Positions 1-64,000 of a stretch of DNA of 64,000 bases are shown here, in pieces. The notes below the pieces were generated by a model. The model saw only the letters and a list, made by a program, of their open reading frames with translations, was not told the origin of the DNA and ran no database searches. The first letter of the stretch is position 1; each line of letters begins with the position of its first letter. The DNA lies in assembly GCA_022695795.1 (NCBI GenBank), contig MU404185.1, positions 33,825-97,824 of the forward strand, in the 5' to 3' direction. A program made the position numbers and the translations under genes. This DNA comes from Biscogniauxia marginata. Lineage: Eukaryota > Ascomycota > Sordariomycetes > Xylariales > Xylariaceae.

Positions 1-128
1 TCCCCTCCCCTCCCCTTCTCTCCCACCCAAATAGCGGCGGGATCAAGCAATGATCCCGAACGTAAAACCATTGTTTCTTCTTCTTCTTCTTCTTCTTCTT
101 CTTCTTCTCCGGCATCACTAACTCGAAG

Positions 129-345
129 AACTCCACCAGTGACGACCCATGGAACCAGACCGCGGCCGACAACGCCGAGTGGCTGCAGCGCCTGAAAGTC
201 GACGTGGGCATCCTCCCGCCCGAGTCCGGGCCCGGCCTCACGACGGGCGACATAGCCTGGGCCCCGTCGGAGGGCGGCACGGGCTTCGCGCCGCCGTACG
301 TGGCGCCCAACCCGGCGGCCACGATCGCGCCGCTCGGGCTCCCAG

Positions 346-380
<35 letters not shown>

Positions 381-1235
381 CCACGAGATAATCATCATCA
401 CAGCCGGGCCCAAGACAAGCGCAGCGTCGTGTTCCTGCGCGACGAGGCGCGCGGCTTCCAGTCCGACGCCGCGACGGCGAACCACTTCCTGCAGACCTTC
501 ACGCGCCGGTACCCGGCGCCCGCGCGCGTCTTCTGCAGCCGCGAGCTCGAGAGCGGGCTGACCGAGTACGTCAGGCGCGAGCTGCGGCGCTCTAGCGCTG
601 CTTCCGGAGGCGGAGGAGAAGGGGGAGGGGGAGGGGGAGGGGGGATCTTCCCCGGCGACGAGCAGCTGAGGGCGCGCGCGAGAGAGATCATGGGCATGCA
701 GAAGACGCCGTGCGACGACCCGGTGCTGCTCGGCAAGTTCAAGGCCGCGCTCCGGGGGCAGGGTATAGGCGGCGCGGCGACGGCGACGGCGCCGTCATCC
801 TCCGGGCTGCCCCCGAGCGCGTTCTCCCCTTCCCTGCCGATTGGCGGGAGCGGTGCGCTCGGCCTGGGCATGACGACAGCGACCACGACTTCTGCGCTCA
901 CGGCAGGGCTCTTCTCCCCCGCCGCCGCCGCCGCCTCGTCTTCCCCGGCAGCAGCTACGGCGGGACAGGCCGCCTCCCTGCCCGCGGAGATGGACCTCGA
1001 TTTCGACTTCGATCTCCACTTCACGGAGCAGGAGATCAACGACATACTGCAGGACGTGAGCCCCGAGCTCGGCGGGGGCGCGAATGCACATGCAGATGCG
1101 AATACGAACCCGGATCTAGATCCGAATCCGCATCCGCATCCGCATCTGAATCCCAGCCCGACGTCTTCTTCTTCGCTGTCGTCGCTGTCGCAGTCAGGCG
1201 CCACCTTCGAATTCCAACCCGAGTTTAGTTATTAA
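129..1235 (+). CDS. Putative fungal transcription regulator, C-terminal part (5' truncated by window)
   Basis: The frame is open upstream of any ATG, so the window starts inside the gene. A pyrimidine-rich intron end (TTC repeats), a CACTAAC branch site and AG at 127-128 (or 138-139) put the last exon start at 129 or 140. The exon opens with a DDPWNQTAADNAEWL-like stretch, then a polyglutamine run (348-378), a conserved-looking block (HFLQTFTRRYP, CSRELESGLTEYV), a glycine run, DEQLRARAREIMGM followed by CDDPVLLGKFK, and an acidic DLDFDFDLHF-EQEINDILQD segment resembling an activation region. The block order reminds me of tails of fungal homeodomain/C2H2 regulators, but no DNA-binding domain is in view, so the family is a guess. 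The frame ends at TAA 1233-1235, yet the same frame stays open for 66 further plausible codons to 1436 (see findings). Confidence 0.6.
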
Positions 1236-1436
1236 TCGAACATACATAACCAAACCCCTCATCATAATCATCCTTACGGCGAAAATCAAAATACAAATCA
1301 GACAAATTACCATAATGGGCGTTCGGGCGTCGGCGGTTATGTTGCGTTTCCGAGTTTTTCTTCGCAAAGATTCCCTGGGTCGCTAATACCGGAAGAGCTA
1401 GATATCATTTGGGAGGACGAGGGGGAAGAAGAATAA
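1236..1436 (+). other. In-frame coding-like extension after the TAA stop
   Basis: Directly after TAA 1233-1235 the same frame runs 66 codons to TAA 1434-1436. The composition continues that of the gene (H/N/Q-rich, then PSFSSQRFPGSLIPEELDIIW and a DEGEEE acidic end). It may be the true C-terminus, lost by a nonsense change or reached by an unrecognised splice. The simple GT-AG pairs I tried (donors at 1223 or 1228, acceptor ending 1301) do not keep the frame. Confidence 0.4.
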
Positions 1437-2460
1437 GGAATAAGGAGAAGAGCTGAAGTGAGAGGCGGTAATGCCCGTATATCATTCATCGTGAAATATG
1501 GCGTTGGAAAAGGGGGGAGGGGGAATGGTAGTCTAGCTTGGTTCTTTTTCCCACCTTACCTGATAAAATATAATATACCTACATAGAGGAGGATATCAAT
1601 ACCATATACGAAAATAATAAAATGATAATATTAGAACTTTCCCAATTTTCCTTCCCCCTTTTAATTAATTTTTGTGGCGTCATGCTGTGCCATGGTTCAT
1701 ACCGAAATGCGTAAGTAGATAGTGTCCGTCTTGAAACATGTGTCACACTGTAGATGAAGAGTGAGATATGCTGCCCTTGCCGATTACGCTCAACTTTGCT
1801 GTATAATAAATATTATATTCATCTTGCTTAGAAACATAACCCACAACATAAAAAAACATCTATTTTTAGCAATGATATTCACCCTTTGCCATGTATTCAT
1901 TTACGATGTTAAAGTCTTATTTGTATGTATCTCGTTTCTCATCCTTTTCCCTTTTCTATAGGAGCAAACATTATAGGATCTATAGAAATCAGTTGGAAGG
2001 TACAGAGAGCACGTCATAACCCCCACATAGAAGATGACTTGAAATCATCTCTGCAGCAAATTGGCGAGCTTTTGCATGGCAGAGAGAAATCAAAGTAGTT
2101 GCTGGGGCATCGTGACGGCAAGCTCAGTCTCCTCGGGAGGGTAACAATAGTCAAGCCCTCTAAAGTAAGTCAAAAATGTACCATAATGTATCGAATGTAT
2201 CGTGACAATCTCGCACAGATGCGCAAGCATAATAGCAGCGCAAGTAACTCAACGCCGTTCATCCCCTTTCGCGATGCTCTGCCAAGAAATAGCAAAAACT
2301 CCTTCCCATATTATCATCCATTACGGAACGCCGTATATAGTCTAGTAGGAAGTCCAGTCTCGTAATAAAAACTAGAAACGTCTTATTATAGGGGTGTATG
2401 CATCTATGCGTTTGCTGTGTACCCCTAGGCAAACAATAGATAGACAAAACTCGGTCTGTA
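1437..2460. other. Intergenic, convergent 3' ends
   Basis: AT-leaning spacer between the convergent upstream regulator and the HOS3 gene. I see only short open frames with no recognisable domains and poly-A/T-rich stretches fitting 3' UTRs. Confidence 0.6.
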
Positions 2461-5400
2461 TTAGCCGTGATGACCCGGGTTCTCAGGGATATCCCAAACG
2501 CCTTGGTCTATCGCTCTGGCCTTTTCCTTGACGCTGGGGGATCGCATCAAGGGGAAGTTCTCCTTCGCTATGGGCGAAGACACGTCCTGGCTTAGCCTAC
2601 GTGCGAAGGGGATCTCTGAAGTTGGCGTGAAATTGTGTCCGCCCCACCTCGCCGGGCTTTGGGGAAGTGGCGAGGGTTGAAAATTTGGCGACTGCAGGCT
2701 CTCCGGCTTGGGCGGTATAGGCGGGGAATTATTGTTGGCTTTGGGGATATATGTTGGGCTTGAATTCGGGGCGGTGTCTGGTGCGGGCCCATTAGGCTGT
2801 TGCTTGGTGGGAGAACTGTGACTTTGGGCCAAACCCGGAGAAGCCTGTGCTGGAGACTTTGGCATCAATGATGGGTAGAGCGGGTTATGTCCAGTCGGGG
2901 TCAAGATATTGCTAGGTTCCAACGGAGGTGACAACTCGCCCTTGGTCTCTGCTGGAAGGGAGTCTCTGAGATGTTCCAGTGAGGGTTCTGATCCAGGAAG
3001 CTCGTGTGAGTCTGTCAAGGGACTGGTAATATTCTGCACTGGGTCAGGGCTAGGGGCTCCTCCAGTTGATGATTCTGCTGGCAACACTGGCTTCTCGATT
3101 TTGGCCGAGGCGACAGCTTTCATTTCTTCCTGGGCCTCCTTCTCCTTTTCTGCTTCCGCCTTCTCTGCATCTGCTCTCTGCCTCGCCTCCTTCATCTCCT
3201 TAGTAACCACATTTATCTTGATCCTCTTCATCCCGGTAGTAAGTTTGTCCATGTCTCGAGTACTGTTTGGAGAACTCGGGGTTGGTATTCGTGATCGAGC
3301 TACCGAAGGTTCCTTTTCGGTGGGCGTTGGAGGTTTTTCATCAGGAGTGTTGGATGAACAAGTTGACTCGGGCGGAGTTGGGTCCGTCTTGGGTGCTGTT
3401 GTCTTGGTCTTTCTTGGTGCTCTAGTTGTTCGGGCACTTTCCTTCCTGGTAGGACCCGTCGGACGCGTTTTCTTAACGTTCAATGTCGTCGTGGGCTGGC
3501 CCCGCATACTCAAAGAAGACTCAGGCCTAATGCTCTGTGAGGTAGTGGGTCTAGCAAACTCGTCCGTATAATCCATTGTATTGCGCATAGCGGCTGTGAA
3601 AGTAGAAGCAGTACTAAGTCTTCTACTGGACGGTCGTGATAGCGCTTCTCCGTTTTGCGTGGGAATTCCGCGGGCAGATGCCTATAAGTTACAGTGAGAA
3701 ACTATTTTTCATTCAGGGTGTAGTTAGTGAGGTGCTTACCTTTTCTGCGGCCAGGACTGAAGAACCTCCCACGGTTTTCCGACGTGCTTTGAGAGTCTCA
3801 TCCTCGATTGGGTACATAGACTTGACCGGCTTCCTCTCGCGAAGGGACATCCTAGTAGGAGCAGGAGGGGCAGAGACACCACTTTCACTAGCGGCGTCGC
3901 CTTGTAATGACTGGCGCTCACGCTTAGCTTTGATGGCCTCAGCATTAAGTTCCTCGTGCGTGCAGCTATTGATTGGACGATCATGGGGAACAAGCAACCT
4001 GCTCAGTGCATGAGCTGCTGTCGTCCAAGGAACATCAGGGGGGGGAGGAGTAGGCGGTCTTGAAATGATCCTCTGGCCAGACGTGACCCCTGACAAACTT
4101 TGGCGGGCCCTGGCAACTTCCGTCATCTTCGCGCTGGAGGCTGTCGTTGGAGACGAGTAGTTTCCTGGGGTAATGTTCCGATATTTCGGCCGTTCTGCTG
4201 GGAGATGAGCTAGGCTAGCATCGAGCTGATCGAGCTCCGAGGCTGACCACCAGTTCGGATCGTATGGAAAGCCAGGGGTTTTCCAAGCCTTGAAATCACT
4301 CTCGTTTATAGTGCTACGTCTGCTGACGGATCCGATCCTACTACTCATTTCACTGCCGAGACCACCACCAGTGTCGTCCCTGGAGACCATAGGTTCAGTT
4401 CCAGCCAAGCCACCCAAGTGACTGAGGACACCTGAGTAAAGAGCTCTGTCGCTATAACCACCCTCGAGAACGCTGATAACTCGGCTATCAACGCCCAATC
4501 CTTCCTCGGACGCTAGCTTCACGGCATCCCGTGTAAGCCTAGCGTAGAACTCAGTCGGTACATTGACCTTGTGGCGCTGCATCCCTACGCCTTCCCACTC
4601 GCTCGCATCAAACCCGGCAGACAAGAAGATTGCAGCCTTTGGCACCTGACCAGAAGCACGATATCGTTCAGTCTGCTGTCTCAAGTAGATGCGAGCCTTC
4701 TCAAGAAGCATAGAGTACCTCGACTGGTACAGCTTCCAGAACTCTAGATCCGACTTCCACTCCTGCAAATGAACGTTCCAGATGTTCTGTCCGTGTGCGT
4801 TTTCGATGCACAAGCTAGCATTCTTGACCTTTTCCTCATCGCCGTATTCGCATGGGTACGAATTAATGTCGTGAACACTGAAATAGCCAATCGAAGTCTT
4901 CTTCCACGCCGCGGCATTCTTAGCAAGCCCTCGTTTGTTGTGCTGCCATGCAATAGCTTGCGACCCGTCTCCATGGTGCAGGTCAAAGTCGATTATGGCG
5001 GCATGGGTCAAGCCGTGGTTGAGTATACCGTGCATAATTCCCACATGAACATTGTTTACCCAGCAGAATCCGGAAGGGTAAGAGGCGGAGCAATGATGGC
5101 CAGGTGGGCGAACAGCAACAAAAGCACGTTTATGCGGTGAGTCGGAGAACACTGTATCCACCGCCTCACAGACAGCACCTAGCGCCCCTTCGAAAGCATC
5201 CAGCGACTCTGCGCACAGGTAGAGGTCCCCCTCGTGGAACTTCTGCGGCGGATCTGGATTGGAGCCTCGGTTCATTTCCGGTCTTCCCAACTCGTTCCCG
5301 TTCAGTGCCAGCTTCATCTCTGCAGACTGGCACATGATCTGCAATTCTTCCATCCATTTTGTGCCGTGCACATTGGTTACAGTGGTGGAGGTTATCGGCA

Positions 5401-6193
5401 ATGTACGACTAGTCTTGTGAATTCGGAAAGGGACGCCAGGGAGTGTCTTCGGATCGAGGGTTGGGTAGATGGGGTTTCTCCCGTCACAATGCCTTTCCCC
5501 AAGCCGGACGTAGGCAATCGATACACCTAGGACACTAGCCTGTATCCTTTCGGGTCGTTCGACAATGGTATTCAGGGTGCTCTTGGAAGTTCGCGGCCTC
5601 GAAAACCGGTGACCGTAACATGCATCATGCAAGATAACAATAGTCTCTGCTGAATGGTCTGTCTCACTCGAATGCAGCAACTCCAGCTCTTTGCGAAAAT
5701 GCCCGCTTGCCAAGGAGAAAGGCGTATATACCGGCTTCTCCTCCACCCTCTTAGCCGAACCATTGGCTGGCGCCTTGCCGGTGGTTGGGGACCGGAAGGA
5801 GGTTGAACTACCACGACGTGAGGGTGCTCGGCCCGGGGTGATTCCGCTAGTCGAGTGAAGCGAATGCATGGAATTCATGGAGGACTTGCGAACCAAAGTA
5901 GGCGTTCCCTCTTGAGAATGCGAGCCACCCCCATTGGGATTGATCCGGAGTCCAGGGTCACGTTTCGGCCCCTGGGTGCTTGGAGATGCAGAAGAAAACC
6001 GTTCGCCAGTGTTTTTCGCCAAATGATGGTTCGGGTTCGGGTTCGGGGACGTGGAGAGGCGTGAATGGGGAGACGATTTGAGGGATAGGTTATTCAGTGA
6101 GCGGAGAAGCTCGCGATCCGTGTTGTTGTTATTGTTGTGGTTATTTGTTGATTCGAGCGACGACTGGGCCCTGTTGTGCCCATGGGAAGCCAT
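2461..6193 (-). CDS. HOS3: HOS3-type class II histone deacetylase
   Basis: Zn-dependent lysine deacetylase of the HOS3/HosB group, expected to deacetylate histones. Two exons: 6193-3740 and 3681-2461, joined over a 58-nt intron (GTAAGC...TTATAG, phase 0), giving 1,224 residues. The start is the ATG at 6193 (MASHGHNR); the frame is open a little further upstream but only with a TTG. The catalytic domain spans roughly residues 170-640: RPPGHHCSAS...GFCWVNN (from residue 362), the metal-binding DFDLHHGDG (from 402; D-x-D/H-H signature with the HOS3-type HHGDG), SAGFDASEWEG and LEGGYSDRALYSG. The N-terminus is low-complexity (Asn/Ser runs). Exon 2 adds about 400 disordered Pro/Ser/Thr-rich residues with a short charged coiled stretch (AEKAEAEKEKEAQEE), typical of filamentous fungal HOS3. 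It is divergent from NBP35 across a 1.25-kb spacer. Confidence is high for the deacetylase fold and family. Confidence 0.95.
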
Positions 6194-7449
6194 GATTTCA
6201 ATTGCCTCCGCATGCAAAGGGAAAAGAAAAGAGGAAAAAGGCTTCCAATGAGGCCGAATTGGAATTTATTGGTTGATTAGCTCATGCACATATATAGCGT
6301 TGGTTGAGGAGAAAAGAGAAGAGGTCTGTAGTGGTTGAGGTTGATCGTGGGAGAGGTTGATCCCGTCGCAGACCAAGTTTCGACGTTTCCATGGGTCACA
6401 CTAAATAAAAAAGTTGGAGGTTGCGGGCGCGTAACGCGTAGATAAGGTACTTACGGTACGGTACCTCCAAGCAGCGTGCATGTAGCTTGCACCTATCGGC
6501 AAATCAGGCAATTTTAGCAGGGAATAGCGGGACAGGCTAGCGATAACAGTCCAATCAAGCACGTGCGGGCCCTGTATCTATCGTATTTTGGGGGGGTCTC
6601 ACCGGCAACATTCAAGCGTACGGGCTGCAAGCTTGTTGTCTCTCCTACCCACCAGCCCACCAAGAGCTACCTGTAGGTACTGCCCCTCCATCGCTGACGT
6701 CTTTGCGCTCTAGCTGCCTGCCAGGACCATTGACCAGTGCACACATAAGTATACATCTACCTACGTAGCGGCTTACCGCAGCCGACAGCGGAGTCGCCAG
6801 GTAATATTGCAGGCAGGAACAGATTTATTGTCAGGTGTCTCGTACCTAATGGCTGCCGGTACATGAACGTATGTACCTCCCCAAGCCGCCAAGTTCCGGT
6901 TTAGCTGACAAAGGCAATTCAATCGGTCAATCGAAATGCAAAGAGAAGCTTTGATCATCTCCAGGCCTTTTTCAACAATCGCATCGATGTAGTGCATCAT
7001 TTCCATCTCAGCTGCCACGGGCCGAAGCTTGTGGCGATTTACGATTTGTTCTCGACTCTTTCTCCCCCCTCCAAAACCCATTAACAATGCTACTCTACAC
7101 TTATTACAAGCAACCTCCTCCAGACCGGAGATCCATACTACACTATCCATTACAATTCGTTTGTCATCACATGCGGCAAAGGTTCGAGCGCTACGCCGAT
7201 TTGGATTTTTAAGCAGAGAAATCACTTTTTACACCTACATGCATGCAATACACAATACACACACCGGCGCATAACCCATATTTCTTTTCTTTTTTTTCTT
7301 CCTTCAACCAGTCGGACTTTAGGTACTCATTCCGACACAGGACCGACTGACAGGACCGGGGAAGGGAAAAAAAAAAAAAGAGGGGGAGACGTTGAGGAAA
7401 TAAGAACGAAAAGAGAGGAAAAGTAAAAATAAAAGAAATATAAATCGAA
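6194..7449. promoter_or_regulatory. Shared divergent promoter region HOS3/NBP35
   Basis: A 1.25-kb spacer between two divergently oriented genes. It holds several GGTACC/TACCTAC-type palindromic bits (6451-6475, 6757-6768), a purine/A tract (about 7362-7400) just before NBP35, and no convincing coding frame. The long open frame on the minus strand entering NBP35 is only its antisense shadow. Confidence 0.5.
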
Positions 7450-8478
7450 ATGGCTCCGTCGCTAGAGGAGCCCGAGCCCGTCCAGGACGTCCTCGACAAC
7501 CCCCTCAAGGCGCGGCCCCAGCTCGTCGCCCCGGAACCAGAGCACTGCCCGGGCCCCGAGTCCGAGCGCGCCGGGCAGGCGGACTCGTGCGCGGGGTGTC
7601 CGAACCAGGCGATCTGCGCGTCGGCGCCCAAGGGGCCGGACCCGGACATACCGGTGATCTCGGCGCGGCTGGCGGGCGTGCGGCACAAGATGCTCGTGGT
7701 CTCGGGCAAGGGCGGGGTGGGCAAGAGCACGTTCACGAGCCTGCTGGCGCACGCGTTCGCGGCCGACGAGTCGCGCACCGTGGGCGTCATGGACGCGGAC
7801 ATCTGCGGCCCCAGCATCCCCAAGATGATGGGGGTCGAGGCCGAGACGGTGCACGTCAGCGCCGGCGGGTGGGAGCCCGTCTGGGTCGCCGACAACCTCG
7901 GCGTCATGAGCGTGCAGTTCATGCTGCCGAACCGCGACGACGCCGTCATCTGGCGCGGGCCCAAGAAGAACGGGCTCATCAAGCAGTTCCTCAAGGAGGT
8001 CGAGTGGGGCGACATGGACTTCCTGCTCGTCGACACGCCGCCCGGCACGAGCGATGAGCACCTTAGCGTCAACAGCTTCCTCAGGGAGAGCGGCATCGAC
8101 GGCGCCATCGTGGTCACCACGCCGCAGGAGGTCTCCCTGCTGGACGTCCGAAAGGAGATCGACTTCTGCAGGAAGGCCGGCATACGGGTGCTGGGCCTTG
8201 TCGAGAACATGAGCGGGTTCGTGTGTCCCAAGTGCACGCACGAGAGCCAGATCTTCAGAGCTACGACGGGCGGCGGCGCGGCGCTAGCGAAAGAGATGGG
8301 TATCCCCTTTTTGGGACAAGTACCTCTGGACCCGAGGATAGGGATGGCATGTGACTACGGCGAGAGTTTCTTCGATCACTACCCCGACAGCCCGGCATGC
8401 AAAGCCCTGAAGGACGTCGTCCGTGGGTTGGCGCGCGAGCTAGGACTAAATGCAGAGCAGGTCATGCCCGAAGACTAA
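7450..8478 (+). CDS. NBP35: Cytosolic Fe-S cluster assembly scaffold NBP35
   Basis: P-loop NTPase of the Mrp/NBP35 family. With Cfd1 it forms the scaffold of the cytosolic iron-sulfur assembly (CIA) machinery that feeds nuclear and cytosolic Fe-S proteins. Single exon, 342 residues, the usual family length. The N-terminal ferredoxin-like cysteines C33, C47, C50, C56 (C-x13-C-x2-C-x5-C) are diagnostic of Nbp35 over Cfd1. The Walker A-type GKGGVGKS lies at 86-93, then [24 protein letters not shown] (switch/Walker B) and the bridging CPKC pair C259/C262. All key residues are intact. The coding sequence is strongly GC-rich with GC-ending codons compared with its flanks. Its 3' end converges on GMF, only about 195 bp away. 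Confidence 0.97.
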
Positions 8479-8673
8479 AACCAGAGAAGAATATTCGCAT
8501 TCAAAAACTATACCCAGTAGTACCGTATGCGACATGCATGTCCCGCACACCAGTGTCCCCATTCTGTATTCTACTCAACAGCTCCGGGCGCCATTGTACA
8601 AAAGAAACAGAACTCCGGCCCAATGATTTTTTTTTTTTCGCTTGATGAAGTATATACCTGTCCCCCGACCTAT

Positions 8674-9540
8674 CTATTCTGCACTCAGTTTGGTTGGAAT
8701 ATTCTCTAAATCTTCGGCGGTCTCGATATCGATCACCTTCCCCACCTGGCTCGTATTTCTCATGAGCTCCTTCGCGCCGGCGTACATCATACGACTCTGG
8801 TTATTGCATGTGTTCGGTAGGTAGTAGAGGAGGACGTAGGGTACGGAGAGACGGCCGTCCGACTGCAGTCGAGTAGCGATTCGCTGTCAGCACATGTTTC
8901 TCATATCTAACGTGGGAAACCTATCACATCTCATCACCTGTGACGTCGAAGATATCAAGAGAATGGTTATGGGGCCGGGAGCTAGTATCGGAGGCGCGAG
9001 ATCATAGGGAAGGGGAGCGAGAGCGAGGACATACAAGAGTCAACGGGTAGCTCAGCAGGATGTAGCGCGGCGAGTTGTCTGGCAAGTCGTCGCCGATCTC
9101 TTCAAGGGATTTGTAGACTATCGTGTCGGGGTCTTGCTTGATCTCGTACGTTTTCTTATCGATCATATCTACGGGTTTTTAGATTATAGATTTGAGTCAG
9201 CTAGCTGTTCTTGGGTGGGCGTTGGCACAAAATCGGGCACGAGATGGTTTGAGTCCGAGGGAACTGAATATATATGTATATGGGTATTTCGTTTAAGGAG
9301 TCGGCCCGTGGTACGTAGACATGCAGAGAGACATACATACATATGACGGCTTGCGGTGTACCGGCTCTCGACGTCGTCAGGCGGAACTTGCGTAGCTGAT
9401 CCTTTGTCTCCTGCGAGAAGGTGTAGAGGCGGGCTTCGGAGCTCTGTCATTGTGAGGCATAGTTAGATTCACATCGTTAGATAAATAAATATCCCATACC
9501 TTCCCGGCAGGGGAAGGGGGAGAGCTTCTTTACCTACCAT
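8674..9540 (-). CDS. AIM7: Glia maturation factor homologue (ADF-H domain, Arp2/3 debranching)
   Basis: Spliced by hand: exons 9540-9538 (ATG only), 9443-9341, 9168-9035 and 8862-8674, total 142 residues, exactly the usual GMF length. Donors GTAGGT, GTATGT, GTATGT; acceptors GACAG, CGTAG, CTGCAG; introns 94, 172 and 172 nt; a CTAAC branch site precedes the first acceptor. The protein starts MSSEARLYTFS and contains FRLTTSRAGTPQAVIY, LPDNSPRYILLSYPL, DGRLSVPYVLLYYLP and RMMYAGAKELM, the hallmarks of the single ADF-homology GMF fold. GMF/Aim7 binds Arp2/3, removes actin branches and suppresses nucleation at cortical patches. No frame longer than 90 codons shows it, so a gene finder ignoring microexons would miss it or mis-start it. 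It converges on NBP35. Confidence 0.93.
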
Positions 9541-10716
9541 GCTGATCCACGGAATGGAATGACGGATGATGTACTCGCGCAACATGATGTTAGTGGGGGT
9601 TGTGGAAGACGGCGAAAATGCCAGGCTAGATGAGATTGGTTGACTGGTCTCCGATGCTGCTTCTAACATACCTAGAGCGACAAGAGTCGGAAAGTGCTTA
9701 GGACCTGGGGGGTTATTAAGTATAGGTCAACTAGGTACCTACATGTAGGTAGTAGGTATGGTGGTTGTCGTGGTTGTGGGATGGAAGACGACTGGAAACG
9801 AGACCCCGCCATGCGACGAATGACGAAAGGCGACCAGCGCCTCGTCAGCTACAGGCGGGACCCACCCTGACTTAAGCCACTACCGACCGACGCGACGTGG
9901 AAAATCCTCCTACCCAACCTTCTTTCCCCCCTGAGCTACCTTAGGTACTTTTACCTTACCTGACAACAACTCTCACCAACGGTATCTACAGCTAATCAGA
10001 CATAGGACGCTTGCCACGTATTTAACTCAGCATGGCGAACTGACTTGCTATGATCATGTGTTCTGCGCTGTATGAAGCTTAAAACCCAGATGCTATAATC
10101 CTGTTGCGCATCTAGACATGCAAGATGCATCCGCTAGGGAAGATATAAGTCCTTCTATTCGAACAGTCTAATGGCCGGGTGTCAACCAGCATCCTCGAGA
10201 TAGAGCTCACATGCCATTTTTCACCGGGTGGCGAGAAGTCTATGCCAAAGACGTAGCCATTGGGAGTATACATGGAGATCGTGGAGGCCAGCTGTGGGAT
10301 GAGTTCGACGTATCCCCTTCGCCTCCTCCTTTTACAAGGTCGGTAGATCGAATGGATACGTGGCTGGATACTGTCACGCAGACTTGTTAGTCATGTATCC
10401 GATCTTCTTTCTCTAGAAATCGAAGAATGCCGAACTCAGTGGAACTATTGGCTTGATTGGGACATTGAAGGATACTTGGATAGGACTAACAGTCACTCCG
10501 TACCCATACACTGTTTGGTGGATTTCTCCATGCGAGTAATAAGAGCATGGATTAAAGGCAATGCACATGTTGGTTAGCATGGCCGTCAAGAACACCCCAA
10601 AGTATATTCGTTGCTAGCTTTATTTTCAGGACCGCTTCCCCCAAATGAGCTTCAGTCCAGTGGCAGTATGTACAAGATATGAACTGGGCCATTGCCCACG
10701 AATCAGATGCAAAAAA
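9541..10716. other. Intergenic between GH43 3' end and GMF promoter
   Basis: Contains the GMF upstream region (TACCTAC/GTAGGTA palindromic motifs around 9729-9760) and an unremarkable stretch 9,960-10,700. Short open frames here show no domain or codon signal; I see no gene. Confidence 0.5.
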
Positions 10717-11761
10717 TCAGCTGCTCGGCTCGCTATACGACTGCGAAGAAGCGGCAGGAATACCAAAATTAGGTGATCCGTCGCTGTTCGACTCTACAGG
10801 CTGTATGTTCGTGTATCGGCTATCGTTGCAGGCGCCATCGCTGTTGCTCGTGGCATGGTACGCGTTCCAGGTCTGCGTGCCGTCAGGGCTCTGGAAGAAA
10901 CTGTTGTGCCCTGTGCCGTAGTTGCCGTTGGCGCTGGAGAAGACGCAGCCGTCGCTCTTGGTCCAGGCCGAGGCCTGCAACGGGTCCGTCGTGCCGTCCC
11001 ACGTCAGCAGACCCAGGCAATACGCAGCGGTCCAGCAGTACGAGGCAGAGTATGCGATGTACGTCGCCCCGCCGAAGTACAGCGCTGCGGGCCCTTCGTT
11101 GACGGGGGTAGACACAGTCTCCCACGCCTCCGTCGGCTGGGAGATCACATGAATGTCGCCGGTGAGACTAACGTAGTCGGAACCCAGCTTCTGGATGCAC
11201 AGCGATTGGTAAGTGACATCGTGGAAACATGAGAACAGCAGGTAATTTCCCCATGTGTTAAGGCGTAGAGTTGAACCGTCGATGGCCCACTCGTTAGTCA
11301 TCTGGCCTGCATAGGTGAAGTCGTCCCACGGCGTCGCACCACCTATATATTGCCCGGTTAAGCCTAGATTCACGTCGTTGTTGGTAGAGTCTTCACCACT
11401 CACCTTTCAGCGCGTGCAGACGCTGTCCATCCAAGTTGGCACTGACGCCAGCAGTGAAGTACACGTACCAGCTACCGTCAAAGTAGTGCACCTCGGGTGC
11501 CCAGACACTGCAGCAGCGAGATGCCTCGCTGCTCGAGTATATCGTTTTCTTAGTCGCGGTCTTCAAGCCTTCGACAGTAGTCGAGCGAGCAATCTGGACG
11601 CTACTCCAGGACGTTGTCATGATATAATAGTATCCATCGCTGTAAGTGACAAAAGGATCGCTACCGCCCGGACTACGGATCGGATTGTTCCAGGCGGCAG
11701 AAAGGTTGAAGAGACTCAACAGCGTCAGAAGAGACACAAACGACTTGTGGAAGAAACCCAT
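10717..11761 (-). CDS. Secreted GH43 family arabinofuranosidase
   Basis: Exons 11761-11404 and 11342-10717 over a 61-nt intron (GTGAGT...ATATAG, splitting a Gly codon), 327 residues. A signal peptide is visible at the N-terminus (hydrophobic LLTLLSLFNLSAA, cleavage near residue 23). The five-bladed beta-propeller GH43 signature residues are all present: base D35 (SDPFVTY), pKa modulator D141 (AIDGS), general acid E202 (NEGPAALY). Length and the WAPEVHYFDGSWYVYFTAG block fit fungal GH43 subfamily 26-like exo-alpha-1,5-L-arabinofuranosidases acting on arabinan side chains of pectin; the subfamily is my inference. A plant cell-wall enzyme fits a saprotrophic, endophytic or plant-pathogenic lifestyle. 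Confidence 0.9.
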
Positions 11762-14700
11762 CGTGAAAACAACCTAGCGCAGCAAGCTAGTTTGACTTGA
11801 GGTGATCGGCGCAGAGCTGGGAAGTTGTGAAGCCCTCCCCAGTGTCCAGACATGGCGATCGTAGCCTACCTTTATATACGCGTGTGTGGCATTTATGGCT
11901 TCCCGTGTGTATAAAATGTCATGCTATATTATCCCCAAGCCTTCATCTTGGCGTTGAGAGGGGAAAGAATATGAGTGGATAAGCCCACAAACAATGTGGA
12001 CATTGTCAAAGCTGAAGGCTCCATCAGCGAGTGGGCAGGCGGACTGTAGAACAGCGCGGGACACACCGTCGCCAGCAAGCACAAGACAAGACGGGCAATA
12101 AAAGATTGGCAGCAGCTCTGATTAGTGGATTTTAAATTCTGGGGTAGTCGACATGGGATCGGATGGGTGAAATGTGACGCTGAAACGGGATATTCTCCGG
12201 TAGCGCTTCCTGGGCGGCCAGAGATAGCGCCTCGCGGCAATTGAACTCATTGGGCCGCATAGAGCCTCAACCCGAATAGGGATGCTCATGACGCGGATTG
12301 TAGACCCGTACCATCAACAACAGACCGAAGAAGCCCACCGGGAAGGTTATCCCCCACGGGCGGCAGCGGCAGGAGAATCCTGCTTTTCATGAGATAGAGA
12401 GAGAGAGAGAGGCTGGAAATAGGGGTAAAGCGGGACTTGTGTAAGTTCTCGTGTGGTTACAGGTAGAAAGGTAGGTACCTAAACCACAGTTGTTCATGCT
12501 GCATCAAGCGTATAAGTCAGTCCACGTAATCAATCAGTCAGACCAGGACCCCAATACGAACCGAAAGATCATATCGTATAACCCTGTCTCTTCTTTACCT
12601 TAGTCAACCCCATGTAACCTACCTACTTGATCGGGAACAATAATAACAGATATGGAATAATTAAAGGCGAGCTTTTTTTCCCGTTTGATAATACGAAAGG
12701 TTCAAGCTTGATGAATAAATGGTCCGCATCTAAGTCTCTTGGATGATAGATAATACCTAGGTATTCTCTTTGAAGATCTCGCGCTTTGACATGGTTCCAC
12801 GTTCTTTCATCGGACAACGGGAGGCCCGTGCCGGAAGCTTCGGGCGAAAAAGTTTATGTATATCATAGTTAACTTAGGGCATCCAATGCTCATGTATTCC
12901 AGCTGAACAGGTAGGTATAATAAGACAGGTCTGCTTATAAGTATCGGGGCTTGAATTGGATGGCGGTGACACTTCCCACTCTCCTTTTTGTCGGTTTATT
13001 GAGCGAGCCGGCAACATGTATGTATGATTTGAGAACTAGAGATAAAATGTGATGAAACATACTTCAATTTCGTCCGAACTCAGACAGCTATAAGGAGCAC
13101 TGTCATTTATTTATATAATAACATCCATTGATGCATGACCTTGTGCCTGCTTTCCCTCACACGTCCACCGAAATCGACATTCTTGACCTACGATTAGCAA
13201 CAAACTAGGTACGTGTCTATCATCCTTAGTAGACTCTCCTACCCACACACACACACACACACATGTACCTACATACCAAACACGTTATTCTGCTCTTCCT
13301 GGAAGAGCTATCATCATCAGAAGAAGAAGAAGATACAGAAAATTCGGAGTCTTCACTTCACCCGAAAACCAGTCCCGAAAACCAGTCCCGAAAACGCAAC
13401 AGCACGAGGTAAACAACCACGCGAACCCTGCCAGCGGCAGTGCTCAAGTCCCGCTGGCCCATGACGAAGGCCTCTAGGCGTGATGCGGCGCCGATATGAA
13501 GATACTAAACTGGTCACACACCCTCCAGCTCGACCTGTGAACGCAACTCTATCGACTCCCCCGCGTCTATCATCGCTGAGTTAGCAGCCCCTGACTTCCT
13601 AGCGAACTTGGCTACCACCACCAGTGGACATGGTGGCTACGTCTAGCCCGATCCGAGTTATCTGGAGATATGTAAGTGAAGACTACCCGCCGACTCGAGA
13701 CATGTGAGATACATCTTCGACGACCCTCGTGTAAGGGTACGTATATACCTAACTTATTGTTGCGCTGGAGAGGGAAAGCTCCTCTCCAGGCCGGTTATCC
13801 ATAGTACTATATACATCCTAAAGCATGGGCCACGTGCCCGTGACACCCCGTTCTAGCGAACGGCTTGTGCCACTGCTAGATTAGGTAGATATAGAAAAGA
13901 AAGCCATCGGCGTACACGTGGATTGTGTATAAGAGATTGTGCTAGTATCTGCCTACCTACGTATCCATCATTATGGACTATCGCTTCGGAGATGTTGCTC
14001 GACGGGATCATGGAGGAAGAGCAAAAAAGGATAAGGGTATGAGTGCCAAAAAGGTCTAGATGTGCTACAAAATGGTAAACCAAAAAGATAGAGGGGAAAG
14101 AAGAAGAAAAAAACCCTCGATATATAGCTTGCCAACTACTAGAGAAAGCCTATCACGGAATATTCTGCGGACTTAAACGGACGCTGTATTTTATGCAATG
14201 CAGTCCAATCACTTGTTGATATTGCTTAACTCAAACACGAGCAGCCTGGTTAATACCTATAGTGACAACATAGCAAACCCTCTACTCGCCTTAGCCCTTA
14301 GCCCTTTAGTAGGTGCAATATAATATAATATAATATAATCGCTATCCCATCTTTTCTCGGCAGGAAAGCATCAAGTATTCAATCATAACTAAGGGGGCGG
14401 GGCTGGCTATATAAGATATATTCTATAAGTCAGGAGATACCAAAAGCCAAGTGAGGAGACACGTCGAAGGAGACACATATTCTCAATGCAACACCTAATG
14501 CAAATCTACGATTCTACAAGGGAATTCATTAAAGACCATACACTCACTCGTCCTCGAGGAGTAAATTTTCATTTTCACAAAATTTCCTCAAACCATCTTG
14601 CCATTATCCCCTTTTTAAAGCCTCGCGGCCGGCGTAGTCTAGTCTGTCTAGCTCGATTTAAAATAGGGTATCAGACTCGAATGAAAAAAAAGAAATCGCA

Positions 14701-14830
14701 CATTATCACAGACCCCCTCCCCTAGTAAATCGCCAAAACAAAACGCAAGATCTTGCGATGTTCTTTGCGGATCCACAAGAAGCCGATCCTCCACGGACGA
14801 AGCAACCTCCCCATCAACCCGCACGAAGCC
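11762..14830. other. Long intergenic region, no gene recognised
   Basis: About 3 kb. Short microsatellites: GA repeat about 12391-12412, AC repeat about 13244-13262, GAA-type run about 13319-13333, TAATA-type run about 14318-14339. A 13-bp tandem (CGAAAACCAGTCC) is duplicated at about 13363-13390. Small open frames on both strands lack domains. Its left part is the GH43 promoter, its right part the 3' flank of Arb1. Confidence 0.5.
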
Positions 14831-16666
14831 CTAAGCCTCCTCCGCATCCCCCTCCCCGGGCACCTTCTCCTCCTCCACATCCAGGTCGTGGATCGACGGC
14901 GCGGCGCGCTCGTTGGGCACGGGGTCCTTCCACTGCGTCATGAGGTACTGAGGCAGGAAGGTGTCGAAGGAGACGCGCAGGTCGGACACATGCTTGATAA
15001 AGCGCAGGACGGCGCCATTGCCGATGCCCAGCTCGCACACTGTCATGCATACCTTCATGCCCTCGCGAAACTTGGCTAGCAGCTCGTCCTCGACGAGGAA
15101 TACCTCCTCAGGCGCGTCGCTGAAGTCGACCTCGTCTGGCCGTGGCATGTTGCCCCACCCGTGCGCGATCACGTCTGGGATCACTCGGATGAGGCCCACG
15201 GGCGCCACTGCTGCTACGCTGTCGCCTTCCCCGTGCTCATGCCTGGCCTGCGCGAGTTGCGCCTTGACCATAGCCATGTCCTTGCGCCGGGGGCGCTCGA
15301 TCTCGATCACGCGGTACGTCTGCTCCTTGGTGGTCTGGACGCGGATGGAGGTTAGGTCCTCGGTCTTGGCGAGCGCGTCTTTGGCCTCTTGATTATCGGC
15401 GGCCCAGATGAGCACGGTAACCCGGAATCGGTACCACGCCTCAAGGTTCTTGGGATCGTCCAAGTTATTTACCGCGCCGTCGACAAACAGGAGGCGGGCG
15501 GCGCTGTTAAAAGGGCCGGGAAGCTCGGCCATAAGCTCGTGCATATAGCGCAGCTCGGTGGGGGCGGCATCACAAATATCCCTAGCGGCTAAGATGTTAT
15601 GGTGGTACTCGGGACAGACGTCGTGCATCAAGACGTAATTAAGAAAATTCTTTACGAGGCCCGCAGCTTTTTCGATGGCCTCTTCGTCGTACATGTACCA
15701 GTCTGGAATTGTTCGCGACCTATAAGTTTCTTAGCGTACCGGGCACAAATTTGTTTCGACGTGGAATGCACTTACAGGAACCCTTTTGCGATGGCTTCAA
15801 AGTCGACCTCCCAATCCTCAGCATACGCGTCGTCGTAGAAGCGGCTACCGGCGCCACCAACGAAGTCGATCGCGGTCATTCTACGGACTTCAGCCGCGTT
15901 TGCCTCGGCGAGACTATCGACATCTCGGGCCATGCCGGTGAACTGGCGCGGCGACGAATCGATACCACCCAGGAAGAGGTACTTGTTGAACAAGTTGGTA
16001 CGCTCCTCGTCAAGACGGCGGCGAGATCGGTATCGCTGGATGCATTCCTCGATGCGGCTATGTTGTTCCGCTGTCAGCTGGTTACACACTAAAATAAAGA
16101 CCTTTTGCCTGCCTATGGACGAGAAAAGGGGCGAGTTACTCAGAAAATAAGCGCGTACTAAACTGACGTTAGCATAACCCCATACTCAGATCAGCGAACG
16201 ATGTGCCTACGGGTTATAGAGGTCCTTCTTCTCTAGTGCCGCCTCGGCAGGGGTCATTGGCGCATCGGCGTAGAATTCTAGTCGGTGTTAGAGATTTGGC
16301 CTAGCACTTCCGTAGATAGAACCAACCTTCGAAGCCAGTAATGTTCTTACGGCTAGCAGGAGTTCTCTTCCTCTTTTTCTTCTTCTTCTTCTCCTGAAAA
16401 GCATCATCTAGCTGGATGTTCTCTACAGCAGCGGCAGCGGCATCGACGCCAGCACAATCATCATTACCACCGGAAGCAGCGCCATCATTGCCACTAGCCG
16501 AAGCTCGGTCACCGCTCTTCTCTTCACGGTCAATCTCGGACTCGGATCCTTCGTCAAAGGTGACTTTCTTCGCATGGGTGAGCGTGGCCGTGTTGGTATC
16601 TCGGGGCTGTGCAGTTGCGTCTCCAGCTGACTTGGCAGCCGAGTGTCCGGATAGATCTACCTCCAT
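14831..16666 (-). CDS. arb1: Argonaute siRNA chaperone complex subunit Arb1
   Basis: Five exons: 16666-16327, 16277-16211, 16157-16140 (an 18-nt microexon), 16057-15776 and 15719-14831; introns of 49, 53, 82 and 56 nt. All phases join cleanly to 531 residues. The start is ATG 16666 (MEVDLSGHS); a frame extension upstream begins only with TTG. The order is: acidic/low-complexity N-terminus, a lysine-rich patch (EKKKKKKRKR), then the Arb1 family core beginning NITGFEEFYADAPMTPAEA, LYNPTRLFSDRIEECIQRY, NKYLFLGGIDSSPRQFTG and a long C-terminal region with VIPDVIAHGWGNMPRP. In Schizosaccharomyces pombe, Arb1 binds Argonaute in the ARC complex, blocks slicing and carries duplex siRNA before RITS loading for heterochromatin. 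Its presence implies a nuclear RNAi pathway. The exact role here is by homology only. Confidence 0.88.
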
Positions 16667-19239
16667 GCTGACCGGTAAAATCTGACTTATTTCCAAATAC
16701 GCATTAGTGCCTGCTGGTTCTCGATGGCTAACCGATCTACAACAGATATGCAGTAATTAGTTAGAAATGCCTAGCCAGTAACAGGGGGGCAGGGGTAGGT
16801 GATAGGGCAGTGTGCCACAATGAGGACCGGGCATGCATATATGTCTATGTAGCTTAAGCAGGGATGGAATAAAGGCGAAGCGGGAATCAAGAAGATATGG
16901 GTTGGGGTTGGTAAACTGTAGTGTAATGTGACAGGGTAGGGCCGACTAGGGGGGGTGGTAGTGTGAGGCTGAGGCAGATGCTCATGTAAATAATCACGGC
17001 CGGGTAGGTATGTGTAAGAAGGGCTAGGGCTAGTAAGGAATTGTGAATTATGTACTCTACCTAGTTAATTAGAAATAGGCTGAGGTCATCGGCAGGTGGT
17101 GAGGAAGGTGAAGGATCTTGTCTACTTACCTCTCTGTCTCAGCCTAGGCGTGCAAGCCGGCTGCTGTCCGTCCTCCAGCTCGATACAAGGACGCCAGATG
17201 ACTGCAGGCTCGAATGAGTCAAAAAGCAGGTGAGATGGGTCCTTACCAGCTTGTTGGATTTCCGAGGCTGTAGTCGTATTTAGCCGTATGGGGAAGAAGT
17301 AGGCGATGGCGGGCGGGGATTGAAGGTGTCAAACAACAGGCGATGGAGGTCGGTGTTAGTTGATAAGTAGGGCTGAGGAGGAAGTGGCCAGCCAGCCTGG
17401 GGATGAGAAGTACTAGCAGCCAGCCACTTTTAGTGCAAGTAGATTTCTTGTGTGATATCGAGGTCTTCTAGAAACTCTGATGTCACCTGTTACCATGGGC
17501 ATTATCGAAAATATAGGGTTTTCCTCTTATTGTTCGACGTCCGGGTTCGTGGTGAATTTTGGTTGCTACGGCGTTAGTGCTCACATGCACTGGTTGTACT
17601 TTTGTTCCTCTTATATGAGGTACCTAAAGCAGACGATACCTCAGGTATCTTCACAAGTTTCCAATACGCATTGCAGATGTCTTACACCACGGTCGACAAA
17701 CAGATAAGCAAATAAATATATCTGGGTTATGTCAGCAATGTAAACACATATATAGTAGATATATATTATATGGATGTATATTAGGTAATGCGAACAGGGA
17801 AAAATGTAAGAAAGCCTGGTCAGCCGTTGGGAAGACGCATGCTCCCGAGACCATCCAACGGCTACTCCCATTGGAGGTACGGGAAGACCATGTGCGTGCT
17901 CCATGTCCTGCTGATAACCTATTTTCTGCAGTAACTGTCTTGCTTTAACTCTACCTGGTCCTATTCCCGGTATTCGAGGTGACGTGACGGGTAATGATCT
18001 TTGATGGGAGGCCGATCAGATCCGTATTTCTTCCACTTCCACTTCTACCTCCACCTCCACCTCCACATACAACTCTGGTCATGTCTTGCCGCATCGGGCG
18101 GAGGCAACGTGATACGCGCTTAATATTGCGTTTACCTGCAATGGCTCATGCAAGCTTCCCATCGGCTAGCCGGTACGGAACAGACGAATGCCATGACCGA
18201 GAAAGCCGGAAGCGAGAACGAGTGGGATGTGGGAAGTGGGAAAAGGGACGTCCGGCAAGATAGTTGCAGGTAAGTAGGACGGGAAGTAATGGGGGCGTGG
18301 CTGAGTTGGGGCGCAAACCCGCCACATCACGTTGAAAGTGGTAATACATGCCCTGATGCCGTTCTACCCGCCGCTACAGCATATCCGGGACGCGGGTTAT
18401 GATTGGCTTGGGCGCATAGAGTTAGGGGCTGTAGCTGTAAGGGTTGGAGCACAGGCACCCGTTTAGGCACATTGTGCCCCTGTAGCGCTGAGAGATCTCC
18501 CTCTACTGCGGCAGTGTGGTTTGAGGCTTGCAGATGGCCTAGGCGAGGCAGGGCGCCGCCGCCCCGTCACGCCTGCAAGGTGGTATACATATGTACTGTG
18601 GTGTGGCACAGTACCTTTGCAGCCGGGACTCGGTGCAGAAGTACATGGACGGTACCTACACTAGCACTTCTTGGCGTTCGGCTGAGACTGACAAAGTGAT
18701 CGCATTATTGAAACTCGACCCCGAAATTTCCTTTTTGCATTTTTCTCCATCCACGCCTGGTCGTACTGGTACATACATTTAACACAGCACATTATCTTAT
18801 GTTTGCTGCACTCCCTCTCTCTCCCCCCTTCACTGCCGTGTGTTACGACATCATCAACACCAACGTACGAGACGTACGAGACCTTTGTGTGGCCATGTGA
18901 CAATACCAACAAATAAAAATATAATCACATTGTCCCGGCTCTATACCTACTCACCACGCCCTCCTCCACTGCCTCCTCTCATCTCGTCTCCAGCTTGTCT
19001 GTCTGCTGCTGGTCCACTCGCCTCCTTGTTGATCTCAACTTTGGCAGCCAACCAAAAGGCCCGCTTCCCGCATTCGCCCTCTGCCAATCTGCGAATCCTA
19101 TTGTACATAACTTGGAACCTTACAGCTTGCGCCCTCGCCTTTCTAGAAGCCCTTATCTTTCTTCCACTCAACTCCGGAACATGCAGATCGAGTAAATCGA
19201 TCATCCATTCGACCAATCCATCGTCATCACTCCACAGAC
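16667..19239. promoter_or_regulatory. Divergent intergenic region arb1/IPMK
   Basis: About 2.6 kb between divergent arb1 and the inositol multikinase. It includes GGGTAGG/TAGGTA-rich stretches (16,780-17,060), short CT-rich runs (18,040-18,070; 18,810-18,830) and the pyrimidine-rich leader of the kinase (18,950-19,235). No tRNA or coding exon was recognised; open frames are short and domain-free. Confidence 0.5.
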
Positions 19240-20560
19240 ATGTTAGTAGCGCGAGACACCAATGGCAAGACTGCCATCAGCAAGGACCGCGAAATTCCCA
19301 AGCGCAACGACTTGAAAGAGTACAACTATGCCGTCGCCGGACAGTCAGTTTTATTCCTCTGGATGCCATTCCGAAGCAACGTGCTGATCTGATACTAAAC
19401 ATAGTGCGGGAACAATGTGCGACGCTGACGGCGAGCTGTTCATCAAGCCATGCACAAAGTCCGAGGTCGACTTCTACGAGTCGGCGCATGCGCATCACTC
19501 CGACTTCGCCGAGATCATGCCCTTGTATATCGGCACCTTGTCACTCACCGAGTCTACTGATGAGGCCATGATCCATGCGCAGATACCCGATCTTGTCCAG
19601 AATGCAGACATCCCCTCGCCCATTAGGCGGGAAATCCAGTCGCACCTCCATCTCGAAGATAGGGCTGCTGTGGTTGAAGCGCCACTAGAGCAGGAGATCG
19701 TTACAGATAATGTTAAATGGGTGCCCAACAAGACGAGAAAAATCACGACAGACCGCGCTGTAGTATTGGAGAACGCCTCCTTTGGTTATAAGAAGCCGAA
19801 TATCATGGATGCCAAGTTGGGTCTTCGACTGTGGGCCGACGATGCGCCGGAGGAAAAGAAGGACCGTTTCGATAAGATCTCGGCCGAGACGACGCACAAA
19901 CACTTCGGCTTCCGCGTCGCTGGCATGAGAGTATACAAGGGGTCTACTGATGAGTCGGAATTAGACGAAGAAGGCTTTAAAATTTACGACAAGGACTGGG
20001 GCAGGTTCACAGTAAATGACGGGAACTTGGTTGAGTCTCTGAGGAAGTACATCTTCAATGAAGCCGCAGACATCGACGAGGATCTCGGCAAGATGATCGC
20101 GGGATTATTTGCTACGGATCTTCGGCGTGTTCAAGAAATATTGGAGAAGGAAGAGAGCCGGATGTACTCGGCGAGTTTGCTCTTCGTGTTCGAAGGAGAC
20201 GGCGATGCGCTCCGCGCAGCTATTGAAGATATGAAGGCCGAGTGTTCGAAAGGCGATGGTCCCGTGATAGCTCATGGAAGAGGATCATCCCGAACCATCT
20301 GCACTAACCTTAGGGTGGATAGTGGGATCGGTATGGGTGACGACGAGCTGAGCGAACTTGAAGCGTCGATACCATTAAGCCTAGAAAACCTAGAAGAAAT
20401 CGAGGACGACTCGGACGAGGAGTCGAGTTTCCCGCGGTTATATACGTTAAAACTCATCGACTTTGCCCACGCGGCCTGGAAGCCCGGCGAGGGACCGGAC
20501 GAGAACGTCCTCTTCGGGGTCAGGAGTCTCGTTAAGATCTTTGACGAGCTATCGCAATAG
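19240..20560 (+). CDS. Inositol polyphosphate multikinase (Arg82/IPMK type)
   Basis: Two exons, 19240-19343 and 19405-20560, over a 61-nt intron (GTCAGT...CATAG with TACTAAAC branch), 419 residues. It begins MLVARDTNGKTAIS; exon 1 ends in the split His of AGHAGT. IPK family signatures: PNIMDAKLG (about 166-174; the P-x3-D-x-K-x-G inositol/ATP-binding motif), FGFRVAGMRVY, and the C-terminal LIDFAHAAW (about 386-394, the metal-binding Asp), followed by GVRSLVKIFDEL. Length favours the Arg82/IPMK branch (InsP3 to InsP5) over the much larger Kcs1. An acidic insert (EEIEDDSDEESS) precedes the last motif, as in fungal homologues. Nuclear phosphoinositide signalling is the expected role. Confidence 0.92.
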
Positions 20561-21419
20561 GGGAGGGGACGTTACCGGGTTCGGGGCATATGAGGAATAT
20601 TGTTGGCTATAGAAAAGTCTCGGGAATGACTGGGGTAAAAAAAGCATAGTAGCATACGTACATTACATATAGACAGGTACACGTATGCGTGAAATGAGGC
20701 GGAGGAAAAACGGGCGTCACGACGAAGGGTAATCTGGAGTTTGCTCACTCAAGATACCCATTGCATTACTCCAGCATATACCCTAGAGAACCAATCCTCA
20801 CAGGACTCGTATTATTTGTTTGTACTTGTACTCTTTATATTTAGCTCTTACGAATGCAATGAAAACACACTATTTCTATACACATACAATAGATGTGAAC
20901 TTTCTCGCTTCGCATTCTATTATTGATGTATATATGTGTAAGTTCCGGTTCTCCTTTCCAGTTTCTGTCGTGGGCTATAGAACTGGGGATTCGGCAGATC
21001 AAGTTGAGCGAAATCCAATGGAATATTGATATATCTGTAATTTGATTGTCCTCCCCTTAGTTTTCTAGTCATTGAACCTAGATTATTTATAGTATAGTAT
21101 TATCGGCAATGCAGTACTTATGTAAACCGTAGGTAGGTTACATTTTATAAGTGTATACCTACCTACTTTGATGTACTCCATGTTATACGCTTACCTCAAT
21201 GTTGTATGCGTAGAGGTGGAGACGGCCCCTCTGCAAGGGTAGACAAGACTTGCATGGTTCAATCCGCTTTACTTTAAATTCTCCGCTGCAACTTCATTCA
21301 ATTGCTGCAGCAAGCTTGCTACTAACAACATTTCAACTTCTGACAAGCTCCAGCTCCAACGAACCAACGAGCTGTTCTCCTTCCACCTCAACATAGCACG
21401 ACCATGATATGAAGTAAAC
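20561..21419. other. Intergenic between IPMK and CLP1
   Basis: 3' flank of the kinase followed by AT-rich spacer (20,800-21,180) and the CLP1 leader. TACCTAC motifs at about 21,160. No gene seen beyond the mini-uORF annotated separately. Confidence 0.5.
21404..21412 (+). promoter_or_regulatory. Minimal upstream ORF in CLP1 leader
   Basis: ATG-ATA-TGA, a two-codon uORF ending 7 nt before the CLP1 start codon at 21420. Such a short uORF so close to the start could limit initiation or act by reinitiation. Its presence in the mRNA depends on the unknown transcription start. Confidence 0.35.
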
Positions 21420-23077
21420 ATGTCCATTCCAGGCTTGGGGCAGATTGCTCCGGCGGTGAGCTTCCTCTTTTTACGCCTCAATTCGTTTCCAGAACAATTA
21501 ACTAAGTAATATTGCCAAAGGCCGTGCCGACAACTACAGCTTCTGCCGCCGCTGTGTCGCCGACGACGACGCAAACCCTCGAGCCCTTCTGGGAGTACCG
21601 CTTCGAGGTTCCGCACGGCTCGACATTGACGATAAAGCTGGTCTCTGGCACTGCCGAGAAGGACGGCACCGAGCTTGCGCCCAACACCCCCTATGCCTTC
21701 ACCGCGACTAAGTCCAAGATCAACACCTGGCACGGCTGCACCCTCGAGATCTCCACCCCACCGTCCTCCTCCTCCACCTATGATGCCTATACCTCCGAGC
21801 CCACCGCCGAAGAGACGCCCCTAGTCAGCTACCTGAACCTGCACTTCAAGCTCGAGGGTTTGCGCGCCGCCGCCGAGAGGACCCCGGGCCAGATGGGCCC
21901 CCGGGTGTTAGTCGTGGGGCCCCCAAACGCCGGCAAGACGAGCCTAGTCAAGATGCTGACGGGCTGGGCCACGCGCATGGGACGCCAGCCTCTAGTCGTC
22001 AACACGGACTGCCGCGAGGGCATGCTGGCGCTGCCGGGGACGCTGAGCGCCGCCGTGTTCGCGACCATTATCGACCTGACCACGGAATGGGGCGGCACGC
22101 CGAGCAGCGGGCCGAGCGCCGTGCCGGTCAAGCTACCGCTCGCCTACTACTACGGCCTGCCGTGGCCAGACGACAACCCGCGGCTGTACCGACGGCTGGC
22201 CAGCCGCCTCGCCGTGGCGTGTTCGTCGCGGCTCACTGACGACCCGGACGTCAGGACCGCGGGCATGCTGATCGACACGGGCAGCATCAGCAACGCGGCC
22301 GGCAAGGGGGCCTACGACCACATCGCGCACATCGTCGCCGAGTTCTCGGTCAACATCGTGCTCGTGCTCGGGTCGGAGCGCATCGGCAGCGAGATGCAGA
22401 AGCGGCTCGCGGGCCAGAAGACGACCCTCGATGAGCCGATTGCGGTGGTGAGCCTGGACAAGTCGGGCGGCGTCGTCGATCGGGATGCCGGCTTCATGCA
22501 GCTGCTCCGCGAGTCGGCCATCCGGGAGTATTTCTTCGGTAACGCGAAGGCTACGCTGAGTCCGTTTACGCAGCAGGTCGACTACTCGGCCTTGTCTATC
22601 TGGAGGGTCAATGAAGGTATGTTTATCTCTTGTGCTTGCGCATACAACTCATCGATTCGAGATTTTCCCATTGAGTTTATCCCTCTACGTCGGCGAATCT
22701 AAATCTAAATCTAAATCCAAGAGAAAAAAAAGAGAAATCCCGAAAATTGTCTTCTATCGGTATACTAACATCAAAGTCCAGCACCCTCCGCATCGTCGTC
22801 AACGGCAGGCGGCGAGGACGATATCTACACGGACACGATCGAGCGGGCGGAGCCGTCGGCGATGATGCAGAACTGCACGCTCGCGGTCGTGTACGCGTCG
22901 GTGCACGACGCGCCCGACGCGATCCGCGACGCCAACATCATGGGCTTCGTGTACGTGGCCGACGTGGACGAGAAGCGCCGCAAGCTCCGGATCCTGGCAC
23001 CCGTCAGCGCGCGCCTCGGCGACAGGCCCCTGCTCTGGGGCAGCTGGCCCGAGCCCATGGTCAGCTTGGTGGGTTAG
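21420..23077 (+). CDS. CLP1: mRNA cleavage and polyadenylation factor CLP1
   Basis: Three exons: 21420-21455, 21521-22616, 22782-23077; introns 65 nt (GTGAGC...CAAAG) and 165 nt (GTATGT...TCCAG); 475 residues. It starts MSIPGLGQIAP. The N-terminal beta domain includes LEPFWEYRFEVPHGSTLTIKL and NTWHGCTLEIS; the central P-loop GPPNAGKTS is at residues 145-153, then TDCREGML and LAYYYGLPWPDDNPRLY; the C-terminal domain begins after FFGNAKATLSPF. Fungal Clp1 belongs to cleavage factor IA with Pcf11 and couples cleavage to termination; yeast Clp1 binds ATP without kinase activity. Exons 1-2 are cut from a much longer frame that continues into intron 2, so an unspliced model would give a wrong C-terminus. 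Confidence 0.95.
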
Positions 23078-25670
23078 TTGGGAAGGGGGGTGATTGGATA
23101 AAGGGTGATGTTGGAGAGAATGGAGAAAATGCTAGTTGGTGGTAGTTTATGATGGTTATGGGTCATATTGAAGGTTATAGATCAGCAAAGATTTTGTGTT
23201 GGTCTGAAGTGTGATAGATAGATGGATAGATGAGTGGTGGGGACGGGTCGGCAAAATTCATTATATTGTATGTAGAATGTCCTGAATGGTATTAGGGAAA
23301 AAATAAACCAAATGATGTTGGCTAGGTAGGTATACCTGGGGAGTGAAAATATTGTGATGCTGCTGGAGTGGATAGTATGATAGGGTAGGTGACTTTACGC
23401 ACCTGATATGCACCGTTGGCGTTTTGGTGGTAAGATCGATTAGTCTAGATCGACAGATCTACGCAGGGCTGGACTATGGTTTACGTTGATGTGTTGAGAA
23501 TATACCTAGGGACGGGGAATATGAGACGGGATTAAAACACAAATTTACCTACCTGACCTTGCATACCTAGCTAGTTATATATAAATGTGCGTGTATCTCA
23601 AGGATGAAAGGTTTAATCAGCTGTATACCTAGGTCTATACCATCGGGGGAACGGGCTGGGTGCGAGGAGAGAGCATGGTTAAGAGATTTTGTTGACTATC
23701 AGGTGAGTGAATTGGGCGTGCAAAAGACCTAGACTGATGGTAGTATAAGGTCACTATTAAACAAAAAAACAAAATTTCCGGAGATCTCCTCGAGATATTC
23801 AGGGTGCGCAAGCACAGCCCCTTTTTTACATATGTGAGGAGTTTGCTATAGGTCCCGTACTCCTTAGCTCTGTTAGCTATGAATGCCTGCCCTTCTAGGC
23901 CCCCTGACATTGGTAGACATGCGAGGACATCGGCAGGGAAAAAGATTTTTTGACTATTCGAAGGAATAGAAATACACAGGGTATATTGTCGTTTCGGTAT
24001 ACGTTACAGGTAGACCAGATGAGACCTGGAGTCGTGTACATGTAGTTGGGGTATGTAGTCGCGTGCCGTGTATAAAAGGAGAGGCGAAGAAGTCTCAGGT
24101 AACTTTTTGCCCCTCCACCCCCCCTTTTTTTATGTGTATACCTATATAGGTAGTTTGCTGTATAATAATTATAGGTAGCTTAAACCCCTTGGATTCATAG
24201 AAATTCACCTTGGAATGAAGCTGGTGTATAAGGTAAGGCGAACAGCCTGTATTACTAAGTAAAACATGTTTATTTAAGGGGGAGAAACAGAGAGCGGGCG
24301 TAATAAACTCGATTATCCACTCGGTTATATTGCTGATAGTTGTACAAGTTGGTACTCTTTCATCTGACATTGGAGTATGCTGAAATAGGTGTCAAGGGGG
24401 TAGCTGTTATGTACGGGTACAGGGTCACCGCAGCCGTCATGTATATAAGGAACAGGTTCTCCCACGCTCTTTTCAGATAGCTCTTCATCTAATAAAGCAA
24501 CCTCATAACTCTGTATTCCAACAGACTATTGGGCTCGAGTCAATATGCCATGGCCTTATTTGAAATGGGCTTTTTACTTTTCCTCTGATTATCGAGATAT
24601 AGGTCGCAGTAAGTTTTTAGTCTCTAGGTTGATCTATGCTCGTTATTTGTACTGTCTCTTCGATCTAGATAAGGAGTAATGGGTTATAGTCGGGGATAAG
24701 CTGGGTGTCAGGAAGCAGGTGTTAGGTACCACGGGATATCGGGTATTAGAAAAAGCTATATCAGGAGAAAAGAGTCTATTCGGCATATATAGGCCCCGGA
24801 AGGCCTTGAGGTAAATTTGTTTTCTATTAATTAAGATACTCTCATTGGATTGGTATTGTGATACTTAGGTAGGGTTGGAAAAGAGGTTAACAACCTATAT
24901 ATGTTGGCTGACTGTGGCTTTTATCTAAGCTAACCCAAATTCGCTAATGTCGAGATATCTTAACAGGTAGGGTCAGGCCAAGCCTACGTGAATAATAAAT
25001 ATATTTTGATGGCTCACGTCATATGCTTTGGAAGCACTCCGAAGACATCTAGCTAGGAAGAACTTCGCCGGTAACAACAACCACAGGTGATTTAATAGCA
25101 GTGATACGTACGCACTATAGAAGGTCTTTATGCAAGCTCACACGACCAGTGGTGTTACGATAGAATCTACCTTAAAGACCTAGCATCTAAGGCTGTGTAC
25201 GTCGTACCACTACGTGATATCTATTATTAGACCGCTTACGTGAGAAGAAACATTCAAAGCCCGTCGGATCCGAGACTCCAACGTAGACTACCTCTAATGA
25301 GCAATGTGTTATTGTCATATCGTAGGCACTCCTGAACCGTGGACAAGCTCTCTTGCATCACTTGAGGTCAAATACCAAGTCTCTCAAGACCTCAGCCTTC
25401 TGATTGTTCATGTTTTTAACCACATTACAACTCCTCCACGACATTGTTGGTTATTAAAAGCTTGCTAACCATTCATTAAGCATATTAAGGTTCATTGGTT
25501 GGTTTATTAGTGTAATGTACTGAAGCTCGATTAAACAATATTTCTACAGCATATACCATCTAATAAATAGATATAACCTAATAGTATTACGAAAGAGAAT
25601 CGGGTTTTTTTTCTACGGAGATATAATAAACTCGAGGAATAGGCAGTGCCACATTCACCCGAAGAAATCT
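23078..25670. other. Long gene-poor spacer at transition to accessory region
   Basis: About 2.6 kb, AT-leaning, with GATA/TAGG simple stretches (23,215-23,235) and several TACCTA motifs. No coding frame above background, no RNA gene recognised. It marks the change from dense housekeeping genes to the sparse accessory part. Confidence 0.5.
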
Positions 25671-26212
25671 TCAAGAATCTACAGGCGTGGTGTTGACAAC
25701 TTGGCCATCCTCGATATAACTATTCTCCCAGCCAATCTGGACCTCGGCTCGTCCAATATATATCCATCCTTTCTCAGATGCAACAACCACGTTTGCCCAG
25801 TCTGGGTCAGCCAGCATAGCCTTCAGCTTCTCGGGATCGCTCACCCAGTATGATGATGTCGCATCAGACTGGGAGAGGGTCCAGCCCGACAAGCCTGGCT
25901 TTGCCTCGCCGATTTCCTGTCTGAATAGCTCTCGCATAGAAGACGGCGTTATGTACTAGACCCATTGTTAACAATGTCACATTCATTTGCCTAACAAGCA
26001 AGCCAATGAAGGGAGGGCTATCGTGCTATACGTACCAGATCATAGTGCTCGACTCCATGTCTCTGGATGATTTTGATCATGCGAGGGATTTGTTCTTCTT
26101 GGTACCACCTAGAGAATTCTTTGTCGTCAACTGAAGGGAGTTTGTAGTGATGAATCGACCACTTAAGAAACATTTGCCGCTCCGGCTCGGTAGAGGGTTG
26201 TTGCTCCGCCAT
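25671..26212 (-). CDS. EthD-type dimeric alpha/beta barrel protein
   Basis: Exons 26212-26036 and 25955-25671 over an 80-nt intron (GTACGT...GTCTAG, phase 0), 153 residues. It starts MAEQQPSTE. The FLKWSIHHYKLPSVDDKEFS block, then IPRMIKIIQRHGVEHYDLY and a GWIYIGRAEVQIGW C-terminal block, fits fungal EthD-domain proteins: small ferredoxin-like barrels often found in polyketide clusters as dehydratases, decarboxylases or cyclisation aids. No polyketide synthase is in the window, so its substrate is unknown. The splice is supported by uninterrupted family-like sequence across the join. It lies about 5 kb from the RiPP locus, and membership in that cluster cannot be told. Confidence 0.75.
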
Positions 26213-27526
26213 TCTCTGCGTGGCTCGCGAGAATAATCTAGAGACTTAGCTTGTGAGGAGTGAGCGAAGACAATTACTGGGAGATTGAAAGCCCCTTTTA
26301 TCAACAAAACAACGTAGCAAGCGGAGTCTAGTCAAGCTCTACAAACACACGCAAGATGTCAGTAAGGGTGGATGTCGGCTTGTATTATAAGCCATGATAT
26401 GTTATGCCCCATATATGCGCCCTCCAACTGCATACGCAATTACACCACCTTTATTGACCCTGATTCCGACTAATTTGGGATGGGCCTGAATGAAATTGTA
26501 TTGCCCTATTGGAAGTTTCTTTATAACATAGGCCCTAAGCTAATATAGTTCTTACTGTGCCCGTGACACAGTGTTATCAGCCCCAGTCCCAACCCCGTGC
26601 TGGTCTTTGGGTCCTCATGACAAATGTGCCGCGAATATACATAAACAATTAGTACTCCGATAAATCACAAGGTGTAAACATTCCGATTTAGGTAGTTACC
26701 GAGCAGGGTCAACACGAGAATGTACAAAAGGTCCCTATTCTGAATCGTATCAAGATATACTAGTATTTTATTATAATAGCGGAGAACATGGCTCAATAAG
26801 GTGAATAATCTATAGTTGCCTTTGTGGTAATAGCATGATCTATAGGCAGTTAGGGAATTAAGGGGTCTTACCATTCATTATCGCACTTTTACTCCTTTCT
26901 GGGATCGCCTTCACATTCTATGACCTGTCTAAAGAGGTTTCCCATCTTAGCGAAAGTTCATGCTGGAATAAAGTTATCTCATCTTTGTGAGCTGAACTAT
27001 CTCACTGGCCTAGCTGGATGTTGATTACCTATAGGGATCTTGATGTGACTTGAATTATTCTCTAATAATGTATAGCACGCGATATCAGACGTGGCGTCGC
27101 TTGCTCGCGATTTACCTATTTCAAAGTATATACCAACTTCCCCTAGCTAGAATTTCTTGTTTTCAACTCCCTAATCCCGCTGCTAATTGCTTATAAGCCG
27201 GCAGTATGGACTTCGTAAGGGGGGCTTGTCAAAATTCTTTCATGAATCCAACTTTTCACAAGTGTGTAAAGCTCAGATGCGAATTTGCGATGAGCGACGA
27301 GTGTATTTCACCTGTGTTGACAGAGCTTCCACGCCCCAGTGTCTCCCTCCAGGGGTTCCGATTGCTTCGTAACACATACCCATGCTTTGCGTAGTCGACA
27401 CGCAGTCCAATACATATGCCAGGGAGTTCTGCGTATAGGTTCGTATCTCTATCCCACAGGTTGGCAGATGGTAATCAAAGGTTTCGACCACGCCGAGCAA
27501 TTGTAGTAAATCAATGTTGTTTGGAG
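26213..27526. other. Gene-poor spacer
   Basis: No supported gene. A 62-codon frame at 27206-27394 contains four cysteines but has no signal peptide or recognisable domain. The region ends at the target duplication of the solo LTR. Confidence 0.5.
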
Positions 27527-27531
27527 AGCAG

Positions 27532-27957
27532 TGTTACAAATCAAAAGGTAGTTTTGTTCTTGGACGTTGTCACGTGTTAGTCACGTGACCTTTATCTCAA
27601 TTATCTGTTGCCATAAAGAGATAATTGAGAGAAGACCCACACATTATCTGTTGGGATTGACAGATAATACGGAGAACTAGGAGGTGCGCTGGATAATAGT
27701 CCTAAGGGACATTTGTATAAATAAATCAGAATCTCCTTGTGTATCTAGTCATTCTTTCTAGTTCCTTAGCTATCAATCTAAGACTACAGTCACTCTTTGA
27801 TACTATAGTGAGAGTACCTTGAAACCTCTCTGACGAACATAACATTGTGAATCACTTGAACCAATCTCAACCCACTGTTACCTTCAAATCAAGAAAACCC
27901 AGTACGTACTCACCTGTGAAGTCAGCTGACTAGGAACACATAGGGAGGTTCGTCACA
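27532..27957 (+). mobile_element. Solo LTR (Ty3/gypsy family, U3 type E), not RIP-mutated
   Basis: 426 bp, TGTTAC...GTCACA, flanked by a perfect 5-bp duplication AGCAG (27527-27531 and 27958-27962). Its R-U5 part (from about 27,740) is the least mutated copy of the R-U5 shared by all LTRs in the distal nest; the U3 differs. Two CACGTG motifs (27572-27592 area) and an internal inverted repeat around TTATCTGTTG. With no internal region left, it is a recombination product of a full element. Confidence 0.92.
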
Positions 27958-27962
27958 AGCAG

Positions 27963-28485
27963 GTAGTAATGGGCTTGGCTCCTCAGTTATAAAAGGATAG
28001 CGAGTACTAATTAATATATGTTTCATAACAAGCTTACAGCCTCAGAAGCTGAATTGCCATGAATCCGGTAGATGTAGCGCCTCCCGACACTAAAACATGT
28101 GGTGACCCTTCGTGCAACCTTTGAGGTCGGGGTAGCTTCTCAGGGGGTTAAAGTTCCATAAGTTGGTAAATTGTAAGACCAGCTGTACTAACTGCCACTC
28201 CGAATGTACAGGCTTGCTCAAACTTTATAGTAGATTGTATTTTGGATATAAACAATGCCTATCGGTATAAAAGCTTGCAAGACTGAAGGCTTTGTGATTC
28301 GAAAATGGAGTCTTCTATGCTACACGCGACCTATAAAATGGGTTATTCTAGTTTTTAATAAATCTTAGTTATATATTATTTTTTTAGCTATATTTAATTA
28401 AATAAGTTTTATAACTATAACTATTAAAAGTGTTATTTCTTGCTTTAAATACTTTATTTAAAAAGTCATATATATTTGTATTTGG
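27963..28485. other. Spacer with a short AT-rich (RIP-like) patch
   Basis: Includes 28,320-28,480, markedly AT-rich and TA-dinucleotide-rich, resembling a short decayed repeat remnant next to the 3' end of the kinase-like pseudogene. No gene. Confidence 0.4.
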
Positions 28486-30230
28486 TTACGAGCTACTACG
28501 ACCGTCTTCTTTGACCACCGTTCCCGAGGCTTCACATTTCTCATCATGCTTGCGAGCGTCTTCAACCCATTGCCATAATCGGTGGTCAGCAAGAAAACCT
28601 GGGTTCATCTCCGACATCAGGGTCAGCTTTCTTGCCACAGCGATGGCATCTGAGTTTGCAGTTCTGCTAGGAGGGAAACAAGCTCGCTCCTTCTCTTGTA
28701 GCTCCTCCTCTGTTATATCCTCCTCCTGTAGCTCAACAAGAAGTCTTTTGTTTTCATCCAAATTAGCTCGTTCGTGGAAGAGCCAAAGAATCCCCTTTGA
28801 GCTTCTAGCTTCTTCAGCACTCGTCTCGTATACGAGCTCAAACAACCTTCTAAAGTGCTCGTAGTCGTTTCTAGAAAGAAGCCGAACTAGTCGAGAGAAG
28901 TACCATATTCTTTCCGAAGTCTCCCAGAGGTTTGAATGCAAGAGTTCCGGAACAACTCTACTGTCACGTTAGCTAAAACCTGACCGAAACGCAGCAGTGA
29001 GGAATTCTGATGGTGGTGTAGCTGAGCCCCTTAGTGATGGAGTTGGAAGCAGCTCAGTAATAGGACCAGATGAAGCTGAACTCCAGTCAATAATGCATGT
29101 AATATTGAGATAGTCATCAACATAAAGATTGCCGAGATGGAGGTCCGGATGAGAGAGTGTGAAGCTGGTCCCCAGACCGCAGATGAGGCGAGGAATCATC
29201 TCACGCAAGAACTGCCCCGCAATGCTGTAGAATAGCATGTTCTTGCTATGATCGACTTTTTGGCCGATTGCCACAAAATTATTCCACCGTCTTACTGCTG
29301 TCTTGTGGCTCTCTATACTCCTGTAATACATCATATCAGGAACTGGTGCGAAGAAGACGTGGGGTGTGAGTGGCAGCTCCTGGGCATGAGATGTAAAGGC
29401 TAAAATAAGAGACACAAAGTAATCGTTTTCTTCGTCGAATGGGCCTCGGTCTAGATCAAGTGAGTCTCTCTCTTGCCAGGTAAGTGATGGCGAAAGACAT
29501 TCGCCAACAAAGTAACCCCCATTTCCATCGTTGAATATTGAACCAATCTTCTCAAAGCGGTGATCAGATAATTCTGACATGATGGCCCCAAGCTGGCTCA
29601 TGACTTTCTCACGGTCCTTGTCAGAGAGGGGCAGAGGTGGATCAGGATTTTGCAATCCTGATACTCGGGGGAGCTGGGACCAGTCGTAGGATCCCAGAGA
29701 ACGGCCAGTAGCTCTACTCTGAAGGATATATGGCACACCAATATCGTTATCACTGGATCCACTGAGATAAATTAATGTCGGGAATCTTGTAGCAAATCAT
29801 GTTACTTACCTGTATGAGTAGACCTCGGGAACCGGAACCGAGGTATAAGCCTTTAGATACATCAATGTAGATGCTTCACTCACAACGATCTTTGAAGCGG
29901 TTTCATCCGAGTAGAAACTATGGATACCCCTTATCGGAGAGCGAAAAACCCACTCAATCCCGTCATCGAAAGATATAAAAATGACCCAATTCAGACTGCC
30001 ACTCTTGGGCATTTGAGTCACGTCGCAAGTGCACGGTCGCCCGCGACGCTGTTCTGATAGAGAAAGAAGCGCTTCGAGATTGAAGTCTGCGAAATAATAA
30101 ACCTTATGCTTTATGACTGTGGAACTGCCAAGTTTTAATGTATCATGGCCGTGCTGCAGGCCAATACGTGTGTGTGTAGGGATGTTAAGGTGGAAGACAT
30201 AAGAGTGTGCTAGGTGAAGGCGAAATGGCG
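28486..30230 (-). pseudogene. Aminoglycoside-phosphotransferase-like kinase with one in-frame stop
   Basis: Fungal APH/choline-kinase-like family. Coding-like frame from about 30230 down to 29810, a 48-nt intron (29809-29762, GTAAGT...CTCAG), then 29761-28486. Kinase-like core: FNLEALLSLSEQRRGRPCTCD, the N-lobe SLNWVIFISFDDGIEWVFR, the Brenner motif HPDLHLGN and the metal-binding IIDW. A TAA at 28971-28969 interrupts FRSGFS / RDSRVVPELLHSNLWE; beyond it the same frame continues 161 codons to 28486 with family-like sequence, so this is a single nonsense change (CAA to TAA would be RIP-like). The first in-frame ATG (30021) lies inside the conserved region, and upstream coding-like sequence lacks an ATG, so the start is also missing or in an unseen exon. 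It could still make a truncated protein. Confidence 0.65.
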
Positions 30231-31451
30231 CAGCTCACGTGTAGCCACTTTGATGGTCGCAGCGCTACCCAATAAGTCTGCATCCGCGCGGTAAGGAACC
30301 CTTCCTAGCCTGATTACGATCCGTTGTTGGTATAACGGTCGCATGTGGACGTCTCGCGCGCCTCCCTTTCGTCAACCCTGCTCGGGCTGGCAACATCTTC
30401 GAGCCCTTCAACAGCCAACGCTTTTCTTGCACTGTAATCGGGGTCGACCTTCCCAAAAATACCCTCTGGCACATAGAGACCCTTTTGCTTTGCGGGCTTA
30501 TTCTTACTCCGAGAACGCTGCGAGGATGGTAAGTCAAGGAAAAAAGCAAAATATCATTTACAATCAATACTTGCATAAAAGGCGTAGATATTTTCGCTTG
30601 TCTCCTTAGCGAGATCATGACAGTGTCGCGTTACAAAGGAGTTACCAGAACGCACGTATATATATCCCGGTGGCGGGTGTTGGCTGTTAAAAAGGATCTA
30701 TGCAATAGGAAGTTAGATGTATATTAAGATGACGGGAGTTGGAAACATAAGGGAAAACAGGGTTTAGCTCGTACCTCTTCACCGTATTTATTTGAATAAA
30801 CGTTGCGCCCATGTGCTCTCGACTCATTGCTCCAAGTGCTCATCGGGTACATGGCCGAGTACCTGAACCCGACGGCAGAAGTCGGAAGCTTTGCTACATA
30901 CTGGGTGGCAGAGATAATTGTTTTAAATATGCGAGGCGAATTCGCTGGACAAAACATTTGCCCTGAGGGAACGGTCTGAAAGCCACTGCACTACGCCTCC
31001 TCCCGAGAGTATTTGCGACGACGGTGTTAAAAGAGAAACCCCCAAACGAAAAGAAAGGTGGCTAAATATGGGATGACCTCATTCCGTGAAACTTAAGGGG
31101 CCACTGATGTACTCCGCAGTTCAAGGACGTCAAAGGGCTTGCAACATCACAGGCAAATGAACTACCGAGTATACGAACGTACATTAAGGCGCACTGGATG
31201 TGGCTTGTAAGACCGCTGTGCCATTGACTGATCTGGCAAAGGTAAAGTGTACCCCGTTGAACTCATCTACGCAGTGGACTGTCTGTTTGGATAGTGTTGG
31301 CATATGATCTTAGCTCTCATTGCTACAGAGTCTTCATTAATCCTCAATTCAAATTTAAAGATGAACCCTATATAAGTCAAGATATGATTTATTCCTGCCG
31401 GATGTCTATCACCTCCTGCATCCTCATTCTTGATCCTCCTACCAGGACTTC
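30231..31451. other. Spacer, no gene recognised
   Basis: Short open frames on both strands (e.g. 30265-30618 minus, 30724-30957 minus) show no domain. It separates the APH-like pseudogene from the first UstYa gene. Confidence 0.45.
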
Positions 31452-32680
31452 TTAGGGATTAAACCCCAATGTCCACGTGTCTGGATCGAGAGGATCGTTC
31501 ACTGCTCGATATGTAGGATCCCATTCTTCTACCACAGCTCTTTCCTTTGCCCATTCACGCACAACATCGAAATTCCGGCAAGTGTGCATGACATTCATCG
31601 AAGGCTGATATACGTTCTGTGCATCACTCCACTATAACCTACTTATTAGATAATGCAGTTGGGCATTGTACGCAGTCAGGAACTCGTAGGGCACTGGAAC
31701 TCCTGAACAATTTGGGCCAATACAGACTTTGTACTTACTGGTCACGCAAGTCAGTATTTTCGTCTAAACGATGAGTTTCTCATGGAATCTTTCGGTCGCT
31801 CACCTTGAAAGGGGATTGGAGCTAGATCCACACTGCAAGTCACGGATTGTCGAAGGTACTCGACACAGTGATTTATGTGATCGAGATTGTCATGAGATTG
31901 ATTTATATCTTTCAAATAACTCTCAGAGTAATATTCGGAATGGAGCAACTTGCGAATCATGTTCTAGCAAAAGATTATGAGGTCAACAATGACCTACAAG
32001 CCAAGCAATGCCAAGTATGACTTACTAGACAGTGAAGTGCGTGGAAGACATCTAACCCTACTACATATCGCTGTTGTTCGTCATGCGGTAGCATTGATGT
32101 CTTGTTTGGCAACTTTTCTGCCTCATCCCTTGAGATGGCCACAATTCCCACTTCAGCGTGACTAAGTCAGCTATCCTTGCATCATGGGTCATGATATCAT
32201 ACTGGAATAGAGATCCTCCCAATTCTTATCGAGCTCTGGAGATGGTGGTCCAGAGTATCCATTCGGATTGGAAGCTGATAAGGTAAAGAATTGCCGTTGT
32301 TCGTACTGAATTAGATGCTGCGCTGGACCTATTAGAATGCCTAAGTTAGAACTCGTATTTAAAAGAACTACCCCCAAGTTCGAATGCTAAAGGAGAAAGC
32401 ACTGACTGTATGGTGACTGATAACTTGATTCATAACTGGCCTGCAGCTGGAAGTAGTGGCCAGTCCATAACAGCACTGCTGTAAACAGCAGTATCCAAGG
32501 TGTTGCGCATATTATTCTGGAACCATGAAAGCACCGGCGCTGTATTCGATCACTTGGGAAGTCAAAGTCAGATGTCGAATGGACCAAGCGCTCTGTTTCC
32601 ATACTATACTTCAAAGAGTGCAATTCCTCGTTATGAAGATTGCCCCTTTGCGACGAGGAAGGGTCAGCCGGTGATGACAT
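31452..32680 (-). CDS. UstYa-family (DUF3328) oxidase-like protein 1
   Basis: DUF3328 proteins such as UstYa/UstYb act in oxidative macrocyclisation of fungal RiPPs (ustiloxin, asperipin, phomopsin). Exons 32680-32407, 32328-32203, 32150-32026, 31963-31804, at least one small exon within 31,740-31,690, and 31631-31452. The boundaries of the small exon are not resolved; GTGAGC at 31803 and TTATAG before 31631 are clear. ATG 32680 (MSSPADPSSS), a single membrane segment (ICATPWILLFTAVLLW), then SGPPSPELDKNWEDLY, the first catalytic-type motif HALHC (end of exon 3) and the second HINHCVEYLRQSVTC, plus a C-terminal HTCRNFDVVREWA. The two HxxHC motifs are the family hallmark. About 290 residues. 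It shares exon 2 (126 nt) and exon 3 (125 nt) lengths exactly with UstYa-like 3, indicating duplication. Confidence 0.85.
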
Positions 32681-33302
32681 GGTGAAAAATCGCAGGTAAC
32701 TTGGTTTAGAGCAAAAGTCTGAGAACCCGTACACTCCTGACAGACTGGTCTAACATGTCGAGGGACATCGGTGGATTTCTCATTCTATTGACTGGGCATC
32801 CTGCCGATGCCAAGCTATATATTGCTGCATGTCACAGCATGATTCGTCAACCTTGGCAAGTTGGTTTTCGTTGTGCATAAGACAGCCAAAAAAGACAGTA
32901 GCCGTTTACCCCTCGATGAGAGTCAAGCCATGTCACTGATGCTCGCCGATTAATCAAAACGTCGGGAATCAAGTGGTCACCTGTATCTATCATGGCCATA
33001 ACGAAGACCGGTTGTGGCCAGTGGCTCAGCCGACGGGAAGTACTTTATCCAATCAACAACCGATACGACAAATTTGACGAAAAGAAAAACTTGATGATTC
33101 GTCATGAAGATGCATGGCTTAGTCACTACTGATGTCTCACTTTAGGGAATATTTACAGAACCTGGAAATGAATGGAAATAAGAGTGATAGCTCCAATACG
33201 ATGTGTCTTGCCCAGTATTGGAATTATTAGCATTGCAGAGTCTAAATTGATCTATTATCTGAGACCTGCCTCAACCTACCTCCAATGAGATTGTCCGTAT
33301 TC
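32681..33302. other. Spacer between two UstYa-like genes
   Basis: Upstream region of UstYa-like 1 and 3' flank of UstYa-like 2 (tandem, same strand). No gene seen. Confidence 0.5.
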
Positions 33303-34182
33303 TCAACTCCTATCATGGTTCCGTGAGTGGTGCAAACCTATGCTATCTAGAGACCCATTGAATGAATTTTTCTTTGTCCAGTCAAGTATGCGATCAAAGT
33401 CACGGCACCTATGAGGTACTGCTATCTCTTGATACATCGTGTTCAGCGTCAAGTCCGCATTGCACATGAGCTCTTGTCTGATCCAATCGATACAGTGCGG
33501 AGCGTGTACCGTCCTCAAGTCAGGAAGATTATACTTATCTCCCTCTCCTGTAATAGCCCATTTCACCGCTTCCTAAGAATGTGTATAATATTAGAAATTG
33601 ATGGTTGTAACATCAAATGTTATTAACTTACCAGACAGTGCAGGCTGTGAAAGACACTCACTTGGTACAGCAAGTGACTGCTGTCAAGTGGTGAGGGCAT
33701 AGTCGCTTGGTCTGGGACTATAGTGCTGGTTGAAGGGATTGACACGATACCTCCTGAGACTATAATTATAGTCAGTATTATATATCAAGAGATCAGAATT
33801 TCACAGTGACGTACTGGGAATGAAGCTCCTCCAAAAGGTGTGATTGTGAATTCTGGCATCAATATCTTCGTGGTGAAAGATCACATCGAAGTCGACCGTT
33901 TTTGCATAATCATGTAGGGCCAGGTCTTCTAATGTTAACAATTCACGAATTTAAGGTATATATAAGATATTATCGCTCACATGGACGGGGAGGTATATCC
34001 TGCCAAGCTTGGTGTAGAGACACAGTCAAAAACAAAATGACAAAAAGCTCGACAATTTGAACTATGATGAAGATGAAACCAAAGGGTTTCGCAAATGGTA
34101 TACAAATTTTGGGCTGTCGGGGCGTCTCGTGATCGCCCTGGTCAATCGGGAGGTAGTCGCACGCTGATTCTGACACTGCCAT
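33303..34182 (-). CDS. UstYa-family (DUF3328) oxidase-like protein 2
   Basis: Exons 34182-33981, 33925-33815, 33759-33632, 33572-33303; introns start GTGAGC, GTACGT, GTAAGT and end GAAG, ATATAG-like and CTTAG. Phases join to 236 residues with no stop. It begins MAVSESACDYL. One membrane helix (FGFIFIIVQIVELFVILFL) gives a type II topology with the catalytic part in the secretory lumen. The family motifs HSLHC (end of exon 3) and HAPHCIDWIRQELMC are both intact, followed by HRCRDFDRILDW. The exon pattern differs from copies 1 and 3, so it is a more distant paralogue, comparable to the UstYa/UstYb pairs in known dikaritin clusters. It lies 1.2 kb downstream of the precursor gene on the same strand. 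Confidence 0.88.
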
Positions 34183-35397
34183 ATCTGGAGACTGGAAAAT
34201 ATGAGTTTCTCGTGGAAATGTTTATAGAAGGTATTTTGAAAAGAACCAGCCTGACGCAATGAGACTTCCTTCAGATAAGAACACAGATCCCAAGCGCTTA
34301 CTGCTGTCGGGGGATTGATATATATTAGCCACTCGTTCTGACAATTGAACCGATAGAGAAATCTCTATGTCTCCAGATATTTAGATTCGCCCTAATAATG
34401 CACTTCTAAGAACCATATCAAAGGCGGCTGAAGTATAGCATCGATTGGTCGATCACCTCTGCATGGCGCTATCTTTATGCAACAACATGAATACCGTCTT
34501 GGCACGGGTGATGATGGTCGTGTTATTTCATACAGCCTGCCACCTCGGCACTTCACCCACCAATCTATGATCAACGATGTCGCTTTACGGGGTTCAATGA
34601 CGCCCCATGATCCCTAGACTCTTGAATACCTAGCATAAGAGCATTGTATACACTGTAAGCGTGGTCTAATTGGGTAAGCTAATAGATCCAGTAGGACAAG
34701 TAGATTTCTGTGGGTTACAAGGGCACCACTCACTATCCCTAACCTAGTGTTTTGGAATTATGCCATGTGTTCAAGCTTCATATCAAATGGATACAGCATG
34801 TGTATAGTTCTCAACTCGAGAAACATGGCCAGACTTTCTCTATCGCTAATCAAACCAGTGGGAGATGAGATGCGAGCACAAGAAATATATACTAGTTGGG
34901 GTAATGACTGGCCCGCTAAAGACATTGCTCTTTAGAAGAATCCGTGGCTCAATATACACATTAGGCCATGCTAAATGTGCTAGGGGGATGAACGCTCCGA
35001 GACTACAAGGGAGATATTGCAGGATCGTATTTCGAATCTAAGCCTGGCAAAGGTAAAAGAATTTGATCATGGTCATCACTGAGCTTAGTTGTAAACTTCA
35101 TAAGTCGACTGAGCCGAGTTTGATAGACGAGTGTATAATTCTGTAAAATCAAAATACTACGTGAGGAAAGTCATAAGCTCTTCAAATCATAACAAACTAG
35201 CCTAGGCAAAACGAATGTGCAGTTCGACGGAAACCCAGTCAGATAATCCACACTCCCAAACGTAGACGCAACGCTATGATGTATCCCAAGGAACAGGCCC
35301 TGTGCTATGTCAATCGGTATCTAAACAATATTAGAGCTTAATGGCGACTGACCTAGAAGGGACCTACACATAGCTGATCTCCTTTCAAGTTTTCAGC
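34183..35397. other. Spacer between precursor gene and UstYa-like 2
   Basis: No supported gene; a 62-codon frame at 34747-34935 (+) has no recognisable features. Contains the 3' flank of the precursor gene. Confidence 0.45.
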
Positions 35398-35652
35398 TTA
35401 GCTCTGCTCCTCTCGATGGTCCCCGCGCTTGGCCTTTAGACCCCAGTTAACGAAGACGAGGTCAGGCACAGCCTCTTCCCGCTTGGCCTTTTCATCCCAG
35501 CCATAGAAGAAGACATCAGGCACGGCCTTGGTCTTGTCGTCCGCAGTGCGCACCTCGAAATTAGTTTCCGTGCCAACGTTAGGCGTTAGCGGAGCAGTAC
35601 TGCCAACTGCAGCAAGGACGAAGGTGGAAAGGTTGACAAGTCCGCGAACCAT
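35398..35652 (-). CDS. Dikaritin-type RiPP precursor peptide with two Kex2-bounded repeats
   Basis: 84 residues, single exon, start MVRGLVNLS. A signal peptide is evident (hydrophobic LSTFVLAAVGSTA, cleavage near 20). After a short leader (21-40) come two 18-residue repeats, residues 41-58 and 59-76 (DNA 35532-35479 and 35478-35425). They share A-V-P-D-x-x-F-x-x-W-x-x-K-A-K-R, i.e. eleven of sixteen identical positions, with variable residues inside the core (VFFYGW and LVFVNW). Each repeat ends in KAKR, a Kex2-type dibasic site; repeat 2 starts EEA, a typical aminopeptidase-trimmed spacer after KR. This is the architecture of UstA-like KexB-processed precursors. Position among three UstYa genes makes the assignment strong. 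The F-x-x-W core does not match the ustiloxin, phomopsin or asperipin cores I know. The mature structure is unknown. Confidence 0.88.
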   Translation of the reverse strand: MVRGLVNLSTFVLAAVGSTAPLTPNVGTETNFEVRTADDKTKAVPDVFFYGWDEKAKREEAVPDLVFVNWGLKAKRGDHREEQS

Positions 35653-36568
35653 GACGTTGAGAATTTAGTGTTTTTTTTTTGGTTATATGGTAGTATGAGA
35701 TGGATATTGAAGATAGTATGTGTACACTACAAGAACTATTGAGCAGTAGGGCATCGGGGCGGCATATATAGATAATTTCACAGCTTGATAGCACCTGAGA
35801 TCTTTGAACTCCATATATCAGAAGGCGGGCTACTACCACTTTACGTCTGCACCCCTGCTGCATAGCATTTATTCATGATTGATAGCACATGCCATGGTGA
35901 ATCATGAGGTACTAACCATGAGAACATACCAGAGAATGCTCCTACCGACTCGATTTCCGTCCTCGACCTGCCACCAAGCGGCAGAGCGGCGTGGCACAAC
36001 ATGAAAAGAATTCTCGTTGTGCGTTTTTGGCTGAGGTGCGTCGCATCGAAATCAGCCAATATTCGGAACAAGACTTAAAATTCTATAAGATATAGCGATG
36101 CACCCGATCAATAAATATATCGGTCGCCGAACTGGCGCCCGAAGGCCATGGATCAACACCTTCCTTCCTAAAGAAAAAGAAATTGCAGCTCAGCAATGTG
36201 CCCGATTGGTACAGCAAGTCAACGAAGATGCAATGTTTATTACTCCATTATGTTCTCAATTACGCATTAATATCAGCGACATTTAGAATTCCGGATCTTC
36301 CTGTCACTCGACCGCAACAGTGGCCACGGAGTGGAAGTGTGTAGCCGGATGAGCACTATCGAAGGCCGTCAAGAGATATCGTCCTAATAATCAGTCTCTG
36401 GTTGGGAGTCTGAAGCTAAGCCCTCGGCGAAGGACATTTTACTTCTGTACCTCTTGTCGACATATTGTTAGCTTTGATTCAATCCCCTTTCGATCTTTTT
36501 CTTCGGCTGTTTGGGAAGAGTCGATGAACTTACGATAGTGGCTGAGACGCCTTCGTTGGTCCGCGGAG
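35653..36568. promoter_or_regulatory. Divergent promoter precursor / UstYa-like 3
   Basis: A 916-bp spacer between the precursor (-) and UstYa-like 3 (+). TATA-like TATATAT at 35764-35770 lies about 112 bp upstream of the precursor ATG. A palindromic CGGTCGCCG at 36121-36129 resembles a CGG-N3-CCG binding site of Zn2Cys6 regulators and lies near the middle. Open frames at 35841-36071 (-) and 36098-36286 (+) have no domain. Confidence 0.5.
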
Positions 36569-37810
36569 ATGGATCGACTCGAGAGAGAAGCGCTGTTCAA
36601 TGGCCATTTTACACAGATTAAAGACCGCCCCGATGAGTGTCAAGATAGCAGTGGCTTCACCAGGAAGCGATATACTGTTTGTCATATTATCAATCCGTGC
36701 ATTGTCATTCCATGGTTTCTCGTTGTTGTCCTATCAATCATCAATTTGTCACTCCTAACAAAAGTCCACAACCAAAATGGCACTGGAATTGCAACAGAGG
36801 CTTTATACAGTAAGTCTGCCCCTCCTTAGTCGCGATTCAAGATATATTCCCAGCGAAGAAGATAGTTAAAGCTGATGGGAATGAAACTAAGGCCCGGTCG
36901 AACACCTCATCCAGCATGAGGAACGGTTATTTCAGTCATCCTTGAGTCCGAACCTGACTCCATATCAAGGAATCCCGTCTCCAGAAGTTGACGGAAAGTG
37001 GGAAGACCTCTATCTGAGTAAGTCTTCAATTAATATGTTACTTAACCCTGGAATGACGGTTCAATCGTTGATAGTGTGCTTCATTGGTGGGTATAGTGGG
37101 AGATATAGCAATTTCTAGCGACGAAGCCAACAAGTTATTGAATCAGACAGCAATGCTACGAAATGACCCACAGGAGAGATACATAATTAATATTGATGTC
37201 TTTCACTCCCTTCATTGTCTGGTGAGTAAGCTTGAGTCATGCTAAGATCTTCCCCATGCCCGAACTTAACGACTCGACTGTCATGGTCACTGACCCTAGC
37301 CGAAAGCATTCACTCCGGAAAGTTGTATATTCAGAATATTACCTTGCGGAGTCTGCTGCGACCATAAAAAAGCCTCCTGGTTTTGATGTGAACCACTTGG
37401 ATCATTGTGTTGATCATCTCCGCCAATCACTCATGTGCGGTGTAGATATATCGGTAATGCCCTTTGAAGGTCAGATATACAATTTCGGGATACACTAAGT
37501 AGTACTAACACCTATCCTTAGTAAGAATCCCTCAATTGACCTCCCTTTATTTGCTAGTCGTATCTCGACCACTATTCACCTCTCTATAAGCGCGCCACGA
37601 TTATAGTTTCACACCAGCTTGATATCCTCTTCAGCACACCAATTAATTAATACTCTTTAGTGGTCAGAATCTAGACATAAGTACGTACCAGAGTTCGAAG
37701 TACCTCATATCTGCAGGAACTTTGATTTGATTCACGATTGGGCACGTCAGCATGCAGTGACGGAGAATCGCAATGGAGAAATCTTGTCAGAGGAAGTAGT
37801 CACAGAGTGA
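36569..37810 (+). CDS. UstYa-family (DUF3328) oxidase-like protein 3
   Basis: Exons 36569-36809, 36892-37017, 37097-37221, 37307-37469, a small exon probably 37523-37557, and 37661-37810; splice phases are consistent. It starts MDRLEREALF. Membrane helix CIVIPWFLVVVLSIINLSLL, then PVEHLIQHEERLFQ, IPSPEVDGKWEDLY, the first motif HSLHC at the end of exon 3, the second HLDHCVDHLRQSLMC, and a C-terminal HICRNFDLIHDWA. Both HxxHC motifs are intact. Exons 2 and 3 are 126 and 125 nt, the same as in UstYa-like 1, and the residues match well (VAISRDEA versus IAISSDEA), so these two are recent paralogues on opposite strands flanking the precursor. The 35-nt small exon is tentative. About 280 residues. 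Confidence 0.85.
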
Positions 37811-39194
37811 ATAAGTGAAGAGGTAGCTACGTATTAGAGGGTTGGTACATAAGACTATTAAATTCCTGCCTTTTTAAGTTTTGTTTTTTAACCCTTATGA
37901 CATATTCGAAGATTCGGCTTTTCGCGCTTTCATAGCTACCGTGGTGCGAGTATATGGAGGTGTGATATATTAGAAAGAAAGCTTGCTCGATATCACTAGT
38001 TGTAGGTTCACACCTTTAGGTGTAGATGTTGAGATGAGACAAAGATGTGAGGATAGGATCAAGCGTATTGGTTCAAGGTAAGTCTATGAGATAGGTGGGC
38101 GGAGCCCACCTATATGTAAATATGTACAGGAGACCAGGGGCCGTATACCCCGTATTTCAACAATGGACTTCTTATTTAATCTACACGTGAATGGCTAACC
38201 ATCTTATAAAGCCCCATGTTATATTAAGAGGAGTGGGCTTTACAAGGTTAAATAAATAATCGGACTAAATAGAGGGTGGTTCCTTTGAGGAACTAGAGAT
38301 GCATGATTGGCTTCATTTGGCACTGGAGAGAGGCCTCAGCAACCCATATACAAATTCTCGAAAGTGCCGCTAGTGGAATCCAAGGAATAGTCCTTCTCCT
38401 AATAACAAAATCTCTATAGTGACGACTAGCTGGTAGCCGGGATTTAAACTTATCAAACAATTGTTGGATATGGAATACGCGGCGCGAGGCTACTTCATTC
38501 TATTAACTTTCAGATATATTATACAATATATATATATATATATATAAACAAAAAAAATAATATTAATAAAATCACTTTACGTTCGTAGGTTGTATCAGTA
38601 GTTTAATAGTGTCTTATTTAGGTACCTACCTATTAATTTGGTCTCTTCAACCTTAATGCACGGAACCAGACGGGTTTTGGTACCCACAATCGAGCACCAT
38701 GAAGGGACATCACATGATGCCATTCACTAGTATTGTACAAGTGAGAAAAGGCGGTCCGAGTATACAAGTACCACAAACACCATACTAGACATATGTATAT
38801 GAAAGGATGCACTCGCAAATACTAAAGGCCTTTTCTTCCAAGTCAACTTGGGGTATTACATCGATAGAGGGTGTCTTCACTAAACCTTTAAAACGTACCC
38901 CAACCCTCGGGGTCCTAGTAGAGAGATTGACTCCCAGCCGGTGCTTTATATACAGTCGCAGAGACAGTAGCTCAAGACGGCTTGGTCCAGTTGTGTCACG
39001 TACATTGTTTAAATGTGAGAACTTAACTATGTCATTTTGGTCAGTATACATAATATTTTATCAAATGCCTGACCTCGTTTATACCCTCTATCTAGTATCT
39101 TCGTTTTTAAAAGCAGAATAGTATCTGGATGGTTCATTACCTATCAGATGCCCTCACCTTCGGGCCTCTCTTACTTTCCATCCTTCGTTTTCTT
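37811..39194. other. Spacer with AT microsatellite
   Basis: Holds a TA dinucleotide repeat at about 38526-38546 followed by an A-rich tract, and otherwise no gene. Open frames at 38633-39121 overlap on both strands without a domain signature. Confidence 0.45.
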
Positions 39195-40826
39195 TTAGTC
39201 CCTCTCTAACCCGAACTCTGTCTGCAGGTCAGTCCGCAAGGTGATTTCCTTTATCGTCATGCCGATCAGTAAACCGAGAAGGGAAAATCCGATGGCGACC
39301 TGCCAGAAGAGCTTCAAGCTGTCCACGTAAACGCTCTTCACCGTGGCTTTGAGGTCCGGGTTACGATTTAGCGAAGCCATAAAGTCGCCCGTGGCTAAGG
39401 CATAAGCTCCGCCGTTAGCTAAACGCCTTCGTATATCTAGGTCCTCGACCCGAACATTAACGCGGGAGTTAAAAATAACAGCTAGAATAGCCACACCCCA
39501 TACGCCACCAAAGCTACGAACGAATCCCCATGTGGCTGTGGCCACAACTTAGTCTAATTCTATCAATATTGCTTAGATCGCCGGGAGAGTAATTATCACC
39601 AACATACCGGCTCCCGCGACACCGATGCATTGCACTCCAGCCCAATATGCAGTTAAGTAATTCTCGTTAAGCCGGCTATAAAGCCCAAATAAGAGGGCAA
39701 ATGCGGACGTGCCGAGAAAAAACCAAGAACGATAACGGCCAATTTTCGAGATTCCTATACCAGCAGCTATTACGAACGGCATAAACACGGCTACGAACGA
39801 AAAGAGGTTAACTCCTAATATGGTGGAGTCACACTCTAAAACAACCTGAAATAAACTAGCAAAAAATATGTAGTCCAGTATAAAAACATAAACTAGATAA
39901 ATGTCATAGCAAATCCGCCTACAGACGTTCTATTTGAGAATATTCTAATAAGCATAGTTAGCTTTGCAACTAAAGTTATAAACTCTACTAATAAAGGCTA
40001 TCAAGCCTAGGAGACCAAAAATCGAAGGTATCAATGTCCTTCACGATAACCATAGAAATTCGACGCCACCCCAAATTAAAGCCAAGAAAACAGAAACGAC
40101 GGATATAATAAGGAAGGCATTCCCCCCAAAATCAACGCGTCTTAATGAATTCTGAGCGCTATCTTTAATATAACGGACTCTAAACAGCAATGCTAATAAC
40201 ACCTATACTACAACAGCCATTAGAAGGTTTAAGTAAAATACCTATCGCTAGTTAACACGCTAAGTAAAGACACCGCCGATGAAAGGTCCGAGAACAACAG
40301 CGACTATATAAGTAATGAATATAATACTTATGTAATTAGGTCGCTCTCGTAAAGGAACCAGGTCAACAACAATAATCTCAATGAGAATATTAATATCTCC
40401 TCTACTAATGCCTTTAATGACCCGGCCCGTAATCAGCACAGTTAAGTTTGGGGCGGGACCAGACATTGCAGAGCCAGCCGCGAACAGGAAAACAGCTAGG
40501 AGGGTTAAGCTGCGACGGCCGAATATATTAGCTGTTTAACTATACAACGGTTAGAAGGCTGTCGTGGTAAAAAAAATATAAGCATTAGCCACCCATACAT
40601 ATGCGTAACTAGACCCAAGGTCCTTGATAATCGATGGCATCGCGGTGCTAATGACAGAAACATCCAAAGTAGACAAGACTGATGCGATGGACAAGGAGAG
40701 AATGATGGCCTGATTGCGTTAGCCTAGCCTCGGAGAAGTATTCATTTCCATTGTATATACCCAGAAGCGCCATGAATGGCTGTTCTTGGAAGAGGAATCC
40801 TCCGGGGCTGGGGCGGAAGATGTCAT
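39195..40826 (-). pseudogene. Decayed MFS drug-type transporter
   Basis: Starts at ATG 40826 (MTSSAPAPEDSS). Traces of a 14-span-type MFS exporter: SLSIASVLSTLDVSVIS (TM1, D-x-S-V-I-S pattern), AYVWVANAY, LITGRVIKGISRGDINILIE (motif A/C-like), a mid region around 39573-39788 (FMPFVIAAGIGISKIGRYRS) and a preserved 3' part 39545-39195 (FVRSFGGVWGVAILAVIFN through the C-terminus GLERD). The frame is broken by several stops of the TAA/TAG kind, the first at 40721-40719 where CAA to TAA explains it; TA enrichment is typical of RIP. It sits 15 bp from an LTR. As the only transporter of the RiPP locus it was probably its exporter; now non-functional in this strain, if the assembly is right. Confidence 0.8.
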
Positions 40827-40840
40827 GGTTTGTAGATATA

Positions 40841-41294
40841 TGTGACGAACCTCCCTGTTTGTTCCTAGTCAGCTGACTTCACAGGTGAGTACGTACTGGG
40901 TTTTCTTGATTTGAAGGTAATAGTGGGTTAAGGTTGGTTCAAGAGATTTACTATGTCTTGTTCGTCAGAGAGATTTCAAGGTATTCTTATTATAGTATTA
41001 AGGAGTGACTATAGTTTTAGATTAATAACTAAAGAACAAATAACTAAATACATAAAAAACCTTAATTTACTTATACCTGTTCTTCTCTTTTTACTGTTAA
41101 GTAAATCATTAAATTATTAATCTCTTATTTATGATTTAATGATTTATTTAATTATAGAATTATAAATTTCTTATTTATGATTTATTGATTTATTAGATTT
41201 TTAAACGACGTTCTTTTTTAATTAAGCGCTTAACGGCGCTTTTCTGGTCACGTAATCCACACGTGACACATAGAGGAAAAGGAGGTTCATAACA
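40841..41294 (-). mobile_element. LTR (type A), minus orientation, abutting MFS start
   Basis: 454 bp, reads TGTGACGAACC...CATAACA on the plus strand, i.e. an inverted copy of the family LTR. Left flank ATATA and right flank TTATT do not match, so no target duplication. On its right lies integrase-core sequence rather than a polypurine tract, so it is not a simple 3' LTR; rearrangement or ectopic recombination is likely. U5 is largely intact, U3 mixed. Confidence 0.85.
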
Positions 41295-42168
41295 TTATTT
41301 TTGTTTAAAATAATATGTTTTAGTAATTCATATTTATTAACGTACTTTTTTAAGAAACTAAAAACTAGTTATTTTGTTATATTTAACTTATTAAATAATA
41401 AGAAATAAGTATACTTCGTAAATCGATTAATTATTACTTATATATTATTATAAGATATTTTTATAATAAGATTTTTTAACTTAAGAAGTTTTACTACGAA
41501 ATTTTATGTAATTATGTGCTATACTTTTTTTAAGTATTTAAATTAGTTATAATAATTTATATAGTTTATATCGTGATATTTTAACTTTATTATAAACATT
41601 ATGACTTTTTATAACTCTCTTAACGATTTATTTTATTCCTAAAAAGTTAAATTCTTTTTATAATCGTTTTAATGTTTTAAAAATTCTTTAATAACTATAT
41701 AAAAGGTGTTTATAAAATTTCTTAATGAATTTATTTTATACTCGTTTTAATATATAAATCTTTTTTTTATATAAAAGAAGTTTATTATTAAATCCTTATT
41801 AAGATTATAATTATTTTTCTTTTTAATTATAACTTTTTTTAAAACGTTATTTTTGGTTTTTTATGTTGATTTATATATAAATTAATATAACTAATTCGTT
41901 ATTTTGTTATTTAAATATCTAGATATCTTTTTTATTAATTTTTAATTTATATTTTCTTTTTCTTTTTCTTTAATATAATAAATTTTAAATTTAAATTTAA
42001 ATAAGAAGATTATTTAACGTTTATATCTTTAATTAAGCGTTTATATTATTATAAATCATGTAAGGTTTTTATAATTTAAATAAATATTAATAGATTTCTT
42101 GGTTTTATTAAGTTATGGTTTTTATTCTTTTAATGTTTTAATAATTATTAATAATTTAATTTAGCACC

Positions 42169-42634
42169 TGTGACGAACCTCCCTGTGTGTTCCTAGTCAG
42201 CTGACTTCACAGGTAAGTACGTACTGGGTTTTCTTGATTTGAAGGTAACAGTGGGTTGAGATTGGTTCAGTTGATTCAGAATGTTATGTTCGTCAGAGAG
42301 GTTTCAAGGTACTCTCACTATAGTATCAAAGAGTGACTGTAGTCTTAAATTGATAGCTAAGGAACTAGAATGAATGACTAGAAACAAGAGAAATCCCATC
42401 CTTCTTATACTAAATTTCCTTCTGGGATAATGCCCAACATCCTTAATCATTCTCTCTCATTCTCTGTGAGAGCAACAGAGAACACAATCATTCTCTCTCA
42501 TTCTCTGTGAGAGCAAGAGAGAATACAACCATTCTCTCTCGTTCTCTGTGAGAGCCACAGAGAATGCTACCATATGTCACGTGACCCGTGTTCACATGAC
42601 CATCCACCTTTCCAACCCCTGTTGGTTCGTAACA
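42169..42634 (-). mobile_element. Solo LTR (type F), unmutated, minus orientation
   Basis: 466 bp, TGTGACGAACC...GTAACA, with exact 5-bp duplication GCACC (42164-42168 and 42635-42639). Almost free of RIP although it lies inside heavily mutated sequence, so it arrived after the decay. It contains a 41-bp tandem repeat. Confidence 0.93.
42445..42567. repeat. 41-bp tandem repeat, three units, inside LTR U3
   Basis: Units 42445-42485, 42486-42526, 42527-42567. Each holds TTCTCT-GTGAGAG-...-AGAGAA, an imperfect inverted repeat able to form a hairpin. Found in this LTR only. Confidence 0.9.
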
Positions 42635-43760
42635 GCACCATATAATGCCTTAAATAAGTACGCGACTAAATACTATTTTTTATTATTTTTTAATTACTTT
42701 AAAACTGCTTTAATAATGAAATTTAAGGTGTTTATCTTTAGTCGTTTCTTTTTATTTTCGTTTAAAAGTTTATATATAACCTCATTAATTATAACTTCTT
42801 TTAATTATTAAAAAGCTTATTTAGCTTTTTTTATTTTCGCTAGGGTAATTAGTTCCGTTAATGGTTTAGCGATTCGCTTAAAATCTTAAATAAGTTATTT
42901 AACGTAATTAATAAAGCCAAGAAATACGTATACGTTTATAACACTTTTAAGTTTTAGTTAATTCTTAATTATTATTATTTTTCCTTTTTAAATATGGATT
43001 TTTTAAACTTATTATAAACCCTAAATAGTTTAGTTTTTTAATATGCTATTTATTTTTAGTCGAATAAATAAGTAGGTTTACTTTTTCCAAGGTTTTTAAT
43101 ACTTACTTTATATGTTTTTTATACTTCTTTTCGCTTTTTAAGTAAATTAGTATATCGTTTAAATAAATAAATAAAAATTTATTTAAAAACTTATAAAGAA
43201 TTATTATGATTATATATTAAAATGTAGCGGGTGTATTAATAAGTCTAAATAACATAACTTTATACTTATAATATTTATATACTATTTAAAAAGCGGTATA
43301 TTATTTATATCCTTTAGTTATTCTAATTATGTAATAACTATTACGAAGATTTAATACTATAAAGATTTAAGCTTTATTAATAATAACAAGTATTCGTTTT
43401 TTTTGTTACTTTATTAAGGTATTAATAGTTAATTACTTATTATTATATTAAATTTCTTTTTTTATCGACCTTTAATACCATGATTATTAAATATTTTAAT
43501 AAAAACTTTAACTTTTTAATGTATTTTTTATTAAAGTCTTTTTAAATTCCTTTTTATAATGCTTTTTATTTTTCTTAATTTATAAAATATATTAAGAATA
43601 ATTTTAATTATTTTCCTTTTTAAAGTGAATTTAGTGATTTTACTAGCTATATTTTAGTAATTCTTTTTTGGTTTTATTTTTAAATAATTTATAGAAACGG
43701 AGGTACTCGCGTGGTACTTTCTTCGTTAGATTTTTAAGTTTAATTACTCGAATTATATAA

Positions 43761-44172
43761 TGTTACGAACCAACTATGTTGAAAGGATTTCCAGCAGGGG
43801 TAGTCAGGCACGAACCAAGACTAAAGGGACCAGTGGTCCCCTCCTTTGTAATGTGATGTAACATCACGTGACCCAATCAGAGGTATTCATCTAATTAGGT
43901 CTAATTCTTTTAGTATCCAACATACCAAAAGGAAAAAACGTATACAAGGGAGAATAAGTATAAAAAGAATGGAATTTCCTTTATATCTAGTTATTTATTT
44001 TAGCTTTTTAAGCTATTAATCTAAGACTATAATCACTCCTTAATACTATAATAAGAGTACTTTAAAATCTCTTTAACGAATAAAGCATTATAAACCTTTT
44101 AAATTAAAAAAACCTAATACGTATTTACTTGTAAAGTTAGCTGACTAGGAAGACACAAGGAGGTTCGTCACA
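43761..44172 (+). mobile_element. Solo LTR (type B), U3 unmutated, R-U5 mutated
   Basis: 412 bp, TGTTACGAACCAAC...TCGTCACA, flanked by TATAA on both sides (43756-43760, 44173-44177). The first about 200 bp keep normal base composition and a TCACGTGAC site; the part shared with other LTRs is RIP-mutated. Confidence 0.93.
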
Positions 44173-44643
44173 TATAAGCAATATATTTCGTTTTTATATC
44201 CGTTTTTTTAATGTCACTTACGGTACTTATTTTGTAACTTGTAATAATTAACTCTTTTTAATTTTAATTTTAATAAAGCGTGTTTATTTCGAATTTTATT
44301 TGTGAATTACTTTTTTTAAGTTAATTTATTCTTAAGATTATATCGTGATTTAATATATATATAATATTAAAAATAACTTACTCGAGATGTTTTTAAATAA
44401 TTACTAAAAAAAGGATTATTTCTCTTAATACTTTATTATTTTTATAACTAAATATATATTTTTTAAAGTTTTGTAATTTATATAAACTTTATTTATATAT
44501 TTATAATATATTGTCTTTTTAAATTACTTTAATTAAAACATAGCTTTTATTTATTTTTAAGTTTATAAAGGCTTTATACTTCCTTTTATTATATTTAACT
44601 TTAATTATAATAATATTATTAAGTTTTAATTAAACTTCGTATA

Positions 44644-45076
44644 TGTTACGAATTAACTATGTTAAAAGGGTTTCTAGCAAGGGTAGTTAAACACAGACCA
44701 AGAATGTACGGACTAGCGGTCCCCTCTTTTATAATGTGATATAACATCACGTGACCCAATTAGAGGTGTTTATTTAATTAAATTTAATTCTCTCGGTATT
44801 TAACATATTAAATAGGAAGAACGTATATAAGGGAAAATAAGTATAAAAAGGATAAAATTTCTTATATATTTAGTTGTTCATTTTCTAGCTATTAATCTAA
44901 GATTATAATCACTCTTTAATATTATAATGAAAATACCTTGAAATCTCTTTAACGAATAAAGCATTATAAATCTCTTAAACCAACCTCGATATATTATTAC
45001 TTTTAAAACAAGAAAACCTAGTACGTACTCACTTATGAAGTTAGCTAACTAGGAACATATAAGGAGGTTTGTCACA
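44644..45076 (+). mobile_element. Solo LTR (type B), RIP-mutated
   Basis: 433 bp, TGTTACGAATTAAC...TTGTCACA, flanked by GTATA (44639-44643 and 45077-45081). Same U3 type as 43761-44172 but more mutated; the TCACGTGAC site is kept. Confidence 0.92.
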
Positions 45077-46379
45077 GTATAAAGACTTATTATTTATAAC
45101 TTCTCGCTGCCTTATTAACGAAAGCCTTTACCGTTTTTTGGTTTTTTATATCTTTTCCTTTTTTAGTTTTTTCGAGTTATTATGGCTTTAATTTCGTTTT
45201 ATTTTTAAGCCTTTATAAAAACGTGTTTTTAATAATCGTTATTTTAATAGTCTTTTTAATTACCTTTTACGTAATAAAGAGTAAAAGGTTTATCCTTTAT
45301 ATAGAACTTTATACATTAAAATTTTAATTCTTTTTCGAGGGCCTTTTTATAGCTTAAGTCTATTTTTTTATTAATTCGAAAACTTTTAAAGTTTTAAATT
45401 ATTTTTAAATAAAAAATATAATCCTTAGATTCGTTTATTAAAAATAACTTAATATTTCCTTATAAGTTTATATATATTTCTAGAAATTCTCTCTTTTTTT
45501 AAAATATATTTTAATAATTTATTTATAACTTAATTTAATTATATATATTTTTACTTATTATTTTATTAAGTACCTTTTTACGAACCCGAATAAATTAATA
45601 TCGTAATTAACTTGCTTTTCGAGCTAATATGGAAAATATAATTCTTTCTTAACTTCGTTTTTTTCGAAACCCGCTTTAAGCAACTCGTATATATCGCAAA
45701 GTATTAAGATATAACATATATAACCCTTAATAATTACTTAATTACTTCTTTTGAAATTTAAGTAAAAATAACAAGCTTTTAAATAACGTGGCTATCGTGG
45801 GACGTTATTATAAATATACTCTTTTTTTTCGTATTATTATTTTTTAGTTTTTAAGAATAATAACTAACTTTATTTTTAAAACTTTTATATACTTAATAAG
45901 CGTTGTTAATATAAAAGCTTTAATGTAATAATATATGTTCTTTTTATAACTCTATTATTTTATCTTTATTAAGGTAAAATGTTTCGTTTTTTAGTTATTT
46001 AATCTTTTTTAGCTTTAATTTAAGTTCTTTACTTAATAACTTATTAAGTTAATTAGTATTATTTAAGTTTTAATAAACATCGTAATTATTATTTATATAA
46101 AACTTTCAATATAAATTATTATATTTACTTTTTCCTTAATATTTTTTATATTTATTATTGTTATAATAGCTTTAATGTAGTTTATTATGGTTTAATTTAA
46201 TTTTAAGTCGTGTTTTAATTTATAAGTATCGTATTTATACGGTAGTTCGCTTTTATTACATCTTTACCTAGCTTATTTTAATATAAAGTACTTTAAATAC
46301 AAGTAATTATATTTTAAGTAGTCTTAAAAGCTAACTTAATAATATTTATAACTTTTATAAATTATAACAAGTAAGTAAT

Positions 46380-46784
46380 TATTATAAACCTTCTTTTCTT
46401 CTTATTTCTGTCACGTGTGGGTTACGTGACCAGAAAAGCGGCGTTAAGCGCTTAATTAAGAAAAAACGCCGATAAATCAATGAATTATAAATAAGAGATT
46501 TATAATTTAATGATTTACTTAATAATAAGAAAGGAAAAACGGGTATAAGTAAATTAAGGTTCCTTATATATTTAGTTATTTATTCTAGTTTTTTAGTTAT
46601 TAATTTAAGATTATAATTACTTTTTAATATTATAATAAAAATACCTTAAAATCTCTTAAACGAATAAAGCATTATAAATCATTTAAACTAATCTCAATTC
46701 ATTATTACTTTTAAAACAAGAAAGCTTAATACGTACTTACTTATAAAGTTAATTAACTAGGAATATATAAAGAGGTTTATTACA
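46380..46784 (+). mobile_element. LTR (type A) at 5' side of element 1
   Basis: 405 bp, TATTATAAACC...TTATTACA (mutated TGTTACGAACC...CGTCACA). It is followed by TTTTGATAGCTCC, the presumed primer binding region, and then gag. Its U3 differs from the LTR at the other end of the element (53409-53833). Confidence 0.85.
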
Positions 46785-49700
46785 TTTTGATAGCTCCTTA
46801 ATTAATGTTTAACATTAGTTCAAGAAAAAAGACTTTTAGTTAAATCGTCTTAAAATAAGCATACCCCTTAAAACTAAAGGATAACAAAAAAAGAAATAAG
46901 TAAAAAAATAACAATTAATAAGCACTTAAACGAAAACTTTAAATTTTTTTACGATATGACAAAAAGATTTAAAAGAACTAATATAAGAATTAATTATAGT
47001 TATAACTAAAAAAAGAGCCCTAAAAAGACACCTTTAAAGCTTAATAAAAAAATTATTTAAGGAAAAAAAAGAGGAAGAGGAAAAAGCACCTAAAAAAGAA
47101 AATAAATAAATAAAATAACTTTTACCTCCTAAAAATAAACAACTAAAGCCACTTTTAAACGATAACGACTCTAATAACTTAAACGATAAAAATAATATAA
47201 TAACCCTCGATATAAAAGGTTTTAAACTAATTATACTTAGTAAATATAATAGGTCGAGCGATTTAAAAGGATTTTTAATCTAAGCCGGAACTTACTTATG
47301 GTTTTATTACGAAATAATTATTATTAAGAAATAAAAGGTTCTTATAATATCCTAGCTCCTCGTTAAAACTACTTTAACCTAGTTTTAACTAGTATTAAAA
47401 AATTATCTAGAAAATGGACTAGACACTTAAAAAAACACAAAAAAGGTCTTTAAAGATTACAAGGAGTTTAAAAAACAACTTAAGTTTATATTTAGCAACT
47501 TAATCCTTAAATAACAAGCTAAAACTTAATTTTATAAATTACGACAAAATAAAAAGGCTTTAAACTACGCTATTAAATTCAAGAAACTCGCAAGTTAATT
47601 ATAACTACTTATTAAAAGCTTATATTACTTATTTTATTAAGAACTAAAAAACCATATAAAGAATAAATTATATAAAACAAACCTATATAAAGAAAAGAAC
47701 CTAGAAAAGTTTAATAACTACGTTATAATAGTAATTACTATTAATAACAAAAACTTTAAACGGTACTTTAAAAAGAAAAAAACGATATAACGAAAAAACG
47801 GCGATTAATAAAAAGAAGGAAATCATAAAAATGGTGTTAAAATAAGGAAAAGCACTAGAATTAAGTCAAACCTTATTAAAATTAATATTACTTAAAAGAA
47901 ATAAAAAAATAAAAAAAATCAACTATTAAGTGTTTTAACTATAAAAAAAAAGACATTATAAAAACAAGTACCGAAGTCCCAAGAAACAAAAACCAAAAAC
48001 AAAAGGGATTTCTTAACTTAAAAAAAAAACCTTTAAAGTAAGAGTTCATTTCGAAAACAATAAAGAAGTAAACTAAATATTTACTATTACTACTATTAAA
48101 GTAGAGAAAAACGAGGAGGTCTCTATAAAAAAAAGCTATAAATATCATTAAATCAACCGTAAAAAGCACGACCACTTATATTTAAGGTACTTTACATTAA
48201 AATAAGCCAAATAAAGATATAACAAAAGCGAACTACCATACAAGTACAATACTTATAAACTAGGATACGACTTAAGAATTAAGTTAAATTATAATAAGTT
48301 ACATTAAAGCCATTATAACGACGATAAATACGAAACCTACTAAGTAAAAAGCCAATATAATAGCTTAAACCGGAGATTTTATATAAATAATAATTACAAT
48401 ATTTATTAAAACTTAAATAATATTAGTTAGTTTAATAAGTTATTAAACAAAAAACCTAAAATAAAGCTAAAAATAGAAAAACAACCAAAAAAGGAACATA
48501 TATCGTTATATTAGAGCTTTTATATTAACGACGTTTGTTAAATATATAGAAGTTCTAAGGATAAAGCTAGTTACTATTCTTAAAAACCAGAAAATAATGA
48601 CACGAAAAAAAATAAATATATTTACGACAACGTCTCACGATAGCCACATTATTTTAAAGCATATTATCTTTACTTAAGTTCCAAAAAAAAATAAAACAAT
48701 TATTAAAGGTTATATATATTACACCTTAATATTATGCGATATACACGATTTACTCGAAGCAGGTTTCGAAAAAAACGAAATTAAAAACGAATTATAAGAA
48801 TTATAAAAAAAACTATATTTTTTATAATAACTTAAAGAACGAGCTAAGTATAATACTAGTTTATTTAGCTCCATAAAAAAACACTTAATAAAATAACAAG
48901 TAAAAATACATATAACTAAACTAAGCTATAAACGAATCGTTAAGGCATACCTCAAAAAAAGGGGAAAGTTTTTAGAAATTAATATAAACTTATAAAGAAA
49001 TATTAAATTACCCCTAGTAAACGAACTCAAGAATTCTACACTTTATTTAAAGATAATTTAAAACCTTAAAAAAATTTTAAATTAATAAAAAAATAGATTT
49101 AGGTTATAAAAAGGCCCTCGAAAAAGAATTAAAGTTTTAATGTATAAAATTCTATATAAAAAACAAACCTTTTACTCCTTATTACGTGAAAAACAGCTAA
49201 AGAAATTATTTAAATAATGATTGCTAAAAACACGCTCTTATAAAAGCCTAAAAATGAAAGGATATTTAGGCTATAATAACTTAAAGAAACCTAAAAGAGA
49301 AAAGGCGTAAAAAACCAAAAAACGGTAAATGCTCTCGCTAATAAAGTAGTGAGAAGCCATAAATAACAAGTCCTTATATAAAGTCTAGTCGAGACTTAAT
49401 AATATTATTATAACTAAAGTTAAGTATAATAAAAGGGAATATAAAGCCCTTATAAACTTAGAAGCAAATAAAAGCTATATCTCAACCGAGATAACTCAAA
49501 AAAACAAAATACTATAAATATATAAATAAAGTTTATATTAATTATAAAACTTCGAAAAATATATATTTAGTTATAAAAATAACAAAGTACTAAGAGAAAC
49601 AATTCCTCTCTTAATAACTATTTAAAGACATCTTAAACAAGTCATTTTTAATATTATATATATATTAAGTTATAATATAATATTAAGAATGAATTAGCTT

Positions 49701-52700
49701 AGAAAAAGTAATTCACAAATAAATTTCGAGATAAACACACTTTATTAAGATTAAAAACAAAAAGAGTTAATTATTACGAGTTATAAGATAAGTACCGTAA
49801 ATAACTTTAAAGAAACGAATACAAAAACGAAACATATCGCTTATATGATTTAAGTAACTAAACTTAAAGATCTAACGAAGAAAGTACTATGTAAGTACCT
49901 CCGTTTTTATAAATTATTTAGAAATAAAACAAAAAAAGAATTACTAAAATATAACTAGTAGAACCACTAAATCCACTTCAAAGAAGGAAAATAACTAAAA
50001 CTATTCCTAGTATATTTTATAAATCAAGAAAAACAAAAAACACTATAAAAAGGAATTTAAAAGGATCTTAATAAAGGATATATTCAAGAATTAAAGTCCT
50101 TTTTAAAATACCCAGTAATTATAATACTTAAAGTTAACAAAAACGGGAAATAACGTATTAATAAAAAAGGAAACCTAGTGTAGCGATAAATAAATAATTA
50201 CTAATATCTTAATGAAATAACTAAAAAAAACGAATATTTATTACTATTAATAAAACTCATAAGAAAATAAATTAATAAGGCCTAAATCTTTATAATACTA
50301 AATCTTCGCAATAAATATTATATAATTAAAATAACTAAAAAATACGAATAATATATCGCATTCTAAATAATATATAAGCACTATAAATATAAAGTTATGC
50401 TATTTAGACTTACTAATATACTTACTACATTTTAACATATAATTATAACGATTCTTTATAAGTTTCTAGATAAATTTATATTTATTTATTTAAACGATAT
50501 ATTAATTTACTTAAAAAGCGAGAAGAAATATAAAGAATATATAAAACAAATGTTAAAAGCCCTGGAAAAAGTAAACCTACTTATTTATCCGACTAAAAAT
50601 AAATAGTATATCAAAAAATTAAATTATTTAGGGTTTATAATAAGTTCAAAAGAAATCCGCATTTAAAAAAGAAAAATAATAATAATTAAGGATTAACTAG
50701 AACTTAAAAGTATTATAAATATACACGTATTTCTTGGTTTTATTAATTATATTAAATAACTTATTAAGGATTTCGGGCGGATCGTTAAACTATTAACGGA
50801 ATTAATTACCTTAGCGAAAACAAGAAAAGCTTTCTATTTTATTAAAAAAGCTAAACGAGCTTTTTAGTAACTAAAAGAAGTTATAATTAGTAAAGTTATA
50901 TATAAACTTCTAAACGAAAATAAGAAGAAACGACTAAAGATAAACGCCTTAAATTTCGCTATTAAAATAGTTTTAAAGCAACTAGAAAATAATAGAAAAT
51001 AATACTTAGTTATATACCTATTTAAAGCACTATATAGTGCTAAATTAAATTATTAAATTTATAATAAAGAATTATTAATAGTTATTAAAGTATTAAAGGA
51101 ATAAGAACTATAACTTAGTAAAACTAAAGAACTTATTAATATATATTTAGATCATAAAAACTTTACACGATTCATAATAACACAAACGCTTAATTAAAGA
51201 CATAAGCGTTAAATGATTTTCCTATTTAAATTCAATTTTAGAATTTAGCATATTAAAGAAAAAGAAAATATTTAAGTAGATCTTCTTAATAAAAAGGGAG
51301 ATTATAAATCAAAAATCAATAAAAGAGATATCTAGATGTTTAAACAACAAAATGATAAATTAACATAAAAAATTAAAAATAACGTTTTAAGAAAAATTAC
51401 AGTTAAAAAGAAAAATAATTATAATCTTAACAAGGATTTAGCGACGAACGTTTTTCGTATAAGGAAAAGGTATATATATTAAAACGAGTATAAGACAAAT
51501 TCGTTAAAGAATTTGACTTTCTAGGAATACGATAAACAATTAAAAGAATTATAAAGAATTATAACATTTATAATAAAGCTAAAGTATTAAGATATAAACT
51601 ATATAAATTATTATAGTTAACTTAGATACTTAATAAAGCGTGATATATAATTACATAGGATTTTATAATGAAACTTCTAAAGTTAAAAGATCTTATTATA
51701 AAAGTACTTTATAATAGCATATAGGTAATCGTTAATAGATTCACGAAATATGCCTATTTTTTATTATTTAACGAATTAAATATAATAAAATAATTAGTTT
51801 TTAATTTTTAAAAAAAATATATTAGTAAATATAAACTATTAAAACGTATTATTTTAAATAAAAATAAGTTGTTTATTTTAAAATTTTAAATAAACCTAAT
51901 AAAACGAATAAAAGTTAAATAAAAGTTATTTATAACGTATTATCTTTAAATAAACGAATAAATAAAAAGATTAAACTAAATAATAAAACAATATTTACGA
52001 AGTTATATTAACTAGGAAATAAATAATTAAGTAAAATTACTACTAATAACCTAAATAGTATATAACATTTCGATTAACGAGAATATAAAAATATCATTAT
52101 ATAAAGTAATATATAAGTAGAAAATAAAAGTTTAAAGATAATTAATTAAACTTATAAAAGTACTAAAAGTTAAAATAAAAGCCCCGAAAGTAGAAGTACT
52201 ATTTAAAAAGGTTTAAATAGTATAATAACAGCTATAAAAAGAATTATAATTTATTTAAGATAAAATAACAAAGTATTATAATAAAAAAAGAATTAAAGGA
52301 CTAATTCTTAAAAGAAAAGATATAGTTTATTTACTTCGTTAATAACAAAGCGTAATATTAAAAACACTTTAAATTAAAATAAAACGACTTAACGAAAAAC
52401 TTAAATTTAAGAAATTAAGATTATATAAAATTAAAAAGGTTATTTTAAAAGTTAATTATAAGTTAACGTTACTAAAAAGATTTAAAATATATTTTATATT
52501 TTATATTTTACTTTTAAAATTAATATTAAATAATGTTATACTAAAAAACTAATTAAAATTTAAGGAAAACCCTAATAAATACGAAATAAAAAAATATTAA
52601 ATTTAAAATTAATTAAAAATTAATTATAATATTTTATTAAATAAAAAGGTTATTTACTAAAAAAGAATACTTAGGAATTACTTAAATATTTAAAAAATTT

Positions 52701-53408
52701 AACGGCTAAGTTTAAGAGTTTTCACCGCTAAAACCTAAATCGCTTAGGGGGATTTAAGGACCTAAGTCGTGATTTAGCTAGGACTAATTAAAAGAGAGGA
52801 AAGCCCCCGAAATAAGTACGCCTTACTCGGATTCGAGTTAACATAACAATTTCTCCGTGCGTTACTACTTTTTATTAAAGCGTTATTATTCCGCCTTAAT
52901 AAGCTTTTATTTTTTTTAACTTATTTAAATTTTTAAGTTTACGTTAAATAAATTTTACCTCCCGCTCGCGAAGAAACTTAGACTATCGATTTAAGCGAGA
53001 TATACAAATTAAAAATTCCTAAAAACTTTAAAGAATATGTTAATACTTCTTAAAAGCCGTATATTTCTCTTTATTAACGCGTAATTTTTTTAATCGAATA
53101 TTTTTTAAAGAATTAAAAGAAATGCGATTTCCGTCGTATTAAAAAACGTTTAAATTAATATAGTTTTAATACTTTTTATAACTTTTTAATATTTTATAAA
53201 CAAAACCTTAATCGAAATAGCGAGAATACGATATAACTTCGAAATTAAACTTGATAATCGTAAAAGCTAGTTCACGGCGATATTTAATAGGATTCTTTTT
53301 CGAATTTAGTTAAAAACGTTTAGTTATCCTTTTTAAAGATATAATGGAAAATAGTAAATATTAACTTGGAGTATTTTAAAAATAAAACAAATTAAAAAGG
53401 AAAAATAG
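46785..53408 (+). mobile_element. RIP-mutated Ty3/gypsy chromovirus internal region, element 1
   Basis: About 6.6 kb, plus strand, all frames broken. Traces in order: gag; CCHC zinc knuckle at about 47931-47971 with most cysteines changed to Tyr codons (TGC/TGT to TAC/TAT); protease region; reverse transcriptase active site read as YLND at 50487-50498 (first catalytic Asp lost by G to A); RNase H about 50,940-51,220; integrase from 51,500, lacking a 66-bp segment with the zinc-finger histidines; integrase C-terminus and chromodomain trace from about 52580. A polypurine-like AAAAAGGAAAAATAG precedes the 3' LTR. Compared with element 3 it has an extra segment of roughly 80-90 bp near 48,430-48,510. 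Confidence 0.88.
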
Positions 53409-53833
53409 TATTACGAATTAATAAGGGTTAAAAAAGTAAAAGGTTATATAAACATAGGTTACGTGACTTATAATAGCATTTTCTACTATTTTTATAAAGA
53501 ATAAAAGAAAATAAATATATTTTTTATTGTTTTTATAAAGAATTATAAATAATAAGGGAAAATAAAAAGCATTATTTTAAGGGGGAATTAAATATAAAAA
53601 GAATGGGATTTCTTATATATTTAATTATTCATTTTAGTTATTTAGCTATTAATTTAAGACTATAGTTATTTTTTAATATTATAATAAGAATACCTTGAAA
53701 CCTTTTTAACGAATAAAATATTAAAAATCACTTAAACTAATTTTAACTTATTATTACTTTTAAATCAAGAAAACTTAGTACATATTTACTTGTAAAGTCA
53801 ACTAACTAAGAACATATAAGGAGGTTCGTTATA
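53409..53833 (+). mobile_element. LTR (type D) at 3' side of element 1
   Basis: 425 bp, TATTACGAATT...CGTTATA. R-U5 matches the family; U3 (53,409-53,600) is unlike any other LTR here. Left flank AATAG, right flank TAACT, no duplication. Its right neighbour starts in the middle of pol. Confidence 0.85.
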
Positions 53834-55141
53834 TAACTATTTAAAAACATTTCAAGCAAATCATTTTTAACATTATATATATATTAAATCACGATATAAT
53901 TCTAAAAATGAATTAGCTTAAAAAAAGTAATTTATAAATAAATTTCGAGATAAATACGCTTTATTAAAATTAAGATTAAAAGGAACTAATTATTACGGGT
54001 TACGAAATAAGTACCGTAAATAACTCTAAAAAAACGAATATAAAAATAAAATATATCGCTTATATAATTTAAGTAACTAAACCTAAAAATTTAACGAAAA
54101 AAATACTACGTAAATACCTCCGTTTTTATAAATTATTTAAAGATAAAATAAAAAAAGAATTACTAAAATATAGCTAATAAGATCACTAGATTTATTTTAA
54201 AAAAGGAAAATAATTAAAATAATTCTTAATATATTTTATAAATTAAGAAAAATAAAAAGCATTATAAAAAGGAATTTAAAAGGATCTTAATAAGGAATAT
54301 ATTCGAAAATTAAAGTTTTCGTTAAAATACCCGGTAATTATAGTACTAAAAATCGATAAAAATAAAAAGTAACATATTAATAAAAAAGAAAATCTAATAT
54401 AACGATAAGTAATTAATTATTAACACCTTAATAAAAAAAAACAAATACTCGTTACCGCTAATAAAACTCATAAAAAAACAAATTAATAAAGCTTAAATCT
54501 TTATAATATTAAATATTCGCGATAATTATTATATAATTAAAATAACTAAAAAACACAAATAATATATCGCTTTCCGAATAATATATAAACATTATAAATA
54601 TAAAGTTATATCATTTAGATTTATTAATACACCTATTACATTTTAACATATAATTATAATTATCTTTTATAAGTTTTTAAATAAATTTATATTCGTTTAT
54701 TTAAACGATATATTAATTTACTTAAAAAGCGAAAAGAAGCATAAGAAATATATAAAACAAATATTAAAAGCCTTAGAAAAGATAAACTTACTTATTTACT
54801 TAATTAAAAGTAAATAGTATATTAAAAAACTAAATTATTTAGGGTTTATAATAAATCTAGAAAAAATCCGTATTTAAAAAGGAAAATAGTAATAATTAAA
54901 GATTAGCTAGAACTTAAAAATGTTATAAACATATATACATTTCTTAGTTTTATTAATTACGTTAAATAACTTATTTAAGATTTTAAGTAAATTATTAAAC
55001 TATTAACAAAACTAATTACCTTAGCGAAAACAAAAGAAACATTTTGTTTTATTAAAAAAGCTAAATAGGCTTTTTAGTAATTAAAAGAAATAGTAATTAA
55101 CGAGGTTATATGTAAACTTTTAAACAAAAATAAGAAGAAAC
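53834..55141 (+). mobile_element. RIP-mutated pol fragment
   Basis: Plus-strand fragment collinear with 49,617-50,930 of element 1: end of protease region, reverse transcriptase with a TATTTAAACGAT active-site trace near 54,700, start of RNase H. Truncated on both sides. Confidence 0.85.
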
Positions 55142-55185
55142 GTGATGGTTGGATGACAAACAAGGACTGTGTCCCCACATGGAAA
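55142..55185. other. Unmutated 44-bp island of unknown origin
   Basis: Normal base composition, no match to other elements in the window, squeezed between the RIP-mutated pol fragment and the type C LTR. Confidence 0.6.
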
Positions 55186-55639
55186 TGTTACGAACCATGG
55201 GAATAAAGGGATTCCATACCAGGGTATCGTGGCACGAACCAAGGAATTAATGAACAGGTTGGTTCCGTTCCGGTCATGATGTAACCTCACGTGACATGGA
55301 TATAGTGGGATATCATATCCAACAGGGATAAATATAAAGGAATTTCATATCCATTAATATTTAACATACCAAACAATAGAAATATATATAAAGAAAAACA
55401 AGTATAAGTAAATTAGAATTTCCTTATATAATTAATCTCTTTATTCCTTAGTTATTAATTTAAAATTATAATCACTTTTTAATATTATAATAAAAATACC
55501 TTAAAACCTCTTTAACGAATAAAACATTATAAATTAATTAAACTAATTTTAACTTATTATTACTTGTAAATTAAGAAAACCTAATACGTATTTACTTATA
55601 AAGTTAATTAACTAAAAACATATAAGGAGGTTCGTTACA
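55186..55639 (+). mobile_element. 5' LTR (type C) of full-length element 3
   Basis: 454 bp, TGTTACGAACCATGG...CGTTACA, same length as the 3' LTR at 62353-62806. The first about 180 bp (U3) are not mutated, the rest is RIP-mutated like the body. Carries CCTCACGTGAC. Confidence 0.93.
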
Positions 55640-58600
55640 TTTTAATAACTCCTTAATTAATATTTAATATTGGTTTAAGAGAAAGGACTTTTAATTAAAT
55701 AGTCTTAAGACAAACATGCCCCTTAAAACTAAAGAGTAATAAGAAAAGAAATAAGTAAAAAAATAATAATTAATAAGCTTTTAAACGAAAGCTTTAAATC
55801 TTTTTATAGTATAACTAAAAAATTTAAAGAAATTAATACAAGAGTTTATTATAATTGTAATTAAAGAAGAATTATAGGAAGACATCTCGAAAAATCAGTA
55901 AAAAAAAGCATTTAAAGAAGAAGAAAAAGAAGAGAAAGAAATACCTAAAAAAGAAAATAAATAAACAAAATAACCCCTACCTCTTAAAGATAAATAACCA
56001 CTTTTAAACGATAGCGACCTTAACGACTTAAATGACGAAGATAATATAATAACCCCCGATGTGAAGGGTTTTAAATTAATTATACCTAGTAGATATAATG
56101 GGTTAAACGATTTAAAGGGATTTCTAATTTAAGTTAGAACCTATTTACGGTTTTATTATAAAACGATTACTATTAAAGAACAAAAGGTTTTCACGATATT
56201 TTAACTCCTTGCTAAAACCGCCTTAACCTGGTTTTAACTAGTAATAAAAGATTATCTAGAAAACGGATTAAACGCCTAAAAAAACACGAAAAAAGTCTTC
56301 AAAAATTATAAGGAGTTTAAAAAACAACTTAAGTTTATATTTAACAATTTAATCCTTAAGTAATAAGTCGAAGCTCGACTTTATAAACTACGACAAGATA
56401 AAAAGGCTTTAAATTACGCTATTAAGTTCAAGAAACTTGCAAGCTAATCACAACTACTTATTAAAAATCTATATTATTTATTTTATTAAGGATTAAAGAA
56501 CTATATAAAGAATAAGTTATATAAAATAAATTTATATAAAGAAAGAAACCTAAGAAAGTTTAATAACTACGTTATAATAGCAATTTCTATTAATAATAAG
56601 AACTTCGAACGATACCTTAAAAAAAAAAAACGATATAACGAAAGAATAGCGATTAACTAAAAAAAGGAAATTACAGAAGTGGTGTCAAAATTAGAAAAGG
56701 CACTAAAACCAAGTTAAACCCTATTAAAATCAACGTTATTTAAAAGAAATAAAAAAAACGAGATAAATTAACTATTAAGTATTTTAATTATAAAAAGAAA
56801 GGACATTATAAAAACGAGTACCGAAGTCTTAAAAAACAAGAACTAAAAACAAAAAGGATTCCTTAACCTAAGAAAAGAGTCGTTAAAATAAAGGTTTAAT
56901 TCGAAAATAACGAAAAAAATAAACCAAGTATTTATTATCGGTATTATTAAGGCAAAAAAGATCAAAGAAACCTTTATAAAAAGAGTTTATAAATCTTATT
57001 AAGTTAACCGCAAAGATTATCCAAAAAATAACCACTCGTATCTAGGATATTTCACATTAAAACAAGCTAAACAAAGATATAACGAAAACGAATTACTATA
57101 TATATATATAATAACTATAAACTAAAATACGACTTAAGAATTAAGTTAAACCATAATAATTTACATTAAAGCCACTATAAAAATGATAAATGCGAAACCT
57201 ATTAAGGAAAAAGCCAACACGATAACTTAAACTAAAAGCTTTATATAAATAATAACTATAATGTCCATTAAAGCTTAAAGGAATATATATCGTTATATTA
57301 AAGCTTTTATATTAACGATGTTTATTAAGTACATAAAAGTTTTAAAAATAGAGCTAGTTACTATCCTTAAAAACTAAAAAGTAATAACATAAAAGAAAAT
57401 AAGTACATTTATAATAACACCCCACGATAGCCACATTACCCTAAAGCATATTATTTTCACTTAAGTTCTAAAAAAAGTTACGAAGTAATAACTAGAGGTT
57501 ATATGTGTTACACCTCGATATTATACAATATACACGACTTGCTTAAAGCAGGTTTTAAAAAAGACGAGATTAAAAAAGAATTATAAGAACTATAAAAGGA
57601 ACTACATTTTCCATAATAGCTCGAAAAACGAATTAAATACGATACTAGTTTATTCGGCTTTATAAGGAAACACTTAATAAAGTAGCAAGTAAAAACACGT
57701 GTAATTAAATAAAGCTATAAATAAATCATTAAAGTATACCTCAAAAAAAGAGGGAAGCTCTTAGAAATTAATATAAACTTAAGGGGAGATATCGAGATAC
57801 CCCTAGTAAGTAAACTTAATAATTATTTATTTTATTTAAGAATAATCTAAAACTTCAAAAAATTCCGAGTTAATAAAATAAACTTAAGTTATAAAAAGGC
57901 CCTCGAAAAAGAATTAAAGTTTTAATATACAAAGTTCTACATAAAAAATAAACCTTTTACCCCTTACTACGTGAAAAGTAATTAAAGAGACTATCTAAAT
58001 AATAATTACTAGAAACACGCTTTTATAAAAGCCTAAAAATAAAAGAATATCCGGGTTATAATAACTAAAAGAAAACCAAAAAAGAAGGAACATAAAAAAC
58101 CAAAAAACGGTAAAAGCTTTCGCTAGTAAGGCAGCGAGAAGCCATAAATAACAAGTCTTTATATGAAGTTTAATCGAGACTTAATAACATTATTATAACT
58201 AGAGTCAAGTATAATAAAAGGAAGTATAAAGCCTTAATAGATTTAAGAGTAAATAAAAACTACGTCTTAGTAAAGGTAGTTTAAGAAAATAAAATATTAT
58301 GGGTATATAAATAAAGTCTATATAAACTATAAAACTTTAAAGGAAATATATTTAGTTACGAGAATAATAAGGTGTTAAAAGAAATAATTCCTTTCTTGGT
58401 AATTATTTAAGGATATTTTAAATAAGTTATTCTTAATATTATACATATATTAAAGCACGATATGATCTTAAAAATAAATTAATTTAAAAGAAATAATCTA
58501 CGAATAAATTTCGAGATAAACACGCTTTATTAGGATTAGAAACAGGAGGAATTAACCATTATAGGTTATGAGATAAGTATTACAAGTGACTCTAAAGAGA

Positions 58601-61600
58601 CGAATATAAAAACGAAATATATTACCTATATAATTCGAGTAACCAAACCTGAAAATCCAATAAAAAGAGTATCGCGTAAGTACCTTCGTTTCTATAAATT
58701 ATTTAAAGATAAAACAAGGAAAGAATTACTAAAACATAGCTAGTAGGATTACTAAATCTACTTCAAAAAAGGAAAATAACTAAAATTATTTCTAATATAT
58801 CTTATAAATCAAGAAAAACAAAAAGCACTATAAAAGAGAATCTAGAAAGATCTCAATAAAGGATACATTTAAAAATCTAAATCCTTATTAAGATACCTAG
58901 CAATCATGGTATTTAAAGTCGACAAAAACGGAAAACAACGTATCGATAAAAAAAGAAACTTAGTATAACGACGAGTAATTAACTATTAACACCTTAATAA
59001 AATAACTAAGAAAAACGGATATTTATTACTATTAATAAAACTCATGAAAGGATAAATTAGTAAAACTTAAATCTTTATAGTATTAAACCTTCGTAATAAA
59101 TATTATATAATTAAAATGGTTAAGGAATATGAATAATATATAGCTTTCTAAACGATATATAGATATTATAAGTACAAAGTTATGCTATTTAAACTTACTA
59201 ACGTACCTGCTACGTTTTAACATATAATTATAATAGTTTTCCGCAAGTTTCTAGATAAATTTGTATTTATTTACTTAAACGATATACTAATTTACTTAGA
59301 AAACGAAAAGGAACATAAGGAACATATAAAGTAGATGTTAAAAGCCTTGAAAAAGGTAAACCTACTTATTTATTCGATTAAAAGCGAATAATATATTAAG
59401 AAACTAAACTATTTAAGGTTTATAATAAATCCAAGAGAAATTCGCATTTAAAAGGGAAAAATAACAATAATTAAGGATTAGCTAGAACCTAAAAGTGTTA
59501 TAAACGTACGCGTATTTCTTAGTTTTATTAACTATATTAAATAACTTATTAAAGATTTCAAGCGTATCGCCAAACCATTAACGGAATTAATTACCCTAGT
59601 AAAAACAAGAGAGGCTTTTTATTTCATTAAAGAAGCCAAATAAGCTTTTTAACAGCTAAAAGAAGTTATAACTAGTGAGGTTATATATAAATTTCCAAAA
59701 AAAAAAAAAAAAAAAACGACTAAGGATAAACGCTTTAAATTTCGCTATTGAAGCAATTTTAAAGCAATTAAAAGACAATAAGAAATAGTACCTAGTCGCG
59801 TACTTATTTAAAGCACTATATAGTGCTAAATTAAATTATTAAATCTATAACAAGGAATTATTAGTAGTTATTAAAGCATTAAAGGAATAGGAACTATAGC
59901 TTAACGGAACTAAGAAACCTATTAATATCTATTTAAATTATAAGAACCTTATATGATTTATAATAACATAAACGCTTAACTAAAAATACAAGCGTTAAAT
60001 GATTTTCTTGTTTAAGTTTAATTTTAGAATTTAGCATATTAAGGGAAAGGAAAATATCTAAGCAAATTTTCTTAGTAAAAAGGGAGATTATAAATCAAAA
60101 ATCAACAAAAGAGATATCTAAATATTTAAATAACAAAATAATAAATTAGTTGTATTAATTTATATATAAATTAATATAAGAAACTGGAAATAATAGTTTA
60201 AAGAAAATTATAATTAAAAAGAAAAACAATTATAGTTTTAACAAGGATTTAACGACGAACCTCTCTTATATAAGGAAAAAGTATACGTATTAAAACAAGT
60301 ATAAGACGAATTTGTTAAAGAATTTCACAAATATCCTTTACATAGCCACCAAGGGATTTTCAAAACAATAAAACGACTTTAAAAGGAATTCGACTTTCTA
60401 AAAATACGATAAATAATTAAAAGAATTATAAAGAATTACAACATTTATAATAAGGTTAAAGCATTACGATATAAACTATATAGATTATTATAACTAACCT
60501 AGATACTTAACAAGGTATAAAATATAATTATATGGGATTTCGTAGTGAAACTTTTAAAGTTAAAAGATCTTACTATAAGAGTACATTATGACAGTATATA
60601 GGTAATTGTTAACAAACTCATGAAATACGCCTACTTCCTATTATTTAACGAATTAAGCATAATAGAATAGTTAGCTTTTAGTTTCTTAAGAAAGTACGTT
60701 AATAAACATAGGTTACTAAAACGCGTCGTTTTAAATAGAAACAAACTATTTACGTTAAAATTTTGAATTAACTTAATAAAACGAATAAGAATTAAATAAA
60801 AGTTATTTATAGTGTATTATCTCTAGATAAATAAGCAAATAAAGAAATTAAACCAAATAATAAAATAGTATTTATGAAGTTATGTTAATTGGGAAATAAA
60901 TAACTAGGTAGAATTACTATTAATAACCTAAATAGTATATAATACTTCGATTAACGAGGATATGAAGATGTCATTATACGAAGCAATGTACAAGTAAAAA
61001 GCGGAAGTTTAAAAATAACTAATTAAACTTATAGAAATACTAAGAGTCGAAATAAAGGCCCCGAGAGTAGAAGTACTATTCGAAAAGATTTAGGTAGTAT
61101 AATAATAGCTATAAAAAGAATTATAGTTTATTTAAAATAAAATAACAAAGTATTATAATAAAAAAAGAATTAAAGGACTAATTCTTAAAAAAGGAGATAT
61201 AATTTACTTACTCCGCTAACGATAAAGCGTAACATTAAAAACACCTTAAATTAAAATAAAGCGACTTAGCGAAAAACTTAAATTTAAGAAATTAAGACTA
61301 TATAGAATCGAGAAGGTTGTTTTAAAAGTTAATTACAAGTTAGTACTATTAAAAGGATTTAAAATACATTTTATATTTCATATTTCGCTTTTAAAATTAA
61401 CACTAAATAACGCTATACTAGAAAATCAATTAAAATTTAAAGAAAACCTTAATAAGTACGAAGTAGAAAAAATATTAAATTTAAAACGAATTAAAGGTTA
61501 ATTATAATATTTTATTAAATAAGAAGGTTATTTACTTGAGGAAAATACTTAGGAACTACTTAAACATTTAAAGAATTTAATAAATAAACTTAAGAACTTT

Positions 61601-62352
61601 TACCGCTAGAACCTAAATCGTTTAAGGGAATTTAAGGACCCGGGTCGTGACCTAGTTAAGACTAGTCAAAGGAGGGGAAGACCTTTAAAACAAACACGCC
61701 TTGCCCGGATACAAGCTAACGCAACAATTCCTTCGTGTTTTATTGTTTTTTAAAGAGACGTTATTATTTGATTATAACACGTTTTTGTTCTTTCTTTAAA
61801 CGCTTTTACTTTTTTAGCTCGTTTAGATTTTAAAAACCCCGTTATAACATTTTAAGACTTTTTTGTTTAAAAAAGTCTCGCTAGCGACATAAGCGTAATA
61901 TATAATTAATGGATTTATTAACCTCGGTTTAAAAACGATTAATTTTTAATTATAAACGAGTTATTTCGGCTTGACAAAAAAAAAAAGTTTTTTCCGCTTA
62001 TCGTTTTTATTAAAATAACCGTTTCTCTTTAACGTTTAACTAATTAAAAGAATTTAGAGCAATACTGGTCTTATTATAAAAATAACCCTTATAAATATAT
62101 TCACTACATTTTCGAGACTTTCCTTTTGTTATAATACACTTAAGCGCTTAATCGAAGCAATAAAAATAAGGCATAATTTTAAAATTAAAACCTAACTTAT
62201 TTATCCGATATGTAAGTTTTTTACGTTCGAATTTCTAGTTTAAATGATGACACTTAGTAATACGATTATTAAACATAATTATTATAAAAAAAAGAAAAAA
62301 TAACTTACTAAGAATAATCTTTGAAATAAAGATTTTGGGAGGGGAGAAATAA
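55640..62352 (+). mobile_element. RIP-mutated Ty3/gypsy chromovirus internal region, element 3
   Basis: About 6.7 kb. Primer-binding region TTTTAATAACTCC after the LTR; gag; CCHC knuckle at 56780-56821 (TAT/TAC in place of cysteine codons, GHYKN kept); protease region; reverse transcriptase active site YLND at 59272-59283; RNase H 59,720-60,000; integrase zinc finger (HHCC type, histidine part about 60321-60390) and catalytic core from about 60,533 (DFVVKLLKLKDL-like); integrase C-terminus and a chromodomain at about 61457-61580, recognisable by YEVEKILN, KRIKG and EGY with Trp codons turned to stops. This places the family in the chromoviruses, whose chromodomain targets heterochromatin. A 3' segment of about 600 bp follows, then the polypurine tract GGGAGGGGAGAAATA just before the 3' LTR. 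Confidence 0.9.
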
Positions 62353-62806
62353 TGTTATAAACCATAAAAATAAAGGGATTCTATATTAAGGTGTCGTGGT
62401 ACGAACCAAGAAATTAATAAATAGGTTAGTTCCGTTCCGGTCATGATATAACCTCACGTGACATAGATATAGTGGGATATTATATCTAATAAGGATAAAT
62501 ATAAAGGAATTTCATATCTATCGATATCTAATATACTAAATAGTAGAAATATATATAAAGAAAAACAAGTATAAATAAATTAGAATTTCCTTATATAATT
62601 AATCTCTTTATTCCTTAACTATTAATTTAAAACTATAATCACTTTTTAATATTATAATGAGAATACCTTAAAACCTCTTTAACGAACAAAACATTATAAA
62701 TTAATTAAACTAATTTTAACTCATTATTACCTGCAAATTAAGAAAACCTAGTACGTACTTACCTATGAAGTTAGCTAACTAGGAATACACAAGGAGGTTT
62801 ATCACA
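62353..62806 (+). mobile_element. 3' LTR (type C) of element 3
   Basis: 454 bp, TGTTATAAACC...TATCACA. Same U3 type as 55186-55639 but with RIP changes throughout. Flanks GGAAA (left of the element) and TTAAT (right) do not match. Confidence 0.93.
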
Positions 62807-63789
62807 TTAATAAAGCTTAAATTACGTGTAATTATCTTTTTAAGCTTTTTAAACTAAAAACGACGTTAAATATAAAAACGATAAACATGATTTATTACGG
62901 CCTTTAAATAGATTTCGGCTTTTTTAACTCGTTTTTAATTTTTTAAAACTATTTAATAATTTCGGTTATATTATGTTACGAACCAACTATGTTAAAGGGA
63001 TTTCCTATAAGGGTGTTGGGACACAGACCACGAATGTGAGTACAAGGCGGTCCTTTCTGGAACATAATAAGACGTCACGTGATGTGATTTAAATTTCTCT
63101 CAAATCACATCAAATGGGATCTAAGCTAATCTCAGATCCAGACAAACTCTACTTATATAACAATTAGTATAAAGAGGGAATATGTACCAGGGAAAATAAG
63201 TATAAAAAAAGGGGATTTCTTATATATCTAGTCATTCGTTCTTTAACTATCAATTTAAAACTATAGTCACTCTTTAATATTATAGTGAGAGTACCTTAAA
63301 ACCTCTTTAACGAACATAACATTATAAATCAATTAAACTAATTTTAACCCATTATTACCTTCAAATCAAGAAAACCTAGTACGTACTTACTTGTGAAGTC
63401 GGCTGACTAGGAATACACAGGGAGGTTCGTCACATATTACTCCTCGAGATTCTAAAAACATTATATCGAGTGCGATTTATTCGAATATACTTATTATAAC
63501 GGTTAAAGTTTTTCGAAATAATACATTCTTTTTTATTATAATCATAATAAAAATAAGGCATTTCTTTTTAACCTTTAAAAATAATTAAGTTTATTAAGGC
63601 TAATTTGTTTTTAATTTGTTTATTAATATAATAAGAAGCTTTAAAATTCTCTTTATAAACTTTTATAACATAATAAGATATAATAAAAAGGGGATAAAAA
63701 AGAATTTATTAATAAAAAGAAAGAACCTTAATTATAATCTTTTTTTTTACTTATTTTTAAGGACAAAGATTTTTAAAGGGGAAAAATAA
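62807..63789 (+). mobile_element. 3' end of another RIP-mutated element, interrupted by a solo LTR
   Basis: AT-rich body without recognised gag-pol domains. It ends in a polypurine-like GGGGAAAAATAA directly before an LTR start at 63790, so it is the 3' part of a further element. Split by the solo LTR 62974-63434. Confidence 0.7.
62974..63434 (+). mobile_element. Solo LTR (type B)
   Basis: 461 bp, TGTTACGAACCAAC...TCGTCACA, flanked by TATTA on both sides (62969-62973, 63435-63439). U3 little mutated, includes GACGTCACGTGATG; R-U5 mildly mutated. Confidence 0.93.
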
Positions 63790-64000
63790 TGTTACGAACC
63801 TCCTTTTTTTTTCTTTTTATTACATGTGGATTATATAACCGGAAAAGCGGCGTTAAGCACTTAATTAGGAAAAAACGCCGATAAATTAGTGAATTATAAA
63901 TAAGAAATTTAATAATTTAATAATTTAATAATTTAATAATTTAATAATTTAATAATTTAATAATTTAATAATTTAATAATTTAATAATTTAATAATTTAA
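63790..64000 (+). mobile_element. LTR (type A), truncated by window end
   Basis: TGTTACGAACCTCC start with the type A block AAAGCGGCGTTAAGC; mutated. Runs into an octamer repeat. Confidence 0.85.
63906..64000. repeat. AATTTAAT octamer tandem repeat to window end
   Basis: About twelve perfect 8-bp units inside the type A LTR, where the two other type A copies have no such array. It continues past the window. Confidence 0.9.

Follow-up and report, generated by a model that had tools for sequence, protein, structure and literature searches.

The locus at 31452 to 37810 of the analysed DNA (the window, a stretch of 64,000 nucleotides from Biscogniauxia marginata) is probably a compact dikaritin-type RiPP locus, in which a small precursor with an aromatic, Trp-containing core would be cyclised by UstYa-family oxidases. 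A preliminary description had read it so, and that reading stands on the anatomy of the locus, on the precursors of relatives, on UstYa gene pairs in other genera and on a contig to which no non-ribosomal condensation, ketosynthase or tyrosinase match falls; its claim of two products from one precursor is what has weakened. The limits of the locus are exactly the stop codons of UstYa genes A and C (Table 1).

The 84-residue precursor described at the outset, with a signal peptide and two 18-residue repeats, is confirmed as a reading frame. Its repeats, TKAVPDVFFYGWDEKAKR and EEAVPDLVFVNWGLKAKR, are imperfect and each ends in KR. Of 5001 residue shuffles with the first 20 residues and the KR pairs left fixed, 0 attained their repeat-to-repeat score of 43. 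The N-terminal secretory signal is indicated by a crude filter and by conservation, 14 of the 20 columns being invariant in an alignment of seven rows. When the window and 16 further UstYa loci in this genome were scanned for repeats (1201 frames beginning with ATG, each nested start counted separately, of which 144 passed the crude signal filter), three frames scored at least 20, namely a seven-repeat precursor elsewhere (90), the window precursor (43) and a plus-strand frame at 10855-11232 (23) that is taken as spurious. In a Pfam scan the precursor matched 0 families, and a plasmid search gave no match, as expected. The core motif stands in two repeats with a Kex2-type site after each, and no dibasic site stands between signal peptide and core 1 in any of the seven aligned precursors. 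The precursor P0007 has a KK in an extension ahead of the aligned start.

Table 1. Features of the locus, in window coordinates.
Feature	Position	Strand	Remarks
UstYa gene A, 287 aa	31452..32680	-	translation identical to P0008 = F5X99DRAFT_400360, Biscogniauxia marginata (Xylariales)
Gene A exons	32680-32407, 32328-32203, 32150-32026, 31963-31805, 31631-31452	-	
Gene A motifs			HALHC 170, HINHC 204
Proposed [D1,2] stwintron of A	31632..31804	-	external G, internal intron 31803-31738, external remainder 31737-31632
UstYa gene B, 236 aa	33303..34182	-	end-to-end alignment to relative's P0113, 95% over 213 trimmed columns
Gene B exons	34182-33981, 33925-33815, 33759-33632, 33572-33303	-	
Gene B motifs			HSLHC 142, HAPHC 170
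Precursor CDS, 84 aa, single exon	35398..35652	-	six relatives, 64-79% identity
Signal-peptide-like N terminus, residues 1-20, MVRGLVNLSTFVLAAVGSTA	35593..35652	-	crude hydropathy/cleavage filter
Core 1, residues 43-52, AVPDVFFYGW	35497..35526	-	7/10 columns invariant in 7 rows
Kex2-type KR site 3' of core 1, residues 57-58	35479..35484	-	7/7 rows
Core 2, residues 61-70, AVPDLVFVNW	35443..35472	-	2/10 columns invariant; Trp in 5/7 rows
Kex2-type KR site after core 2, residues 75-76	35425..35430	-	6/7 rows; P0006 ends earlier
Divergent region between start codons of precursor and C, 916 bp	35653..36568	.	position only
UstYa gene C, 267 aa, divergent from precursor	36569..37810	+	relative P0112 carries spliced frame
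Gene C exons	36569-36809, 36892-37017, 37097-37221, 37307-37468, 37661-37810	+	
Gene C motifs			HSLHC 159, HLDHC 194
Proposed [D1,2] stwintron of C	37469..37660	+	external G, internal intron 37470-37521, external remainder 37522-37660

Three UstYa genes lie less than 4 kb from the precursor, A and B on its strand and C divergent, as first described. All three match PF11807 (DUF3328), at 186 bits for A, 74 for B and 164 for C against a cut-off of 25, the scored models of A and C having had provisional last introns and the match in B covering the stretch 127-216 only. The two HxxHC motifs, in the arrangement HxxHC(x)nHxxHC, are intact in all three, so that the motif check as well as the scores bears out the earlier account of three spliced DUF3328 genes; the same pair is present in 114 of the 117 proteins from the UstYa database searches, among them P0008, which is A itself. 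In a 105-row tree A, B and C each cluster with their own counterparts. The predicted model of A (mean pLDDT 76) has one long N-terminal helix followed by the HxxHC helices 167-182 and 199-218, a layout that resembles CctR as the available part of PMC12435403 describes it. A sequence search with A against solved structures found nothing at E up to 1, and of the 47 Foldseek matches listed for the model none had an E of 0.001 or better. The model of B was poor (mean pLDDT 54) and was set aside.

At the final intron of A, and likewise of C, no single plain GT-AG intron fits. Judged from the letters, the best reading of both is a [D1,2] stwintron, in the form of a G, an internal GT...AG and then TAAG.... 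Removal of the internal intron would make the external donor GTAAGT in A and GTAAGA in C, and the resulting junctions, PFQ|W and PFE|W, are those of P0008 and P0112 respectively, the latter sitting on a contig of 986 nt that, being so short, is probably spliced RNA. Other models were dropped: for A one with six exons, the fifth of 25 nt, and with GGAG as acceptor, because the deposited P0008 gives PFQ|W, and five single-intron alternatives, every one of which truncates the protein; for C one with the acceptor moved to phase 1, because the spliced contig P0112 gives PFE|W. A non-canonical GG-AG intron was likewise given up for the stwintron since standard sites suffice. A comparison of both stwintrons with other DNA gave matches at chance level only. 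If two of the three genes do carry stwintrons, this would account for the C-terminal loss in the deposited models of two relatives.

On alignment the precursor is one of a conserved family of seven sequences. Six relatives were found in the database, of which the four named come from Xylariales genera (Hypoxylon rubiginosum, Xylariaceae sp. FL0662B, Eutypa lata and Biscogniauxia mediterranea), and these relatives carry the signal-like leader and the repeats, a point on which the preliminary description could have failed. The core 1 pattern VPD[V/A/I]FFY[G/A/N]W is kept in 7/7 and the core 2 Trp in 5/7, S replacing the final W in P0004 and P0006 stopping ahead of it, where the latter may be cut off by a contig end. 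Mean identity to the window precursor is 0.83 for core 1, 0.78 for the signal, 0.77 for the leader, 0.70 for core 2 and 0.62 for both spacer and tail, and is lowest (0.42) for the GLKAKR after core 2.

Parts of the arrangement recur elsewhere. In H. rubiginosum precursor and A are on equal-sized contigs (188789); in Xylariaceae sp. FL0662B this holds for precursor and B (213409; locus tags 588529 and 588532), and in Daldinia decipiens for B and C (452870). The equal sizes suggest that these pairs stand together in the three fungi. Non-exhaustive searches showed the full set of four in the window alone and pairs elsewhere, and for Eutypa lata and Biscogniauxia mediterranea they named no UstYa counterpart, one name being given per 90% cluster. 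A shared promoter motif could not be established: the four upstream regions tested have no 8-mer in common, and the number of 7-mers that they share, four when two sequences are counted with their reverse complements, is no higher than the shuffled maximum of 4 (mean 0.57).

None of 13 tyrosinase matches falls on the window's contig, and among tyrosinase, methyltransferase, transporter and peptidase the Pfam scans of 16 window frames, precursor included, gave only a transporter relic, with no peptidase or methyltransferase. This neighbouring MFS-type relic has many in-frame stops and is probably not the exporter. An older, five-gene definition of dikaritin loci names tyrosinase, methyltransferase, transporter or peptidase, some of which working loci lack (PMC12048977, in part).

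The asperipin-2a locus of Aspergillus flavus is alike in being a small cluster with a Kex2-type precursor and a UstYa oxidase, with no tyrosinase listed in the available parts of PMC12048977, PMC10512285 and PMC9233826. It differs in having one UstYa gene rather than three, and in its reductase and transporter genes, of which the scanned frames here hold no intact one. Its core is Tyr-rich and aromatic like the core here, yet unrelated and not known to contain Trp. Epichloecyclins (gigA, Epichloe) are short cyclic peptides that also come from a Kex2-type precursor with a DUF3328 protein in the cluster (PMC12048977, in part), although those are nonapeptides closed from Tyr to an N-terminal Ile (PMC9233826, in part) and the Pro/Phe/Tyr/Trp core here has no such Ile. 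Ustiloxin and phomopsin loci share several UstYa genes (2 and 5; PMC7329392, in part) and Kex2-processed repeats, but the ustiloxin precursor has 16 repeats (PMC10512285, in part) against two here, and these loci need a tyrosinase. The ordinary form of the class is found in the same genome, at C39:267012-267422 (L020 910-1467), where a UstYa match lies some 3.4 kb away at C39:270829, with seven near-identical QFVIDGYEET cores that are mostly dibasic-bounded (one boundary is KH). An ustiloxin-like locus in Hypoxylon rubiginosum, which may or may not correspond to the present one, was reported by Kuhnert et al., whose precursor templates include PhomA and GigA (PMC8403587, in part).

This aromatic, Trp-containing core is not found in the literature searched, among the matches listed; VPDVFFY, VPDVFF and AVPDLVF have 0 occurrences there, which agrees with the initial impression of a core class unlike described dikaritins. 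FFYGW does occur in a designed self-assembling anti-tumour peptide, which is unrelated (PMC10813321, in part), and most of its other literature matches are copy-number studies to judge from their titles. Cyclobiscognioxin A, a cyclic pentapeptide (Phe, three Leu, Ile) of another Biscogniauxia, fits neither core (PMC12783183, in part), and the main text of the Eutypa lata population-genomics paper (PMC9007359) has neither 'RiPP' nor 'DUF3328'.

In the dikaritin-type reading the precursor would enter the secretory pathway, a Kex2-type protease would cleave after KR58 and KR76, and Kex1-type and other exopeptidases would trim the released pieces. The lack of a Kex2 site ahead of core 1 calls for further trimming, and an additional cut would free its N side. 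A, B and C, as UstYa enzymes that sit in the membrane and depend on copper, would then oxidise the aromatic core VPDxFFYxW, and VPDxVFVxW too where intact, a side-chain macrocycle most likely being closed at Tyr or Trp, and the product would be exported or secreted. A cyclic-peptide role of the three oxidases is one that we infer, because UstYa proteins also perform hydroxylation, chlorination and desaturation (PMC12435403, PMC12048977 and PMC10512285, each in part).

Core 1 would probably give the main product and core 2 a related, less constrained one. The original suggestion of two products keeps in its favour the Trp and KR of core 2 in the window, and is weakened by a core 2 Trp in 5/7 sequences against 7/7 for core 1 and by the missing Kex2 site before core 1. 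A stricter version, which we hold as possible while leaning against it, makes core 1 the sole working core and core 2 a decaying copy, with one cyclic peptide in this lineage. The losses in P0004 and P0006 and the invariant columns (7/10 against 2/10) point that way, whereas core 2 keeps its Trp and the following KR in the window and 4/6 relatives, and P0006 perhaps is just cut by the contig end. Somewhat more speculative is a Xylariales-wide and so far overlooked class of two-copy UstYa peptides, with a Phe-Tyr-x-Trp core closed via Trp or two adjacent aromatics, three cooperating UstYa enzymes and an N side released by a non-Kex2 protease.

That the precursor is instead a secreted linear signal, a pheromone-like Kex2 product beside UstYa genes that act on something else, is unlikely. 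In alpha-pheromone precursors the repeats may be few, with one as the lowest number (PMC6339444, in part); by inspection, however, the repeats here show no Cys pair or pheromone-like motif, no Pfam family is matched, and a precursor and a UstYa gene share a contig size in two further genera. By the available part of PMC7329392, 22% of Kex2-processed repeat proteins lie near DUF3328 genes and pheromone-type precursors almost never adjoin them, while here there are three such neighbours. It is more improbable still that the UstYa genes work in a polyketide or non-ribosomal pathway, as UstYa proteins also do (PMC12435403 and PMC12048977, in part), beside an unrelated effector-like secreted protein, since the precursor has KR-ended core repeats and occurs with UstYa genes in relatives and 0 of 23 condensation and 0 of 70 ketosynthase matches (best candidates scored) fall on the window's contig, though a backbone gene could be on another.

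Returning to the dikaritin-type reading, this cluster of a wood-dwelling fungus, parts of which relatives in the same order (Xylariales) carry, is likely to yield a cyclic peptide whose building block has not been described. The locus supplies exact target masses, which for putative linear cores are calculated as [M+H]+ 1200.572 (AVPDVFFYGW), 1129.535 (VPDVFFYGW) and 1159.615 (AVPDLVFVNW), each lowered by 2.016 per crosslink, and a core 1 with invariant Phe-Phe-Tyr-x-Trp in 7/7 sequences, and with three distinct UstYa enzymes per small precursor the role of each is directly testable. By 2022 the dikaritins on record numbered only five (PMC10512285, in part), against 838 predicted repeat-precursor types (PMC7329392, in part). 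Both of the precursor surveys consulted set a minimum of three repeats between Kex2 sites (PMC7329392 and PMC6339444, in part), a threshold chosen in the latter to cut false positives and so a detection rule more than a definition, and the window precursor with its two repeats falls below it. A conserved two-repeat family was thereby excluded from both, and the dikaritin class is probably larger than has been counted.

The preliminary description had claimed an 84-residue precursor with a signal peptide and two 18-residue repeats, and this holds: the N terminus is hydrophobic, with a sequence that makes cleavage after residue 20 plausible, both repeats end KR, and the repeat score of 43 was equalled or exceeded in 0 of 5001 shuffles. 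The repeat scan took in the single-exon frames of the window and of 16 other UstYa loci, 1201 in all, 144 of which passed a crude signal filter. Three scored at least 20, namely a seven-repeat precursor on contig C39 (90), the precursor of the window (43) and a plus-strand ORF at 10855-11232 (23), the last regarded as chance. Recovery of the C39 precursor shows that the scan is able to detect real precursors. That protein, of the ordinary type and with QFVIDGYEET cores, lies on the minus strand (910-1467 of locus L020, repeat part C39:267012-267422), about 3.4 kb away from another UstYa match in the same genome.

Features of the UstYa locus and its right flank (positions within the window)
Feature	Position	Strand	Remarks
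Gene A	31452-32680	minus	PF11807
Proposed stwintron of A	31632-31804	minus	last intron, 173 nt; internal GT...AG intron 66 nt
Gene B	33303-34182	minus	PF11807
Precursor frame	35398-35652	minus	84 residues; hydrophobic N terminus; two 18-residue repeats, each ending KR
Gene C	36569-37810	plus	PF11807
Proposed stwintron of C	37469-37660	plus	last intron, 192 nt; internal GT...AG intron 52 nt
AT-rich block	41000-64000		reaches contig end; RIP-like dinucleotide ratios in bins checked (41-48 kb)

Of 9 candidates in a protein search, seven precursor proteins had an E of at most 1. Besides that of the window they comprise six relatives of 64-79% identity, and names are attached to four of these: Eutypa lata, Xylariaceae sp. 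FL0662B, Biscogniauxia mediterranea and Hypoxylon rubiginosum (the order Xylariales was looked up for E. lata, B. marginata and H. rubiginosum). Across the seven rows the invariant columns come to 14 of 20 in the signal, 10 of 21 in the leader, 7 of 10 in core 1 and 4 of 8 in the spacer, then 2 of 10 in core 2, 0 of 6 in the stretch after it and 0 of 8 in the tail, the last three values being low partly because one relative, P0006, stops early. Core 1 reads VPD[V/A/I]FFY[G/A/N]W in 7/7 rows and KR follows it in 7/7; the core 2 Trp is found in five, relative P0004 having Ser instead and P0006 stopping before it. In the stretch from signal peptide to core 1 a dibasic pair occurs in 0/7 rows, and therefore Kex2 alone would yield residues 21-58, leader and core 1 together in one long piece, and a core-2 piece of 18 residues. 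Shaping core 1 itself would take a further cut.

Three spliced DUF3328 genes with both HxxHC motifs intact had likewise been proposed, and A, B and C indeed match PF11807 at 186, 74 and 164 bits (the last introns of A and C being provisional in the models scored, and B matching over its C-terminal part only). Each carries two motifs, a feature shared by 114 of the 117 proteins that UstYa searches returned. Work on CctR describes the HxxHC pair as the family's binuclear copper site (PMC12435403). The spliced translation of A is identical throughout to P0008, the deposited F5X99DRAFT_400360 of B. marginata, and on this ground the window is assigned to that species. Modelled by AlphaFold from a 39-row alignment (mean pLDDT 76, pTM 0.62), A is predicted to have a single long N-terminal helix, with the motifs on helices 167-182 and 199-218. 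In a tree of 105 rows each of the three genes clusters with its own counterparts (support 100/99, 100/97 and 100/100 for A, B and C); A and C fall with two Apiospora proteins within one supported 7-row group (100/96), and B is remote, grouped with three further Apiospora proteins, its long branch being flagged by the program as possibly misplaced. The introns at 33926-33980, 32151-32202 and 37222-37306 end AAG, past a nearer TAG that only a few bases separate from the likely branch point, and these acceptors are backed by P0008 for A, by P0113 for B and by P0112 for C, the latter two being proteins of relatives. P0112 is 88% identical to C; its 269 residues take 810 nt including the stop codon, and its contig has just 986 bases, against the 1242 that gene C spans here. 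Either the introns were lost in that relative or the contig derives from spliced RNA, in which case the relative's C gene would be transcribed.

If A and C are read in the frame of P0008 (PFQ|W) and P0112 (PFE|W), their last introns start GG; a plain GT-AG intron, the obvious alternative, shifts the frame. Both introns, which belong to two paralogous UstYa genes, resolve as apparent [D1,2] stwintrons: G, an internal GT...AG intron, then TAAG..., with external donors GTAAGT (A) and GTAAGA (C). With shuffled intron middles the frequency of such a joint is 9% for A and 2.4% for C, and the weight of this reading therefore rests on the common position, phase and outcome in the two genes. Compared with each other, the two stwintrons share position and have no detectable sequence likeness. 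Stwintrons of this type are reported from Hypoxylaceae and Xylariaceae, some sequence-unrelated at conserved positions (PMC12403724); neither that paper nor PMC9024468 mentions DUF3328, UstY or Biscogniauxia in its main text. Deposited models break at the same place, the C-type protein P0115 of Daldinia decipiens ending PFEVV and the A-type P0009 of H. rubiginosum having its tail out of frame, which stwintrons would explain.

Pairs of these genes appear to recur elsewhere. In H. rubiginosum precursor P0007 and P0009 are both on a contig of 188789, in Xylariaceae sp. FL0662B precursor P0003 and the B-type P0113 are on one of 213409 (locus numbers 588529 and 588532), and in D. decipiens the B-type P0114 and P0115 are on one of 452870; equal contig size within a named species is a strong but indirect argument for one contig. 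Among the protein-search matches all four genes occur together only in the B. marginata window. UstYa searches, which match through a limited number of exact words and show one name per 90% cluster, named no relatives from E. lata or B. mediterranea, which by this restricted design is not proof of absence.

The window comprises bases 33825-97824 of contig C131 in a genome of 45.3 Mb and 229 contigs. Its left 24 kb hold ordinary genes, with matches to histone deacetylase, GH43, Arb1 and inositol polyphosphate kinase, and its right 22-23 kb are AT-rich, at 16-30% GC in the bins measured. In 1-kb bins TA/AT is 0.60-0.93 and (CA+TG)/(AC+GT) 1.08-1.41 over 31-38 kb, against 1.14-1.62 and 0.30-0.84 over 41-48 kb, the latter as RIP would leave, and because of this difference the locus is placed beside the RIP-affected block and outside it. 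Elevated TA/AT (1.24-1.27) is also seen in some bins left of the locus (24 and 28 kb). An MFS-type transporter relic (39195-40760, minus) adjoins the locus, on the margin of the AT-rich block; the MFS_1 matches of its two open pieces reach 16 and 31 bits, both below the 33.4 cut-off, and one 512-codon frame has 13 stop codons, counting the final one. To the left are a two-exon EthD-domain gene (PF07110, 35 bits; 25671-26212, minus, exons 26212-26036 and 25955-25671) and an APH-type phosphotransferase match (25 bits against a cut-off of 23.2) in the minus-strand frame 28969-29796, which lies past the ordinary genes and before the UstYa cluster.

A polyketide or non-ribosomal setting is unlikely, given the precursor and given that the best candidates genome-wide (13 tyrosinase, 23 condensation-domain and 70 ketosynthase matches) include none on C131. 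Dikaritins are defined as RiPPs in which UstYa homologues cyclise Kex2-processed repeat proteins, five having been reported by 2022 (PMC10512285). The locus would work alike, and the genomic features tested, accessory genes apart, agree with those of dikaritin loci except for the survey threshold of three repeats. The precursor and the three UstYa genes of the compact dikaritin-type locus first proposed are confirmed, and its class assignment, at the level of genes, is well supported and probable. The largest survey consulted (PMC7329392), which found DUF3328 genes near 22% of 7878 precursors, required a minimum of three repeats, as did an earlier one (PMC6339444); neither main text contains Eutypa or Xylari-, and that of PMC7329392 names Hypoxylon once, within a many-genus type of three or more repeats. 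Searches of openly available papers on dikaritins and UstYa brought up no description of this precursor, which is not proof of novelty, nor did the core strings bring up a paper describing it among the matches listed. The precursor family falls below the repeat cut of both surveys as their texts give it, and the locus, whose family of aromatic cores did not turn up in the literature searched, adds a member to a large and poorly explored class.
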